From contig NZ_JAGHZZ010000014.1 of NCBI RefSeq assembly GCF_017745095.1, positions 1-64,000 of the forward strand: 64,000 bases of DNA, given 5' to 3'. Shown piece by piece: positions 1 through 64,000 of this stretch (position 1 is its first letter; each line of letters starts with the position of its first letter). Origin of the DNA: Sporocytophaga sp. Lineage in GTDB: Bacteria > Bacteroidota > Bacteroidia > Cytophagales > Cytophagaceae. The notes below the pieces were generated by a model. It was not told where the DNA came from. It was given only the letters and a program-made list of their open reading frames with translations, and did no database searches. The position numbers and the translations under genes are program-made.

Positions 1-1
1 T

Positions 2-307
2 CATTCAATCTATCCTAATAATTTACTTTACCAAGAATTTATAAAAGAATTAGAGGTAGCATTAAAGGAAGTAGATACTGGGTTCGAATTATATAATCAT
101 TCGGTGGATGATACTGTAGAGGTTAAAAATTGCTGGCATCCGATTCATATAAGAAAACCGATGTTAGAGGTTTTCAGAGGAACACAAACAGCAGAAGAAC
201 AAGATAAAATTTTTATCAAGAATGTAATGATGATTTTACCCATGATTACAGACTCGGTAACTTTTCAAAAGTTAAGAAAAGAATTTGAAAAGAAACTAAT
301 TGGTTAA
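2..307 (+). CDS. C-terminal part of a hypothetical protein, cut by the window edge
   Basis: The plus-strand frame is open from base 2 to a TAA at 305-307, so about 101 residues of the end of a gene are visible and the real start lies outside the window. A GTG at 104 could also start a 67-residue protein, but the frame upstream of it has normal coding character (PNNLLYQEFIKELE). The protein is mixed alpha/beta and polar, with no membrane segment and no motif I recognise. It converges on the Argonaute-effector operon. Confidence 0.5.
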   Translation, partial: HSIYPNNLLYQEFIKELEVALKEVDTGFELYNHSVDDTVEVKNCWHPIHIRKPMLEVFRGTQTAEEQDKIFIKNVMMILPMITDSVTFQKLRKEFEKKLIG

Positions 308-355
308 CATTTTGAAATCATTTATATCATGCAACTTGATAAAGAAACCGTTAAA

Positions 356-1240
356 TTAATATCCCCATAATGATCTAAGTCTTATCATGATCCATTCTAT
401 GAGTTTTTTCCTATTGTCAAAGACAGTCATAAGGGACGTTCCAGCAAAAGACAGAACAGAGAAAGATAAGTCAAACCACTTCTTATTGTCCTCAGAAGCA
501 TTATTGTATTTGTAGAAGAAGTAAATTGCTAAACAAACTGTAGATAGTAATAAAATATTTACTATCCACTTAGCTGTTTTTTCTGTTCTTTGTAGAAATT
601 TTCCGTGAAATGATTCTAATTTTTTAGTCACTTCAGGGTTTGATAAATCCTTTTTAAGAATAATAATATCAATAGCTTTTAATCCAATGATATTTAAAAA
701 GTCAATATTAGAAAAGGGAAACAATTTTTGATTTAAGCTTTGATATGTATTGTTAGAATGGACTTGTTTAAGATCTGATATTCCTGTTATATGAAGAAAG
801 ACTACCACAATGGAACCAATATTATCTGGACTATCATAGTTCCCATTTAAAATATTTATAAATGTTGTTCTAATTTTAGAACTTTCATCTTGTCCCAAAT
901 TGGTGGGAATTAGAAGGACTTTTTTAAGCCAAAATACTTCCAAAGAAAATTTCTTAACTGCACAAATCAGCAAGAATAAAAAAACATTATCGTAAATCCA
1001 GTTTGTTTGATTGTCAGGATTCCTTCTCTCAAAGGCTGAATAAAAGGATTTAAAGTTTAATGAATCATTATTGATTAAACTTAAGATTGTCTGTTTCTTA
1101 ATGTCTGGAACATTATTCGGAGAGTGAACTTGTTCAATTTTCAAATCATACTCAAAAAGAAATTTTACAAATTCAGAAATTTCATCCTTCACAATCAGAT
1201 CCTTTAAATAGTCTGATTTTAATTCTATTAAAGAAACCAT
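356..1240 (-). CDS. Argonaute-associated protein with two C-terminal membrane segments (putative effector)
   Basis: This 294-residue protein is encoded directly after the Argonaute gene, and its start overlaps the Argonaute stop by 13 bp, so the two are very probably co-transcribed and translationally coupled. Residues 1-220 are polar and helical with no recognised motif. Two hydrophobic segments follow (about 225-243 and 257-274), then a short basic tail (RKKLIEWIMIRLRS). The layout, a soluble sensing part with a two-helix membrane module, fits a membrane-disrupting toxin. It is known that catalytically inactive long prokaryotic Argonautes often pair with a nuclease, a sirtuin or a transmembrane effector. 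That this protein is such an effector is inferred from position and topology, not from a recognised domain. Confidence 0.7.
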   Translation of the reverse strand: MVSLIELKSDYLKDLIVKDEISEFVKFLFEYDLKIEQVHSPNNVPDIKKQTILSLINNDSLNFKSFYSAFERRNPDNQTNWIYDNVFLFLLICAVKKFSLEVFWLKKVLLIPTNLGQDESSKIRTTFINILNGNYDSPDNIGSIVVVFLHITGISDLKQVHSNNTYQSLNQKLFPFSNIDFLNIIGLKAIDIIILKKDLSNPEVTKKLESFHGKFLQRTEKTAKWIVNILLLSTVCLAIYFFYKYNNASEDNKKWFDLSFSVLSFAGTSLMTVFDNRKKLIEWIMIRLRSLWGY

Positions 1241-3471
1241 TTCTTATACTTTAAATCAGTATTAATAACTTCAGGTTGCCAACCATTTATTTTTCTTAAC
1301 CTTGATAACAGCTTGGCAATTATATCAGAATAATATATTGTTACTGGCATCTGGATGGACAAGAAACTCCTCCATGAAAGATTTGTAAAACTGTAAATTT
1401 GCTGAGTTAAGTAATTTAGATCTTGAAATGTAGATTTTTCGTTTAGCTTTATTAGAATGGGTTTGCTTAGACCTTGTTTAACTGTTTTAATATCTTTAGG
1501 TCCTTTCATCTGTAAAAGACAGTTAAAATTATCTAATATGAGATTAGTACCTCTTTCAGGAATGTATTGACCTTTTGTATTAATACCTGTTTGAAGACTG
1601 TCAAAAAGTATATAGGGATGAGCTTCAGAAATTGTCAAGAATGCATAGACAATATGATATTGAGAGAATTCTTTAATCAATTTATCCACGACAGTAGCTT
1701 CAATATCTTTAATTGGTTTGAAAATATGGAATATAATTCTCACAGTATCTCCAGGATTCCAACCATCTTTAGATGAAAGATAGTGAATTGAAGTTCTTAG
1801 ATTTTGCAGCATTTCTTCAAAGTATTCATCATAGTTTACATCTCTGCACTTATTCCCAAATAAATAACGTCCATCTGCATTAAAAAAAGTTGTAATACCA
1901 ACGATCTTTGTTTGTGTTGCTCCTACATATCTATTCTTTCTAATCATACTACTTCCAATACCAACAATAATTTCCCGGTCTATATTTTGATTCGAAGGTA
2001 ATATCCATGGTGTTCCTCCCATTTTAGCATAGATCTGGAGAGTCATGGCATTTAGCACAGAATCAAGATAATTATCAGACTTCCTTACATTCTGATTTGT
2101 AATAAACTGGACAGGAATATTTAAAGAAAGAAGATGAGCTTTAATTTGATAATAAGGATTGCTTTCAATGGAAAGAGTTTTGAATTCATTTTTCGTTTCC
2201 ACGATTGCTAAATCGAAAGGCCTTCCTAAATTATTTTTAACATACTTATTTATTGTAGACAGATAAGAGCTTATGCTATAATTTTCAACTTCATCAATAA
2301 TAAACTCTGTTTTGTGGATGTGATACTTTGTTAAAAAACCTTTGGAAAAGTAGGTAGAATTAGGAATTCCGTCTTTTAGTTTAGCCAGAAAGCTTGCGAA
2401 ACCTCCTCGATTATTTTTATGGCAAATAACTAAGATCTTTGGTTCTTTTGCTGAAAAAAATTGAGAATCGTAAGGCCCATATTCATTTAAACCTTTAAAG
2501 TCTGAATTTTTACTTGTCTTTATCGAGCTTGGATCGAAAATATAAGTTGGATTATTTAATTTATAATGGTTATCTGGAAGGATAGATGTATTTGAAACTT
2601 TAAATGTAAAGCCATCTTGATTCTGAAAATCAATCTTTGATATCAATTTTCCTGTGCTTGATATGTCATCATAATATTTCTTAGCATTAAATCTTTCTAT
2701 GTTTTTACTGCTAATTTCCTCAAATATCTTATTTGTCTTTTCTTCGCCTAATTTAAACCTCAAGTAGTTCTCAATATTATATTTGGATTTATTTATAAAC
2801 AATTCTTCCAGTGGCAGTGATATATCTCCACGGTTTGTATCAATTATTGCGTTCTTCCCATCAGTAGATTTGAAAGTGCCTATTAAAGATTCATCAGGTG
2901 CAATTATATTTTTGAGTCCGTCGATCGGAATAGAATGAATAATACTTAAATCACTTAAGTTAAATTTTTCTTTATATAGATCTAAGCAACTTCTGGTGAA
3001 GGACCATTTATAAAAAGAATTAATAACAAAAGCATGGGAACGTTTATCGTTGATGGTAATTACCCTTGTTTGAATTTCCGTTTGTTTTTTATAACCTATA
3101 ACTCCTCTTAAATTCTCAGGTAAAAGGTCATGAACAAAATCGTGTTTGCTCTGCCTTGACATAAAACTAAAAGGGTAAAATTCCAATGGAATTATTTCAG
3201 GAAAATTAGCTTTAAAACTCCTAAAAAATATATGCTTTATCAAAGAGCTTATGATTTCTTCACTTTCGTCAACCTTTAGTGTAACAACATTACCGATATT
3301 CAGATCATCCCCTTCATTTCGTGAAATATAAATGTAGTTTTGATTTTTAAAAAATGAATGAGTTTGGTTATAGTCCTTTCGCAGTTTCTGTAAAAGGCCA
3401 TCTTCATAGGGGATTCTTGAGATTTGAAATGAATCGAAATCAATTTCAATCGGAAATATATTAGTGATCAT
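1228..3471 (-). CDS. Long prokaryotic Argonaute, predicted catalytically inactive
   Basis: About 747 residues, the usual size of long pAgos of the RsAgo type. The C-terminal third shows MID and PIWI signatures. The MID 5'-phosphate pocket appears as Y440/Y441, K444, Q455 and K483 (motifs NPYYQIKAHLL, VQFI, YAKMGGTPW). PIWI starts at about 498 and ends with NLSWRSF then MPVTIYYSDIIAKLL. The DEDX slicer residues look lost: the first Asp is Gly506 (VGIGSS), the third site reads FHIFKP, and no acidic or His residue is obvious at the last site. It should therefore bind guide and target without cutting. An in-frame ATG at 3534 exists, but the reading from there runs through the terminator hairpin of the preceding gene, so the ATG at 3471 is chosen. 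The membrane-protein gene overlaps its 3' end. Most likely a guide-dependent defence sensor. Confidence 0.85.
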   Translation of the reverse strand: MITNIFPIEIDFDSFQISRIPYEDGLLQKLRKDYNQTHSFFKNQNYIYISRNEGDDLNIGNVVTLKVDESEEIISSLIKHIFFRSFKANFPEIIPLEFYPFSFMSRQSKHDFVHDLLPENLRGVIGYKKQTEIQTRVITINDKRSHAFVINSFYKWSFTRSCLDLYKEKFNLSDLSIIHSIPIDGLKNIIAPDESLIGTFKSTDGKNAIIDTNRGDISLPLEELFINKSKYNIENYLRFKLGEEKTNKIFEEISSKNIERFNAKKYYDDISSTGKLISKIDFQNQDGFTFKVSNTSILPDNHYKLNNPTYIFDPSSIKTSKNSDFKGLNEYGPYDSQFFSAKEPKILVICHKNNRGGFASFLAKLKDGIPNSTYFSKGFLTKYHIHKTEFIIDEVENYSISSYLSTINKYVKNNLGRPFDLAIVETKNEFKTLSIESNPYYQIKAHLLSLNIPVQFITNQNVRKSDNYLDSVLNAMTLQIYAKMGGTPWILPSNQNIDREIIVGIGSSMIRKNRYVGATQTKIVGITTFFNADGRYLFGNKCRDVNYDEYFEEMLQNLRTSIHYLSSKDGWNPGDTVRIIFHIFKPIKDIEATVVDKLIKEFSQYHIVYAFLTISEAHPYILFDSLQTGINTKGQYIPERGTNLILDNFNCLLQMKGPKDIKTVKQGLSKPILIKLNEKSTFQDLNYLTQQIYSFTNLSWRSFLSIQMPVTIYYSDIIAKLLSRLRKINGWQPEVINTDLKYKKWFL

Positions 3472-3495
3472 TGTGGAGAAGTTTAAATCAATCTT

Positions 3496-3524
3496 TAAAA
3501 ATATAGGAGGGTTGTGCCCTCCTA
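3496..3524 (-). terminator. Intrinsic terminator after the DUF3606 gene
   Basis: The minus strand shows an 8-bp perfect stem (TAGGAGGG / CCCTCCTA, arms 3524-3517 and 3511-3504) with loop CACAA, followed by TATTTTT. It begins 7 bases past the DUF3606 stop codon and ends before the preferred Argonaute start, so it may set Argonaute expression by read-through. Confidence 0.7.
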
Positions 3525-3530
3525 CAAGTC

Positions 3531-3710
3531 TCATTTTTTTCCTAAATGCTTTTTTACAGCAGCTACAGATGTTCCTGCTTCAACAACAGCTGTAATCAGC
3601 TCGGTTTTGGAAACACCTAATTCTTCTGCCCAAAAATTAAGTTCCCAGGCCTCATGTATATTAATCCTGGTTGCATCTTGGGGTCTTTTTTTCTTTAAAT
3701 TGTCTGGCAT
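3531..3710 (-). CDS. DUF3606 family small protein
   Basis: A 59-residue protein beginning MPDNLKKKRPQDATRINI and ending VAAVKKHLGKK. The order MPDN-K-K, then (D/R)xxRIN, then a W..(E/K).G(V)(S) helix and a final KxLGK is the signature of the DUF3606 family, which has unknown function and is common as short stand-alone genes in Bacteroidota and Proteobacteria. The TGA stop overlaps the upstream in-frame ATG of the Argonaute frame (ATGA), but the strong terminator just after it argues that the two are separate transcription units or are linked only by read-through. Confidence 0.75.
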   Translation of the reverse strand: MPDNLKKKRPQDATRINIHEAWELNFWAEELGVSKTELITAVVEAGTSVAAVKKHLGKK

Positions 3711-3897
3711 CTTTTTTTATTAGCTTGATATACAAGTCTTAAGCCAGGTGTTAAAAATAAGACAATTTGTCCTGTTGGATTTGATTTTGTTTGTAGAGTA
3801 TGTCAATTGGTCAGTTCCATGAAATACTAAAGGACATTCTATCAGCTTATCTTTGACCAAAATCTACTGTAAAGCAATGATAATTAATAGGTTTTAG

Positions 3898-4410
3898 TTA
3901 ATTTAGGTATTGTTTTATTCTCCTCGTGAATTCCGACAAATTCAGGAAGCTTTTATTGTTTTTCTTTATTACTGGGGCCTCTTCCTCCATAAATGATTCA
4001 GCAATTTCTAATACATCAGAATATTCAGGAATCACAATTGTATTAAGCTCCCCAATTATCGCATTAATCACTTCTCCAGGAAGATTTATCTTATTGTCCC
4101 TAATCATTACCTCTGCACTTCTTAGCCAGTATTCGATATTTACTCGCTTTACACTCTTCCATTTTCTCATAAGATGGTTAACTGCTTCCTTATTCTCGTC
4201 TACGTCCGGAATATAACAGTGCTTAGTATAGTAAGATCTTCTACTTGTATCTTGATTCGTAGGACAGTTATTGAAGCTAAGAATTAATGTGGAATAAACA
4301 GCATCAATTATCTCTTGATCCTCTGCCTTGCCTTCATGAGCAAGCATTCTGACTTTACATATGTAAGCTGACAGCTGACGGTTATTAGAAATAAGACTTT
4401 TAAGTTCCAT
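3898..4410 (-). CDS. Hypothetical protein
   Basis: 170 residues, mostly helical and charged, with no signal peptide or membrane segment. I recognise no family. A Cys/Tyr-rich stretch (NNCPTN, RRSYYTKHCYIPD) sits in the middle and a Lys-rich helix closes the protein. It starts about 85 bp from the divergent small gene at 4495, with a palindrome between them, so the two may share a control region. Codon use resembles the neighbouring accessory genes. Confidence 0.6.
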   Translation of the reverse strand: MELKSLISNNRQLSAYICKVRMLAHEGKAEDQEIIDAVYSTLILSFNNCPTNQDTSRRSYYTKHCYIPDVDENKEAVNHLMRKWKSVKRVNIEYWLRSAEVMIRDNKINLPGEVINAIIGELNTIVIPEYSDVLEIAESFMEEEAPVIKKNNKSFLNLSEFTRRIKQYLN

Positions 4411-4451
4411 AATTAAAAAGGTTTTGGTTGATAAAATTTACTTGGAAAAAA

Positions 4452-4490
4452 CACAGTTTGTGATATAGCTAAATATATGTAAAAACTGTG
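4452..4490. promoter_or_regulatory. Interrupted palindrome between divergent genes
   Basis: Perfect 8-bp arms CACAGTTT (4452-4459) and AAACTGTG (4483-4490) flank an inner ATATA/TATAT pair around the loop GCTAAA. It ends 4 bp before the ATG of the small plus-strand gene and lies in its leader. It could be an operator for both divergent genes or a leader hairpin. Function is inferred only from symmetry and position. Confidence 0.4.
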
Positions 4491-4494
4491 AGTA

Positions 4495-4695
4495 ATGAAA
4501 TATTTCAAAACTTATGAAAGCTTTTTTTATCCGAATAAGAAAACGAAGAAAAAGAAAAAACAAAAGGCTATACTTTCATACGAAGATAAATTGAAAAAAG
4601 AGGAGGAGGAGTATAATACATCTCAACAAATGGCATCAAGAGCAACCGATTTATTAGGCATAACTCCTCAACCTAATTCTGGTCCTCCTCAATAA
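4495..4695 (+). CDS. Small lysine-rich hypothetical protein
   Basis: 66 residues starting MKYFKTYESFF, a beginning often seen in small phage-type proteins, then a run of lysines (KKTKKKKKQK), an acidic helix and a Pro-rich tail ending SGPPQ. It is the only complete plus-strand gene in the first 19 kb and is divergent to the gene at 3898-4410. No domain is recognised. The strongly biased composition leaves room for it not being expressed. Confidence 0.4.
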   Translation: MKYFKTYESFFYPNKKTKKKKKQKAILSYEDKLKKEEEEYNTSQQMASRATDLLGITPQPNSGPPQ

Positions 4696-4732
4696 TAGCT
4701 TTACTCTGAATAGGTAAGGTTATTTAAGTAAG

Positions 4733-6226
4733 CTATGCCTCCTTACTACCATCAATAACAATGGTCTCCAATATCTTCAATAATTTAGCGAGTCCATAAG
4801 TATTCAGTCTACCATATTCTGATAAATCCATTTTAATATTACTCCTTTCTGTATTCCCGATTTTGGTTGTTAGTAACTTTTCGTAAGCTCTGCTTGCAGT
4901 GGCTGAATCTGGAATAGTTAAACTTTTAAATGATACTTCAGGTAGCCAGGCAGCTATTAAACTCTTTAATTCGTGACTTCCATTCTGATTGTAATGATAA
5001 AGATATCTATTTTCAAAAGGCTCTTTTAAATCCTTCAATCTATCAATAACCTTAAAAATTTGTGCTTCATATTTTGGGTAAATTCTACCGAGTTCTCTTA
5101 ATCTTGCTTCTGTATATTTTTTCTCATAAACTATAATTGTCCCATTGTCTCCTAAATCTTTCAATAAGCTTTTAATAAATCCATCTCGTGGATCCTTTGA
5201 ACTGACCGAAATAAAGTCTTTATGCTTTAAGCAAGATGAATGAGATGCTACTTCATATAAGCTATATTGAAATGGTATATATGTATAAGGCGAAGTTTTT
5301 TTGAATAATGGAATCGGAAATTGAAGAGTCTTAATTTGCAAGAAAAATATTGGAAAGCATATATCTCCCATATATCCTTCAATTGCTCTCTTATTAATTA
5401 CATATCTTTTCTGAACAAGGCAATCGATTTCCAACCATAGTTTCTCCGTTAATTTTACTTGATGAGGAACGTTTCCCAATTTTACCCCTTGGTCATTTAG
5501 CATATACATTTTAATTTCCCAAGATTTAACCAAATTCAAGGGCGAATCTTCTGGAAGATCTTTCCAACAATAACTTTTAAATTCACAGTTAAAGGGATTT
5601 GTGCAAAATATTCCAGGAGATACATTAGGAATTTTATTTGAATTTAAAACCTTATGTGAAGCCATTAAGATCCTTTTTACCAAAGGCAGTGCATGTCTTG
5701 CTTTATTAGAAAGGTTTACTATTTTAAACAATTTAGATATATTCAAAACTTCTTCAAGGACATATTTCTTGTCTATGTGAATTAGGAAGCAATGCAGTTT
5801 TAGATGAGGATATTTTGTGTGTATTATTTGTGATTGAAAAGCCAAGTCTAAAATATGCTCTGCTACACATTTTGTTGAAAGTTTTATTTCATACAACTCC
5901 CAAACAGTATCTGACTTAATAATTAGAATGTCGGAAAAACACTTCTCACTATTATGCTCAAAGCAAGCATTGTATATTACCTTTATTCCTTTTTGGATTC
6001 TATACTCGGTATTTTGCACCAAGTCTCCTTGGCATTCTTCTTTGACATTAAATCCATTATCAAATAACTGTCTTGCTAAGTTTTTAACAAGCTCCGACCT
6101 ATGTAAAATAGTATCAGAATATGCACCCTGATACTTATACTCAGGGTGATAATATTCTAAATATGCAGCCTTACTACATCTTCTTGTTTTAAGAAAAACA
6201 TTCTTAGTTATTTCCTTCCTATTCAT
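4733..6226 (-). CDS. Cas4-like Fe-S nuclease fused to a degenerate DUF2779 domain
   Basis: 497 residues. The N-terminal half carries a PD-(D/E)XK nuclease core (D99 in CFSDIL, E113 and K115 in YEIKLSTK). Four cysteines are arranged as in Cas4/AddB 4Fe-4S nucleases: C17 near the start and C208, C214, C220 after the core (FCTNPFNCEFKSYCW). The C-terminal half matches DUF2779, a DnaQ-like exonuclease domain, by IPFQYS (317-322), VYEKKYTEARL, GSHELKSL and LPEVSFKSL. The exonuclease acidic residues are missing: the family DFET reads QIKT (297-300) and the final YCxLDT reads YGRLNT (472-476). So the Cas4-like part appears intact and the DnaQ part dead. Its start overlaps the transposase stop by 4 bp (ATGA), implying coupled expression. 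Substrate unknown. Confidence 0.75.
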   Translation of the reverse strand: MNRKEITKNVFLKTRRCSKAAYLEYYHPEYKYQGAYSDTILHRSELVKNLARQLFDNGFNVKEECQGDLVQNTEYRIQKGIKVIYNACFEHNSEKCFSDILIIKSDTVWELYEIKLSTKCVAEHILDLAFQSQIIHTKYPHLKLHCFLIHIDKKYVLEEVLNISKLFKIVNLSNKARHALPLVKRILMASHKVLNSNKIPNVSPGIFCTNPFNCEFKSYCWKDLPEDSPLNLVKSWEIKMYMLNDQGVKLGNVPHQVKLTEKLWLEIDCLVQKRYVINKRAIEGYMGDICFPIFFLQIKTLQFPIPLFKKTSPYTYIPFQYSLYEVASHSSCLKHKDFISVSSKDPRDGFIKSLLKDLGDNGTIIVYEKKYTEARLRELGRIYPKYEAQIFKVIDRLKDLKEPFENRYLYHYNQNGSHELKSLIAAWLPEVSFKSLTIPDSATASRAYEKLLTTKIGNTERSNIKMDLSEYGRLNTYGLAKLLKILETIVIDGSKEA

Positions 6227-7218
6227 GCTGCTTCCTCATTACTTAATAATTGACGGTCTCTTTCAAATAATGGAGGTAATGAGTTTAGTAATTTGTCAAA
6301 TTTTTCCTCCACAGATAAACCACAGTTGGTATACCTGAAACAATGTTCGTGTGCATACAATGATGAATAGGGTTCTGTAATTTGTCTATATGTACCTTTA
6401 ATATTGGGTTTAATATGCCCAAAAAATCCTTCAATTCGGTTAGTGGTTATATTACCCTTGCTATATTCATGTTTAGAGTGGTTAACGACAAAGTGATTAT
6501 ATCCAAGACTTTTCAAGTTAGAATAACCTCTCCATTCATCTGTGTATATCGTCGTGCCAAGTTCAACATTTTCCATTATAGTTGATAACAATGTTTCTTC
6601 ATCTCTATCAGTCAGCATAAACATTCTACATCTTAGGGTTCCTCTTTCTAACAAACCTAAGAATGGGGTAATGGCATCAGAACCGAATCCTCTCTTTTTC
6701 TTGATGTGTCTCCCAAGTCCTTTGGTTCCAGTAGGTATAGCTACCTCATCTATTTCTACTTCGCCTTTAAACAGGTCTTTTGACTGACTCAAGCCCATTA
6801 ACTCTCTCACCACTCTTAATATCCGTACGCCCGTTTGTTGACTTAATTTATACTGTTGGCAGATTTTGTTTCCAGAGAATCCTGAATTATGAAATATCTT
6901 ATCAATAGCAATTCTAAATACTATTCGTAAATTTAAGTGTGTCCTTTCAAATACAGTATTGCTCATCACAGCCACTTGTTTCTTACATTTGTTGCATTGA
7001 TATTTCGATCGACCAGATATTTTTTTGTAATGTGTAAGTATATCTGCTTGACATCTTATACAACCTCCAGTCTCTTTGATAGCCCTGGCCATAAAAATTG
7101 CCTCTAAACATTTCTCATGTGTTGAGTATTTTTCTGTTAATAGTTCATAAGGACTTAAAGATGTTTTCTTAATTTTATTTGTATTCATTGTTATTACATG
7201 ATTTAGAAATTTTTTCAA
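6223..7218 (-). CDS. IS1595 family (ISXO2-like) transposase
   Basis: 331 residues. An N-terminal zinc ribbon is visible (C53-x2-C56 and C75-x2-C78), then a helical DNA-binding part, then the DDE-type catalytic core: D157 in VEIDEVAIP, D227 in IYTDEWRGY, and N260/E263 in TNRIEGFFGHIKP, spaced as in IS1595/ISXO2 transposases. The core looks complete, so the enzyme may be active. The start may be Met11 (7188), since the first ten residues are poorly typical. The gene continues by a 4-bp overlap into the nuclease gene and is preceded by a strong hairpin at 7231-7266. Confidence 0.85.
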   Translation of the reverse strand: MKKFLNHVITMNTNKIKKTSLSPYELLTEKYSTHEKCLEAIFMARAIKETGGCIRCQADILTHYKKISGRSKYQCNKCKKQVAVMSNTVFERTHLNLRIVFRIAIDKIFHNSGFSGNKICQQYKLSQQTGVRILRVVRELMGLSQSKDLFKGEVEIDEVAIPTGTKGLGRHIKKKRGFGSDAITPFLGLLERGTLRCRMFMLTDRDEETLLSTIMENVELGTTIYTDEWRGYSNLKSLGYNHFVVNHSKHEYSKGNITTNRIEGFFGHIKPNIKGTYRQITEPYSSLYAHEHCFRYTNCGLSVEEKFDKLLNSLPPLFERDRQLLSNEEAA

Positions 7219-7230
7219 GAAATTTTAAAC

Positions 7231-7266
7231 CCTTTGTCTACTTATCAGTTAATAGGTACACAAAGG
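7231..7266. other. Long imperfect hairpin upstream of the transposase
   Basis: Arms 7231-7245 and 7252-7266 pair over 15 positions with one C-C mismatch and one G-T wobble, around the loop CAGTTA. It begins 13 bp before the upstream-most transposase ATG. It could be a transposon-end or subterminal structure, or a 5' UTR hairpin that limits transposase translation. No T-tract follows on either strand, so it is not a simple terminator. Confidence 0.5.
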
Positions 7267-7291
7267 CTAAGGGCCAATGTTTAAACAAAAA

Positions 7292-7389
7292 AGTCCCTGC
7301 CTGTATGCAAATACAGGATAAATGAGCTGAACACTTAAAGGGATTCTAAAAATTCAGGCGTAATTGGTCTCAACAATTACGCTTTTTTT
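7292..7389 (+). ncRNA. Candidate structured small RNA (three-way junction plus terminator)
   Basis: On the plus strand three helices can form a junction. P1 is AGTCCCT (7292-7298) with AGGGATT (7339-7345). P2 is CCTGTAT/ATACAGG capped by a GCAA tetraloop (7300-7317). P3 is TAAATG/CACTTA (7319-7337, one mismatch). A separate terminator hairpin with a T7 tract follows at 7358-7389. There is no open reading frame of note. The 3' strand of P1 could alternatively pair with TCCCTTT downstream of the terminator (about 7392-7398). I do not recognise the family; promoter and transcript are unproven. Confidence 0.35.
7358..7389 (+). terminator. Intrinsic terminator, possibly bidirectional
   Basis: Perfect 9-bp stem GCGTAATTG / CAATTACGC (7358-7366, 7374-7382) with a 7-nt loop, followed by seven T on the plus strand. 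On the minus strand it is followed by CTGAATTTTT, so it may also end transcription of the gene at 7430-7921. Confidence 0.75.
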
Positions 7390-7429
7390 ATTCCCTTTAG
7401 AATAATCTATTTAATGTCTTCCTTATCTA

Positions 7430-7921
7430 TTAAAGCTTATAAATAACACCTCCTTTTCTCTCTGTTCTTTCCATTTTTTCAATTGTTCCATTTTTGGCCA
7501 GAGCACTCGCAGATACATTTAACCACTGCTTTAATGTTTGGTCTTTTACCCTACGCCTAACAAAGTCTAAGTCTAAATTTTCAACTTCTGAAAAGACCTC
7601 GGCAATTGTAGCTTCACCACCGAGCTTTTTGAGTCCCCAAAGAAATAAATCATAGCCATTAGCACTCTTTAATTTCTCAATGTCATTATGCTTGCTCTTT
7701 TTCTCTACTAAAAGTTTGGGAGAATGAGAAGAAGATTGAAGCATTGTCTCATCGTCTTCATGACTTATTTCAGTCGGATCAAGCATTTCATATGCTTCTT
7801 TGATTAGTTTTATTGCTGAAAGGAGATACTGATTTCTCTTTTCAAGTGAGCTGAGTGCTTCCTTTAAATGCCTTCGAGCTTCTTTATTCCCATGTTGAGG
7901 ATCTTTAAGAATGTTGTTCAT
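7430..7921 (-). CDS. Hypothetical protein with a possible C-terminal winged helix
   Basis: 163 residues. The N-terminal 50 residues form a charged helix likely to be coiled coil (KEALSSLEKRNQYLLSAIKLIKEAYEML), followed by a Ser/Lys-rich linker. Residues from about 88 on (YDLFLWGLKKLGGEATIAEVFSEV and GTIEKMERTERKGGVIYKL) resemble a small winged-helix fold by pattern only. No signal peptide or membrane segment. It ends about 40 bp before a bidirectional hairpin, so it is probably a one-gene unit. Function unknown. Confidence 0.6.
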   Translation of the reverse strand: MNNILKDPQHGNKEARRHLKEALSSLEKRNQYLLSAIKLIKEAYEMLDPTEISHEDDETMLQSSSHSPKLLVEKKSKHNDIEKLKSANGYDLFLWGLKKLGGEATIAEVFSEVENLDLDFVRRRVKDQTLKQWLNVSASALAKNGTIEKMERTERKGGVIYKL

Positions 7922-8317
7922 ATAGATTTTCTATTGTTGAAGAACAACTATTACAAAGAGGAATTGTTTGGGGTGTATATTGAAAAAGTTATATATTAAA
8001 ATATTCTAAAGTTTTGGCTATATACTTAATTAACAGATTATTATACATGTATTTAAAAATATCAAATATTCAAATTATTATAAATTTACCGACACTAAAC
8101 TATGGTAACTAATTCTAATACAACGTTTTTGACAACTTACCTGAGATTGTAATAATGAATTTTCTATATGGAAGATTAATTTGGAGAATATTATTACAAA
8201 GGCCTTCCTTAATGAAATGATATAAAAAGAATTATAAAAATAGATTTAGGTAATGTTATACATGCCTAAAGTGATATAAAAAATGTTTAAGCATCCATAT
8301 CAATATTATATATAGAT
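7922..8317. other. AT-rich gap without a recognisable gene
   Basis: About 400 bp of very AT-rich DNA between two minus-strand genes. I see no open frame of useful length, no strong hairpin with a T-tract and no repeat shared with the rest of the window. It presumably holds the promoter of the gene at 7430-7921. Confidence 0.5.
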
Positions 8318-8623
8318 TTATGCTTTAAGTAGAGAATTGACATATATTATATACAATGAAAGGACTGAAGCACAGATGCGAAGAATTGTCATCATAATAT
8401 TTACAAACAGATTTTCTTTCTTTTCATAAGAACTATAGAAAAAATATATTGAGGTAAGAACTGACAGGGATATGATGGATAAGAAAATAACAAAATATTC
8501 ATCCCGGTCAGCATTCTGCCTATTAACAATCCAATGAAGCGTTACAAGTGCTCCTAGTCCAATGAATCCAGTAACAAACTTTATAAATTCTTTAAATTTA
8601 TTTCTGAGATCATATAATAACAT
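8318..8623 (-). CDS. Small membrane protein, three predicted helices
   Basis: 101 residues with hydrophobic segments at about 14-32 (FVTGFIGLGALVTLHWIV), 43-62 (YFVIFLSIISLSVLTSIYFF) and 73-96. No family is recognised. A repeat of the attC-like set lies just upstream (8669-8729), and the gene has the one-gene, one-orientation pattern of its neighbours. Confidence 0.55.
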   Translation of the reverse strand: MLLYDLRNKFKEFIKFVTGFIGLGALVTLHWIVNRQNADRDEYFVIFLSIISLSVLTSIYFFYSSYEKKENLFVNIMMTILRICASVLSLYIIYVNSLLKA

Positions 8624-8668
8624 ATTGCAAAATGATAAGATATATCAGTAAAAATTTTACAGTAATTA

Positions 8669-8729
8669 TATAAAAATAAACAAAAAAGTGTAGGTTTTAA
8701 AGAGCTGAGCAGCAATTATTAGCATTAAC
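8669..8729 (-). repeat. attC-like intergenic repeat, copy C (short form)
   Basis: Shares with copies A and B the block TATAAAAAT followed by an A-rich stretch and AGTGTAG (8669-8693), and a tail GCAATTATTAGCATTAAC that aligns with the copy B tail. The spacing between block and tail is about 14 nt here against more than 40 nt in A and B, so this copy is shortened. Confidence 0.35.
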
Positions 8730-8750
8730 TTGCAACTAATTAACCTATTG

Positions 8751-9197
8751 TTATTTGTGATTAAAATTATTTGCGTCCTTTATCGGAAACATAATCATAT
8801 TATCGAACTGAATTTCTTTATTACCTAACTTGATAATATTATGAGATTTAAGATCCTTGTTAATGAGGCAAATGTACAATCTGTCTCCATCCTTTATATT
8901 TTTAAATATGGATGTGTCGAAACGCTCATTAAACTCAGAAAGATCGTAAGCAACAATCTTATTCAATATTTTACCTCTCCTTGTTATGAATATTCTTATA
9001 TCCAAATTTTCCAGTGTGTCGTTTCCTGTAGGCTGTATTTCTAATATAACCTCAGCATTCAGATGTATTGTATCCTGAGGATCAGGCTTAACACCATTAA
9101 TAAATACTTCAGAGCTTATATTATATTTATCCTGTGATTGTACATGGATAGTAGCACAAAGCAAAAGTGGAATTAGCAAAAACTTATTTTTTTTCAT
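8751..9197 (-). CDS. Secreted hypothetical protein
   Basis: 148 residues from the preferred ATG at 9197, which places MKKNKFLLIPLLLCATIHVQS at the N-terminus as a good Sec signal peptide; an ATG 21 bp further up is in frame but spoils it. The mature part (ISSEVFINGVKPDP then VILEIQPTGND) is beta-rich and vaguely like the immunoglobulin-like modules of periplasmic gliding/secretion proteins, but I cannot name a family. Probably periplasmic or surface located. Confidence 0.6.
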   Translation of the reverse strand: MKKNKFLLIPLLLCATIHVQSQDKYNISSEVFINGVKPDPQDTIHLNAEVILEIQPTGNDTLENLDIRIFITRRGKILNKIVAYDLSEFNERFDTSIFKNIKDGDRLYICLINKDLKSHNIIKLGNKEIQFDNMIMFPIKDANNFNHK

Positions 9198-9344
9198 TGT
9201 ATTTAAATTCTCATACAATATGGGTTATTGTCGCATAGAAGTCTTCAAGTGCTTTTCTATCAACACGAATAGAGAGAGACTTAAAAGCACACACCTAGTT
9301 TTTTATATCACCCTACACTGGAAATCCTAATGTGATTTATCTTT

Positions 9345-9842
9345 TTATTCTTTATTACTCAGCTCCAGATACATTGAGACTGCTCTCCATTGCTTATTAT
9401 TAATTGAAATGATATCCTCCCAATTGTCACGAATATAAAATCCAGCTTTTTTATAGCAATTAATCGCATTTACATTCCAATCATAAACGATCAATTCAAT
9501 AACATTACTTTCTGATGCTTGACTTATTTGCTCTATCATTCCTTTAACTATATTAAGTCCTATTCCCTTATTCCGACTTTCTTTTTGCCCAATCAGAATT
9601 CGGCTTAGTCTTGGAATTTTATTAGTATAGTTTAATTCGCAATGTCCTATATATTCACCAGACTCAGTTAATTTTATTTTTAGTGGTTTCCTATCTTTTG
9701 AATTAACATATTCATCTAATTGAGACTTTGTAAGAGGGTAAGAAAAATATGGACCTGCAAATTGCATTAAATCTTCTTCGTTTTCTATCCAGGATATTAA
9801 ACGGTCAAAATCATCTGATGTAAATGGTTCGAATGTAATCAT
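9345..9842 (-). CDS. GNAT family N-acetyltransferase
   Basis: 165 residues in the RimJ/RimL-like GNAT fold. The acetyl-CoA pyrophosphate loop is seen as ESRNKGIGLNIVKGM (Q/RxxGxG/A motif A), followed by the motif B region VYDWNVNAINCYKKAGF, typical of the family. The N-terminal part ITFEPFTSDDFDRLISWI is the usual first strand and helix. The substrate cannot be told from sequence. GNAT genes are common cargo of gene cassettes, in line with its neighbours. Confidence 0.85.
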   Translation of the reverse strand: MITFEPFTSDDFDRLISWIENEEDLMQFAGPYFSYPLTKSQLDEYVNSKDRKPLKIKLTESGEYIGHCELNYTNKIPRLSRILIGQKESRNKGIGLNIVKGMIEQISQASESNVIELIVYDWNVNAINCYKKAGFYIRDNWEDIISINNKQWRAVSMYLELSNKE

Positions 9843-9929
9843 ATCTTTAATTAAATATAATGGAAAGTATCTAGAGATGTGTTTTTTTTAATGCATTACA
9901 CTATACTCATGATTGATTTAATGGGAGAT

Positions 9930-11747
9930 TTAATACTCTTCATTTTCGTATTCTGTAAATTTCCATGTATTTTCAAAAAGAACTTTTTTACTCTTAAATG
10001 TTAGTTTCTGAGGCCCTTTGTCAAAAATCGTAGAAACAGAGTCCCAGTAAATCTTTTGATCTGTTGGGTTATAAACAAAATGATAACTTTTTCTACCATA
10101 TATACTTTGCCTCCATTCACCATTTTTAAATGCTGAATAAGAAGTAATCAAAATACCAGAATCATCTAGCAAAATGCTTACTCTCGGTTCATCATCACCT
10201 ATAAAATGATCATTAACTTTAAATAGCTGAAGAGAGTCTTTGCTAGTACCCAAAGCCACTCCGATTTTAGTTTTATAAATATACTGATCATATCCATCAG
10301 AGTCTTTTTTGGTCCTATCCATTCTTGCCTGAAAGACGACATCCTCAATATTGTCCTTATTTATATCACCGAATTTATATTGGATAAGTTTGTATTTAGG
10401 AAACTCACGTTCAATTATTTTCTTTAAATCCAAATGTTTAGATGGCACCTCGACGAGCTTATCTCCATTATAACTCATTATGGAAATAAGATAATAATCA
10501 AGTGCATCAACATAATTTTGTTCACAATCATCTGCGGGCATAATATCAATCATTTCGGATGAATAGGAATGCTTAATTACTTTGCCCGGAATTCCATGTT
10601 GGTATGAAGGAAAAATATGCTCTACCCCTTCGCTTAGCGGACCATCACCAACACCGCCATCAGAACAGAAAAGCTTAAGCTCTTTACCATTCCAAAGATA
10701 GTATACATCTCCTCCCCACTCTCCGCAACCATGTGCTATAGATTCTATTGCCACAAAATCATTTCCTTGCCCAAATCCTAAATCGCCAAAAGAATGAAGT
10801 GTTTCATCATAGATATCGTAATTTAACATTACATGATTAACTATGCTTCCCTTATTTAAAACAAACAAAGCATTATGACATAAAAGATAGGAGGTATTCT
10901 CATCATCATTGTCTTGGATTTGTTGTTTAGGACTGGAGATTGAACTTCCCCAAACGTATCCTACTTTTCCTTTCCATTTTATTTTGAACCAGTAGTTTTC
11001 CTCCTTATTAACTGTATCTAACTTTGCCAGTTTTTCAATTTGTTCTACTAGTGTATATTTCGATAGTTGTCCTATTGTTTTAGAAGATACACTTGGTAAG
11101 ACTCTTAGATTCACCTTATCACGGTTGATTATAGAGCCTAAGGAATCTTTTAACTCTTTTCGGGAAGATAGATGATTAGCATTAATATTTTCTTTATCGC
11201 ATCGACCTGCTTTGTTCACCTTTACCCCATCAAATGAATACATTAAATCTGAATCACTTAACTTAAAGTAAAGATTGTTTTTTTCTGAAGAAAGAGGCTG
11301 TATTGGGTAGATATGAGAATATAGGTTATATGGCTTATCGGGATATGTCCCCGATATAATCAAGCTGTCACCTGCAAATATTTTATATGCTAATCCTTTA
11401 GAATCATTTTTAACCAGTAATCTATTTCCGTTTATATGACCAAAAGTATTAATAGCAAGATTTATACCCCAAATATATCCGGAAGTGCCATTATAAAGAA
11501 TCGGCATCCAGTACGCAATAACGCCACTGATCGTATCGATTTTATAAGTTTTACTGCAAATAATTACTTCTGTTCCTTGCTTTAAGGTTGCTATTATTTT
11601 AGCATTTGGTGAAGGACTTTCTCTCACATTAGCTTCTCCTGAATACACAACTTTTCTATCATTTCTTGAATAAAGTTGACCGTAAATGGATGAATGAAAG
11701 AATAGAATAATTAAAATGATAAAAGTTTTTCTATATAGTATCCGCAT
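9930..11747 (-). CDS. Secreted protein with two bacterial SH3 (SH3b) domains
   Basis: 605 residues with a signal peptide (TFIILIILFFHSSIYGQ). A first SH3b domain covers about 30-105 (ANVRESPSPNAKII, WMPILYNGTSGYIWG) and a second about 205-270 (VNLRVLPSVSSKTIGQL, WFKIKWKGKVGYVWGSSI). SH3b domains usually bind peptidoglycan or other cell-wall ligands. The C-terminal half (about 280-605) holds Asp-rich stretches such as GDINKDNIEDVVFQARMD, which look like FG-GAP/calcium-loop beta-propeller blades. Likely a periplasmic or surface protein of unknown role. Confidence 0.65.
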   Translation of the reverse strand: MRILYRKTFIILIILFFHSSIYGQLYSRNDRKVVYSGEANVRESPSPNAKIIATLKQGTEVIICSKTYKIDTISGVIAYWMPILYNGTSGYIWGINLAINTFGHINGNRLLVKNDSKGLAYKIFAGDSLIISGTYPDKPYNLYSHIYPIQPLSSEKNNLYFKLSDSDLMYSFDGVKVNKAGRCDKENINANHLSSRKELKDSLGSIINRDKVNLRVLPSVSSKTIGQLSKYTLVEQIEKLAKLDTVNKEENYWFKIKWKGKVGYVWGSSISSPKQQIQDNDDENTSYLLCHNALFVLNKGSIVNHVMLNYDIYDETLHSFGDLGFGQGNDFVAIESIAHGCGEWGGDVYYLWNGKELKLFCSDGGVGDGPLSEGVEHIFPSYQHGIPGKVIKHSYSSEMIDIMPADDCEQNYVDALDYYLISIMSYNGDKLVEVPSKHLDLKKIIEREFPKYKLIQYKFGDINKDNIEDVVFQARMDRTKKDSDGYDQYIYKTKIGVALGTSKDSLQLFKVNDHFIGDDEPRVSILLDDSGILITSYSAFKNGEWRQSIYGRKSYHFVYNPTDQKIYWDSVSTIFDKGPQKLTFKSKKVLFENTWKFTEYENEEY

Positions 11748-11940
11748 TTTGCAAGAGACGTAATTATTAATTTGTAAAAAAGCAATTATTGAAATTCAGT
11801 TATTGGCCATAACGTTTAGAGTATGGCATTGACTGATTTTATAAATGCTACAATGACCAATCTTATGAAAGATAACAATTTTGGATCAAACCAAACCTAA
11901 AAATGACTTAAAGCTTTTGTTAAAAGCTGGACTTTTTCTT

Positions 11941-12534
11941 TCATCTTTTTTTATAAAAAATTGCTAAAGCACTGTCTCGTAGAACAACTTCATGTGTAAT
12001 AGGAACATCATTGTAAAGATGTTTTAATGACAACGGAATTAATGCATAATCAAATTTCCAAAGCTTAGACTTGTCGTTTGTCCTTAGCCCATCAAAATCC
12101 TGTCCGTCCTGAGCCTCGTCAGTAAAATAAACACCTGTATATCTAAACTCTTTAAACATTTCAAAACTTAATGATTCTACCAAATCATAACTCTTCTCAA
12201 AATACTCTGCTCCTCTTAAGTCTTCTGTTTCAATGAGCAAATCACAGCATATCCAATTGTCCTTGAATGAAGGGCCAAGGGCTGGTGTGTGAACCATCAG
12301 CAATGGTCTGACTTTTACGTCTGAATATCTTGTGCTGAAATAGCCAGCTTTAGTTATTGATGAGTAGACATATCCGTCGTCTTCAATTTTCCATTCAAAA
12401 CTTTTGAATTCATCTTCAATTTCTTGATTCCAAAGCCCGATCTGTCTAAGCACAGCTTCAAACCTGTCCAGTGTTGGTTTGTAGTCTGTTCCATTCAATT
12501 TCTCGAACGTTTGTATGTTACTTAATTCTGGCAT
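11941..12534 (-). CDS. Hypothetical protein
   Basis: 197 residues, soluble, rich in aromatic and acidic residues, with no signal peptide. No known family recognised. The downstream gap (11748-11940) has a plausible attC-like end (AAACGTTATGG on the minus strand), which fits a cassette gene, though that gap does not share the core block of the other repeats. Confidence 0.55.
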   Translation of the reverse strand: MPELSNIQTFEKLNGTDYKPTLDRFEAVLRQIGLWNQEIEDEFKSFEWKIEDDGYVYSSITKAGYFSTRYSDVKVRPLLMVHTPALGPSFKDNWICCDLLIETEDLRGAEYFEKSYDLVESLSFEMFKEFRYTGVYFTDEAQDGQDFDGLRTNDKSKLWKFDYALIPLSLKHLYNDVPITHEVVLRDSALAIFYKKR

Positions 12535-12552
12535 ATTTGTATTCAGATCTAA

Positions 12553-12800
12553 TTATAAAAATCCATAAGGTATCGACTTAGAAAGCAATTCTACGATATT
12601 TTTTACATCCATCTTCTTAAGCATATTCTTCCTGTGATTGTAGACAGTATGTTCACTTATATTAAGTATACAACTGATTTCAGTGCTTGATTTCCCTATT
12701 TGATTAAGTTAAGAATTTCCCTCTCTCTGGGACCGCCTTGCAATTTAAACTTAATTGTTCTTTTTTGAATGATAAGTTTATGAGAAGCTGAAGGTTTACC
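12553..12800 (-). pseudogene. Broken LuxR-type DNA-binding domain
   Basis: The minus strand encodes the last part of a LuxR/GerE helix-turn-helix in two frames. PREREILNLIK ends at a TAG, and after a one-base shift the continuation reads STEISCILNISEHTVYNHR then KNMLKKMDVKNIVELL to a stop at 12553. Adding one A in the AAA run at the junction restores the domain. The sensor part is missing: upstream lies the terminator of the protease gene. So it is a truncated, frameshifted remnant, unless the shift is a sequencing error. Confidence 0.65.
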
Positions 12801-12822
12801 CTCTTTTGATATTGTGACACAC

Positions 12823-12851
12823 AAAAAAAGGGTTGCCATTCCCGGCAACCC
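12823..12851 (-). terminator. Intrinsic terminator of the M4 protease gene
   Basis: On the minus strand GGGTTGCC / GGCAACCC (arms 12851-12844 and 12837-12830) with a 6-nt loop is followed by seven T. It lies 28 bp after the protease stop codon. Confidence 0.85.
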
Positions 12852-12878
12852 TCTTCATTCATTTAACTAAAATGAAAT

Positions 12879-15800
12879 TTAATATTTTATTACTGTTTTT
12901 GTTCTGGAAACGTTTCCGTCGTTACACTTCAACACATAGAATCCAGGAGTAAGTTCTGTAGAAATCGAATAACTTGCACCTGATACAAGGTTTTTGTCGG
13001 CATAAACCACGGATCCAACAGAATTTATCAACTCAACAGAGTAGGTTTTTCCTGCTGCAAAATCTGCCCTGAAAGTAAGTTCACTGCTAAATGGATTAGG
13101 ATAAGCTGCTATTCCGTTTTCTGCAATTCCAGCTCCTTCTAATGGCATATCAAGGTTATACATACGTGTATTGACCGTTGTACATGTTCCTGCAATAGCT
13201 GTTGGATTGTTGTCGGTATTTGATGGACTCGATCCTCTGTAGCCACTGTTTAATGGAAGTGTTGGCGTTGGAGCAATTCTGTCATTAATTGTTTCTACTG
13301 TGCCAGTTTCATCAAATGGATAATACGCTACCAGACCTGCTTCACTTCCATATAAAGCCCTGTTCATGTTATTCTGAATCTGTGTCTGTGTTCTCGCAGC
13401 ATTCCAAATACGAAGTTCTTTAATGGAACCGTTAAATGCATTATATACAGTAGGCAGCTGGTTAGCATCATAATATCCTCCTATATAGGTAACATTCACT
13501 CCATTGCCTGTAGGACCAAAGTCTCTCGTATTAAGTTCGGTTGCAAGTAGGACACCATCCATGTACATTTTAGTATCAGTTGAGTTTTTTACAACTGCTA
13601 TATGATGGCACTTATTATCCCTTAAATTTGTAGATATACCTACTATTGAATTCATTGATCTGAAAGATACATAATCAGGACAGGTAGAGCAGGTTGCCCT
13701 GTTGGTCCAGAATTCTGCAGAACCAGTAGGTCCATCACCATAATTTCCCAGCAGGTACTCGGCCTGTCCACCATAGGTTGCAAGCGGAGCAGATGGGTTT
13801 GATTTGATAATAATCTCATAAGTAAAGTCTCCAAGGCCCAATCCCATTTTCGAATGCGCAGGAATTATCGCAACATCATCTGTTCCATCAAACGAAAGAC
13901 CATTCGGAGAAAGTGGCTTTGGATAAGCATCGCAAGTTGTTGCATTAGCCACAGCATCAAGCACAGTGATAGACTTTGTAAGAGGTACGCAGACATCTGA
14001 AGTAAATTCATTTAAAGAGATTGTTCTTGCACCTGGAGTTGTACCATTGAAATTGATAGTAATTGAATTAGTTGCAGAACCAGAAACAACACTGGTATTT
14101 GGAGGTAATGTCCAAGTATATGTTGATCCCGTATTAGCAGTTATAGCAAAATTAACATTGGTCTGATATGGACATACAGATGTAGGACCTGTGATCGAAT
14201 TAACTGGATTTGCACCTACACCAACCGCATACCAAGCTTTTGCTACCTGCAATGCTTCATTCGAACATTGTCCATAAAGATCTTCAGCCGCAAGTATTGT
14301 AAACTGACGAGCCTGAGCATAGTTTGTATTTGGTGTAAAATGATAAACTAGAGCTCTGTAAGCAATTTTAGCTGCAACATCACGTGTGATAGAAGATACT
14401 GAAAATGCGTTACCTAAATCGTTTGTTCCTGAGCCCCCGTTTGCCAGCAGATAAAACCAGTAGTTTGCAACACCGCTGTTTCCATGCACTCCGCAATAGT
14501 CATTTGAAGCGTCTGGTACGCAGCTTGAAGTATTTTGCCAGTAGGTACCGCCATATGTATCTGGCTGGTTTCTTGCATTAGGATTTGACATTGAGCGCAA
14601 CATTCCCGAAGCCCAGACCTCTTCGCCCATGGTATAGTTTCCTGTCCCTTTTGCATAAAATTCAAAATCAGTACCAAGAATATCACTCCATGCTTCATTC
14701 AGTGCCCCAGACTCTCCTTCATATAAAAGTCCCGCAGTGTTCTCTGTAACACCATGTGTGAATTCATGACCAATTACGTCCATTGAAGTAACAGAACCAA
14801 CAGTTTGTGTTCCTGAGAATCCGTCTCCTCCATCACCAAAAACCATTACACCGCCACCAAGCCATGCTGCATTGTCCGGATCAAGGTTAACTCCATCCAT
14901 TGTGTTGAAATGAGCCACACCCAAGATTGACGTATTCTGATTGTCGAATCCATTACGGCCGTGATTACACTTGTAGTAATCATAAATTTTCCCGAGTCCG
15001 TAATGTATTTGAAAACCTGTTTTATGATGAAGATCGCTTGGCCAGGTTGTACCAGTTGGTTTTCCATAATAATAAGTCTGTCCAACATTGTCCAAATAAA
15101 TGGTTTCAATTATCTGAGTGCTGCTTCCGCACGTATTGCGGCAGTCATCATAAAGTACATCTATTCCCGACAATCCTGTTGAAGGTGGAACCACATTGTC
15201 ATTGATTGTTTTTGAACCTTCATATCTGGTCTGTACTGTTGGATTGCCACACTTATGTTGTCTGCTGATTTTTTTAACTATTGCACCAGTCTTTGCATTT
15301 ACATATACATAATAACGACCTCTTGCCGGTGCTTTTCCAAAAACATCCACCTTCCACGCAAGCACATGTTGCTGAGCAGCATCAAGTGTAATGATAAGTA
15401 TCGGTGCCTCAATTTTAAATCTTGCATCTGTAAATTCAGATGTTGATCCGATAGCAGAAAGTGAAAGTGTTTTTGCTTGAGCAGAAGTTGTAACCGGGGT
15501 AACATCCGTGAGAGTAATATTTTTTGTAAATACAGATGCAGACTTTACTAAACCACTTTTAACATGTGTTTTTACCACAGCATTTTCTACATCAACTCCG
15601 GAAATATTCTGGATGTAACTATTGTGAGTAAAGCCCTTGGTATCTGTTTCTGTTTTCAGAAGTTTGAGCGGAGAATTTGATGAACCTAACAGGTTTACCT
15701 TACTGTTGAAATTTGTCACAAAAGCCGTAGATGTCACAAGTGAGGTAGTTTTAAATACCATCACTTGCTGGCTAGAGCCTGGAACAATGTTTACAGTATA

Positions 15801-15911
15801 GCTGGAATAAACTGGATTGTTATACTGGGCCTGAAGATCAGAGGTGGCCATCCCTCCTGAAAATGCCATAATAATCGCAATGGCTTTCCTAAAAAGTAAT
15901 TTTCTGTTCAT
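12879..15911 (-). CDS. Secreted M4 (thermolysin-like) metalloprotease with T9SS sorting domain
   Basis: 1010 residues. A signal peptide (residues 1-28) and an FTP/PepSY-type propeptide (about 35-215) precede the M4 catalytic domain. The zinc site HEFTH is at 382-386 with the third ligand E406 in GALNEAWSD, and the catalytic His lies in CGVHGNSGVANYW. After the peptidase come a PKD-like module (about 575-655), a LamG/concanavalin-like module (about 670-865) and a C-terminal T9SS type A sorting domain (AAYPNPFSSELTF ... GFYVLKC ... KTVIKY). It should cross the outer membrane through the type IX system and act on external protein. A well-formed terminator follows. A TAGCTTTG box about 220 bp upstream is a possible promoter. 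Confidence 0.93.
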   Translation of the reverse strand: MNRKLLFRKAIAIIMAFSGGMATSDLQAQYNNPVYSSYTVNIVPGSSQQVMVFKTTSLVTSTAFVTNFNSKVNLLGSSNSPLKLLKTETDTKGFTHNSYIQNISGVDVENAVVKTHVKSGLVKSASVFTKNITLTDVTPVTTSAQAKTLSLSAIGSTSEFTDARFKIEAPILIITLDAAQQHVLAWKVDVFGKAPARGRYYVYVNAKTGAIVKKISRQHKCGNPTVQTRYEGSKTINDNVVPPSTGLSGIDVLYDDCRNTCGSSTQIIETIYLDNVGQTYYYGKPTGTTWPSDLHHKTGFQIHYGLGKIYDYYKCNHGRNGFDNQNTSILGVAHFNTMDGVNLDPDNAAWLGGGVMVFGDGGDGFSGTQTVGSVTSMDVIGHEFTHGVTENTAGLLYEGESGALNEAWSDILGTDFEFYAKGTGNYTMGEEVWASGMLRSMSNPNARNQPDTYGGTYWQNTSSCVPDASNDYCGVHGNSGVANYWFYLLANGGSGTNDLGNAFSVSSITRDVAAKIAYRALVYHFTPNTNYAQARQFTILAAEDLYGQCSNEALQVAKAWYAVGVGANPVNSITGPTSVCPYQTNVNFAITANTGSTYTWTLPPNTSVVSGSATNSITINFNGTTPGARTISLNEFTSDVCVPLTKSITVLDAVANATTCDAYPKPLSPNGLSFDGTDDVAIIPAHSKMGLGLGDFTYEIIIKSNPSAPLATYGGQAEYLLGNYGDGPTGSAEFWTNRATCSTCPDYVSFRSMNSIVGISTNLRDNKCHHIAVVKNSTDTKMYMDGVLLATELNTRDFGPTGNGVNVTYIGGYYDANQLPTVYNAFNGSIKELRIWNAARTQTQIQNNMNRALYGSEAGLVAYYPFDETGTVETINDRIAPTPTLPLNSGYRGSSPSNTDNNPTAIAGTCTTVNTRMYNLDMPLEGAGIAENGIAAYPNPFSSELTFRADFAAGKTYSVELINSVGSVVYADKNLVSGASYSISTELTPGFYVLKCNDGNVSRTKTVIKY

Positions 15912-16500
15912 AAATAATTGTTAATTGTTTTATAAAAAAGTTAAAATAAAAGCACTAACAGGATTAATTAAAACATATGGATGTCACTTTTGAGTGACTC
16001 TAAAAATTTATCGGATTTAATCTGTAATACAATTTTGATGAAACCGAAAAGGCTAGTCCGTTAAGAACTTTAAGCTTTCTCATTTCTTATGTATTTCAAT
16101 TCGCTCCTTTGAATTAATTATTATAACTCAAAGCTACACCCTCACTTCGCATCTCATTTGCGAATTGAAACTAAATCATTAATCCGGATATCTTTTTCTT
16201 CAATATTTTAAAAAGCTTGCTTGTTGATTTATAAAAAGTTGCACTAAAAACATCTACGACCAACCACTAAAACAAATAGACTAACTTGGCATTTATTATC
16301 ACAAACATAACAATTATGTAGATATTAATGCATATTTCCAGGGAAGTTTTTTAAAAAAAAATCAGTCAACAATATCCACAAAGAGATATGCCTTTTGATT
16401 CTACAATCATATAAACAAGTTCATAAATTGTTTACTCAAATTCGGAACTTGACATTTAGGAGATAACTAACTATTAAGAGTAATATATTATTAATGCCAT
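15912..16500. other. Long gap upstream of the protease, no gene seen
   Basis: About 590 bp with no open frame of note on either strand. It has a short hairpin GTCACT-TTTG-AGTGAC near 15983-15998 and a -7-like TAGCTTTG box on the minus strand (16136-16129) that could serve the protease. The remainder is AT-rich and featureless to my eye. Confidence 0.5.
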
Positions 16501-16512
16501 CTATTCATCTAT

Positions 16513-16676
16513 ATGGCAATGGTAAGACTTGTAGCTGTGGTGTAGGCTTGATCTGTTTCTCTATTATATAAATTCATCATCATGCCTTATAAAAATATAG
16601 TAAAAGTGCGGCGAATAAAATACAGTTCTTAAGCTACCTCATTCACCCCCCATTGCTGCAGCCTGATGTTAGCAGC
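16513..16676 (-). repeat. attC-like intergenic repeat, copy A
   Basis: In the minus orientation it starts GCTAACATCAGGCTGCAGC just after the lipoprotein gene's stop and ends near CAGCTACAAGTCTTACCATTG; the two ends are imperfect inverted repeats. The inner block (16584-16612, GCCTTATAAAAAT then AGTGCGG) is shared with copy B at the same distance from both ends. Size, end symmetry and position directly 3' of a single gene are those of an integron attC site. Confidence 0.4.
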
Positions 16677-16681
16677 AGATT

Positions 16682-17308
16682 TTATTTATCAAGATCCAAG
16701 CTGTCTTTTTTCTGACTTTCCAATGTATTTATTGTAGTATCCGTAAAATCAATTGTATCAATCGGCACTGATTCATCAATTTCTTCATCACCCGATCCTA
16801 TTACTCTTTTACATTTAATTCCTTTTGTATTAGTAATTGGCTTGATTCTTCCATTTTTAGTATCAGCATACCAAGCTTTGATAATTTTATCGTAATCATT
16901 CTCATCATCTGTATCAATTACCAAGGCTATTATTTCTTCATTTGAAACATTGCCCTGACTACAATTACCATAAGCTATAAATTGATTCTCTTTAACATTA
17001 TCAATGTAAATGGTGTCGAGAATCTTAAATTTTACTTTCCCATTTTCTGACGGTTTAGAGATCTCGTCAAGAATTATAATGTGTTTATCTTTTTTTTGCA
17101 AATGAGTAAATCCGAATCTAAAATCTCCTTCTTCATCTTTACTAGATTCTATTACAGATCCACCTATTTCATCATAACCCTTAAAATCTGGGAGTTCATT
17201 TGCGTCTCTAAAAACCTTGCCAAACATAGGATTATCCTTATTTCCAAAGTTTTCGCATCCAACTAATATAAGTATGACTAATAAGGCTATTAATATATTT
17301 ATTTTCAT
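16682..17308 (-). CDS. Hypothetical lipoprotein
   Basis: 208 residues from the ATG at 17308. This start gives a textbook lipoprotein signal (MKINILIALLVILILVGCEN) with the lipid-bearing Cys at 18; an in-frame ATG at 17386 would bury it. The mature part is acidic and polar, with VIDTDDENDYDKIIKAWYAD and a C-terminal string of Asp/Thr. No family is recognised. It lies between two attC-like repeats. Confidence 0.65.
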   Translation of the reverse strand: MKINILIALLVILILVGCENFGNKDNPMFGKVFRDANELPDFKGYDEIGGSVIESSKDEEGDFRFGFTHLQKKDKHIIILDEISKPSENGKVKFKILDTIYIDNVKENQFIAYGNCSQGNVSNEEIIALVIDTDDENDYDKIIKAWYADTKNGRIKPITNTKGIKCKRVIGSGDEEIDESVPIDTIDFTDTTINTLESQKKDSLDLDK

Positions 17309-17385
17309 CAATTTGAATAAGCAGTTTAGGTTGTTGATGTTGCGGGTTTGAAAGTAATGTTCTATCATCCATTGCAGGCCCAGCA

Positions 17386-17460
17386 TGCTTTATTAAATTA
17401 TAATAAAAAGGAATGTTTTTTATAACTAGAATGAAATTATCATCCCCCTCCCATCATATT
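17386..17460 (-). repeat. attC-like intergenic repeat, copy D (divergent)
   Basis: Sits in the gap between the lipoprotein and nucleotidyltransferase genes. TGCTTTATTAAATTATAATAAAAAGG (in two adjoining parts) matches the central block of copy A, and a C-rich run (CCCCCTCCC) lies at a distance similar to the C-rich run in copy A. The ends are too diverged to pair with confidence. Confidence 0.25.
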
Positions 17461-17468
17461 AGAAGTCG

Positions 17469-18254
17469 TCAATTAGCACTTTTTTCAATTTCACCTAAAT
17501 AACATAGTACTTCTTTTTGGGCTTCATTTCTCAATTCTATTTCATTATTAAAAAGCTCATCCCTTAGTTGCTGATAAAGTCGTACAGAGTTTTTTACGCC
17601 ATCTAACAATGAAGCTCTATTATAGCTTGGCATTGTAAGTTTTAGTTCAGCTAAATCTTTTTGCGATAATTCTTTTTCTACTTTCCTGACACCACGTGGT
17701 AAATTACCATTCTTAATATGTAATAAAGGTCCAAATACGACCATTCTCAAAAACCCGAAAAAATCATATGCTTCGAGGTATTCTCCTCTTCCAATTTTAA
17801 GTAATACATAGTGTATCCATGTCCAAAAACGATCCTCAATCCATTGATAGTCGGGATAAGGAAATTTGGGAATGGAGAGATTTATAGCATTTTCTAGTAG
17901 CCCACCTTTATCCAGAAGTAGTGTTGGTGTTTCAATACGATAGTTAAACTCTTCAAGCGTTAAAAATTTAATATCAACATGAAGTAATGGATTCTTATAT
18001 AGACAGATTAACAATCGTGCTTCTCCTACATGTTCTCCTGTAAATCCTGATATAAAATCGCCAATGCTTTTTGCATAGTCAATCATTCTATTTTTATCAG
18101 ACGAAATTTTTTCTTTTGTAACAAGGATCAAATCCAGATCCGAGAATTCGTCAATTTCATTTGTTATCCATGAACCTGCAACAGCCAATCCGATCACATT
18201 TTCATCCAATTCTAAAACTTGTTTCGCTTTATATGCAAAGTTTTTTTGTATCAT
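17469..18254 (-). CDS. Nucleotidyltransferase-domain protein
   Basis: 261 residues. The N-terminal part carries the polymerase-beta-like nucleotidyltransferase signature: AVAGSW, then DEFSDLDLILV with two metal-binding Asp, and a third in LLHVDIKFLT. The rest is helical, as in stand-alone aminoglycoside-type or uncharacterised nucleotidyltransferases. It probably transfers a nucleotide to a small molecule or protein; a role in drug resistance is possible but not shown. It is flanked by repeats D and B, so probably a mobile cassette gene. Confidence 0.75.
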   Translation of the reverse strand: MIQKNFAYKAKQVLELDENVIGLAVAGSWITNEIDEFSDLDLILVTKEKISSDKNRMIDYAKSIGDFISGFTGEHVGEARLLICLYKNPLLHVDIKFLTLEEFNYRIETPTLLLDKGGLLENAINLSIPKFPYPDYQWIEDRFWTWIHYVLLKIGRGEYLEAYDFFGFLRMVVFGPLLHIKNGNLPRGVRKVEKELSQKDLAELKLTMPSYNRASLLDGVKNSVRLYQQLRDELFNNEIELRNEAQKEVLCYLGEIEKSAN

Positions 18255-18279
18255 ATTTGTGAAGTTTATGTCTAATTAT

Positions 18280-18443
18280 GGTTACTGTTAAAGTGTAAAT
18301 TGTCGAGGTGGCGGTTTTATAGAGCTCCTTTATCCTACGGCGGCTATTAGCACGCCTTATAAAAATTAATAAAAAAGTGTAGTGAACAATGTACTACATT
18401 TAAATTTTCTGATTTTCGACTCTAGCTGCAATCTGATGTTAAC
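18280..18443 (-). repeat. attC-like intergenic repeat, copy B
   Basis: In the minus orientation it begins GTTAACATCAGATTGCAGC and ends TCGACAATTTACACTTTAAC; the ends pair imperfectly (CAAT, T, TTAAC shared after reversal). The inner block GCCTTATAAAAAT then AAAAAAGTGTAG (18354-18384) matches copies A and C. Total length about 165 bp, between two same-strand genes. Confidence 0.4.
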
Positions 18444-18453
18444 ATTAGGCATT

Positions 18454-18981
18454 TTATTCTTTTTCATTATTGCCCGCATTCAACCCCTTTATATATTTAT
18501 ATGGATCCTTCAAAAAGCGATAGTTATTAGATTTTTTTATTAGTTCAATAATTTCTTCAATATTGGGATTCGCTAATATTCCATTCCTATCCATAAATAA
18601 CCAATCATACTTTTTCCCAAGGTCTAGCATATTTAACAAGAAGTATAAATTCTCTTCTCGCAAATCTGTCCTAAATGATAATTCTTCAATTTTACTTGTT
18701 TCTTGATTAAGACACATAAAAGCATCAATATCCAAGCTCTCTGCATAGTATTTCCAGCTATGCACTATTTCATTATTGCCATATTGTGCTCTTGATATTA
18801 ATTGATCTATCTCTAAAACAATTTTATTTGAATCAACATCAGCTAAGTTCCAATATTCTTTAGTCATTGATTCAAAGTAACCAGAATTTGTATTGATAAT
18901 AATCCTTTCCGGAATTCTTCCACATTTCATGAGTAGACCAACTCTCGGAATCACCACTAAATAAAATTGATAGATTGCCAT
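18454..18981 (-). CDS. Hypothetical protein, probable cassette gene
   Basis: 175 residues from the ATG at 18981 (MAIYQFYLVVIPRVGLL), which begins with a hydrophobic beta strand typical of a soluble fold; the frame continues 96 bp further upstream without a better start. It is rich in charged residues with no signal peptide or recognised motif. The stop is followed within about 10 bp by repeat copy B. The upstream gene at 19078 belongs to the core-genome part, so this is the first gene of the cassette-like run. Confidence 0.6.
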   Translation of the reverse strand: MAIYQFYLVVIPRVGLLMKCGRIPERIIINTNSGYFESMTKEYWNLADVDSNKIVLEIDQLISRAQYGNNEIVHSWKYYAESLDIDAFMCLNQETSKIEELSFRTDLREENLYFLLNMLDLGKKYDWLFMDRNGILANPNIEEIIELIKKSNNYRFLKDPYKYIKGLNAGNNEKE

Positions 18982-19077
18982 ATTGATTTTTTTACCCTTC
19001 ATACACGAGCCCAGGGAGTAGAGAAATTCCATCGTTTTAGAAAAAGTGATTAGGTTTTGGAAATTCAACCATAACAA

Positions 19078-19626
19078 TCACATCATAGGATTTTCCTTCT
19101 TCCTCTTCTTATACAAATGCCAAAGCACTCCTATCAGCATTCCGGCAATTCCTCCCATATAGCTGAAGTTGTGCATGGTTTCAACAGCTTTAAAAGATAC
19201 AGGATCCGAAATACCTTCAGGAAATGAAGAAATATGGTGCGTTGAATTTATTCCCGTTAACAATCCTGTTAGTCCAGAAAAAAAAGCAATGATCATTGTT
19301 ACAAAATAAGCCTGAAGTGTATGCTTGAACATATCTTTCTGATCTTTGTGCATAAAACCAGCCAATGCCAGTATTATTCCTAATAGAACTCCAACTTTCC
19401 AGGAGTTCTGAAAGCCGATAATAGCAGCTCCGATACGCTCATTTCCTGGCTTTGTCCAGTTAGACATATCTGCACCAAAAACTTGAGGGAATCTGAACTT
19501 CAGAAAAAATTCAGGAGAGACTGTATAAGAAATCTGATCGTGCATAGCACCATAAAGGCCCGCTACAAGTGGGGCAATCATTAACAGCAACATCAGTGTC
19601 AGAGGTTTCATATAGTAGTTATCCAT
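19078..19626 (-). CDS. Conserved integral membrane protein, four helices
   Basis: 182 residues with membrane segments at about 8-27, 78-92, 106-126 and 150-168. The region between helices 1 and 2 (FFLKFRFPQVFG) probably faces the periplasm. The start MDNYYMKPLTLMLLLM has no cleavable signal. I recall similar proteins of unknown function in Bacteroidota but cannot name a family. It lies 27 bp downstream of the M42 peptidase gene and may be in its operon. Confidence 0.65.
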   Translation of the reverse strand: MDNYYMKPLTLMLLLMIAPLVAGLYGAMHDQISYTVSPEFFLKFRFPQVFGADMSNWTKPGNERIGAAIIGFQNSWKVGVLLGIILALAGFMHKDQKDMFKHTLQAYFVTMIIAFFSGLTGLLTGINSTHHISSFPEGISDPVSFKAVETMHNFSYMGGIAGMLIGVLWHLYKKRKKENPMM

Positions 19627-19653
19627 ACAGTCTCTCCTTTAATATTTATAAAT

Positions 19654-20724
19654 TTATTTTATATATCTGAAGTCATGACCAGCAGGCAGCTGAAGCAGAA
19701 ATTCATACATTAGATTTATTACATTTTCGACGTCCTGCTTAGAAACCATTTCAACAGTAGTATGCATATACTTCAATGGCAATGATATCAATGCAGAACA
19801 AACACCACTGTTGGAATAAGCAAATGCATCTGTATCCGTACCTGTTGCTCTATAAGCAGAAGCACGCTGAAAAGGAATGCCTTTCTCTTCTGCAGTTTTG
19901 ATAATCATTGAAAGAAGATTGTTCTGAACAGCAGGACCATAAGTAAGCACAGGACCTTTTCCGCATGATAAATCTCCGTTCTGAATTTTATTGTATGCAG
20001 GCGACTGCGTATCATGACAAACATCTGTAACAATAGCAACATCAGGTTTTATTCTGTGAGCAATCATCTCAGCACCACGCAATCCTATTTCTTCCTGAAC
20101 CGCATTTACAACATAAAGAGAATAAGGAAGCTGATTACCATTTTCCTTAATTCTTCTTGCAACTTCTGCGATCATGAAGCCTCCGATTCTGTTATCAAGT
20201 GCTCTTCCAGCATAAAATTTATTATTCAATTCAGTGAAGTCATCTTCAAAAGTTGCCACGCAACCTACATGCACTCCTAATGCTTCTACTTCTTCCTTAG
20301 ACTCACAGCCAAGATCAAGGAAAAGGTTTTTCATTGTAGGCGGTTTGTCGTTTTCATTATCTCTCACATGAATGGCAGGCCATCCGAAAACGCCCTTCAC
20401 TACTCCTTTGGAGGTGTGAATATTAACTCTCTTTGAAGGTGCGATTGCATGATCGGAGCCTCCGTTTTTTCTCAGATAGATGTATCCATCTTTTGTGATA
20501 TAATTTACAAACCAGGAGATCTCATCTGCGTGTGCCTCTATTACCACTTTATAAGGAGCTCCAGGATTTATAACCCCAACAACAGTTCCATAAGTATCTG
20601 TAAAGTATTCATGAATGAATGGCTTGATATAATCCAGCCAAAGTTGCTGCCCCGTCCATTCGAAACCTGTGGGAGAAGCATTGTTAAGATACTTCTCTAA
20701 AAATGTCCTGCTCTCTTGATTCAT
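19654..20724 (-). CDS. M42 family metallopeptidase (glutamyl aminopeptidase-like)
   Basis: 356 residues, normal for M42 peptidases. The dinuclear metal site motifs are in place: EAHADEISW (His65, Asp67), GRALDNRIGG, VQEEIGLRGA with the catalytic Glu pair, IVTDVCHD, and a late metal His in KYMHTTVE. The enzyme should be a cytosolic dodecameric aminopeptidase trimming peptides. Some relatives are annotated as endoglucanase M by old error. It leads a probable two-gene unit with the membrane protein at 19078. Confidence 0.92.
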   Translation of the reverse strand: MNQESRTFLEKYLNNASPTGFEWTGQQLWLDYIKPFIHEYFTDTYGTVVGVINPGAPYKVVIEAHADEISWFVNYITKDGYIYLRKNGGSDHAIAPSKRVNIHTSKGVVKGVFGWPAIHVRDNENDKPPTMKNLFLDLGCESKEEVEALGVHVGCVATFEDDFTELNNKFYAGRALDNRIGGFMIAEVARRIKENGNQLPYSLYVVNAVQEEIGLRGAEMIAHRIKPDVAIVTDVCHDTQSPAYNKIQNGDLSCGKGPVLTYGPAVQNNLLSMIIKTAEEKGIPFQRASAYRATGTDTDAFAYSNSGVCSALISLPLKYMHTTVEMVSKQDVENVINLMYEFLLQLPAGHDFRYIK

Positions 20725-20894
20725 AATTTATATGTCTTATAGTTACTCTTATGTCTTTTAAAGGTTTAACCTAGATTAATCATTTGAAAAATATTGTTGT
20801 TAATCAATTCATTAGAATTTATATTAAAGTAACTGCCTATATTGATTAACAAGACTTTTCAACTAATAATTATTTTGAATTTTGAATTTAAAAT

Positions 20895-22445
20895 TTACAA
20901 AGGGATATTTCCATGTTTTTTCTTTGGCCTTGCTACTGACTTATTTTTGAGCATTTCGAAAGCTGAAATCAATTTTTTCCTTGTTTCCTCAGGCATGATA
21001 ACTTCATCGATATAGCCCCTGCTTGCGGCCAGGTAAGGGTTGGCAAACTTATCGGTATATTCATCTATTTTTTCCTGCAACTTTGCTTCGGGATTCGGAG
21101 CCGAGGCTATTTCTCTTTTAAAAATAATTTCAGCAGCTCCTTTTGCCCCCATTACCGCTATCTCAGCAGTAGGCCAGGCATAATTCAAATCAGCACCAAT
21201 GTGTTTGGAATTCATCACATCATAAGCTCCTCCATATGCTTTCCTTGTAATTACTGTAATCCTTGGAACGGTTGCTTCTGAAAATGCATAAAGAAGTTTA
21301 GCTCCATTAGTAATAATTGCATTCCACTCTTGTTGAGTTCCAGGAAGAAAGCCAGGAACATCTTCCAACACAAGTAAAGGAATATTAAAACAATCGCAGA
21401 AACGCACAAACCTTGCAGCTTTTGTACTTGAATTAATATCTAGTACACCTGCTAATACTGCAGGTTGATTTCCCACAATACCAATACTTCTGCCTGCCAG
21501 TCTGGCAAAACCTACGACAATGTTTTCAGCAAAATTCTTATGTACTTCAAAGAACGATTCCTCATCCACTATATGATTGATCACGTCTCTCATATCATAA
21601 GGTTGATTCGGATTATCAGGGATAATTGAATTTAATGAAGGACGAAATTCATTTCCCGAAGCGTAAGCATATGAAGGGGCATCTTCGTCACAATTCTGCG
21701 GAATGTAACTCAGTAATGTTTTAATATAATCAATGCATTCTATTTCATTGGCGCAAGCAAAATGTGTAACTCCACTCTTCACACTATGAGCAGATGCCCC
21801 TCCAAGCTCTTCGGCAGTTACATTTTCATGTGTTACTGTTTTTACTACATTTGGACCAGTAACAAACATGTATGAAGTGTTCTCCACCATCATAATAAAA
21901 TCTGTAATTGCGGGAGAGTATACAGCACCTCCTGCACATGGCCCCATAATTGCAGAAATTTGTGGTACCAAGCCTGATGCAAGAGTGTTTTTATAAAAGA
22001 TATCTGCATATCCTGCTAATGAAACAACTCCCTCCTGAATTCTGGCACCACCTGAATCATTAAGGCCGATTAACGGAGCACCGTTTTTCATGGCCAGATC
22101 CATTACCTTACAAATCTTTTCGGCATGTGTCTCAGACAATGAACCGCCAAATACCGTAAAGTCCTGGCTGAATACATACACCAGTCTCCCATTCACTTTT
22201 CCAAATCCGGTGACAACACCATCCCCAAGGTATTGCTCATTTTCCAGACCAAACTCCCTGCTTCTGTGCGTAACAAACTTTCCGGTTTCCTCGAAACTTC
22301 CTTCATCCAGTAGCAATCCAATTCTTTCTCTGGCAGTAAGTTTTCCTTTGGAATGTTGAGCATCATTACGCTCTTTGCCCCCACCCTTTATTGCATCCTG
22401 ATTTTTCTTCTCAAGAAGTTCAAATTTTTCTTTGGTTGTTTTCAT
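20895..22445 (-). CDS. Acyl-CoA carboxylase beta subunit (propionyl/methylcrotonyl type carboxyltransferase)
   Basis: 516 residues from the ATG at 22445 ([15 protein letters not shown]), the normal family start; the open frame extends 90 bp upstream with low-quality sequence. Crotonase-like carboxyltransferase motifs are clear: [51 protein letters not shown] and [11 protein letters not shown]. It moves CO2 from biotin to propionyl-CoA or a related acyl-CoA; the biotin carboxylase and carrier subunits are not in the window. The Ppx/GppA gene is divergent. Confidence 0.93.
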
Positions 22446-22679
22446 TTTAGCTCTAAAGATAAACTTAGAATTCAAAATAAATTCTGAATCCATGAAAATA
22501 TCAAATTTCTTCTTTCTTTGTGAGAAAGCAATCAAATTTCAACAAACATCCTGATATTCAAAATAGTAAAATCATTGCATAAACATTTTTAAAAATCCAG
22601 GCTTACTTATATTGGTAAATTTCATTTTCCATCCCCAAAAACACGGGTAATTCCTTATCTTGTCAAGATATTTTTATAT

Positions 22680-23621
22680 ATGGCAACTAGAAAAATTGCG
22701 GTTATCGACTTGGGAACGAATACATTTCATCTGCTGATTATAGAGACGGAATCAGATGGATATAAAGTTCTGTTTAAGAAAAAAACTTCTGTAAAAATCG
22801 GGCAGGGAGGGATAACAAAAGGAGTAATCAGTCCGGAAGCCTTTGACAGGGCGTTTGCTACGCTTTCCGAATTCAGAGAAAAAATGGACGAGTTTGGGGT
22901 AAATGAAATATTTGCCACCGGAACCAGTGCAATAAGAAGCGCTAAAAATGGTGAAGATTTTATCCGAGAAATAAAAAACAGATTTGATATTTCTGTCCAT
23001 GTCATCTCTGGAGAACGTGAAGCTGAGCTTATTTATCATGGAGTTAAAAATGCACTAAACCTTGGGATTGAGAAAAGCCTTATCATGGATATCGGAGGGG
23101 GCAGCGTGGAATTTATCATTTGCAATTCTGATAAAATTTTCTGGAAGGAGAGCTTTGAAATAGGAGCTCAAAGAATGCTAGACCTCTTCATACCTTCCGA
23201 TCCTATTCAAAAAGATCAGGTAAGTCAGGTTGTAAATTATCTTGAAGAAAAATTACCAGCCCTAACTGCTGCAGTCCAAAATTTTCAACCAGACCTGCTG
23301 GTCGGTTCTTCCGGAACCTTTGATACACTTGCTGATATAGACTCTCTTAGAAAGGGGATTTCATTGAACGATAAGCAAAAGGAATACGATTTGCCTCTCG
23401 ATAGCTTCAGACAGACATTTCAGGAGGTTCTGAAGAAAAACAGAGCTGAGCGCATGGTTATCCCCGGCATGATAGAAATGCGGGTCGACATGATTGTTGT
23501 AGCCTGTATACTCATTAACTATATAGTTGAGAAATATCAGCTTGAAAAAATCCGAGTATCTGCATATGCTTTAAAAGAAGGTGTGCTATCTAAGGCAATT
23601 AATTATGAATCGATAAGCTGA
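22680..23621 (+). CDS. Ppx/GppA family phosphatase
   Basis: 313 residues, the short form of the exopolyphosphatase/pppGpp phosphohydrolase family in the actin-like ATPase fold. Seen: phosphate-1 loop IDLGTNTFHLLI, GTSAIRSAKNG, ISGEREAELIYHG with the catalytic Glu, and phosphate-2 loop IMDIGGGSVEF. It should cleave the terminal phosphate of polyphosphate or of pppGpp; sequence alone does not separate the two. It is a single gene, divergent from the carboxylase. Confidence 0.9.
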   Translation: MATRKIAVIDLGTNTFHLLIIETESDGYKVLFKKKTSVKIGQGGITKGVISPEAFDRAFATLSEFREKMDEFGVNEIFATGTSAIRSAKNGEDFIREIKNRFDISVHVISGEREAELIYHGVKNALNLGIEKSLIMDIGGGSVEFIICNSDKIFWKESFEIGAQRMLDLFIPSDPIQKDQVSQVVNYLEEKLPALTAAVQNFQPDLLVGSSGTFDTLADIDSLRKGISLNDKQKEYDLPLDSFRQTFQEVLKKNRAERMVIPGMIEMRVDMIVVACILINYIVEKYQLEKIRVSAYALKEGVLSKAINYESIS

Positions 23622-23979
23622 GAAAATAAAAAAAAGGCGATGCTTAATCATTGCCTGTTGCTTTGCCCTCTTTAAAGAGAAAAGCCTAACTTTTGAAATC
23701 TAAAACTTTTTGCTTTCAATATTTAACTTTTTAGCTCTTATCTTTTCCTTATCTCATCAGCATAGGTTGTGGATTTCCTACAAAACAATATCCCTTTCTT
23801 AGGCATAAAGCGATTACCTTGCATGAAAAACAGTCTTCATAAGACTGCATAGCGTGATGAAAATATACTTTTGAAAAAAAATATTTTCTTTTTAAGATTT
23901 TTCTTATCTAATTTCAGATACTCAAAAAGTTTAATTTTTTTTTACGTATAAAACCCTACAATTATTTTTTTTAAAACCA
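23622..23979. other. Intergenic region upstream of a secreted protein gene
   Basis: About 360 bp without a gene. It has a CAGTCTT-CAT-AAGACTG hairpin (about 23831-23847) with no T-tract and, 107 bp before the next ATG, a TACTTTTG box (23866-23873) matching the Bacteroidota -7 consensus but without a clear -33 element. Confidence 0.4.
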
Positions 23980-25683
23980 ATGAAAAAAACAATTTTACTT
24001 TACTTTCTTTTTATATCAGTCATTTCAATAGCTCAGAAAATTGACCTTGATAAGGAATACATCAACATTAAATACATGGATTTACCGAAATCCGGAGTGC
24101 TTAACGAGCTGAAAACCTATTCAGTGAATCTTTACTCTGATCCCGAATACCTCGGGAAGCTGCAATTAAAAGATGTAGATATTGAGAATGCCGTATATCT
24201 TCAGGGATTTGAGTATGTAAAAGATTCACGCTCTGCCGACATCATACTTGATGTAATCATCGATAAATATGAAACAATTTCTGAATCCATAGAAAATACA
24301 ACTTATGAGTCAAAGGATGCACAGGGTAAATTAATTCAAATGCCGGGTTATTATGTCTTATCGAATATGATAGCTCCGACATTCGTGAAAGTAACAGACA
24401 ACACAAATGGAAGGGAGATTGAAAATATTGGATTTGCAACAGTTAATCAGCCTGTAATTCTTAAATCCCAGACTTTTCCGAACAAGCAGGAAGCAATTAA
24501 CTATATTCAGAAAACACTTCCTGCAAAGAGATATGATTATTTCGTAACGACTTACAAAGGGCTCTTTAACAATACATTTGTCAATCTGCGTGCTAGTCAT
24601 TGCTTTCAGCCAACTAGCGTGAACGATATTATGTGGAGAGTTGACCTTAAGAAGAATCCTGAATTCGCACAGTTTAATGAAGAACTCAATAAGACAGTAG
24701 CAGCATTAAAAGCTATCACACACACCCAGTCGCTTGAAGCGACCAGAACGGTACTTGCTCCATCTTTAAAATATTGGCAAGACAATGCTTCTAAAATAGA
24801 TGCTACTGACAAAAAGATGAGAAAGATCAAATATGCATACCTCATAAATCTTGCGCTTTCTCAATTCTACCTAGAGCAGCTTGACGACTGCGAAAAAACC
24901 TGTAACGAGATCATTGCAAATGACTATGATGCTGGAGATGGTAAAAGAATCCTTTCTAATGTGACTTATTTGAAAAAATGTTTTGCAGCCAACAATACAG
25001 TTACCAGACACCTTGAAAGGCCCGGAATGAATTCAACATTAAAGTTTCGCCCGGCAGGAAACATTATGCAAATTACCCGCCCGAAGCCAATAATACCAAG
25101 AGAAAAACCGCCAATGGGTTATGTCGCATTACCTGGTTACCTAATCGACTTTGATAACAACAGAATTGATGGCGAACTTTGGATATATAACCTGGAAAGT
25201 GAGGAGAGCTTTATTTCTGAACACCATAAAGCATTATTTGTGATGGACACTCCGGACGGACAAAGGAAAATGAATATCACCGCTGACAATACAAGTAAAC
25301 TGGTTCTAAATAAAGTAACTTTTGAATCTATAAAATACAGAAATCCATCGTTAGGTTCTGAGCGTTATCAACTATTCAGAATAATGCATGAAAATGATAA
25401 AGTGAAAGTATATAAACATTATGCCACTCCCATCCTTGATAACAACAATTATATGCCTTTTAAAATGAAAGAAGGTGCTAGCATATGTCTAATGAAAAAG
25501 AGTGATCAGAAGATTGAGGTGATGGGGCATTTGCTGCCTAACAAAGTTGCCGATAATACCATTAAATTCTACAATGATTGTCCTGCAGTAAAAAGTAAAA
25601 TTGAAGCTGGCGAATTCAAAAATATGCAATCAATAAATTCGCAGATAAGTGTTGCGAAGTTTTATGCGGAAAGTTGTAAGTAA
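23980..25683 (+). CDS. Secreted protein of unknown function
   Basis: 567 residues with a short signal peptide (KKTILLYFLFISVISIAQK). The mature part has a helical middle with a TPR-like stretch (LINLALSQFYLEQLDDCEKTC) and a beta-rich end. The N-terminal third has ILDVIIDKYETI, as in proteins that work in the cell envelope. No catalytic motif is visible. Probably periplasmic. It is followed by a strong terminator shared with the convergent MuiA-like gene. Confidence 0.65.
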   Translation: MKKTILLYFLFISVISIAQKIDLDKEYINIKYMDLPKSGVLNELKTYSVNLYSDPEYLGKLQLKDVDIENAVYLQGFEYVKDSRSADIILDVIIDKYETISESIENTTYESKDAQGKLIQMPGYYVLSNMIAPTFVKVTDNTNGREIENIGFATVNQPVILKSQTFPNKQEAINYIQKTLPAKRYDYFVTTYKGLFNNTFVNLRASHCFQPTSVNDIMWRVDLKKNPEFAQFNEELNKTVAALKAITHTQSLEATRTVLAPSLKYWQDNASKIDATDKKMRKIKYAYLINLALSQFYLEQLDDCEKTCNEIIANDYDAGDGKRILSNVTYLKKCFAANNTVTRHLERPGMNSTLKFRPAGNIMQITRPKPIIPREKPPMGYVALPGYLIDFDNNRIDGELWIYNLESEESFISEHHKALFVMDTPDGQRKMNITADNTSKLVLNKVTFESIKYRNPSLGSERYQLFRIMHENDKVKVYKHYATPILDNNNYMPFKMKEGASICLMKKSDQKIEVMGHLLPNKVADNTIKFYNDCPAVKSKIEAGEFKNMQSINSQISVAKFYAESCK

Positions 25684-25700
25684 CCAATAACAGCAATAAA

Positions 25701-25738
25701 CAAAAGGAGGTCAGAAATATTCTGACCTCCTTTTGTTT
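25701..25738. terminator. Strong bidirectional intrinsic terminator
   Basis: Perfect 15-bp stem (25701-25715 with 25721-25735) around AATAT; the outer A-T pairs supply T-rich flanks on both strands. It lies between convergent genes. Confidence 0.9.
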
Positions 25739-25746
25739 AGATAAAT

Positions 25747-27369
25747 CTATAGCCCGCCTACTGTCTTATTCTTAGGATACTTCACTGAATATTTGAACAA
25801 TACCTTCTTTGTCTCTCCCGCTCCCAGGCTTAACTTCCATTGAAGCTTACCATTGTCTTTATTATAAGCAGCTCCACCTGTATCTATTGCTTCTACTTCG
25901 ATCTGACTGTTTTGAGAAACAGGAATCTGATCTTCTACAAGTATATCTATACTCTCCTTCTTTGTATTTCTCACTTCAATTTCAAAAGCATATTCTTCTT
26001 TTTTATTAGCTCCTATAAAGTTCTTCTTTGTGAAGTCTTTTATCTTATTTCTCTTTACAACCACTTTCTTATCTCTTCCCAATGAAAGAGCAAGAGTATC
26101 ATTAGTGTTGTTAACATCAATGAAAGACTCACCGACAAAGGTTCCTTCAAAGAAGATATTTGCATTGCCTGACAATAAATTCAGTTCATCCCAATCGGTT
26201 ATATGGCCCACCAGAAACGCATCCTGATCTATCTTAGGCACAGCAGTATATTGATAACTAGCTTTTACTTCATGACTTTGAATGTCTACAAGTTGTGGAG
26301 TATTTCCAGTAGGGATTGTATATGGCAAAGCGATATCAAATTCCATGGATGTGGCATTTTCTACAACAGTGGTGTAATCACTTACAGACATTGCGGGGGC
26401 TGGAGCAGCAGAACCTGCAGCATAACCATCCCATGACATTGATTTGACTTCTTTCTTTTTATCGGTCTCGTCTTCGCTTTTGTATCTAGGAGTTCTGACC
26501 ACCGGCTTTGGTTCATAGAAATCAAGATACCATGGGTACAACTCCGGTTTTGCTCCGCCAAGAGCAGGATTAGAAGATGACAGTTTAACCTTGACTTTAT
26601 TCCAGTCTAAACCTGTGTTCTGATATACCTGAGCCTTATAGTTTAGCTGCACAGTACCTTTGGTATCTTTTACCCTTATATCATACAACGGATACCATCC
26701 TGCATCTGCTACAACATACTGTAGTTCAAGCTGGGCATAACCTCCTGATTTAGATGAAACCGAAATTGTAACTTTGCTTGTATTCTTATTTCTTTCATTA
26801 AAAAGATCATTGAATTGCCTTTGAAACCTGTCCGCTTTCTCCTGAATCACTTTTAGCTTTTCATCAATATCAATAACCTCATTTTTAATTTCTTCAAGTC
26901 TCTCTCTGTAGAAATCTGCAACATCCTCTAATTGATCAGCAGTAATAGTATGCTGCTCTCCTTTCAGGCTTTGGTTTGCAAGAATCATTTGTTCTTCCTT
27001 TGCATACACATCATTCAAACTTCTCAGCTTTCTCGCTTCTTTCTGATAAAAGCGAATCGAATCTTCAAGAGCGATCATTTCTTTGCTCTTCTTCTGTGGA
27101 TCTACAAAATTCAGTTCATGCTTTACTGCCATGATCACAAAATCACCTTTCCCCGAAACCTGAATACTTTGTTTGTCAATGCCAGCAGGAAGCCCGTCAA
27201 TCAAGAGCTCATTAGAGCCAGGATCCAGCTGAGTATTTATAGAGCTCGTCACCTGAGCTTTATTAAGGAACACTGTAACCTGTTTTATTTCCGCTTTCAG
27301 GTTTTTCTTATCCTCAGCAAATGCCTGTAACTGCATAAGAATGCAGGCCACAATAAGAAGTCTTTTCAT
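25747..27369 (-). CDS. MuiA family protein (DUF4140/DUF4139), copy 1
   Basis: 540 residues: signal peptide (KRLLIVACILMQLQAFA), N-terminal DUF4140 (IKQVTVFLNKAQVTSS ... LIDGLPAGIDKQSIQV), a coiled-coil stalk (about 105-195) and the C-terminal DUF4139 beta domain (YVVADAGWYPLYDIRV, YQNTGLDWNKVKVKLSS, EIEVRNTKKESIDILVEDQIP). The family is named after a mucoidy inhibitor and is secreted; its biochemical role is not known. It is strongly alike to the next gene over almost its full length, marking a tandem duplication. The two differ most in the linker at about 285-330. Confidence 0.85.
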   Translation of the reverse strand: MKRLLIVACILMQLQAFAEDKKNLKAEIKQVTVFLNKAQVTSSINTQLDPGSNELLIDGLPAGIDKQSIQVSGKGDFVIMAVKHELNFVDPQKKSKEMIALEDSIRFYQKEARKLRSLNDVYAKEEQMILANQSLKGEQHTITADQLEDVADFYRERLEEIKNEVIDIDEKLKVIQEKADRFQRQFNDLFNERNKNTSKVTISVSSKSGGYAQLELQYVVADAGWYPLYDIRVKDTKGTVQLNYKAQVYQNTGLDWNKVKVKLSSSNPALGGAKPELYPWYLDFYEPKPVVRTPRYKSEDETDKKKEVKSMSWDGYAAGSAAPAPAMSVSDYTTVVENATSMEFDIALPYTIPTGNTPQLVDIQSHEVKASYQYTAVPKIDQDAFLVGHITDWDELNLLSGNANIFFEGTFVGESFIDVNNTNDTLALSLGRDKKVVVKRNKIKDFTKKNFIGANKKEEYAFEIEVRNTKKESIDILVEDQIPVSQNSQIEVEAIDTGGAAYNKDNGKLQWKLSLGAGETKKVLFKYSVKYPKNKTVGGL

Positions 27370-27438
27370 ACTATTTTGCTATTAATAACTATAAATTATT
27401 CAATGAATATCGGTAATAGAATTCAATATTTTAAATTC

Positions 27439-29097
27439 TTACAAACCGGAAACTATTTTATTTTTAGGATATTTCAATGAATATTTAAATAAAACTTTCT
27501 TTGTTTCTCCAGCCCCGATATTCAGCTTCCACTGAAGCTTTCCGCTAACCTTATCAAAAATAGCTCCTCCTCCATCTATCAGCTCTACTTCGATCTGATT
27601 GTTTTGTGATACCGGAATCTGATCTTCAACCAGGACACTTATGCTTTCTTTCTTGGTATTTCTAACTTCAATTTCAAAAGCATGTTCTTCTTTCTTGTTC
27701 AGTCCGACAAAGTTTTTCCTGGTAAATTCTTTTAATTTATTTCTCTTAACCACCACTTTACTATCTCTTCCTAAAGAAAGGGACAACGTATCACTTGTAT
27801 TTTGCGCATTTATAAAAGATTCGCCCACAAAAGTACCTTCAAAGAATATATTGGCATTTCCCGAGAGAAGATTTAGAGTTTCCCAATCCGTCACATGAGC
27901 CACCAGAAACGCGTCTTGGTCAAGCTTTGGAATAGAAAAATATTCATAATCTGCTTTTACTTCATGACTTTGAATGTCGACCAGTTGCGGATTATTTCCT
28001 GAAAGGATTGTATAAGGCAGAGCGATATCAAACTCTACAGATACTGTATTTTCTACTACTTCAGTAAAATCGCTGATGGGTTTGGAGAATGTTAATTTAT
28101 TTTTTCTGCTTTTAGTCACTATTACCACTTCTTGCAATACTAAGTCAGCTGTATCTGCATCAATTCCTTTGTAAACCACTTCCTCATCCTTGGCGACCTC
28201 CGGTTCTAAAAATTCGTTCATACTTCCAATAGGAGGTTCAATATAAAAGTCAAGGTACCATGGATCCAGATCTGGTTTTGTTAATCCCAAAGTTGGGTTA
28301 GCTGTAGAAAGTTTGAGTCTCGCATTATTCCAATCCAAGCCAGTGTTCTGATACACATGAGCTTTATAGTTAACTTGAACAGGACTTTTGGTATCTTTAG
28401 CTCTTATATCATATAAGGGCGTCCAGCCTGCATCGTTTACCACATACAGAAGCTCTAGTTGAACGTTTCCTGCAGACCTAGCGGAAACAGAAATTGAAAT
28501 TTTGGAGGTATTTTTATTCCTTTCGTTAAAAAGATCATCCAACTGTTGCTGAAAGCGTGTGGCTTTCTCATTAAGTTCTTTTAATTTATCATCATTGTCA
28601 ATCAGAGTAAAACGAACATCTTCCAGTCTTTCTCTATAAAAATCAGCAACATCCTCAAGCTGATCCGCTGTAATCGTCTGCTTTTCACCTTTTATATCTT
28701 TATTTGTCAAAATCATTTGTTCTTCTTTCAAAAGCACGTCATTCAGACTTTTCATTTTCCGGGCTTGAACTCTATAAAAACGAATTGAATCTTCCAATGC
28801 AATCATTTCTGTACTTTTCTTCTGAGGATCAATGTAATTCAAGTCATGCTTAACAGACATAATCACAAAGTTTCCTTTACCGGAAACCTGAATGCTCTGT
28901 TTGTCAATACCAGCAGGCAATCCATCTACAATAAGCTCATTAGTACCTTCTTCAAGACTAGTCTGAAGTAAACTAGTCACTTGGGCTTTGTTCAAAAAAA
29001 CAGTTACTTGTTTTATATCTGCTTTAAGATTCTTCTTATCATCTGCGAAAGCCTGAATCTGAGCAAGTAGTAAAATAAAAATGCAAAGTCGTTTCAT
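27439..29097 (-). CDS. MuiA family protein (DUF4140/DUF4139), copy 2
   Basis: 552 residues from the ATG at 29097, which starts the signal peptide MKRLCIFILLLAQIQAFA; an in-frame ATG 33 bp earlier would precede the signal. The architecture equals that of the downstream copy. Its linker contains VLQEVVIVTKSRKNK instead of the Gly/Ala-rich stretch of copy 1; that motif resembles the short segments preceding plug domains in Bacteroidota outer-membrane proteins, which is only a pattern match. The copies are about 70 bp apart and probably form one operon. Confidence 0.85.
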   Translation of the reverse strand: MKRLCIFILLLAQIQAFADDKKNLKADIKQVTVFLNKAQVTSLLQTSLEEGTNELIVDGLPAGIDKQSIQVSGKGNFVIMSVKHDLNYIDPQKKSTEMIALEDSIRFYRVQARKMKSLNDVLLKEEQMILTNKDIKGEKQTITADQLEDVADFYRERLEDVRFTLIDNDDKLKELNEKATRFQQQLDDLFNERNKNTSKISISVSARSAGNVQLELLYVVNDAGWTPLYDIRAKDTKSPVQVNYKAHVYQNTGLDWNNARLKLSTANPTLGLTKPDLDPWYLDFYIEPPIGSMNEFLEPEVAKDEEVVYKGIDADTADLVLQEVVIVTKSRKNKLTFSKPISDFTEVVENTVSVEFDIALPYTILSGNNPQLVDIQSHEVKADYEYFSIPKLDQDAFLVAHVTDWETLNLLSGNANIFFEGTFVGESFINAQNTSDTLSLSLGRDSKVVVKRNKLKEFTRKNFVGLNKKEEHAFEIEVRNTKKESISVLVEDQIPVSQNNQIEVELIDGGGAIFDKVSGKLQWKLNIGAGETKKVLFKYSLKYPKNKIVSGL

Positions 29098-29324
29098 GAT
29101 TGGTATTGAGGTATTTAATAATTCGAACAAGATATTTTCTTAGGTAAAAGGTAAAAGCTAAAAGTTAAATGTAAAGCTATTCAAAAGTTTCTACTAAAAG
29201 CAATAGATGTGCGCCCAAAGACGCAATTCTAACAACGCTCATAAGCATCAACTTAGTGGAGCTTTAAAATTTTTTATAGAATTTTTTCTATTAATTTGAT
29301 AGTTTAGCAGACAAATTCAGCATT

Positions 29325-30389
29325 ATGTACGCCTACCATCAATTACTTTCCTTTACTGAAAATATTCTTAAAAAAATGGGATGCCCGGAAATTGACGCCA
29401 AACTGGGAGCCAAAGTTCTATTATCTGCCGACCTCAGAGGCGTTGATTCTCATGGAGTAGCAAGACTATCCGGTTATGTGAGACTTTGGGAAGCCGGGAG
29501 AATAAATGCAACGCCAAAACTTAAGATCGTCCACGAAACTCCATCTACCGCAGTGGTCGATGGAGATAGAGGATTAGGTCTGGTCATTGCTCCACAAGCC
29601 ATGCAAATTGCCATGGAGAAAGCAGAAAAAGCCGGAACAGGATGGGTATCAGTAAAAAACTCTAACCACTTTGGTATTGCAGGTTATCACGCGATGATGG
29701 GCTTGGAGAAAGACATGATAGGCATCGCCATGACAAATGCCAGTCCACTCGTAGCGCCTACGTTTTCGTTAGAAAGATTATTGGGAACCAATCCCATAGC
29801 CATTTCTATACCTGCAGACAAGCAACCTGCTTTTGTTGCCGACTTTGCTACTACAACTGCAGCCAATGGGAAGCTTGAGATCCTACAGAGAAAAAATCTT
29901 GAAGCTCCATCTGGCTGGATCCAAAATAAAGAAGGAGCACAAAGCACTAACCCTCATGAGTTAAAAGATGGTGGTGCGCTACTACCACTGGGAGGGGACA
30001 GAGAACATGGCAGTCACAAAGGTTATTGTCTTGGTGCGATAGTTGACATTTTCTCGGCAGTATTTTCAGGAGCGAATTATGGACCTTGGGTGCCTCCATT
30101 TGTTAGTTTCCTTGCACCACCTGCAGATCCTGTGGGAGAAGGTATAGGACATTTCTTTGGAGCAATGCGCATAGATGCCTGGAGACCAAAAGAAGAATTT
30201 AAATCACATATGGATAACTGGATCACCAGATTCAGATCAGCAAAAGCAATAGAGGGAGAAAAAGTACTTATACCAGGAGACCCTGAAAGAGAGATGGAAG
30301 CAGAAAGAATGGGAAAAGGGATCCCTTTATTAAGGCCAGTAGAAAAGGATTTGAAAGAACTTGGAGCAAGGTTTGGGATAGAACTTTAA
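29325..30389 (+). CDS. Ldh family oxidoreductase (malate/L-lactate dehydrogenase type)
   Basis: 354 residues of the MDH/LDH type 2 fold, unrelated to Rossmann-type dehydrogenases. Typical segments: DLRGVDSHGVARLSGY with the catalytic His, NSNHFGIAGYHAMMG, MTNASPLVAPTF, LLGTNPIAISIPA and the nucleotide-binding GGDREHGSHKGYCLG. It should oxidise or reduce a 2-hydroxyacid with NAD(P); the exact substrate (lactate, malate, ureidoglycolate or similar) cannot be decided. A single gene on the plus strand. Confidence 0.88.
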   Translation: MYAYHQLLSFTENILKKMGCPEIDAKLGAKVLLSADLRGVDSHGVARLSGYVRLWEAGRINATPKLKIVHETPSTAVVDGDRGLGLVIAPQAMQIAMEKAEKAGTGWVSVKNSNHFGIAGYHAMMGLEKDMIGIAMTNASPLVAPTFSLERLLGTNPIAISIPADKQPAFVADFATTTAANGKLEILQRKNLEAPSGWIQNKEGAQSTNPHELKDGGALLPLGGDREHGSHKGYCLGAIVDIFSAVFSGANYGPWVPPFVSFLAPPADPVGEGIGHFFGAMRIDAWRPKEEFKSHMDNWITRFRSAKAIEGEKVLIPGDPEREMEAERMGKGIPLLRPVEKDLKELGARFGIEL

Positions 30390-30475
30390 TAAAGCGAAAA
30401 GCAGAAAGCAGAAAGCGTAAAGTATTTGAAGAGAAAGACTCTTTTACTTTCAGCTTTGCGCTTTAAGCTTTCAGC
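30390..30475. repeat. Purine-rich imperfect inverted repeat between convergent genes
   Basis: Left arm is a string of AAAGC units (30393-30420), right arm its pyrimidine complement (TTTCAGCTTTGCGCTTT, 30449-30465), around an inner GAAGAG/CTCTTT pair. It probably acts as a terminator for both the Ldh gene and the WG-repeat gene. Confidence 0.4.
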
Positions 30476-32470
30476 TTACTTCACTTGCATCACTTCAAGC
30501 TTGCCCTTCTTTCCCGCAAAAAAATTGCCTGTTGCAGAATCATATATCACTGCATCATTCTCAATCGGCAAAACAATATTTTCATTATAGTCTAATACTC
30601 CCCAAAGACCGTCTTTCTTAACTTTTATCTTGTTATCACCAAGCTCTTCTATCTCATCATACTTAGGAGCAAGAGCCTCTTCACCGTTTTTATCTGCCAG
30701 ACCTAGCTTATTGTCTTTATAAAGCAAATACCGTTCGTATTTCGTGGACACGATCTTATCAAAATGAACAGTATGCAGCTGCTTCCCTTCCTTGTTTATA
30801 AGGTTCCATTTTCCACCTTCTTTGACAATAGCTGAACCGTTTTTAAAATCAGTTACCGATTCATAATATGGTTGCGCTTTCAGAACTTCTTTATTATCCA
30901 ATACTCCCCATTTATCTCTTATCACAACTGGAACCATCCCCTCTGAACAATCTCTTGCCTGGCCATATTGAGGCGAGATCCACATGTTTCCTTCTCCATC
31001 AATAAATCCAAATTTCTTGTTTACCACTACGCGAAATAAGCCATCTTTAAATGGGTAAATTTTTTCATACTTATAAGTAAGCGGCACTGTAAAGCGATTA
31101 CTCATATTTATAATTCCCCATTTCCGGCTCAGAGAAACAGGAATATATCCATTGGGAGAAGGAGGTTGTATTGCATCATACTTTACTGGAACCACTTCTT
31201 TTCCGGAAATATTTATAATACCAAATTTACCGGCTTTAGATACAATCCAAAGATCATTGCTTATCTTCTCAAATGTATCATAGCTGTTTCTTGGAACAAT
31301 CCAGCTCGCCTTTTGAGCCGCATCTACTTTAAATATACCTTTTTTATAAAAAGAGAAATCTTCCGGTTCAACAATGGTTTCACCGTTCTTATTCAGTACA
31401 ATCTTTTGATTTGAGACGGTTGTAACCTCAAGCAAACCATCAGGAGAGACGAACACATCTCTGTATTTACAGGGTATTACCAACTCTCCCGTTTTGTCTG
31501 CATATCCCCATAGTGTCTTTTTTCTTACAGCACAAAGATTCTCCGAAGCAAAGCCTGCTTCATCAAAATCATGCTTACCAAGCAATTTCCCTTCATGATC
31601 ATATAGCTGAAACCTGTAACTATCCCGTATCTTTTTGCCGGCAATGATAAATGCTGATTCAACAATAATCTTATCAAAAGAAAATGGAAGTACTTCCTTC
31701 CCGTTCAAATTCACAGCTCCCCACTTATCTTTTAGTGCAGGAGCCACTCCTCCTTTGAAAGAACCGATTTCTTCATATGCAGGACCTGTCAGTACACTTC
31801 CATCTATAGAAACGAGACCATAACTTCCAATCAATGAGTAGATGAAAGTATTTCCCGATGCGGGTTTCAGCGAGTCAAATTCAAAACTTGCCACCACTTT
31901 ATTCTTGGCATCTTTAATCTGCCAGCTGTTTATTCTATGCACCCTGAAGTTTTTACCATCAAGATATTGAATGTAGTTATAGCTGAAGTTAACAGCTTGG
32001 TTTCCGTTACCTTCGATAATCCCCCATTTGCCTTTGTGCTGAACTATGATCCTTCCTTTATGAGAAAATCTATAGTTATTATACAGACATTCTGTGATCT
32101 TCTTTCCGTCCTTCTTCAAAAATCCCCACAGGCCCTGATCATTCTTCACCGGAATGATATTCCTTGAGATATCTCCTATTTCCTTATATTGAAATGGTAT
32201 TACTTCTTTTCCCTTCTTATTAATCAAACCCGACTTACCGAATAAACCAACATTGGCAAGTCCTTGTCTGAAAGGTTTGTAGATTGTGTCGTACTTATAA
32301 TCTATAACAAGCTTTCCTTCCTCATCCACAAAGCCAAAGCGAATGCCTTCAGGAACCTTCTTTTTCACAGCAGCAAGTCCCTCGCTATATATCAGCGAAG
32401 ACTTTTCCTGTGCAAATGAAAAGGAATATGAAAGACAACAAATCAGTATGGCAAAAATTCTTATTGGCAT
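30476..32470 (-). CDS. WG-repeat protein, secreted, copy 1
   Basis: 664 residues with a signal peptide (RIFAILICCLSYSFSFAQ) and at least a dozen degenerate WG repeats of about 40-50 residues, each with a core such as KWGIIEGNG, KWGAVNLNGKEV, LWGYADKTGEL, KFGIINISGKEV or KWGVLDNKE. WG repeats form a beta-rich repeat scaffold, probably for binding; no enzyme domain is present. The gene starts 19 bp after the stop of another WG-repeat gene, so the two are co-transcribed paralogues. Confidence 0.85.
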   Translation of the reverse strand: MPIRIFAILICCLSYSFSFAQEKSSLIYSEGLAAVKKKVPEGIRFGFVDEEGKLVIDYKYDTIYKPFRQGLANVGLFGKSGLINKKGKEVIPFQYKEIGDISRNIIPVKNDQGLWGFLKKDGKKITECLYNNYRFSHKGRIIVQHKGKWGIIEGNGNQAVNFSYNYIQYLDGKNFRVHRINSWQIKDAKNKVVASFEFDSLKPASGNTFIYSLIGSYGLVSIDGSVLTGPAYEEIGSFKGGVAPALKDKWGAVNLNGKEVLPFSFDKIIVESAFIIAGKKIRDSYRFQLYDHEGKLLGKHDFDEAGFASENLCAVRKKTLWGYADKTGELVIPCKYRDVFVSPDGLLEVTTVSNQKIVLNKNGETIVEPEDFSFYKKGIFKVDAAQKASWIVPRNSYDTFEKISNDLWIVSKAGKFGIINISGKEVVPVKYDAIQPPSPNGYIPVSLSRKWGIINMSNRFTVPLTYKYEKIYPFKDGLFRVVVNKKFGFIDGEGNMWISPQYGQARDCSEGMVPVVIRDKWGVLDNKEVLKAQPYYESVTDFKNGSAIVKEGGKWNLINKEGKQLHTVHFDKIVSTKYERYLLYKDNKLGLADKNGEEALAPKYDEIEELGDNKIKVKKDGLWGVLDYNENIVLPIENDAVIYDSATGNFFAGKKGKLEVMQVK

Positions 32471-32488
32471 TTAGTAAGGAATATTCTG

Positions 32489-34621
32489 TTATTTTTTATC
32501 TGAAGTAAACTCCATAGATGTCTTCTCTTCTGGCTTTGATTGCAGGAAATATCTATTATTAATTTTATCGTAAGCTACATCTTCATATTCTAGTGGAATA
32601 GTAAAATTTCCCCCTTCATCAATAAATCCCGCTTTACCATCTTTCTTCACTTCTATAACACCATTTTCGTAATCCTTTAGCTGATCATATCTTGGAACTA
32701 TCAATTCCTTTCCATTAACATCAGCCAATCCTACTTTACCATTCTTAAAGACTTTATATCGGCCTTTGCCGCAAACAGCTATTTCATTGTAGACGTTCCC
32801 GTTTATATCTTTTCCTGTAGAATCAATAAACTTCCATTTATTAGCCCCAGTAGAGACTCTGGCCACTCCCCTCCTCATAGGGCGCACCTGAGCATAATAA
32901 GGCTGAACGGCTATGTTTTCATTTTTATCTACAAAGCCCCATTTTCCCAGCAACACAACTGCAGCATAGCCATCTGAGAAATTTTGATATTTAGGATACT
33001 TTGGGGCAACTCTTATGTTTCCATTTAAATCAATAAATCCATACAACCCTTTCTTCTTAAATGCTGCATGACCATTTTCAAAAGATCGTATTTCAGTTAC
33101 ATCATCTTTAAAGCTGAACACAAATACCCCAGAGCCGTCTATTAGTCCGATATTTTTCCCCTTTCTTATAAAGAAAAGTTCAAGAGTATCTGAGACAGTT
33201 GCCAAGGAATCATATATTGGTTCTGCGATTTCTTTCCCTTTGCTGTTGATCAACCCAATCTGACCTTTATAGTTTTTCACTTTTATAAAACCGTTGGGAA
33301 ATTTTTCATAAGAAGCAAATTTGTATGGATTGAGATTACAAATAGTCTTCCTTTTTAAAGTACCACTACTATCTCTCTCTTCATTAGTTTCAATAAGTCC
33401 AAGATTAAATAAATCAAGTTCCCCTTTGCAGATTACCCATTGCTGATCTGAATCAATAACTCCCATTTCAGGCTTATCAATGAATTTCATACCAGCTTCA
33501 AATAAGTCTCCCCTTTTGTATCCTATAGAATCATATTCAAATGGAATTATAGTACTACCGTTCAAATCCACCACGCCCCATTTGTCATTTTTATTTTTTA
33601 AAGCGAAAGAAATACTATCAAGGACATGTACCGCTTTTTCATTTCGGAATATAACCTCTCTGCTATCCTTATCAAAAACTGATTCACCATCCTTTGAATA
33701 GAGCTTCAACAGAGACTCGTACTTGGTTTTCTCAATACGGTCAAATATTGCAGGCAGTATCACTTTGCCTGAGCTATCTATCAGTCCAAAAAGTTTTTCT
33801 CGTTTAACTATAAAATGCTTTGGTTCCAAAATTAGGATGTCTGTATATACAGGAGGAGCAATAACCTCCTTTCCTTTTAAAATACCGACATATTCATTTC
33901 TGAAAAATCTGTTGAATCCAAGTTGAAAAGATTGTAAACTGTCTGCACGAATTGTAAACAACACCTTTCCATCCTCCATAATTTCCCACACCCGGAATTT
34001 CTTTCCTTCGATTCCGGAATCCTTGATATTAATTTGTTTTTGCTCAAAGGGTAGAAGCAACTTACCATTAAGGTCAAAAACCCCTTGCTCAGCTTCAATA
34101 TTGGTTCCTGATACAAGATTCCCTTCTATTTTAAAATCTGAAAGCTTTTCAACATTTAAACGAATCCCCCCAGCATTGTAAAAATCAAAATAGCCACCCA
34201 TATTACAGGAAAATACAGCTTTTGAAATTCGGGCTATAGAATCATACTTCAGAGGAGCTACAACATTTCCGTTCTCATCAATCACCCCTTTAAGGATTTT
34301 ACTTCCTTCGTAATTTCCGACTATAGCGCAACCATTCTGAAAAGACTCAACCAATACATGAAATGCAGGGGCAATAACAAACTTCCCCTTCTTATCTACA
34401 AAACCAATTTGTTCCGCATCACCCGGCCACACTACTTTTACTGGTGTAAAATCATTATAAAGCTGAGGGATGGTTTCTTTAGGAAGCAAAAACTGACCTT
34501 TCTTATTTTGCTCAAGTTTTTCTCTCTGTACAATAATTAAGGAATCTCCTACACCTGCCAGGGCCATTGCCTGAGAAATGAGAGCGCATAGTAAGAATAA
34601 AAGTGGCTTTAATAAATTCAT
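32489..34621 (-). CDS. WG-repeat protein, secreted, copy 2
   Basis: 710 residues with a signal peptide (KPLLFLLCALISQAMALA) and about 14 WG-type repeats (QIGFVDKKGKFV, LFGLIDSSGKV, KWGVVDLNGST, QIGLINSKGKE, LYGFIDLNGNI, KWGFVDKNENI, KVGLADVNGKE, KAGFIDEGGNF). It lacks other domains. It is the upstream gene of the tandem pair and is separated from hemA by a terminator. Probably exported to the periplasm or surface; ligand unknown. Confidence 0.85.
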   Translation of the reverse strand: MNLLKPLLFLLCALISQAMALAGVGDSLIIVQREKLEQNKKGQFLLPKETIPQLYNDFTPVKVVWPGDAEQIGFVDKKGKFVIAPAFHVLVESFQNGCAIVGNYEGSKILKGVIDENGNVVAPLKYDSIARISKAVFSCNMGGYFDFYNAGGIRLNVEKLSDFKIEGNLVSGTNIEAEQGVFDLNGKLLLPFEQKQINIKDSGIEGKKFRVWEIMEDGKVLFTIRADSLQSFQLGFNRFFRNEYVGILKGKEVIAPPVYTDILILEPKHFIVKREKLFGLIDSSGKVILPAIFDRIEKTKYESLLKLYSKDGESVFDKDSREVIFRNEKAVHVLDSISFALKNKNDKWGVVDLNGSTIIPFEYDSIGYKRGDLFEAGMKFIDKPEMGVIDSDQQWVICKGELDLFNLGLIETNEERDSSGTLKRKTICNLNPYKFASYEKFPNGFIKVKNYKGQIGLINSKGKEIAEPIYDSLATVSDTLELFFIRKGKNIGLIDGSGVFVFSFKDDVTEIRSFENGHAAFKKKGLYGFIDLNGNIRVAPKYPKYQNFSDGYAAVVLLGKWGFVDKNENIAVQPYYAQVRPMRRGVARVSTGANKWKFIDSTGKDINGNVYNEIAVCGKGRYKVFKNGKVGLADVNGKELIVPRYDQLKDYENGVIEVKKDGKAGFIDEGGNFTIPLEYEDVAYDKINNRYFLQSKPEEKTSMEFTSDKK

Positions 34622-34634
34622 CTAAGGGTAAAAC

Positions 34635-34674
34635 TATAAAAAAAGCAGGGAAGTTTGCCCTGCTTTAGTTTTTT
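34635..34674. terminator. Intrinsic terminator downstream of hemA
   Basis: AAAGCAGGG / CCCTGCTTT (34642-34650, 34658-34666) with a 7-nt loop, followed by a seven-T tract on the minus strand and a weaker AGTTTTTT on the plus strand. It lies between the hemA stop and the start of the next minus-strand gene. Confidence 0.85.
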
Positions 34675-34693
34675 AAACGAATATTTTAAACCC

Positions 34694-35980
34694 TTAGTTC
34701 TTTTCTTTTATTCTAAGTTCTTCAGGCTGCTGTTCCAGGTTAAAGAGATCATTCAGAACATCCATGAGAGTTTCTGCTTCACCTCTTTTACATGCAGCTT
34801 TTAACTGAAGTACCGGTAGTTTAATGATTTTTTGCATCAGACTTTTGGTAATCATGTCTACTTTTTTGCTTTCTTCCTCATTCAGTTGTTTCAAATACCT
34901 TGACATCTCTTCCTGACGAATCTGCTCCAATGCATTCTTCAATTTATTGATGGTTGGAGAAACCACCATTTCCTTAGCCCAGTCATTAAAGTCAAAAATA
35001 CTTTCAGTGATAATCTCTCTTACCATCGGAATAGCATTGACTCTTTTATCCAAAGCTTCGTTAGCTCTGTTTTTGATGTGATCTATGTTGTATACCAATA
35101 CCCCTGGAATCTCTTCCACCTTACTCTCTACACTTCTTGGTACTGATATGTCAATAAAATACTTATAAGATAAAACTTCCAGCTTGGCAACTTCTTCTTT
35201 GGTAAAGAGTGGCTCGTCTCTGAAAACAGAAGAAATAATTACATCAGCGTCTTTTGCTGCTTCCCAAAGATTTTCAAATGGAATAACTTTTACACCACAT
35301 TCCTTTGCTAGTTCTTCTGCTTTAGAATATGTACGGTTCGTAATAGTGATATTTTTAAGCCCGGTTCCTGAAAAATTTCTGCAAACATCTGCTCCCATTT
35401 CTCCTAATCCGACGATCAGAACTTTGGGTTCTGCCAGTTCTGCTGCCAGTTCTTCCGCAAGCTCAACAGTGGCATAACTTACAGAAGCCGCACCATCTCT
35501 GAAAGGAGTAACCTGAACAACTTTTTTATTAGTAAAGAAAATGGTATGCATCAGTCTGTGTAAAAACGGACCAACTACTCCCATATCTGCAGCCCATTGG
35601 TAGGCATGTTTTACCTGATTGGTAATCTGCATATCACCCACAACCTGAGATTCTAGACCAATACTCACATTAAACAGATGCAAAACTGCTTCTGAATGAT
35701 CTTCAATGATCTGAAAATATTCGTAATACTTTTCTCCGTCAGTTATTCCTTTCTGAAGAAAAGCCAGTTTTACAATTTCCTTGCTAAAATCTGAATTGGA
35801 AGAATAATAAATTTCAGTCCTGTTACAGGTAGAAAGAATTAATATTTCAGAAGCGTCAGTGAACTCTTTAAGGTTCAGCATCAGTTTCTTACATAAATCC
35901 TCATTTAAAGAGAGCAACTCTCTGACTTCCAGGGGAGCCGTTTTATAGGATAAACTAACCGCTTTAAAATTACTAATCAT
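34694..35980 (-). CDS. hemA: Glutamyl-tRNA reductase
   Basis: 428 residues from the ATG at 35980 (MISNFKAVSLSYKTAPLEVRE). It reduces Glu-tRNA to glutamate-1-semialdehyde with NADPH, the first step of the C5 route to heme. The catalytic Cys is in ILILSTCNRTEIYY, followed by the GLESQVVGDMQITNQ segment, the NADPH fold (VLIVGLGEMGADV, ITNRTYSKAEELA) and the C-terminal dimerisation helices. The upstream in-frame ATG at 36004 overlaps a -7 promoter box, so it cannot be the start of that transcript. Heme demand of the cytochrome c genes 6 kb away fits this context. Confidence 0.95.
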   Translation of the reverse strand: MISNFKAVSLSYKTAPLEVRELLSLNEDLCKKLMLNLKEFTDASEILILSTCNRTEIYYSSNSDFSKEIVKLAFLQKGITDGEKYYEYFQIIEDHSEAVLHLFNVSIGLESQVVGDMQITNQVKHAYQWAADMGVVGPFLHRLMHTIFFTNKKVVQVTPFRDGAASVSYATVELAEELAAELAEPKVLIVGLGEMGADVCRNFSGTGLKNITITNRTYSKAEELAKECGVKVIPFENLWEAAKDADVIISSVFRDEPLFTKEEVAKLEVLSYKYFIDISVPRSVESKVEEIPGVLVYNIDHIKNRANEALDKRVNAIPMVREIITESIFDFNDWAKEMVVSPTINKLKNALEQIRQEEMSRYLKQLNEEESKKVDMITKSLMQKIIKLPVLQLKAACKRGEAETLMDVLNDLFNLEQQPEELRIKEKN

Positions 35981-36001
35981 TCCTTTTGTACTGTGGGATT
36001 G

Positions 36002-36009
36002 CAAAAATA
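36002..36009 (-). promoter_or_regulatory. -7 promoter box of hemA
   Basis: TATTTTTG on the minus strand matches the Bacteroidota TAnnTTTG consensus. About 20 nt upstream is TTTC, close to the -33 TTTG. Predicted transcription start is about 15 nt before the ATG at 35980. Confidence 0.5.
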
Positions 36010-36124
36010 ACCTTTAAATTTCTAAATACGAAAGCTAATGTAAGAAAAAGGATATTTTAATTGTAGTAATATAAGACGGAGCAAAAATGTTCCGGTTTCT
36101 TTTAGAAAAAAGTATTTTTGAAAA

Positions 36125-37321
36125 ATGGAATTTACTCAGCTAAGAACGCTTGACATTTACCAGAACAGATCGAAATTCAAACTGATCATATTAGTTATCG
36201 CTGTGGTTATTGGGGCAGTATCAATATATTACACTCAAAGTCTTGTTAACAAACTGGCGGACAGGGAGAAAAAGTTAATCGACTTATACGCCAAAGGACT
36301 TAAAACGGCTATCAACCCTGAAAATAGCGGAGGCTTAACCTTTCTGTTTCAAGAAATTATAGAAGCCAACAATTCAGTCCCCGTTATCCTGACCGATGAG
36401 CATAAATTACCGATTAGCGAGAAAAACCTGTTTATTCCCAGTGGTCTTACCGAAGCCGAAAGGATAACTTTCATGAAGAAAGAAATTTCTGAAATGGAAA
36501 AAGAACATGAGCCAATCGTTGTAGAATTCGGTCCTGGGCTTAAAAATTACATATTCTATAAAAATTCATACCTTCTAACTCAGCTTGTTTATTACCCATT
36601 TATTCAGCTTACAGTCATTGCAATATTTGCCATCATTGCATATCTGGCCTTCAGTTATTCAAGAAATGCAGAACAAAATAGGGTTTGGGTAGGGCTAGCA
36701 AAGGAAACTGCTCATCAGCTTGGCACTCCATTATCCAGCTTAATGGCATGGTTGGAATTATTGAAAAGTAATCCCAAATATGAGGGAGAAGAGGCGCTTC
36801 TTGAGTTAGATAAAGACATAGTTCGCCTTGAAATGATTACGGCAAGGTTTTCCAATATCGGATCGGTCCCTACATTGACTGACGAAAATGTATATCAGGC
36901 AGTTAAATTAAATATTGATTATCTAAAATCCAGGATTTCCAGCAAGGTCATATTCTCCATCATCCCCGATGTAGAAGTTTCTGCCACCGCAAAAATCAAT
37001 AAACCTCTTTTTGAATGGGTTATAGAAAACATTTGTAAAAATGCTACCGATGCAATGAATGGAATTGGCAGAATCGACATCAGAATTTTAAGAATGAATG
37101 ACGGAAAAATTGCTATTGATATTTCAGATACAGGAAAAGGTATCCCAAGATCAAAAGTTCAGGAAATTTTTAAACCCGGTTATACTACTAAAAAAAGAGG
37201 ATGGGGACTTGGCCTTACTCTTGTGAAAAGAATTGTAGAAAATTACCATAACGGCAAAATATTTGTACTTTTTTCGGAATTAGGAAAAGGAACCACATTC
37301 AGAATAATCCTTAACTCCTGA
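36125..37321 (+). CDS. Orphan sensor histidine kinase
   Basis: 398 residues. Membrane helices at about 18-38 and 153-176 bracket a periplasmic domain of about 115 residues with no recognised fold. The dimerisation helix has the phosphorylated His197 in KETAHQLGTPLSSLMAW, and the ATPase domain shows the N box (ENICKNATDAM), G1 (DTGKGI) and G2 (GWGLGLTLVKR). The H-box wording (HQLGTPLSSL) is that of a Bacteroidota subgroup of kinases. No response regulator gene lies next to it. It is divergent from hemA. What it senses is unknown. Confidence 0.9.
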   Translation: MEFTQLRTLDIYQNRSKFKLIILVIAVVIGAVSIYYTQSLVNKLADREKKLIDLYAKGLKTAINPENSGGLTFLFQEIIEANNSVPVILTDEHKLPISEKNLFIPSGLTEAERITFMKKEISEMEKEHEPIVVEFGPGLKNYIFYKNSYLLTQLVYYPFIQLTVIAIFAIIAYLAFSYSRNAEQNRVWVGLAKETAHQLGTPLSSLMAWLELLKSNPKYEGEEALLELDKDIVRLEMITARFSNIGSVPTLTDENVYQAVKLNIDYLKSRISSKVIFSIIPDVEVSATAKINKPLFEWVIENICKNATDAMNGIGRIDIRILRMNDGKIAIDISDTGKGIPRSKVQEIFKPGYTTKKRGWGLGLTLVKRIVENYHNGKIFVLFSELGKGTTFRIILNS

Positions 37322-37459
37322 CTCCCACCCCTTTCCCTTCAATCAAACATTTCAACCAATAACTACTTCTATTGAGTAGAAAATGAAACCTTATTAATAA
37401 GAGGCGATTAAAAATTCGAAAGAACTACTGATGTTATGGATAAATAAAATATTGCTCAT

Positions 37460-37490
37460 TTTGGAATGATTAAATAAACCAGTAGTTTTG
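37460..37490 (+). promoter_or_regulatory. Promoter of atpD-atpC
   Basis: A -33 TTTG (37460-37463) and a -7 TAGTTTTG (37483-37490) are separated by 19 nt, the textbook layout of Bacteroidota housekeeping promoters (TTTG-N19-TAnnTTTG). Predicted start near 37497, about 40 nt before the atpD ATG. Confidence 0.7.
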
Positions 37491-37529
37491 CACTCGCAAA
37501 TTTAACCATACTTTACTTTAACAGCTTAA

Positions 37530-39041
<1,512 letters not shown>

Positions 39042-39055
39042 TTAATGAGGAAGCA

Positions 39056-39090
39056 GGAATGCTATTTTAAAATGGCGTTCCTTTTTCTTT
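39056..39090 (+). terminator. Hairpin with T-tract between atpD and atpC
   Basis: A 13-bp imperfect stem with G-T wobbles (GGAATGCTATTTT with AAAATGGCGTTCC, 39056-39081) is followed by TTTTTCTTT. It looks like an intrinsic terminator in mid-operon and may lower atpC relative to atpD. Confidence 0.65.
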
Positions 39091-39127
39091 CAATATCCTC
39101 ATTAAAATTCCACTATAAAACATTAGA

Positions 39128-39379
39128 ATGATGTTTCTAGAAATCATAACTCCTGACGAAAAGGTATTCAGCGGCGAAGTTGTCGCAGTGAACCTTCCCG
39201 GAACTGAGGGCCCATTTGAAGTACTTAATAATCACGCAGCAGTAATTAGCACATTGGACAAAGGAAATGTTAAAATTTCCGAAAGCCATAATCAAGTGAA
39301 AAATGTTGTAATAGATGGCGGATTAGTAGAGGTACTCGACAATAAGATCATTGTACTTGCTGAAGCAATAATTGGCTAA
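39128..39379 (+). CDS. atpC: F-type ATP synthase subunit epsilon
   Basis: 83 residues, the short form with only the N-terminal beta sandwich (MFLEIITPDEKVFSGEV, LPGTEGPFEVLNNHAAVISTL, VVIDGGLVEVLDNKIIVLAE). The C-terminal helical pair that can inhibit the enzyme in longer homologues is absent, as usual in Bacteroidota. It is part of the central stalk of F1. A hairpin separates it from atpD and a terminator follows. Confidence 0.95.
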   Translation: MMFLEIITPDEKVFSGEVVAVNLPGTEGPFEVLNNHAAVISTLDKGNVKISESHNQVKNVVIDGGLVEVLDNKIIVLAEAIIG

Positions 39380-39393
39380 CCAATACTAAACAT

Positions 39394-39430
39394 AAAAAAA
39401 GGCAGACTCCAAACGAGCCTGCCTTTTTCT
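39394..39430 (+). terminator. Intrinsic terminator of atpDC
   Basis: AAAAAGGCAG / CTGCCTTTTT arms with an inner CTC/GAG pair and one mismatch, followed by TTTTTCTTTTT, 15 bp after the atpC stop. Confidence 0.85.
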
Positions 39431-39615
39431 TTTTGCAGCTTTTAGTATATAACTAAAATCTCTTCACATTCGTAAAACTGATTTTCAGGACATTTTTAAG
39501 TAAAATCTGATTTTACAAATAAAATATCACTTACAGGTAAATTGCATAATCAATATCAATTAAATCCAACTATTATTCATAACTTTATACTAGAATAATA
39601 TTTTCAAAAAAATAA

Positions 39616-40257
39616 ATGAAAAGGCTTTTATACCTTTTTGCACTTTTACTTCCTCTCTCCTGTTTTTCATCAGACTTTGAAAAAAGGCCTACTCATTATC
39701 ATTTCCTAAAGCATTTTAATACAGAAGAGAACCCCTCTAAGGGCTTCAATATAAAACTTTCCCCTGCATTTTTCTGGAATACTGCCTCATTAGAGTTTGA
39801 ATATCCGTTAAGCAGTAAATTCTCCCTGGGCATTAATCTTTTTGCAAAACTCGGGAGTACAGGAAGTGGAAAAAATAATATAAAAGTAAAAGAAGAAAGC
39901 TTCCTGAAAGACGGCTACCTTGCCGAGGGGCTTATCCGGTTTTACCCAAAAGCTTCGGCTCCCGAAGGTATATTCGTACAGGGAAGTTTAACTTATGGCA
40001 ATCTTATTTATTTTGATGGAAATACCCGTCCATACACATTGCATAATCATTGGAGAAAACTTAAAAACGTAAATAGTAACGTGCCCATTGAAAAGCCCAA
40101 ACCTCTGGGAGGCGGACTGGGCATTGGCTATCAAACAGTTATAATTCCGGAACACTTAATAGGTTGCCTAGTTCTCGGAATGCAGGTAAATAGCGACTCG
40201 GGAAACAAGACTTTTTTCTCAATTTACCTTGCTCCATCTCTGGGAATTAAATTTTAG
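39616..40257 (+). CDS. Putative outer-membrane beta-barrel protein
   Basis: 213 residues with a signal peptide (KRLLYLFALLLPLSCFS). The sequence alternates hydrophobic and polar residues in strands (NIKLSPAFFWNTASLEFEYPL, KFSLGINLFAKLG) and ends in a strand closing with Phe (LAPSLGIKF), the mark of an outer-membrane barrel. The Cys in LSCFSS could instead make it a lipoprotein, but it is not followed by the usual Asp/Ser-rich linker. No function known. It lies 13 bp before a lipoprotein gene and probably forms an operon with it. Confidence 0.65.
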   Translation: MKRLLYLFALLLPLSCFSSDFEKRPTHYHFLKHFNTEENPSKGFNIKLSPAFFWNTASLEFEYPLSSKFSLGINLFAKLGSTGSGKNNIKVKEESFLKDGYLAEGLIRFYPKASAPEGIFVQGSLTYGNLIYFDGNTRPYTLHNHWRKLKNVNSNVPIEKPKPLGGGLGIGYQTVIIPEHLIGCLVLGMQVNSDSGNKTFFSIYLAPSLGIKF

Positions 40258-40270
40258 CTAAATTTATAGA

Positions 40271-40666
40271 ATGAAACGTAAGTTATACATTTTCGTCCTG
40301 ACTCTAACCTTGCTTTTCTCCTGTAAAAAGGACGAAAACTATGCGGACCCACGTCTTGTCGGAAAATGGACTGATTTCAATACTGCTTATACATTTAGTG
40401 AGGACAAAACTTTCTATTCTCTTTATCTCAGAAGTGGAATGGGAAGCGACACTATTTTGGTAGACAGCATCTTCGGAACTTATTCCGTGAACAAAAAAAA
40501 GAATGTTCTGAATTTCTCAATGCACGGTTATCGAAAAAAAGACAGCCTTAAAACAATCGTAATGGACAATAGAAATATGCCGGCCTGGAATTATTCATTT
40601 GATAATGATTCTACTCTTACCTATCGCACAAGCACTGCTTATAGCAAACTATTCAAGAAAAAGTAG
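40271..40666 (+). CDS. Small lipoprotein, lipocalin-like
   Basis: 131 residues. Lipoprotein signal MKRKLYIFVLTLTLLFSCKKDEN with Cys18 as the lipid site. The mature part begins VGKWTDFNTAYTFSEDKTFYSL and contains FGTYSVNKKKNVLNFS, the GxW and strand pattern of lipocalin-like lipoproteins common in Bacteroidota. Ligand unknown. Probably co-transcribed with the barrel gene just upstream. Confidence 0.7.
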   Translation: MKRKLYIFVLTLTLLFSCKKDENYADPRLVGKWTDFNTAYTFSEDKTFYSLYLRSGMGSDTILVDSIFGTYSVNKKKNVLNFSMHGYRKKDSLKTIVMDNRNMPAWNYSFDNDSTLTYRTSTAYSKLFKKK

Positions 40667-40705
40667 AGCATTATAAAAATAGATTTCTTTACGTTTAGCT
40701 ATCAT

Positions 40706-40737
40706 AAAAAAGCCCCTCGAATTTCGAAGGGCTTTTT
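40706..40737. terminator. Bidirectional intrinsic terminator
   Basis: AAAAAGCCC / GGGCTTTTT with an inner TCGAA/TTCGA pair and one mismatch. T-tracts on both strands serve the convergent genes on either side. Confidence 0.85.
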
Positions 40738-40763
40738 GTTTTATTAATAACGATTGTTAACAT

Positions 40764-41417
40764 TTAAAATGCAGCTCCGATTTTAAATCCGATCCTTACT
40801 CCCGGTCTTTGTCCATCTTCTTCCACCCCAATATAGGAAGCTGCCTTTTTAGGATCTGTTATAATTCTTTTATTCTCATAAGTAACTGGCTGCAAAGTTC
40901 TTAATTTCATCTGAGGACCTATATAAAAATCCATAACAAAAACCTTTGCAAAAATAAATTGAAACCCTCCTAAGACACCTCCACCAGCTTCTGTATAGCT
41001 GTATGTGGCATTATAGTCATTGTTAGGAGTTGTATTGTCATTAAATTCAACATCATATTTACCATATCTTCCAAATGCTGAGATGTAAAATCCTTTAGGA
41101 GCTGCCCAGGTTGTGTTTGTTAAATAGTATTTAAGTTCTGGTACAACGGTATATCCAGAATAAATTTTTCGATCCTCAGACCTTGTATTATCATTATCTG
41201 TCCATGTAATTCCATAACTATCTTGAATATGACGATAGCCGCCGGTAACCTGAAATGAAACCTTATCATTAATCGCCCTTTCATAGGCCAAATTCAAGCT
41301 GGCAGCAAATAGTTCTGGAAAGCCTATTTTAAGAACATTCTTAGGATCAGCTTTTTGAGCAAAAGAATTTACTACAGCAAAAAATAATAAGCTCAGAGTT
41401 AAAAGATTTTTTTTCAT
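40764..41417 (-). CDS. Putative outer-membrane protein (DUF3575-like barrel)
   Basis: 217 residues with a signal peptide (KKNLLTLSLLFFAVVNSFAQ). It shows LKIGFPELFAASLNLAYERAI at the start of the mature part, the segment that opens DUF3575-like and other small Bacteroidota barrels, then VVPELKYYLTN and GFYISAFGRYG strands, ending with RIGFKIGAAF. No enzymatic features. Expressed as a single gene. Confidence 0.7.
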   Translation of the reverse strand: MKKNLLTLSLLFFAVVNSFAQKADPKNVLKIGFPELFAASLNLAYERAINDKVSFQVTGGYRHIQDSYGITWTDNDNTRSEDRKIYSGYTVVPELKYYLTNTTWAAPKGFYISAFGRYGKYDVEFNDNTTPNNDYNATYSYTEAGGGVLGGFQFIFAKVFVMDFYIGPQMKLRTLQPVTYENKRIITDPKKAASYIGVEEDGQRPGVRIGFKIGAAF

Positions 41418-41538
41418 CGTTTTAAAAGTTCTATATTACAAATATACGTTTAGCGACCGGATTTTCCTTTAAATAGGTATTTAAACTAGAAAAATTTACT
41501 TTTTTGATCAATGGGTTTTCCCCATCTTTGCACACGAA

Positions 41539-42204
41539 ATGCTTGCCCAAATACTTGCCCTTATAAAAAAAGATCTCACTCTGGAATGGAGACAAAAATA
41601 TGCCTTCGGAGGAATCTTGTTGTATGTTGGCGGCGCAATTTTTATATGCTACCTGAGTATCGGAGTCAGAACATCGCAACTCTCTCCTTCTACCTGGAAT
41701 GCAATATTCTGGATCATAATGCTTTTCATTTCCATAAATGCGGTATCTAAAAGCTTTTTTCAGGAACGACAACAGCGATTTATTTATTATTACACCATAG
41801 CAGATCCTCAGGCTTTTATTGTTTCCAAAATCATTTACAATGCTATTCTGATGATTTTTCTGGGAATTATTGCATTCGCATTTTATGCCTTAGTGATGGA
41901 AAATAGAGTTGAAGACAATTTGTTGTTTATATTCAACATTTTGCTGGCTTCGCTATCATTTGCCTCAGCTCTTACGATGATCAGCGCAATTGCAGCAAAA
42001 GCTGGAAATAACGCTACACTTATGGCGATTCTTGGCTTTCCGGTAATTCTCCCTCTACTATTGCTTGTTATCAAAATTTCCAAAGCTGCAATTGATGGGT
42101 TGGATCGCTCGTTAAGTATTGATGAAATTGCAATTGTACTTTCTATAAATGTAATTATAATAACTGTAACATATTTACTATTTCCTTACCTTTGGCGAAG
42201 CTGA
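41539..42204 (+). CDS. ccmB: Heme exporter membrane subunit CcmB
   Basis: 221 residues with six predicted helices. It is the permease part of the CcmABC heme-handling ABC complex for cytochrome c maturation. N-terminal LIKKDLTLEWRQKYAFGG and the central FFQERQQRFIYYYTIADPQAFIVSKI are typical of CcmB. The ATPase CcmA is not next to it. It is the first gene of a tight plus-strand operon that runs to about 48.35 kb, with gaps of 28 bp or less between genes. Confidence 0.9.
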   Translation: MLAQILALIKKDLTLEWRQKYAFGGILLYVGGAIFICYLSIGVRTSQLSPSTWNAIFWIIMLFISINAVSKSFFQERQQRFIYYYTIADPQAFIVSKIIYNAILMIFLGIIAFAFYALVMENRVEDNLLFIFNILLASLSFASALTMISAIAAKAGNNATLMAILGFPVILPLLLLVIKISKAAIDGLDRSLSIDEIAIVLSINVIIITVTYLLFPYLWRS

Positions 42205-42232
42205 AAAAGGTAATTTCGTAGATTTCGGCCTC

Positions 42233-42919
42233 ATGACAACAAACTCAAAAAAAGGTCCACTCAACTGGTGGAAAATACTGACAATTATTCTCTTGTTCTA
42301 TACACTGATTGCAGGTTTTTTATTTCCCGTTCCAAGACTTCCAATCCTTAATGAATCTATAAGAAACTTGTATTTCCACGTTCCAATGTGGTTTGCAATG
42401 ATCATTATGCTTGGTGTTTCTGTGGTAAATGCCATATTATACCTTTCCAAAGAAGACTGGAAACATGATAAAACTGCTGTAGAAGCTGCTAATACGGGTA
42501 TCGTATTCGGGATATTAGGAATTGTTACTGGTATGCTTTGGGCTAAATTTACCTGGGGCGAATCATGGAGCGGCGATCCGAAACAAAATGCATCTGCTAT
42601 AGGGATACTTATTTACCTGGCTTATTTTATTTTGAGAGGTTCCTTTTCAGATCCTGTAGAAAAAGCTAAGATCAGCGCGATTTACAACATTCTTGCATAT
42701 CCTGCATTTCTCGCACTAATCTTTGTACTGCCAAGACTTACAAGTTCTCTTCATCCCGGAAACGGAGGCAACCCAGGTTTCAATGCTTACGACCTGGACA
42801 ACAAAATGAGAATGGTCTTCTACCCTGCCATTATTGGTTTTTCACTTTTAGGCTGGTGGATTACAACTCTAAGAATACGCTTTAAAAATATCGAACACCT
42901 TATCAAGTGGGGGAATTAA
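42233..42919 (+). CDS. ccmC: Cytochrome c assembly protein, CcmC/CcsA type
   Basis: 228 residues with six helices. The heme-handling WWD-like motif is present as FTWGESWSGDPKQNASAI, with flanking His in NLYFHVPMWF and SSLHPGN. It presents heme to the chaperone CcmE in the inner membrane. It follows ccmB by 28 bp and precedes the small ccmD gene by 3 bp. Confidence 0.9.
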   Translation: MTTNSKKGPLNWWKILTIILLFYTLIAGFLFPVPRLPILNESIRNLYFHVPMWFAMIIMLGVSVVNAILYLSKEDWKHDKTAVEAANTGIVFGILGIVTGMLWAKFTWGESWSGDPKQNASAIGILIYLAYFILRGSFSDPVEKAKISAIYNILAYPAFLALIFVLPRLTSSLHPGNGGNPGFNAYDLDNKMRMVFYPAIIGFSLLGWWITTLRIRFKNIEHLIKWGN

Positions 42920-42922
42920 TCT

Positions 42923-43162
42923 ATGAAAAAATTGTTTTTTCTATTCGTCTTGTTATTCTCTTTGAATTTTGCTGCACCTGTTTTTGCCCAGAATGCCATT
43001 TCTTCTGAAAAAGTGGAAATGGCTGATGCATTCAGAAAAGAAGGTAAAATTTATGTTGTAGTGGGAACGTTTGTACTAATTCTTACAGGTATCATTGTAT
43101 ACCTCGTGGTGCTAGACAGAAAACTAACCAAACTGGAAGACGAAATCGAGCATCAAAAATAA
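42923..43162 (+). CDS. CcmD family small membrane protein
   Basis: 79 residues: signal-like first helix (KKLFFLFVLLFSLNFAAPVFA), then a second helix (IYVVVGTFVLILTGIIVYLVVLD) and a charged tail (RKLTKLEDEIEHQK). This single anchor plus basic tail and its place between CcmC and CcmE identify it as the Bacteroidota CcmD counterpart, which helps release holo-CcmE in other bacteria. The cleavable N-terminal segment is unlike proteobacterial CcmD. Confidence 0.75.
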   Translation: MKKLFFLFVLLFSLNFAAPVFAQNAISSEKVEMADAFRKEGKIYVVVGTFVLILTGIIVYLVVLDRKLTKLEDEIEHQK

Positions 43163-43164
43163 CC

Positions 43165-43578
43165 ATGAAAAAGACTCATATTATAGGGCTCATTGTTATC
43201 GCTATTTGTATCGGTGTAATTGTTTCAACATCCGGGGATACAAGTGCCTATGTTACATTTAAAGAAGCAGCCGAAATGGCCGCTGACGGAAATAAACACA
43301 AAGTTCATGTAGTTGGCAAAGTAAAAAAAGACACCAATGGCCAATTGACAGACTTCTACTACAAACCTGAAATGGATCCGAATTACTTCGCATTCAAACT
43401 GATTGATCAAAATAACCAGGAACAGGAAGTCGTATATCTCAATCCTAAACCACAAGATTTTGAAAGAGCTGAACAAATTGTGGTGATAGGCAGCACTCAG
43501 GATAAAATCTTCAAAGCAGATAAAATCCTTATGAAATGCCCTTCAAAATATGAAGAAAAAGAACTGAAGGCTAATTAA
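43165..43578 (+). CDS. ccmE: Cytochrome c maturation protein CcmE
   Basis: 137 residues: an N-terminal anchor (THIIGLIVIAICIGVIVST) and an OB-fold periplasmic domain (AYVTFKEAAEMA, HKVHVVGKVKKD, VIGSTQDKIFKADKILMKCPSKY). It carries heme to apocytochromes. The heme-binding His of the usual HDE(Y) motif is not visible here: the end reads MKCPSKYEEK, with a Cys nearby, as in the Cys-type CcmE variants (CxxxY). That assignment follows from CPSKY fitting CxxxY. Confidence 0.88.
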   Translation: MKKTHIIGLIVIAICIGVIVSTSGDTSAYVTFKEAAEMAADGNKHKVHVVGKVKKDTNGQLTDFYYKPEMDPNYFAFKLIDQNNQEQEVVYLNPKPQDFERAEQIVVIGSTQDKIFKADKILMKCPSKYEEKELKAN

Positions 43579-43594
43579 TTAAACTATCGAATTC

Positions 43595-46150
43595 ATGCGT
43601 GCATATCTGGGCGACCTTGGCCACCTTTGTGTCATCATTTCATTTATATTTTCCATCCTTGCTACTATTTCCTTCGGAAAAGCCACAGTATCTATAGATG
43701 CACTTAAAAAAGATTCCTGGCTCAGATTTGCAAGGGGCATCTTTTTCATCCATTCACTCGCAGTATTTGGTATAGTTGCAGCTTTATTTACCATCATAAG
43801 CCAGCATTACTACGAATATCACTATGCCTGGAGCCACTCTTCCAACAATCTGCCATCCGAATACATGATTTCGTGTTTCTGGGAAGGTCAGGAAGGAAGT
43901 TTTCTGCTCTGGACGTTCTGGAATGTTTTGCTAGGTTTAATCCTTATTAAAGTAAATAAAACATGGGAAGCTCCTGTCATGACGATCTTTTGTCTTGTCC
44001 AGCTCTTCCTTTGTTCAATGATTCTGGGAATTGTAATCCCCGGTCTTGATTTTAAAATTGGCAGCTCTCCATTTATCTTGCTAAAAGATTACATGGGAGA
44101 TATTCCTGTTTATCAAATTAATCCGAATTTTATCCCTGAAGATGGTACAGGCTTAAACCCATTATTACAGAACTACTGGATGGTCATTCACCCTCCTACT
44201 CTATTCCTTGGCTTTGCTGCAACTCTAGTTCCTTTTGCATATTGTATGGCGGGACTATGGCAAGGCAGATACAAAGAATGGATCAGACCTGCTTTTCCTT
44301 GGGCACTATTCGCTGCTACAACACTCGGAATCGGGATTTTAATGGGTGGTTATTGGGCATATGAAACACTGAACTTTGGCGGTTACTGGAACTGGGACCC
44401 TGTAGAAAATGCAGTGTATGTGCCATGGCTAGTGATGGTTGCAGCCATACACACCATGCTCATTTTCAAAAACAGTAATAAGTCTCTTCAGGCATCTGTT
44501 ATTCTTATCACTGCCCAGTTTATACTAATCCTTTATTCTACCTTTCTTACAAGAAGTGGCGTGCTTGGAAACTCTTCAGTGCATTCATTTACTGATCTAG
44601 GGCTTTCGGGACAATTATTGCTTTTCCTTTTTGCACTTATAATTGTAGCGGTAATCTTCATAATAGTTCGCTGGAAAAACCTTAAAGGAGAGGATAGTGA
44701 AGAAGTATCTGTTTACTCCCGTGAGTTCTGGATATTTATCGGAGTAGTAGTTTTTTGTCTTGCAGCATTCCAAGTCCTTTACACAACTTCAATTCCTGTT
44801 TACAACAAACTTCTTGGCTGGATTGGAATTGAATCTAACATCGCCCCACCTGCAGATCAGATTGAACATTATTCCAAATTTCAAATCTGGGCAGGGATAC
44901 TGATTGCATTGATTTCGGCGATAGGCCAGTTCTTCTGGTGGAAAAAAATGGATAGCAAAAAGTTGTGGGAAGAAATCAGCATACCTGCTATCATTACTTT
45001 ACTGGTTTCCAGTGCACTCATTTGTCTGACGATGATGAATAAAATTGACATCACTCCGACTTATATCCTTTTATTTACAACTGCACTATTTTCAGTAATT
45101 AGCAATATTTCCATATTCATCAAGATAGTTAAAAACAACTATAAACTGACCGGCGGTGCTATCGCCCACATCGGTGTGGCGCTGATGTTATTCGGAATAC
45201 TATTTTCATCAGGATATTCGAAAGTCATTTCCCTTAACACCACAGGCTTAATTTATTCTAAAGAAGCTGGAAATGACTTCAATAGAGACAATATCCTTCT
45301 CTGGAGAAACGAATGGAAAGAGATGAATGACTATAAACTGAAATTCATCGGACCAAGACTTGAAGCCAAAGATTACCCTGGCTATATCAAAAAAGAGCAC
45401 CTTATTCTGCTTGATGACAAATACAAGGCACTTGCTAAGAAGACAATTGAACATGAAGGGAAAAAGTATTTCGACAAAGGAGATACGATAGAAATATATC
45501 CAGAAAACACTTACTATGAAGTTTTAATAGCGAAAGCAGGCGGTGATACATTTACAATTTATCCTAGAGCACAGGTTAACCCTACTATGGGATTACTTGC
45601 ATCACCTGGCATTGAACACTTCTACGATAAAGATCTTTATGCACACGTATCTTCCATTCCTTCTCCTCAGGAAGAAAAAGAATGGTCTCCAACTGAAGAA
45701 TATACCATTAAGCCTGGAGATACAGTGTTTATCAATGACTATGTAACAATCCTTAATGAAGTAGAAAGGGTTAATTACGTTCCTGGAATGCCATTAGCTC
45801 AAGAAGATGCAGCGGTAATGGCTCATTTTCATGTACTTGACAGGGAAAAAAACCATAGTATTCACCCGATTTACATAATTAAGGTAAAAGAAGGACTAGC
45901 CGGACAAATTCCGGACGTCAATGAAGACCTTGGGATCAAAATCAGCTTTCTTAATATCGATCCTACTAAAGAGGTATTTACATTTGCAGTCAATACCACC
46001 CAGAAGGATTATATCATTCTGAAAGCAATTGAAAAGCCTTTTATCAATATCCTTTGGATTGGAACTCTTGTTCTCGTTGCAGGTATGCTACTTGCTATGA
46101 TCAGAAGATATCAGGAGTTTGCCAAAATGAGGGATAAAAACACTGAATAA
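43595..46150 (+). CDS. ccmF: Cytochrome c heme lyase, CcmF/CcsA family
   Basis: 851 residues with about 14 membrane helices. The WWD heme-binding loop is present as GGYWNWDPVENAVYVPW and the partner segment as MVIHPPTLFLGF. The early DLGHLCVIISFIFSIL and SEYMISCFWEGQEGSFLLW are normal for CcmF. A long periplasmic region (about 550-820) precedes the last helix. It attaches heme to CXXCH sites. Full length and uninterrupted. Confidence 0.92.
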   Translation: MRAYLGDLGHLCVIISFIFSILATISFGKATVSIDALKKDSWLRFARGIFFIHSLAVFGIVAALFTIISQHYYEYHYAWSHSSNNLPSEYMISCFWEGQEGSFLLWTFWNVLLGLILIKVNKTWEAPVMTIFCLVQLFLCSMILGIVIPGLDFKIGSSPFILLKDYMGDIPVYQINPNFIPEDGTGLNPLLQNYWMVIHPPTLFLGFAATLVPFAYCMAGLWQGRYKEWIRPAFPWALFAATTLGIGILMGGYWAYETLNFGGYWNWDPVENAVYVPWLVMVAAIHTMLIFKNSNKSLQASVILITAQFILILYSTFLTRSGVLGNSSVHSFTDLGLSGQLLLFLFALIIVAVIFIIVRWKNLKGEDSEEVSVYSREFWIFIGVVVFCLAAFQVLYTTSIPVYNKLLGWIGIESNIAPPADQIEHYSKFQIWAGILIALISAIGQFFWWKKMDSKKLWEEISIPAIITLLVSSALICLTMMNKIDITPTYILLFTTALFSVISNISIFIKIVKNNYKLTGGAIAHIGVALMLFGILFSSGYSKVISLNTTGLIYSKEAGNDFNRDNILLWRNEWKEMNDYKLKFIGPRLEAKDYPGYIKKEHLILLDDKYKALAKKTIEHEGKKYFDKGDTIEIYPENTYYEVLIAKAGGDTFTIYPRAQVNPTMGLLASPGIEHFYDKDLYAHVSSIPSPQEEKEWSPTEEYTIKPGDTVFINDYVTILNEVERVNYVPGMPLAQEDAAVMAHFHVLDREKNHSIHPIYIIKVKEGLAGQIPDVNEDLGIKISFLNIDPTKEVFTFAVNTTQKDYIILKAIEKPFINILWIGTLVLVAGMLLAMIRRYQEFAKMRDKNTE

Positions 46151-46167
46151 TTTTTAAATCTGCGAGC

Positions 46168-46947
46168 ATGGGCTATAGGATATCTATGATCGGTTCGGGC
46201 AATCTGGCCAGTCATCTGGCCCCTGCTCTTGAAAATGCCGGGCATTTTGTAAGTGAAGTATACTCAAGAAATCCGACTTCGGCGAAAAGTCTGTGTAGCA
46301 TGTTATACAATGCTACCAGTGTTTCTAGCCTGGATTTCTCTCATAGCAAATCTGCAATTTTCATCATTGCCGTGAATGACGATGCCATAGAAGAAGTAGC
46401 TGCTCAGATTGCTCTTCCTCCAAATGGCACTTTGATACATACTTCAGGCACCAAATCAATATCAATTTTATGCGGGTTTGAGCATTTTGGAAGTCTCTAT
46501 CCTCTGCAAACTTTTACCAAACGTAAAAAAGTTTCCTGGGAAGAAATTCCGATTTTAACAGAAGGCTCCGACGAAGAAACCGCTAAACATATTTTAGCCT
46601 TAGGGAAAAGCATTTCGGCTAAAGCATTTCAGGCCTCCGAAGAAAAAAGAAAGCTCGTACATCTTTCGGCCGTTTTTTCAGCAAATTTTGCAAATCATTT
46701 GCTATATATGTCAAAATCTATACTAGACGAAAATGATATAGACTTTACAATACTAAAGCCTTTGCTTACCGAAACTCTGAAAAAGGCCTTTGAAATAGAT
46801 CCTATCAAAGCTCAAACTGGTCCTGCAGTAAGAAAAGATATCTCAACTATCAGAGACCACCTGAAAATTCTTGACAATAAAGAAGATTTTAAGAAAATTT
46901 ATAAAGACATTACTGAAAATATAATCAAAGTTCATTCACAATCTTAA
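46168..46947 (+). CDS. Rossmann-fold protein with DUF2520
   Basis: 259 residues. The N-terminal NAD(P)-binding fold begins RISMIGSGNLASHLAPAL and is followed by the DUF2520 helical domain (FEHFGSLYPLQTFTKRKKVSW, HLSAVFSANFANHLLYMSK, GPAVRKDISTIRDHL). Related to F420-dependent NADP reductases and ProC-like enzymes; the substrate is unknown. It is in the same operon as ccmF and the KdsC-like gene, 5 bp from the latter, a gene order common in Bacteroidota. Confidence 0.85.
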   Translation: MGYRISMIGSGNLASHLAPALENAGHFVSEVYSRNPTSAKSLCSMLYNATSVSSLDFSHSKSAIFIIAVNDDAIEEVAAQIALPPNGTLIHTSGTKSISILCGFEHFGSLYPLQTFTKRKKVSWEEIPILTEGSDEETAKHILALGKSISAKAFQASEEKRKLVHLSAVFSANFANHLLYMSKSILDENDIDFTILKPLLTETLKKAFEIDPIKAQTGPAVRKDISTIRDHLKILDNKEDFKKIYKDITENIIKVHSQS

Positions 46948-46951
46948 TTCC

Positions 46952-47464
46952 ATGGATAGCCAACATTCTGATTTTTCCAAAATCAATACTTTTCTTTTTG
47001 ATGTAGATGGAGTTCTTACTGATGGAAGCATTCAGGCCTTCTCTACAGGAGAGCATGTTAGAAATTTTTATATTAAAGATGGATATGCCATTGAAAAAGC
47101 GCTTCAAAGCGGTTATAACATCATTATCATAACAGGGGGCTTTGAAGAAGGAGTTGCCAAAAGGCTGAAATTTTTGGGGATAAAAGATGTTTTTATGGGA
47201 GTAAAAGACAAACTTGCAGTATACAATGAATATCTGCACGATAAACATCTGGACAAAAGTTCCATTTTATACATGGGCGATGACCTTCCTGATCTTAAAA
47301 TGCTTAAATTGGTTGGTATGCCTACCTGCCCTAACGATGCAGTTGGAGATATAAAAAATGTTTGCAAATACATTTCTCCATACAATGGAGGACGCGGTGC
47401 TGTCAGAGATGTTATTGAACAAGTAATGAAAGCCCAGGGCAAATGGCTTATCGACCAATGGTAA
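46952..47464 (+). CDS. KdsC-like HAD phosphatase (Kdo-8-phosphate phosphatase)
   Basis: 170 residues, capless C0-type HAD enzyme. Motif I is FLFDVDGVLTDGSI with the nucleophile Asp, motif II is IIITGG, motif III has Lys in GVKDKLAVYNEY, and motif IV is YMGDDLPDLKML. The length and motif wording match KdsC, which makes Kdo for lipopolysaccharide. Related enzymes dephosphorylate other nine-carbon or eight-carbon sugar acids, so the exact substrate is inferred. Confidence 0.87.
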   Translation: MDSQHSDFSKINTFLFDVDGVLTDGSIQAFSTGEHVRNFYIKDGYAIEKALQSGYNIIIITGGFEEGVAKRLKFLGIKDVFMGVKDKLAVYNEYLHDKHLDKSSILYMGDDLPDLKMLKLVGMPTCPNDAVGDIKNVCKYISPYNGGRGAVRDVIEQVMKAQGKWLIDQW

Positions 47465-47474
47465 AACCTCATTT

Positions 47475-48353
47475 ATGCCAAGACCTGTAAAACTGCATTT
47501 AAAAACATACTTCAAGGGGTTTATTAAACTCATCCGGTTTAATAATCTCCTTATTTTGTTTTTTTCTCAGTTGTTTGTCTATTTTTTCCTTATTAAAGGT
47601 ATTAAACCTTTCAATTTTTCCTTCTTACTACTCACATTAGCAACAGTTTGCATAGCTGCGGCTGGATATATTATCAATGACTACTACGATATCAAAATTG
47701 ACATCATCAATAAACCAGGAAGAGTTGTAATCGGGCGAATATTTAAAAGAAGAACAGCAATGATCTTCCATTTTATCCTTAATGGAAGTGGCATTATTGT
47801 GGGATTGATGATGGGATTACGATTAGGGGTTATTATTGCCTTTTGCAGTTTCCTCCTATGGTTATATTCTAACCAATTAAAAAGACAACCCCTTTCAGGA
47901 AATATAGCTATATCCTTTTTAACTGCATTATCAATTATGCTTGTTGGTGTATTTGCTAAGGAGCGCTACATATCTGTGCTAGTTTATGCAATCTTTGCTT
48001 TTTTCATTTCTCTTATCAGGGAAATAGTCAAAGATATGGAAGATGTTAAAGGTGATGCAAATTTTGGATGCAAAACATTACCCATTATTTGGGGGATCCG
48101 CAAAACAAAGTCATTTCTTTTCATCGTCGGAATACTTTTCATTGTCACCCTAATCATAGGTTACTTTTGGCTGATGAGGGAGAACCCTTTTAATATGTAC
48201 TTTATCGGATACAACCTTATTTTTGTCATTCTCCCTTTTTTTGTATTCCTAATTTACCTTTCAAAGGCAGATACAGTTACAGATTTTAAGAAATTAAGCA
48301 CTTTTTGTAAGGTAATAATGCTTACAGGAGTACTAAGTATGCTTTTTGTCTAA
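47475..48353 (+). CDS. UbiA family prenyltransferase (geranylgeranylglycerol-phosphate geranylgeranyltransferase-like)
   Basis: 292 residues with eight or nine helices. The two Asp-rich motifs that bind Mg-prenyl diphosphate are NDYYDIKIDIINKPGR (first) and EIVKDMEDVKGDANFG (second). This wording matches the Bacteroidota digeranylgeranylglyceryl phosphate synthase-like group, whose true product there is unsettled. Last gene of the ccm operon. Confidence 0.87.
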   Translation: MPRPVKLHLKTYFKGFIKLIRFNNLLILFFSQLFVYFFLIKGIKPFNFSFLLLTLATVCIAAAGYIINDYYDIKIDIINKPGRVVIGRIFKRRTAMIFHFILNGSGIIVGLMMGLRLGVIIAFCSFLLWLYSNQLKRQPLSGNIAISFLTALSIMLVGVFAKERYISVLVYAIFAFFISLIREIVKDMEDVKGDANFGCKTLPIIWGIRKTKSFLFIVGILFIVTLIIGYFWLMRENPFNMYFIGYNLIFVILPFFVFLIYLSKADTVTDFKKLSTFCKVIMLTGVLSMLFV

Positions 48354-48361
48354 TCTTATTA

Positions 48362-48369
48362 TATATTTG
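48362..48369 (+). promoter_or_regulatory. -7 promoter box of purN
   Basis: TATATTTG matches TAnnTTTG, 24 nt before the proposed TTG start. A TTTG lies only 13 nt upstream, closer than the usual spacing, so the -33 element is uncertain. Confidence 0.4.
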
Positions 48370-48393
48370 CATCCTTAAAATCAAAAGAATCCC

Positions 48394-48984
48394 TTGCCCG
48401 TTAAAATTGCAATATTTTGTTCCGGTTCCGGTTCAAATGCACAAAAAATTATTGAATATTTTCAAGAGCACAAAAGTGCCGAAGTAGTATTGCTGCTCTC
48501 CAATAATAAAAATGCCTACGCTCTGGAGCGCGCAAAATCGCTTGGCGTATCTACACGTGTATTTGACAAAGCACAGTTTTCACAATCACAGATAATAGTA
48601 AATGAGCTTAAAGAATTAGGGGTAAATTGGATTATCCTGGCAGGGTTTCTATGGCTCGTTCCAGAGAACCTAATTGAAGCTTATCCTAATTCAATAGTAA
48701 ATATTCACCCTGCACTACTTCCATCCTATGGAGGAAAGGGTATGTACGGCATGTATGTTCATGAAGCAGTGGTAAAGGCAAAAGAAAAAGAAAGCGGCAT
48801 TAGCATACACATGGTAAACAAAGAATACGATAAAGGAACAATCGTATTCCAGGCCAAATGCTTTCTTACTGACGAAGACACAGCAGAAACTCTTGCAAAA
48901 AAAATACAAGCACTTGAGCATGAACATTTTCCTAAAGTAATCGATGCTCTTATTTGTTCAAAAACATATAATCCCATTTCCTGA
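48394..48984 (+). CDS. purN: Phosphoribosylglycinamide formyltransferase
   Basis: 196 residues. It transfers formyl from 10-formyl-THF to GAR in purine synthesis. Motifs: IAIFCSGSGSNAQKI (phosphate loop), LAGFLWLVPENLI, and NIHPALLPSYGGKGMYG with catalytic Asn and His, then the catalytic Asp region YDKGTIVFQ. The start is TTG (LPVKIAIF); no ATG fits upstream in frame near the conserved first strand. It is followed by purH after 18 bp. Confidence 0.93.
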   Translation: MPVKIAIFCSGSGSNAQKIIEYFQEHKSAEVVLLLSNNKNAYALERAKSLGVSTRVFDKAQFSQSQIIVNELKELGVNWIILAGFLWLVPENLIEAYPNSIVNIHPALLPSYGGKGMYGMYVHEAVVKAKEKESGISIHMVNKEYDKGTIVFQAKCFLTDEDTAETLAKKIQALEHEHFPKVIDALICSKTYNPIS

Positions 48985-49002
48985 AATTTTAAAAAGTAAA
49001 TA

Positions 49003-50529
49003 ATGAATCCAAGAAAAATTAAATCTGCTCTTATATCAGTTTATTATAAAGACGGACTTGACAGAATAGTTAAACTTCTTGACAAGCAAGGTGTTAAAAT
49101 CTATTCCACTGGAGGCACCCAAAAGTTCATTGAAGACCTGGGGATAAAAGTTACTCCGGTAGAGGAACTAACTACATATCCGTCAATTCTTGGAGGAAGG
49201 GTAAAAACACTTCACCCTAAAATTTTTGGTGGAATTCTTTTCAGAAGAGATTTTGAACAAGATCAGAAAGAAGTAGCTCAATATGATATCCCAAGCCTCG
49301 ATCTTGTAATTGTAGATTTATATCCATTTGAAGAAACAGTTGCATCGGGTGCATCTGATGAAGACATTATTGAAAAGATTGACATAGGAGGAATTTCTTT
49401 AATCAGAGGAGCAGCTAAAAACTTCAAAGATGTTGTAATTGTCGCTTCTAAAGATCAGTATCCCATGCTTGAAAATATTCTTGTAGAAAGAAAAGGCGAG
49501 ACAGATTTGAATGAAAGAAGACTTTTTGCAGGAAGAGCATTTGACATCTCTTCTCATTATGATACAGCAATCTTTAATTATTTCTTTAGCGGAGAAGAAA
49601 TAAAACATTTTAAACAAAGTGTAAGAGACTTCCAAGTTCTTCGTTATGGAGAAAACCCTCATCAGGCTGGCGTATTCTATGGTAAGCTTGATGATATGTT
49701 CGAAAAGCTGAACGGTAAGGAGTTATCTTATAATAACCTATTGGATGTTGATGCCGCGGTTGGACTGATTGATGAATTTGAAGGAACAACAACCTTCGCA
49801 ATCCTGAAACACAATAATGCTTGTGGTATAGCTACTGCAACTACTCCAAAAGAAGCATACCTGAAGGCTTTGGCCGCAGACCCTGTTTCTGCTTTCGGAG
49901 GTGTAATCATCACCGGGTCCAAAATTGATATGGCAACAGCAGAAGAGCTAAACAAGCTGTTCTTCGAAGTATTAATTGCTCCGGATTTCGAAAAAGATGC
50001 ATTGGAATTACTTACTTCGAAAAAAAATCGAATCTTATTACGAAGAAAACCCGTTACACTCCCTTCAAGACAGTTTAAAACACTTCTTAACGGAGTTATA
50101 GAACAGGAAAAAGATTTAAAAAAGGAAACAGAGGAAGAACTAAAACCTGTAACCAATCGTTTTCCATCCGACAAAGAAAAAAGAGCTTTGTTGTTTGCCA
50201 ACAAAATCTGTAAACATACCAAATCCAATGCTATCGTATTGGCAGTAGACGGACAGATGATATCAAGCGGAGTAGGTCAGACCTCAAGAGTAGATGCTCT
50301 TAGACAAGCGATCGAAAAAGCCAAAAGTTTTGGATTCTCCCTGGAAGGAGCAGTGATGGCATCCGATGCCTTCTTCCCTTTCCCTGACTGTGTTGAGATA
50401 GCTGACAAAGCAGGTATTAAAGCAGTAATACAACCGGGAGGGTCAATTAAAGATCAAGAGTCAATAGACTATTGTAATGTACATGATATAGCCATGGTTC
50501 TAACTGGATTCAGGCATTTCAAGCACTAA
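49003..50529 (+). CDS. purH: Bifunctional AICAR formyltransferase/IMP cyclohydrolase
   Basis: 508 residues, full length. The N-terminal MGS-like IMP cyclohydrolase domain (KSALISVYYKDGLDRIVKLL, YSTGGTQKFIEDLG, GGRVKTLHPKIFGGIL) is followed by the formyltransferase domain (LRYGENPHQAGVFYG, ILKHNNACGIATA, DPVSAFGGVI, AVIQPGGSIKDQE). It makes the last two steps to IMP and is probably in an operon with purN. Confidence 0.97.
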   Translation: MNPRKIKSALISVYYKDGLDRIVKLLDKQGVKIYSTGGTQKFIEDLGIKVTPVEELTTYPSILGGRVKTLHPKIFGGILFRRDFEQDQKEVAQYDIPSLDLVIVDLYPFEETVASGASDEDIIEKIDIGGISLIRGAAKNFKDVVIVASKDQYPMLENILVERKGETDLNERRLFAGRAFDISSHYDTAIFNYFFSGEEIKHFKQSVRDFQVLRYGENPHQAGVFYGKLDDMFEKLNGKELSYNNLLDVDAAVGLIDEFEGTTTFAILKHNNACGIATATTPKEAYLKALAADPVSAFGGVIITGSKIDMATAEELNKLFFEVLIAPDFEKDALELLTSKKNRILLRRKPVTLPSRQFKTLLNGVIEQEKDLKKETEEELKPVTNRFPSDKEKRALLFANKICKHTKSNAIVLAVDGQMISSGVGQTSRVDALRQAIEKAKSFGFSLEGAVMASDAFFPFPDCVEIADKAGIKAVIQPGGSIKDQESIDYCNVHDIAMVLTGFRHFKH

Positions 50530-50618
50530 AAATGAGTTTAATTTCTTTTGATTTAAAAACAAATTTGTAAATTTCACAGTATTAAAAGGATTAGTTTAAA
50601 TCAGGATTTTTAATAAGC

Positions 50619-51644
50619 ATGGGATTATTTGATTTTTTCACCAGTGATATCGCAATTGACCTGGGAACAGCAAATACCTTAATCATCTATAAGGACAAAA
50701 TTGTGGTTGATGAACCATCAATCATTGCCCTTGACAAGATTACAGGTAAGGTAAGAGCCATTGGCCGGGAAGCAATGCAAATGCATGAGAAGACTCATGA
50801 GAACATCAAAACTATCAGACCTCTGAAAGACGGTGTAATTGCCGACTTCCATGCTGCAGAGCATATGATCAGAGGCCTTATCAAGTTAATTGATGGAGGA
50901 AAAAGGTTCTTCGGTGCATCTCACAGAATGGTCATTTGTATCCCTTCAGGAATCACTGAGGTTGAAAAAAGAGCTGTACGTGACTCTGCAGAACATGCAG
51001 GCGCAAAAGAAGTTTATATGATACACGAGCCGATTGCTGCCGCTATCGGTCTTGGAATCGACATTGAACAACCAGTAGGTTCAATGATTGTTGATATCGG
51101 TGGAGGAACAACAGAGATTGCAGTAATTGCGCTTTCAGGTATTGTTTGTGAGCAATCGATCAGAGTTGCAGGTGATGTCTTTAACAAAGACATCCTTGAT
51201 TATATGAGAAGACAGCACAACTTACTTATAGGTGAAAGATCTGCAGAAAGAGTAAAAATCGAAGTTGGTTCGGCACTAACAGAGCTGGACAATCCTCCAG
51301 AAGATTATGAAATCAGGGGAAGAGACCTAATGACAGGTATTCCGAAAATTATAAAAGTAACTTATTCAGAAATTGCTTTTGCACTTGACAAATCAGTTTC
51401 AAAAATTGAAGAAGCAGTGCTGAAAGCTCTTGAAATTTCTCCGCCGGAGCTGAGTGCCGATATCTATGATAATGGTATTCACCTTACAGGAGGAGGAGCT
51501 CTTCTAAGAGGACTGGATAAGAGATTGGCAATGAAAACCAAACTTCCGATACATGTAGCTGAAGATCCACTTCGCGCTGTAGTAAGAGGGACCGGAATGG
51601 CCATAAAAGAATTTGATAAATACAGAGCAGTATTGATGACTTAA
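50619..51644 (+). CDS. mreB: Rod shape-determining actin homologue MreB
   Basis: 341 residues. Actin-fold motifs: phosphate-1 IAIDLGTANTLI, GVIADFHAAEHMIRG, phosphate-2 MIVDIGGGTTEIAVI, and adenosine loop LTGGGALLRGLDKRL. It polymerises on the inner face of the membrane and directs wall elongation. First gene of the mreB-mreC-mreD-mrdA-rodA cluster, 8 bp before mreC. Confidence 0.97.
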   Translation: MGLFDFFTSDIAIDLGTANTLIIYKDKIVVDEPSIIALDKITGKVRAIGREAMQMHEKTHENIKTIRPLKDGVIADFHAAEHMIRGLIKLIDGGKRFFGASHRMVICIPSGITEVEKRAVRDSAEHAGAKEVYMIHEPIAAAIGLGIDIEQPVGSMIVDIGGGTTEIAVIALSGIVCEQSIRVAGDVFNKDILDYMRRQHNLLIGERSAERVKIEVGSALTELDNPPEDYEIRGRDLMTGIPKIIKVTYSEIAFALDKSVSKIEEAVLKALEISPPELSADIYDNGIHLTGGGALLRGLDKRLAMKTKLPIHVAEDPLRAVVRGTGMAIKEFDKYRAVLMT

Positions 51645-51651
51645 AATTTAA

Positions 51652-52491
51652 ATGCACAGGTTATTTCATTTTTTATACCAGTATAAGGCATTTCTTTTTT
51701 TTCTGATTCTCGAAGCCATATGTGTATGGCTGATAATCAGAAACAACAGTTATCAAAGCGCATCCTATTTTAATACTTCAAATTACGTTGTTGGGGAAAT
51801 TCTTGAAACCTCCAACAACGTAACTGAATATTTTAATCTCAAGGATGTAAACACGCAGCTTGCAGGAGAAAATGCAAGGCTGAAGCGATTACTTACCAAA
51901 GAGTATCAAAAAAAGGATTTCATTATTAGTAATAAGTCCGAATTTTTAAAAGCAAATCAATACAATTACATCCCGGCCAAAGTTGTTAATAATTCCACCA
52001 GCCGGTTTACCAATTACATTACAATAGATAAAGGTAGTCTTGACGGAATCAAACCTGGAATGGGCGTAATAGCTCAGGACGGAATTGTGGGGAAAGTTAA
52101 ATCTTGCACCGAAAATTTCTCAACAATTATTTCGTTGTTACATGAGAAATGGAGTGTTTCTGCTAAAATCTCTGATGGAGAAATAGACGGAATTGTGAAA
52201 TGGCAAGGAATGGATCCTGCCATAGCAGACCTGCAGTATGTAGGTAGGCATCACCATTTCAAAATCGGAGACAGTGTAGTTACTTCAGGCTACAACACTT
52301 TGTTTCCTCCCGGAGCTTTGATAGGAAGAATTCAGGATTTCAAAATAGATCAGGGGAAACCATTTTACAAAATCAATGTTAAACTGGCGACTGACTTTAC
52401 AACTTTGAAATACGTATACGTAATCGAAAATTACCTTAAAGCCGAAAAAGATTCTTTGGAAAACCAAAGCAATTATTCATCTGACGAATGA
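51652..52491 (+). CDS. mreC: Rod shape-determining protein MreC
   Basis: 279 residues: one N-terminal membrane helix (FLFFLILEAICVWLII), a coiled coil (about 55-85, ENARLKRLLTKEY) and the two beta-barrel periplasmic domains (YIPAKVVNNSTSRFTNYITIDKG, GMGVIAQDGIVGKV, GDSVVTSGYNTLFPPGALIG). It links MreB to the periplasmic elongation enzymes. Its stop overlaps the mreD start by 4 bp. Confidence 0.93.
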   Translation: MHRLFHFLYQYKAFLFFLILEAICVWLIIRNNSYQSASYFNTSNYVVGEILETSNNVTEYFNLKDVNTQLAGENARLKRLLTKEYQKKDFIISNKSEFLKANQYNYIPAKVVNNSTSRFTNYITIDKGSLDGIKPGMGVIAQDGIVGKVKSCTENFSTIISLLHEKWSVSAKISDGEIDGIVKWQGMDPAIADLQYVGRHHHFKIGDSVVTSGYNTLFPPGALIGRIQDFKIDQGKPFYKINVKLATDFTTLKYVYVIENYLKAEKDSLENQSNYSSDE

Positions 52492-53003
52492 GAAGCAGAA
52501 CTATCATAATGCCCATACTTCTGATTATCCTGTTTTGGGTATTACAAATATTGATATTCAGAAATTTTGCCTTCTTCAATATGGCATTTTGCTATATCTA
52601 TATTGGCTTTATACTCATGCTGCCATATGAGATACCGCATATGCTGACCATGGTTATAGCTATGGCATTTGGTTTTACAATTGATGTATTCTATGACACT
52701 ATAGGCATGCATATGGCTGCCTCCGTTTTCATAGCCTACATCCGTCCATATGTAATAAATGTGCTCACCCCTCGAGGTGGTTATGATGCTACCATGGAAA
52801 TCTCCATCCAATCACTTGGATTCCAATGGTTCGCTTCTTACGCTGCGGTGCTCATATTTATTCATCATACGCTTCTTTTTGCCATTGAAGCCTGGGGACT
52901 TAATGTCTTCTTTCAGGCCATAGGCAAAATTGTATTAAGCTCAATATTTACCTTCGGGGTTTTCACCCTGCTACAGTTCCTGCTTTTCTCCCGCAAACGA
53001 TAA
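52488..53003 (+). CDS. mreD: Rod shape-determining protein MreD
   Basis: 171 residues with about five membrane helices and very little outside the membrane. Identity rests on topology, the DVFYDTIGMHMAASVFIAY stretch typical of MreD, and its place between mreC and the PBP2 gene. It starts in the mreC stop (ATGA) and directly abuts mrdA. Confidence 0.88.
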   Translation: MRSRTIIMPILLIILFWVLQILIFRNFAFFNMAFCYIYIGFILMLPYEIPHMLTMVIAMAFGFTIDVFYDTIGMHMAASVFIAYIRPYVINVLTPRGGYDATMEISIQSLGFQWFASYAAVLIFIHHTLLFAIEAWGLNVFFQAIGKIVLSSIFTFGVFTLLQFLLFSRKR

Positions 53004-54836
53004 ATGTTCAGAGATAGAAAAAATATTGTTCAGTTGATTTTCATATTGACTGGAGCAGTCTTTATTGTAAGACTGTTTTTTATTCAGGTACTGGATTCAA
53101 GATATAAATTTGAAGCCCAGAACAATGTCATGCGCCGTATTATCGAGTACCCTTATCGTGGTCTGATCTATGACCGAAACGGAAAGATACTCGTATTCAA
53201 CACCCCTGTTTTTGACCTGATGGTCGTGCCAAAAGAGGTACAAATAAAAGATACGCTCACCTTTTGTGAACGCTTTGGAATCACTAAAGAAGAATTTGTT
53301 AAAAAAATAAAAGAAGCAAGGGAATATTCAACAGTAAAACCCACCGCTTTCCTAAAACAACTCTCTATTGCTGATTTTGCTAAAGTACAGGACTTTCTTA
53401 TAGACTATCCCGGATTTTATCCTCAGGCAAGAACAATTCGCTCCTACCCACACCACAGTCTCGCCAATGCTCTAGGGTATATTGGAGAAATTTCCAAAAA
53501 ACAACTGGAGAAGCAAGAAAATAAGTATTACCTACAGGGAGATTACATTGGTATCTCTGGCCTCGAAGCCAATTACGAAGAGCTGTTAAGAGGACAAAGA
53601 GGTGTAAAATACATGATGGTGAATGTTAGGGGAGTTGAAAAAGGTTCTTTTAGAGATGGTATTTACGATACCATTTCTATACCCGGAGAGAATCTTTATA
53701 CAAGCATTGATCTCGAACTTCAGCAATATGGGGAGAGGTTGATGGAAAATAAAATTGGCAGTGTAGTAGCAATTGAACCGGCAACAGGAGAAATCCTGGC
53801 ATTTATTTCCAGCCCTACCTATGACCCTAACATTCTAACTGGAAGGCACTTTTCAGAAAATTACAGAAAACTTGAGAAGGATAGTTTAAAACCATTATTT
53901 AACAGACCTTTAATGGCGATGTACCCTCCAGGATCAATCTTTAAGATAGTTCAGGCACTTGTTGGACAACAAATGGGAATTTTAACGCCCAATACTACGT
54001 TTGCATGTAATAAATCGTGGGGGCCAAATTGCCACAGCCATCCCTCCCCTCAAAATCTTATGGGATCACTGCAATGGTCCTGCAATCCATATTATTATAT
54101 GGCATTTAGAAATATGATTCAACAAGGGAAAGATGAAAATAAATTCAAGGATTCCAGAATAGGCTATATACAATGGAGAGATTTGATCATGTCATATGGA
54201 TTTGGTCATAAATTGGGAGTAGACTTACCTAATATGAAAGCAGGATATATTCCATCCCCGGAATTTTATGACAAATGGTACGGTTATAATGGCTGGAAAC
54301 ATTCGACGATACGATCTCTTGATATTGGACAGGGAGAAGTAATGATCGTACCGATTCAAATGGCGAATATGGCAGCTACAATTGCCAACCAAGGGTTTTA
54401 TTATGCTCCACATTTTGTGAAACATATTGGTAAAAACAAGGAAGTTCCGGAGCAATATAAGGAAAAACATTACGCCAAAGTTGATAAAAAATATTACCCT
54501 GTGATAATCGATGCTATGGAGATGGTTGTTAACGGAGGTACAGCTGCAGTCTTCAATAAAATTGAAGGAATGAAGGTCTGTGGTAAAACCGGAACAGTTC
54601 AAAACCCTCACGGGAAGGACCATTCTGTATATATCACATTTGCTCCTAAAGAAGATCCTAAAATTGCCATTGCGGTGTTTGTTGAAAATGCAGGATTTGG
54701 AGCAATGACAGCGGCGCCTATTGCAAGATTAATGATGGAAAAATACCTGAACGATACCATCACTAAACCACATATTGAAAAATACATCCTGGAAAAAGAT
54801 TTTATCCATAGGAATAAGACAGTTTTGAAAAAATAA
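53004..54836 (+). CDS. mrdA: Penicillin-binding protein 2 (elongation transpeptidase)
   Basis: 610 residues: one N-terminal anchor (VQLIFILTGAVFIVRLFFIQV), the PBP dimerisation domain (IIEYPYRGLIYDRNGKIL, RSYPHHSLANALGYIGEI) and the transpeptidase domain with the active Ser in PPGSIFKIVQ, the second motif at SCNPYYY, and KTGT in VCGKTGTVQNPHGKDH. It crosslinks new peptidoglycan with RodA, whose gene follows after one base. Confidence 0.96.
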   Translation: MFRDRKNIVQLIFILTGAVFIVRLFFIQVLDSRYKFEAQNNVMRRIIEYPYRGLIYDRNGKILVFNTPVFDLMVVPKEVQIKDTLTFCERFGITKEEFVKKIKEAREYSTVKPTAFLKQLSIADFAKVQDFLIDYPGFYPQARTIRSYPHHSLANALGYIGEISKKQLEKQENKYYLQGDYIGISGLEANYEELLRGQRGVKYMMVNVRGVEKGSFRDGIYDTISIPGENLYTSIDLELQQYGERLMENKIGSVVAIEPATGEILAFISSPTYDPNILTGRHFSENYRKLEKDSLKPLFNRPLMAMYPPGSIFKIVQALVGQQMGILTPNTTFACNKSWGPNCHSHPSPQNLMGSLQWSCNPYYYMAFRNMIQQGKDENKFKDSRIGYIQWRDLIMSYGFGHKLGVDLPNMKAGYIPSPEFYDKWYGYNGWKHSTIRSLDIGQGEVMIVPIQMANMAATIANQGFYYAPHFVKHIGKNKEVPEQYKEKHYAKVDKKYYPVIIDAMEMVVNGGTAAVFNKIEGMKVCGKTGTVQNPHGKDHSVYITFAPKEDPKIAIAVFVENAGFGAMTAAPIARLMMEKYLNDTITKPHIEKYILEKDFIHRNKTVLKK

Positions 54837-54837
54837 T

Positions 54838-56136
54838 ATGCGTCAAGACGATAATTTATCAAAAAGTATAGATTGGCTATCAGTAGCATTCTATGCTTTT
54901 TTCGTGATTGCAGGTTGGTTGAATGTGTTCGCCGCTGTATATGATGCGGAAGCACATCAGAATATATTTGACTTTTCTCTAAACTCTGGTAAACAGTTGG
55001 TCTGGATCGGAACATCTGTGGTCCTCATTATACTGATTCTTGTAATTGACTATAAGTTTTACAACACCTTTGCATACATTATGTATGGGTTGATGATCTT
55101 ACTACTTATCGCCACTATTTTCCTTGGAACAGAAGCGAAAGGTTCCAGATCCTGGTTTGAAATAGGCTCTTTGAGAATTCAGCCAGCGGAGTTTGCCAAG
55201 TTTATAACTGCCCTTGCACTTGCTACCTATTTAGGGAAAATCAATATTAAATTCGAAAAACTGCAAACCAAACTCATGTGTGCCCTGATCATCGGGCTAC
55301 CGGGGATATGTATATTACTACAAAACGAAACAGGATCAGTGCTGGTTTTCAGCTCATTTATTCTTGTGCTCTATAGAGAAGGGCTTTCTCCAATCATACT
55401 TATACTTGGTCTTGTCAGTGTTATTCTATTTATCCTGGCTCTTATATTTCCTCCAATTTCCATCGCACAGGTAGTAGTAGGATTAGGTATTCTTGCTCTT
55501 ATCTATATTATCACTTCAAGAAAGAAAAGTACGAAAGTACGGACATTAGTAATCAGATCTTCTTTTGTGCTGGTAGGCTGCATTATTTGCATTGCAACTG
55601 CATTCAGCGTAGACTTCTTTGTAAACAAAGTTTTACAGGACCACCAAAGAAAGAGAATTCTTGTTCTGGTAAATCCAGACATCGATCCCCTTGGGGCTGG
55701 GTATAACGTTACTCAGTCCAAGATTGCAATTGGCTCCGGTGAATTTCTTGGAAAAGGATTTCTTGAAGGTACTCAGACCAAATTTGACTTTGTACCAGAA
55801 CAAAGTACTGACTTTATCTTTTGTACTATCGGAGAAGAACATGGCTGGCTTGGAAGCACTATCCTTATCGTAATGTATGTGCTTTTTATGATGCGGCTTG
55901 TTTATCTGGCAGAGCGGCAAAAGGATAAATTTGCCAGAATTTATGGCTACTCCGTGGCAAGTATTATATTTTTCCACTTTATGGTAAACATAGGCATGAC
56001 TATCGGAATTTTCCCTGTTATTGGTATTCCGCTACCGTTCTTCAGCTATGGTGGATCATCCTTATGGTCGTTTACCATCCTGCTATTTATATTTTTAAAG
56101 CTGGACGCACACAGAAGGCAATTATTGAGTCATTAA
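54838..56136 (+). CDS. rodA: Rod shape-determining glycosyltransferase RodA (SEDS family)
   Basis: 432 residues with about ten helices. Signature segments are TEAKGSRSWFEIGSLRIQPAEFAK (in two parts), LLQNETGSVLVF, QSTDFIFCTIGEEHGWLGS and the end motif GIPLPFFSYGGSSL. It polymerises lipid II together with PBP2. A large hydrophobic stretch at about 200-255 is longer than in proteobacterial RodA. Its last four bases overlap the end of the convergent gene at 56133. Confidence 0.95.
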   Translation: MRQDDNLSKSIDWLSVAFYAFFVIAGWLNVFAAVYDAEAHQNIFDFSLNSGKQLVWIGTSVVLIILILVIDYKFYNTFAYIMYGLMILLLIATIFLGTEAKGSRSWFEIGSLRIQPAEFAKFITALALATYLGKINIKFEKLQTKLMCALIIGLPGICILLQNETGSVLVFSSFILVLYREGLSPIILILGLVSVILFILALIFPPISIAQVVVGLGILALIYIITSRKKSTKVRTLVIRSSFVLVGCIICIATAFSVDFFVNKVLQDHQRKRILVLVNPDIDPLGAGYNVTQSKIAIGSGEFLGKGFLEGTQTKFDFVPEQSTDFIFCTIGEEHGWLGSTILIVMYVLFMMRLVYLAERQKDKFARIYGYSVASIIFFHFMVNIGMTIGIFPVIGIPLPFFSYGGSSLWSFTILLFIFLKLDAHRRQLLSH

Positions 56137-57194
56137 TAGAATTTGCGGCTGACAATTTCAAAAAAGTCCTGAACAGTCTTCCGGTTCAAATCCCATTTCC
56201 ATTTTGGAAGGTATTTGTCCTTTAATAATTGTTTGGCTTCTTCCAGCTCGGAACAGTTATTTAATTCTGTCAATGCTGTTTCATATTCACCACTGTGACC
56301 TGCGAATAATTCGCTTATAAAAATAAACTTCTGATTAAGGGGAATGGCTGATTTGATATCGAAGATCTTGCTTTTCACATGCATCCCTGAGCTTGATACG
56401 TTTTGCTGTTTAAGCATATCATTCAAAGTAAGTTGTGATCGAGAAAATGTCTGATTAAGTGTTGTATTTTCTTTTGCGGGGCTTGGAGTTGTTTCCAAAA
56501 CAGGTGGAATGTCCACCGATTTTTTAATATTACTACTCTCTTCTTTTCTTTCTTCAACTTTCAAAGGAACAACTTGATCTTCTAAAATGAATTCCTTGGG
56601 ATTAATTACAAGCAATGATGAAAACTGCTCAAGTATAGGCTGAATTGAATCGAAATAATCAGAGTGTTCAGAATAGAGGATTGCCATTTCATTAAACTCA
56701 TTTTCTTGAGTATCTGGCTTCAACTTATTAATAATACTTTCTGAGAATCTCTTGTGCACCTTAAAGAATTTAAGATTTCTCTTTAACCCTTCAATACTTT
56801 GTCCAGACTGAATGAGTTCAGTTTTTAAATATTCTTTAGGATTAATGATGTAGATAATAGATTCATAAATAGCTTTTTGAAGCAGAGGGCGAAAAAACTC
56901 CTTCTTTATAAGAATATGATTTGAAAGAATATTTAAAAATACTTCAACGCCATTCTTAACTTCCTCATTTTCATAATCAAAATAAGGACTTCTAAGTTTG
57001 GTAGTTTCCTCCTTCCACTTATCCATTAAAACTTTTAATACAAAAAAATTAACCTGATCAATTTTACAAAATCGGACAATCTGGCTGCCAGATATAGTTA
57101 AATTATTAGAGAAAAATTCAGAAGTAAGCTTCTCGGCCAATGCCACTGAATAAGACTCACTTTTTGGTAAATTAACTCTTACAGACATACTCAA
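56133..57194 (-). CDS. Conserved Bacteroidota hypothetical protein
   Basis: 353 residues, soluble. A helical N-terminal domain (about 1-205), a Pro/Ser-rich linker with a possible short interaction motif (SQLTLNDML), and a C-terminal domain IKSAIPLNQKFIFISELFAG then YETALTELNNCSELEEAKQLL and WDLNRKTVQDFFEIVSRKF. I recall similar C-terminal domains in hypothetical proteins across Bacteroidota but no function is known. It is divergent from porZ and convergent on rodA. Confidence 0.75.
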   Translation of the reverse strand: MSMSVRVNLPKSESYSVALAEKLTSEFFSNNLTISGSQIVRFCKIDQVNFFVLKVLMDKWKEETTKLRSPYFDYENEEVKNGVEVFLNILSNHILIKKEFFRPLLQKAIYESIIYIINPKEYLKTELIQSGQSIEGLKRNLKFFKVHKRFSESIINKLKPDTQENEFNEMAILYSEHSDYFDSIQPILEQFSSLLVINPKEFILEDQVVPLKVEERKEESSNIKKSVDIPPVLETTPSPAKENTTLNQTFSRSQLTLNDMLKQQNVSSSGMHVKSKIFDIKSAIPLNQKFIFISELFAGHSGEYETALTELNNCSELEEAKQLLKDKYLPKWKWDLNRKTVQDFFEIVSRKFY

Positions 57195-57318
57195 CTCTTT
57201 GTTTTGTAAAACGGATTCTGCTTTATTTTTTTATATAAAACCAGGATTTTATCAAATTTGAAAAAAAATATTCACTTTTCCTTTTTAGGTGAATGTAATA
57301 ATTATTGTTTTTCGAAGT

Positions 57319-57326
57319 TATATTTG
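57319..57326 (+). promoter_or_regulatory. -7 promoter box of porZ
   Basis: TATATTTG matches TAnnTTTG and lies 18 nt before the ATG at 57345, inside the extended frame that begins at 57258. This supports 57345 as the true start. The -33 element is not clear. Confidence 0.45.
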
Positions 57327-57344
57327 GGCAGGTGTCTTTTTATT

Positions 57345-59630
57345 ATGAAATCTAGATTTATACTTTTAATCTTCCCTTGTCTTTTATTACAAGCAGGAAC
57401 CTCTTTCGCTCAATCCACCATCCCATTAGGAAGCTGGAGAACTCACTTACCATACAATTTCTGGACAGGACTTACAGTCACAGGTGACAAAATATACGCC
57501 ACGGCCAACCAGCGCAGTTTGGCGGTAATTGACCAAACTGATAACAGTATTTCTCCTTTATCAAAAATTAATGGACTTACTGGTGTTGATTATACAAGAA
57601 TAAAATTCAATGAATTCACCGGACAAACATTAATAACCTATGCAGATGCCAACATTGATATTATTGAAAAGGATGGTTCCATTTATAACCTTAGCGAACT
57701 AAAAAATAAATTTATTGTCGGAAGCAAGGTGGTTAACCATATAAACTTTAGTAATGAGTTTGCATATCTGTCAACAGATTTTGGGCTAATAGTTATAAAC
57801 CTCAAGAAAAAAGAAGTAAAGGAATCTTATACTAATATTGGACCTAACGGAAGTACGCTAAAAGTATATGCTAGTTCCCTTAATAAAAATAAGGACAGCT
57901 TATACGCTGCAACTGATAAAGGACTTATGGTTGCTCATGTTTCTACAAGTATCAATCTTCTCGATTATTCCAACTGGTATATATTTCAAACTCAAGATGG
58001 CATTCCTTCATCTATCAGGACCATAAATTATCTGAATGATATAATGATAGCAGGATCTCCTAATGACGGTTTCTACTATTACGCCAACCAACAATGGCAG
58101 AAAAGCAATCTTCCTTATAGTAGTGGCCTTACCACTGTCAATTTAAGCGGGTCTAAACTTCTATGTGGCATGGATGACTATCTCTTGATAGTTGAAAATT
58201 TGGGAAGTTATGAATTAAAGTCTGGTTCTCCATTTAATTGGCCAAAAGAAGCTTCATTTGATCAAGCGGGCAATTTATGGGTTGCAGATCAGCAAGGCGG
58301 AGGGTTGTTTAAAGTATCTACTAATAATAATATCCAGTATTTCGAGATAAACTCTCCTCTAAACGAAAATTCCTTCAAGGTAGACACATATGGAGATAAA
58401 TTGGTAGTATGCGGAGGAGGATACGGCCCCACTTATGGTAAAGCTGATCAGAGTGGTCAGTATTCTATTTTTGAAAATAATTCATGGACCAATTCAGGCA
58501 ATTTATCCAATTCATCAGATATAATACATAGTACCTATAATCCGTATAATGGGAAATTATATTTCGCTTCTTATGGTCAGGGAATTTTAGAGGTAAAAAA
58601 TAATCAAACAATTATTTACAATCCAACTAATACCCCCCTTATTGACCCAGGAGGAGGACATGGTTCGTTTGTCTTGACAAGCGATGCAAAAGTTGACAGA
58701 GATGGTACATTATGGATTCTCAACAGCTTTCTTCCGTCTTCAACTTCTCCAGCTCTTCACTCTTTGAGCAAAGATTCAGTCTGGAAAAATTATCCTATTA
58801 CCTTGGACAATATAAGATTCAATATTGATTTGCTAATAGACAGCCGTAATCAAAAATGGATAAGAGTAATCCCTGGCAGAGGGGATGGGATTATCGTTTT
58901 TAATGAAAAGACCAATGTAAAACGGTCTTTGGATAATACTCCTGGGAAGGGGAACTTACCTCAAAAAGAGGTAACATGCATGGCTGAGGATAAAAAAGGT
59001 GACATGTGGATAGGAACCAAAGGCGGAGTTGGAATCATTTACAATGTATCCTCTGTACTTACAAGCCCCACAGTAGATGCTGTCAAGCCAATCTACGAAG
59101 GATATCCCCTGCTCTATCAGGATAACATTAAATGTATTACCGTAGATGGAGGAAACAGAAAATGGATAGGAACAGAAAACGGACTTTGGCTCCTCAGCGA
59201 AACTGGGTTGGAAGTAATACATCATTTTACGGTTGACAATAGCCCTCTACTGTCTAACATTATCAATGATGTTGCAATTATGCAAAGTACCGGAGAAGTT
59301 TTCATTGCCACATCCAAAGGTCTTATATCTTTTCGAGGAGAATCTACTGAAGGTACTGACAAATTTCAAGACATAAAAATCTTCCCAAATCCTGTACCTC
59401 CAGGCTTTACTGGCACTGTAGGTATCTCTGGACTTGCTCAGGATGCGAATGTTAAAATAACAGATATATACGGCAACCTTATCTTCCAAACAAAAGCTGC
59501 TGGAGGTACTGCGACCTGGAACGGTAGGAATTACAATGGTAAAAAGGCGGAGACAGGTACTTATCTGGTATTTTCTTCTTCAGAAAACGGTGAAGAATCA
59601 ATGGTAGCTAAAATCGCCGTAATTGAATAA
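57345..59630 (+). CDS. porZ: PorZ-like type IX secretion beta-propeller protein
   Basis: 761 residues from the ATG at 57345, which opens the signal peptide (KSRFILLIFPCLLLQAGTSFAQ). The mature part starts IPLGSWRTHLPYNFWTGLTV, the hallmark of PorZ, followed by two beta-propeller halves (KIYATANQRSLAVID, DSLYAATDKGLMVA, GDMWIGTKGGVGIIYN, RKWIGTENGLWLLSE). A C-terminal T9SS sorting-like domain follows (IKIFPNPVPPG ... NGRNYNGKKAETGTYLV). PorZ is part of the T9SS attachment complex at the cell surface, where it presents the A-type lipopolysaccharide for cargo anchoring in Porphyromonas. recO starts in the porZ stop codon. Confidence 0.85.
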   Translation: MKSRFILLIFPCLLLQAGTSFAQSTIPLGSWRTHLPYNFWTGLTVTGDKIYATANQRSLAVIDQTDNSISPLSKINGLTGVDYTRIKFNEFTGQTLITYADANIDIIEKDGSIYNLSELKNKFIVGSKVVNHINFSNEFAYLSTDFGLIVINLKKKEVKESYTNIGPNGSTLKVYASSLNKNKDSLYAATDKGLMVAHVSTSINLLDYSNWYIFQTQDGIPSSIRTINYLNDIMIAGSPNDGFYYYANQQWQKSNLPYSSGLTTVNLSGSKLLCGMDDYLLIVENLGSYELKSGSPFNWPKEASFDQAGNLWVADQQGGGLFKVSTNNNIQYFEINSPLNENSFKVDTYGDKLVVCGGGYGPTYGKADQSGQYSIFENNSWTNSGNLSNSSDIIHSTYNPYNGKLYFASYGQGILEVKNNQTIIYNPTNTPLIDPGGGHGSFVLTSDAKVDRDGTLWILNSFLPSSTSPALHSLSKDSVWKNYPITLDNIRFNIDLLIDSRNQKWIRVIPGRGDGIIVFNEKTNVKRSLDNTPGKGNLPQKEVTCMAEDKKGDMWIGTKGGVGIIYNVSSVLTSPTVDAVKPIYEGYPLLYQDNIKCITVDGGNRKWIGTENGLWLLSETGLEVIHHFTVDNSPLLSNIINDVAIMQSTGEVFIATSKGLISFRGESTEGTDKFQDIKIFPNPVPPGFTGTVGISGLAQDANVKITDIYGNLIFQTKAAGGTATWNGRNYNGKKAETGTYLVFSSSENGEESMVAKIAVIE

Positions 59631-60301
59631 TGCTCGTAAAAACTGAAGCAATAGTATTAAATTTCATTAAGTATAAGGAAAGTTCTGTGATTGCCAAGAT
59701 CTATACTAGCGAACTTGGTATTCAAAGCTATATAGTAAATGGGGTTAGAAGCAAAAGCAAAAGTAAGATTGCACTTTTCCAGCCCCTTACAATCCTAGAT
59801 TTAATTGTTTACAAAAAACACAATGCCAATCTGAACAGAATTTCAGAGATACACTGCAGTCAACCATATAAAAGTCTTCCCTATGACCTTAAGAAGACAA
59901 CAATTGCCTTAATGATTGCGGAAGTTTTAATAAAAACGCTAAAGGAAGAAGAGGCGAATAAGGACTTATTCTTCTTTTTACATAAAAGCTTAATAATCCT
60001 TGATTCTTTAGAATCTGACTATGAGAATTTTCATATCCATTTCTTGTTTCAGTTTTCTTCCTTTCATGGTATTTTCCCTTCATCCGCCAAAGATATCATT
60101 ACTTCAACAGCCATTATTCTAACAAAGGAAGAAGAAGCTAAGATCAATCTCTTTATTGGATCAGATTTTTTTGAGCCAGTAAAAATATCCAATGCCGTCC
60201 GTCAAAGACTTCTCGAAATTCTTCTTATGTTTTTCAGTAAACACATTGAAAATTTTGGTGAATTAAAGTCAGTTAAGATTTTAAGAGAAGTCCTCCACTA
60301 A
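59630..60301 (+). CDS. recO: DNA repair protein RecO
   Basis: 223 residues. N-terminal OB fold (KTEAIVLNFIKYKESSVIAKIYTS, GVRSKSKSKIALFQPLTILDL) and helical C-terminal domain. It loads RecA on gapped DNA with RecF/RecR. The zinc Cys motif seen in some RecO proteins is absent, as is common in Bacteroidota. ATG overlaps the porZ TAA (TAATG), so the two are co-translated. Slightly short for the family. Confidence 0.88.
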   Translation: MLVKTEAIVLNFIKYKESSVIAKIYTSELGIQSYIVNGVRSKSKSKIALFQPLTILDLIVYKKHNANLNRISEIHCSQPYKSLPYDLKKTTIALMIAEVLIKTLKEEEANKDLFFFLHKSLIILDSLESDYENFHIHFLFQFSSFHGIFPSSAKDIITSTAIILTKEEEAKINLFIGSDFFEPVKISNAVRQRLLEILLMFFSKHIENFGELKSVKILREVLH

Positions 60302-60335
60302 AAAAGGCGCTCTACTAAGCGCCTCCTATTTTATT
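60300..60335. terminator. Intrinsic terminator between recO and the lipoprotein gene
   Basis: GGCGCT-CTACTA-AGCGCC (60306-60323), followed by six T on the minus strand and by TCCTATTTTATT on the plus strand; strongest for the minus-strand lipoprotein gene. Confidence 0.8.
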
Positions 60336-60344
60336 CCAATTCTA

Positions 60345-61205
60345 TTAACTAGCTGCTTGCTTTAATATAATTTTCCTTTCCACGGGGTTAAATGGTACCT
60401 TAACTGGTTTATTCTCTTTATCTATCAGCTCAAGTTTTATTTTTGTTTCCCCCATTGGCAAACCTTCAATCAAGTAGGGCTTCCACTGAGTGATTGTAAA
60501 TTCATTTCCATTTATCGTAGCCTTTACTTTATTCCCATTTTCACTCAAACCTGTATTTACAAGGTAAAAGTCCAAAAGAATATTTTTTGTATCATTACCA
60601 ACATATTCACCCTTAGGTCTGCTATAGAATAACATAGGCTTAGTTAAATCTATATTTTTATTAGCCGCCTTACCAACTATAAATTGACGTAAATCATATG
60701 CTTGACTGTGTTTTAAACTTTCATGATAAGAACGTGAAAGGAAGGATAAGGCAACATAATGACCTTCTTTTAATTCCTCTTCAAATTTTGGCTCATATTT
60801 AGCGATATAGGGCTCATTATTTAATATCAGGTGAATATGCTGCCCGTCTTTGGAATTGGCACATTTATCTTGGCAAAATCCAGATGTTTGGCCTTTTAAT
60901 TCATAATTTTTTATTTCATAATTAAACTCCACCTTGCCAGGTTTTAATTTTCCATTCTCTTCCGGTTTGTTTAATTCCAGAATAGCATCAGGAAAATCCG
61001 GAGATTGAACCAATGGTCTTAATGTAATTCCTCCGCTTTTCAACACACCTGCAGTATCGACTGTAACTTCCTCATTAACAACCGAAGTATTATCTGTAGC
61101 TATTGTATCTACATTTTCTGCTTCCTTCGATTTTTCATTATTAGAATCGCAAGAGGTTAAAAATAGGCAGATCAGAACCGCCAAACTAAAATTAAACTTT
61201 ATCAT
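60345..61205 (-). CDS. Conserved lipoprotein, function unknown
   Basis: 286 residues. Lipoprotein signal with LTSC at residues 16-19 and an Asn/Glu/Thr-rich linker (CDSNNEKSKEAENVDT). The mature domain has DGQHIHLILNNEPYIAKYEP, ALSFLSRSYHESLKHSQAYDLRQF and KPMLFYSRPKGEYVG, a pattern I recall from conserved Bacteroidota lipoproteins without known role. The two Cys in SGFCQDKCANSKDGQHIH, near two His, could bind metal. Divergent to the chromate transporter gene. Confidence 0.7.
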   Translation of the reverse strand: MIKFNFSLAVLICLFLTSCDSNNEKSKEAENVDTIATDNTSVVNEEVTVDTAGVLKSGGITLRPLVQSPDFPDAILELNKPEENGKLKPGKVEFNYEIKNYELKGQTSGFCQDKCANSKDGQHIHLILNNEPYIAKYEPKFEEELKEGHYVALSFLSRSYHESLKHSQAYDLRQFIVGKAANKNIDLTKPMLFYSRPKGEYVGNDTKNILLDFYLVNTGLSENGNKVKATINGNEFTITQWKPYLIEGLPMGETKIKLELIDKENKPVKVPFNPVERKIILKQAAS

Positions 61206-61294
61206 ATGGGAATAGTTTGATTTGTTAGTGAGATTAAAATTTCTCCGAAATAACTATATTTAAGTTTAAAAGTTAAAAAATCCCTTCAACTCCA

Positions 61295-62521
61295 TTGCTT
61301 CCTGAGGTTCCATTACATAAAACTGAAAGTGCTCTCTCAATTAAAAAAGTAAGGCATCTTATTTTTTTAAAAGACGTTTTCCTCCTCTCACTATCTGCTT
61401 TTGGAGGACCTCAAGCTCACCTGGCCTTATTTTTCAATATTTTGGTTAAAAAAAGAGGCTATATAACGGAAGCAGAATTAATAGAATTAAATTCTTTCTG
61501 TCAGATATTACCCGGACCAGCCTCTACTCAAACCTTAACAGCCGTAGGCTTTAAAATAGGTGGCCCTCGACTTGCCTTTCTTACCTTACTTTGCTGGATT
61601 TTGCCAACAGTGTCAATTATGACAATAGCTGCAATTGCAATTTCCTATCTGCAACACGAAAGCATTCCTTTATACTTTACAAGATATATTCAACCTATGG
61701 CTGTTGGCTTCGTGGCATCCGCAGCTTATAAAATAAGTAGTGGAACAGTAAAAACTAAGACTAGCATCGTGCTCTTTATAATATCCGCAGTGATATGCTA
61801 TTTCATTCAAACACCGGCAATATTTCCTATTTGCCTCATTTTAGGGGGCTTTACCACCTCATTTCGATTTAAAAAACAGCCTATAGAGGAAAGCGCCAGT
61901 CTGAAAAAAATAGAATGGTCTAACTTTTTTCTGTTTACTGGAATATTTATTGGAGCAGCTTTGCTTGGCAAAATGACAAATGCATTGCCAATCAGACTTT
62001 TTGAGAACTTTTTCAGAAATGGCAGTCTTATTTTTGGCGGAGGCCAAGCTCTAAGCGCTATGCTATATAAGGAATTTGTTGTTTTTGATCAGAAACAATA
62101 TCTGACTCATGAAGAATTTCTTTCCGGCTTCGCTCTTCTCCAAATCTTGCCAGGACCTTTATTTGCATTCAGTTCATTTGTGGGAGCATTATCTATGCGG
62201 GAGTTTGGACTTTGGGGAGAAATATTGGGAGGTATAGTAGCCGCAGCCGGCATTTTTCTTCCAGGTACTATTATGATTTTCTTCATAATACGCTTTTGGG
62301 ACAGGTTAAAAAAATATAGAGCAGTAAGGGCTTCACTTGAAGGAATAAATGCGGTCAGTGCTGGTATTGTTACCGCAACCGCTATAATTCTATTTCAACC
62401 ATTGCAAGGTAATATTGTAAGTTATTTTATAATGGGAGGAACTTTTTGTTTACTTCAGTTCACCAAAGTTCCTCCTCCAATAATTATAATTTGCGGACTT
62501 TTATCAGGCTTTATTTTTTAA
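61295..62521 (+). CDS. chrA: Chromate transporter (two-domain CHR family)
   Basis: 408 residues, long form with two homologous halves. Half 1: [38 protein letters not shown]. Half 2: [44 protein letters not shown]. The repeated GGP/GGG and LPGP motifs are the CHR signatures. It should move chromate out, though some members carry sulfate or have no known role. No ATG lies near the N-terminus; TTG at 61295 ([11 protein letters not shown]) is the likely start. The stop overlaps the end of the convergent rfbA by 18 bp. Confidence 0.88.
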
Positions 62522-63373
62522 AAGATCTAGAAGATAAGTACCGTATCCGCTCTTCAACAAAGGTTTGGCAAGTTTTTCTAAACCTTCATCATTTATAAAC
62601 TTCATGCGGTAGGCGACTTCTTCAATACAGCCTATTTTCAAACCCTGTCTTTCTTCAATAACCTGCACAAAATTACCTGCTGCCATTAAGGAAGGGAAGG
62701 TCCCTGTATCAAGCCATGCAGTTCCTCTATCAAGAATTCCAACTTTTAACTTACCCATATCAAGATATGCTTTATTCACATCAGTGATTTCATATTCACC
62801 CCTTGGACTGGGCTCCAGGCATTTTGCAATTTCGACTACCTGATTGTCATAAAAATATAATCCAGGAACAGCGAAATTTGATTTAGGTTTTGCTGGTTTC
62901 TCTTCAATAGACAATACTTTATTGTCTTTGTCAAATTCAACGACACCATATCTTTCAGGATCCTGGACATGGTAGGCAAATACTACTCCCCCGTCCGGAT
63001 CATTATTCTTGAACAATAGATTACTCAAACCAGACCCATAAAAGATATTATCACCTAATATTAATGCGACCTTATCATTTCCAATGAAAGATTCACCAAT
63101 CACAAAAGCCTGCGCAAGTCCGTTGGGCGTTTCCTGAACGGCATAACTAAAAGAACAACCAAGGTTCTTACCATCACCCAAAAGTTTCTGGAAATTAGGC
63201 ATATCATGAGGTGTTGAAATGATAAGGATATCCCTAATTCCTGCTAGCATTAGAATTGAAAGAGGATAATATATCATTGGTTTATCATAAACCGGCATAA
63301 GCTGTTTGCTTACAGCAAGCGTCAATGGATGTAATCGTGTACCAGACCCTCCGGCAAGAATTATACCTTTCAT
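62504..63373 (-). CDS. rfbA: Glucose-1-phosphate thymidylyltransferase
   Basis: 289 residues. It makes dTDP-glucose for rhamnose and related surface sugars. Signature GXGTRLXPXT is seen as [13 protein letters not shown], with [26 protein letters not shown] and [12 protein letters not shown]. Full length. It follows the epimerase gene by 4 bp and begins the visible part of a surface polysaccharide locus. Confidence 0.95.
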
Positions 63374-63377
63374 TTTT

Positions 63378-64000
63378 TTATTTTTTTATTGATTCAAGAT
63401 TAAACTTATACCAGTTGTATGTTATTTCAAGTCCTTGAGAAACTTTTATTGCAGGTTCATATCCTAACAATGTTTTTGCTTTGCTAATATTTGCCAGACT
63501 ATCCTGAATATCTCCAACACGTTTTGGATGAATTTCTGGTTGGATCTCGTTGTTCCCAGAGATTTCCTGCAACTTCTTAAAGACCCCAACTAAAGATATG
63601 GTATCTCCAAAAGCTGCATTATAAATAGTATTTAATGCAGCAGGATTATCAGTAAATGCTGCTTTAATGTTAGCCTGCACTGCATTTTCTACAAAAGTAA
63701 AATCTCGGCTCTGGCTTCCATCTCCATGAAATATAACTTTGCCCCCTGTAAGAAATGCTTCTATAAATCTAGGTATAACAGCGGCATAAGCACCTTGTAC
63801 ATTTTGCCTTGGACCAAATACATTAAAATACCTCAAGCCAATCAAGTTTATTCCATAAATTTTAGAAAAAACATCGGCATACACTTCATTTATTTTCTTA
63901 GTCACTGAATAGGGAGACAATGCATTGCCGACTTTATCTTCCTGTTTTGGTAGCTCTTGATTATCACCATAAACAGAGGAAGAGGAAGCAAATACCATTC
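63378..64000 (-). CDS. NAD-dependent sugar epimerase/dehydratase, N-terminus cut by the window edge
   Basis: At least 206 residues of an extended SDR enzyme. The active-site segment is visible: Ser in [10 protein letters not shown] and the YxxxK pair in [14 protein letters not shown]. Then [28 protein letters not shown] and [20 protein letters not shown], as in UDP-glucose/UDP-glucuronate 4-epimerases. The NAD-binding GxxGxxG end lies beyond base 64000. Exact sugar unknown. Next to rfbA. Confidence 0.9.

Follow-up and report, generated by a model that had tools for sequence, protein, structure and literature searches.

A Cas4-DnaQ-like nuclease gene lies directly behind the transposase gene in large IS1595-type transposons of Bacteroidota

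Typical members of the IS1595 family (ISXO2-like; IS1016/Merlin type) are ~0.7-3 kb long and lack a nuclease. The elements described here share with them a transposase with the PF12762/NF033547 domain and its catalytic residues, short terminal inverted repeats (TIRs) starting with G, and 8-bp A/T-rich target-site duplications (TSDs), but they measure 11-24 kb and bear a gene for a constant Cas4-DnaQ nuclease, another for a coiled-coil protein, and cargo of a defence-like type. Tn7 and Tn7-like transposons (TnsA + TnsB) are likewise large and combine a DDE transposase with a PD-(D/E)XK nuclease, and PMC8649781 ascribes to Tn7-like transposons a defence-rich cargo, as is seen in these elements. 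In contrast to the Tn7-like arrangement, the transposase here is of the IS1595 type, and the nuclease is not TnsA but a Cas4-like protein with Fe-S cysteines and a DnaQ part. The duplication made by Tn7 is 5 bp, compared with 8 bp here, and no target-site regulator was identified in these elements. Cas4 with Cas1-Cas2 in CRISPR adaptation, and casposons, offer another parallel, that of a Cas4-fold nuclease beside an integrase; the recombinase here is the DDE transposase, and no Cas1 was present among the proteins scanned, which cover part of the open reading frames. A single association of IS1595 with a casposon has been reported, and there the IS1595 element parasitises the casposon from within (PMC4046053). 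PMC3985635 assigns DUF2779 to the 3'-5' exonuclease clade and mentions its fusion to DUF83. DUF2779 or COG-type Cas4-DnaQ fusions have the same domain order as our nuclease, but those elsewhere had no IS1595 neighbour where examined, and those linked to the transposons branch apart as a clade of their own. We found no description of such elements in the open-licence papers searched. The movement of defence islands is incompletely understood, and beyond the Tn7-like elements few transposons are known that have exact ends and carry defence genes.

The window, a 64,000-nucleotide stretch of a Sporocytophaga sp. genome, was initially annotated as containing an IS1595 transposase gene that overlaps a PD-(D/E)XK Fe-S nuclease gene by 4 bp. 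Both reading frames are present as listed (Table 1), and the overlap was borne out: the minus-strand junction reads ...GCAGCATGAATAGG..., in which the ATG of the nuclease gene and the TGA of the transposase gene have ATGA in common. For the transposase, the start codon given at 7218 is TTG, and translation more likely begins at the ATG ten codons downstream, at 7188. The family assignment also held, with matches to PF12762 (2.2e-32) and NF033547 (1.8e-37) that both exceed the curated cut-offs. Pfam and NCBIfam assign the protein to IS1595 only, and it does not qualify as an rve-type TnsB. The N-terminal zinc ribbon PF12760 scored 16.5 bits against a cut-off of 25.4; its Cys pairs are present and conserved in all five elements described below. 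In the window genome the transposase and nuclease genes are each single copy, with no second copy of either.

Table 1. Features of the transposon in the window and on contig C44 of the same genome
Feature	Coordinates	Strand	Evidence
Right-hand part of large IS1595-type transposon	1..8341	.	TIR + TSD across two contigs; synteny break 8342
Protein associated with prokaryotic Argonaute (pAgo), C-terminal membrane helices, cargo	356..1240	-	PADLOC Aga_Unknown 4e-34; overlaps pAgo gene
Long pAgo, class II / long-B, 768 aa, cargo	1228..3534	-	PADLOC pAgo_II 1e-244; Piwi 1e-18; NF052569
Unknown 170-aa protein, cargo	3898..4410	-	No family above cut-off
Small Lys-rich ORF, 66 aa, MKYFKTYESF...; cargo or unknown	4495..4695	+	Sequence; ends 37 bp from nuclease stop
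Cas4-like (PD-(D/E)XK, four Cys) + DnaQ-like DUF2779 nuclease, 497 aa	4733..6226	-	PF11074; alignments; model
IS1595-family DDE transposase, 321 aa from ATG	6223..7188	-	PF12762, NF033547; ORF open to TTG at 7218
Module gene 1, 163 aa, N-terminal coiled coil + C-terminal winged helix	7430..7921	-	Homologues; fold
Right terminal inverted repeat GTCAATTCTCTACTTAAAGC (read inward)	8322..8341	-	Repeat match; synteny break
Target-site duplication ATATATTA	8342..8349	.	Identical to 8 bp outside left end on C44
Left terminal repeat GTCAATTCTCCACTTTAGGC	L142 7340-7359 (contig C44)		17/20 vs right repeat, 20-bp repeats

The same order of transposase and nuclease genes was found in two other Sporocytophaga genomes, G002 and G003 (loci L003/L009 and L004/L010), and these genomes were used to define the ends of the window element. 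Synteny with contig C4 of G002 breaks at window position 8342, which was found independently of the repeat position, and the best match of the G003 repeat GGCAATTCCCCACTTTAGCC in the whole 64-kb window is the right repeat, exactly at the synteny breakpoint. A search of the window sequence alone did not find the left end. It was reached via the left flank of the G002 element, which led to contig C44, where ATATATTA precedes GTCAATTCTCCACTTTAGGC. The element covers C44:7359-1 and C5:1-8341 of the same genome, a length of no less than 15.7 kb, to which the gap between the contigs has to be added. Because the comparison with G002 at the left flank is inexact, the window strain having 1.2 kb of extra flank, the assignment of this element rests on its TIR and TSD, a pair with a chance expectation of 6e-4. 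The true ends, with their matching TSD, lie 1.1 kb upstream and >12 kb downstream of the gene pair. When ungapped TIRs were sought up to 1.5 kb from the two genes, none appeared, because the ends are farther away.

The element in G003 is a 12,424-bp insertion relative to the sister genome G001, which holds the empty site; its 20-bp repeats are perfect (20/20) and flanked by the duplication TAAAGATA (chance expectation: 8e-9). The G002 element spans 17,935 bp, with repeats matching at 17/20 positions and the duplication CTAAATTA (chance expectation: 3e-3), and its empty site is on contig C17 of the window genome (G000:C17). A class-wide sample, one of several samples by rank of a few hundred genomes each, yielded two further pairs in G935 and G1071, two genomes of one genus in another family. 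The G935 element (24,248 bp; repeats 16/20; duplication CAATTTAT; chance expectation: 0.03) sits between two same-strand pieces resembling one ATPase gene. These flanks (L184 14291-15451 and L186 23-691) appear to be an AAA-type ATPase gene split by the insertion. In G1071 the element is 10,892 bp long, with repeats matching at 17/20 positions and the duplication TTAAAAAA (chance expectation: 6e-4); its repeat GGCACCTATCCACTTTAGCC is clearly related to the Sporocytophaga repeat of G003, indicating that the TIRs are related across families.

All five elements thus have IS1595-type TIRs (16-20 of 20 positions, starting with G(G/T)) and exact A/T-rich 8-bp TSDs, of the kind that IS1595 elements produce (PMC12561309). 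Among simple IS1595 relatives, clear TIR/TSD pairs were seen in two cases only (L102 and L084), with unlike sequences. The five insertions establish an element with definite ends, an 8-bp stagger and a constant module, and the empty sites in sister genomes establish movement for two of them, G002 and G003. At 10.9-24.2 kb and with many cargo genes, they exceed an insertion sequence in size and content, and we therefore file them as large transposons with an IS1595-type transposase.

The recurrence of the pair between shared terminal repeats indicates that its two genes move together, as the initial annotation had supposed, and the arrangement goes beyond chance since it was found again in four other elements. 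The rest of that interpretation, a small insertion sequence with one passenger nuclease and with ends near 4733 and 7218, did not stand. Passenger genes have been described in IS1595 elements (Siguier et al. 2009, cited in PMC12561309), but no repeats lie near our pair, and in this element as in the four others the ends are distant and bear a TSD. We give this reading next to no credence: the TIR/TSD positions, which place both ends outside the pair region, rule it out. Nor is the nuclease a passenger; it is the constant neighbour of the transposase, and the true passengers are the defence-like genes in other parts of the element, which vary.

The identity of the nuclease as a PD-(D/E)XK Fe-S protein of the Cas4 type was confirmed. 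It matches PF11074 (DUF2779) at 2e-31 and no TnsA family in Pfam. Its Cas4-like N-terminal domain is weak by sequence (TIGR03491 6e-4; Cas4 models 2e-3) and clear by fold. The structure model of the window copy has a pLDDT of 90.6. Residues 1-234 of the model match the Cas4 structure 7mi5 (Z 14.0, rmsd 4.1, 195 aligned), and residues 290-497 match the DnaQ-like proofreading domain of B-family polymerases (Z 14-16). The profile of the nuclease found no match among the sequences of solved structures; Foldseek matches were Cas4 (SSO0001; 4ic1) and the Argonaute-associated Cas4 ACE1.

ACE1 was the best solved-structure match, and a pAgo gene lies 1.2 kb from the nuclease gene, which could mean that the Cas4-like protein is an ACE1-like Argonaute partner placed beside the transposase by chance. 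However, among the open reading frames read and scanned, a pAgo occurs in the window element only, so that the constant pAgo linkage of the ACE1 type is missing from the set of five; moreover, the window pAgo has its own overlapping membrane partner and the nuclease carries a DnaQ-like half as well. We consider an Argonaute partnership highly improbable.

The two active sites of the nuclease are unevenly preserved. The window copy keeps the PD-(D/E)XK core (D99, E-I-K) and the Fe-S cysteines C17/C208/C214/C220; its DEDDh residues have been replaced, DFET by QIKT and the last D by N, and it does not qualify as an active DEDDh exonuclease. DFET and the last D are kept in the nucleases of G002, G935 and G1071, and DFET also in that of G003. 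The G002 protein is without the ExK of PD-(D/E)XK (NVV instead), and the G003 gene is frameshifted in what is a metagenome-assembled genome (MAG). In the alignment of five, both sites are kept in G935 and G1071 only, and neither nuclease activity is preserved throughout the set.

The nuclease gene stands directly behind the transposase gene, in the same order, in every element, with an overlap of 1-4 bp in two and a distance of up to 80 bp in the others. Phylogenetically, the five transposases form one clade (support 100/99; tree of 27 sequences), as do the five nucleases (support 98/92; tree of 46 sequences). Since each protein forms one supported clade, the association is old and has been kept across families, demonstrating a single origin. 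Among the loci examined in the class, order and phylum samples, the other DUF2779 relatives had no IS1595 neighbour. A GTDB contig scan gave no match with a one-protein query, and a profile found distant DUF2779 proteins, none with IS1595. No match was found in viral contigs. Plasmids contained both IS1595 and DUF2779 proteins, distant ones only, and the three DUF2779 neighbourhoods read there were without IS1595.

We conclude that the pair forms the core of a Bacteroidota family of IS1595-type transposons, 11-24 kb in size, whose cargo varies and is rich in defence-like genes; in these the nuclease probably works with the transposase. The IS1595/Merlin-type DDE transposase recognises the 20-bp TIRs and inserts with an 8-bp stagger, as is evident from the ends and duplications and, in two cases, from empty sites. 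The co-encoded nuclease, usually translationally coupled or adjacent, would partner it by acting on element ends or donor DNA, where it may cut or trim the non-transferred strand or a flap; such help can be likened to that of TnsA for TnsB or of Cas4 for Cas1-Cas2. For the small coiled-coil protein we propose DNA binding, to element ends or to targets, or a regulatory role. The nuclease would most likely be an accessory factor of transposition that belongs to the core, in a loose parallel to TnsA beside TnsB. We infer its participation, and the step involved, from its fixed place behind the transposase, the overlap or near-contact of the genes, the single clade and the lack of exchange with cargo; the DEDDh loss in the window copy, the ExK loss in G002 and the frameshift in G003 weaken the case. 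A role needing one active site, or a partly structural role, would fit. Simple IS1595 elements move without a nuclease, which counts against such participation. A stronger proposal is that the transposase cannot move large defence islands unless it has a dedicated Cas4-DnaQ nuclease and a coiled-coil partner that binds DNA; this hitherto undescribed family would then be a second, independent case of the two-protein arrangement of DDE transposase and nuclease known from Tn7. The proposal is tentative, and we hold it to be somewhat short of probable.

Variation of the active sites among copies would also suit a nuclease that stays outside the transposition reaction and serves as a resident anti-invader or addiction function against competing DNA, phage or rival elements. 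Defence-like genes abound in the cargo of the elements, and outside them DUF2779 proteins occur in defence-like plasmid neighbourhoods (ATPases, WYL, PLD). Against this, the nuclease never swaps place with cargo, follows the transposase in five of five elements and forms its own clade, and we regard such a function as unlikely.

The same losses could instead mark the module as a decaying remnant, with relic transposition genes and cargo that is now fixed: each genome has one copy, the G003 gene is frameshifted and catalytic residues are lost in two nucleases. Yet the catalytic D, D, N/E and K of the transposase are conserved and its reading frames intact in all five elements, the G003 repeats still match at 20/20 positions, and both active sites survive in the nucleases of G935 and G1071. 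Decay is an improbable explanation.

The elements provide exact ends, empty sites, a three-gene core and cargo in which a long-B Argonaute system is included. If, as we prefer to think, the nuclease works with the transposase, they offer an example, open to direct testing, in which a small IS-type transposase gained a processing nuclease and grew from ~1 kb to >20 kb, and in which a Cas4 fold serves a DDE transposase. The third gene (gene 1) is part of the module. It has homologues at the same place, upstream of the transposase gene, in G002 and G003, and its winged helix is supported by an AlphaFold model and Foldseek winged-helix matches; the product is likely a DNA-binding accessory factor. 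G935 and G1071 also carry a coiled-coil gene upstream of the transposase gene, for which homology with the Sporocytophaga gene was not detectable.

As far as family matches tell, cargo differs among the five elements around the constant core. In the window element the long-B pAgo and its membrane partner resemble BPAM systems (PMC10620215), the partner being BPAM-like; among the open reading frames read and scanned in the other four elements there was no pAgo. Further cargo of the window element comprises Abi_alpha, DUF4209/PDC-S39 and an XRE regulator. G002 carries a Ser/Thr kinase, a KAP NTPase (PDC-S20), GmrSD and DUF4238; G003 a broken KAP NTPase and IS21 copies; G935 Abi_alpha, a Lit-like protease, HNH and a UvrD-type helicase; and G1071 Abi_alpha and HNH. 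Abi_alpha (PF14337) thus occurs in three of the five elements and in two host families (L142 805-1605, L184 16265-17050 and L187 18789-19439, all on the minus strand). XRE-type regulators with a C-terminal coil were seen in four (L009 8510-8971, L142 3556-3906, L185 3000-3386 and L188 3224-3598); this regulator, near the nuclease gene in three elements, is a possible fourth core gene.

Within the G003 element (L132 2750-9835), two IS21-type istA/istB pairs apparently break the KAP-type NTPase gene, a relative of which is intact in the G002 element. Small Lys-rich proteins with an MKY..TY..F start are encoded 3' of the nuclease gene in the window element (Table 1) and in G003 (L004 1086-1376, minus strand), in opposite orientations in the two elements. 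A secreted metalloprotease-type protein encoded at window positions 12879-15911 is single there and a tandem duplicate in G002 (L133), where the copies are 85-87% identical.
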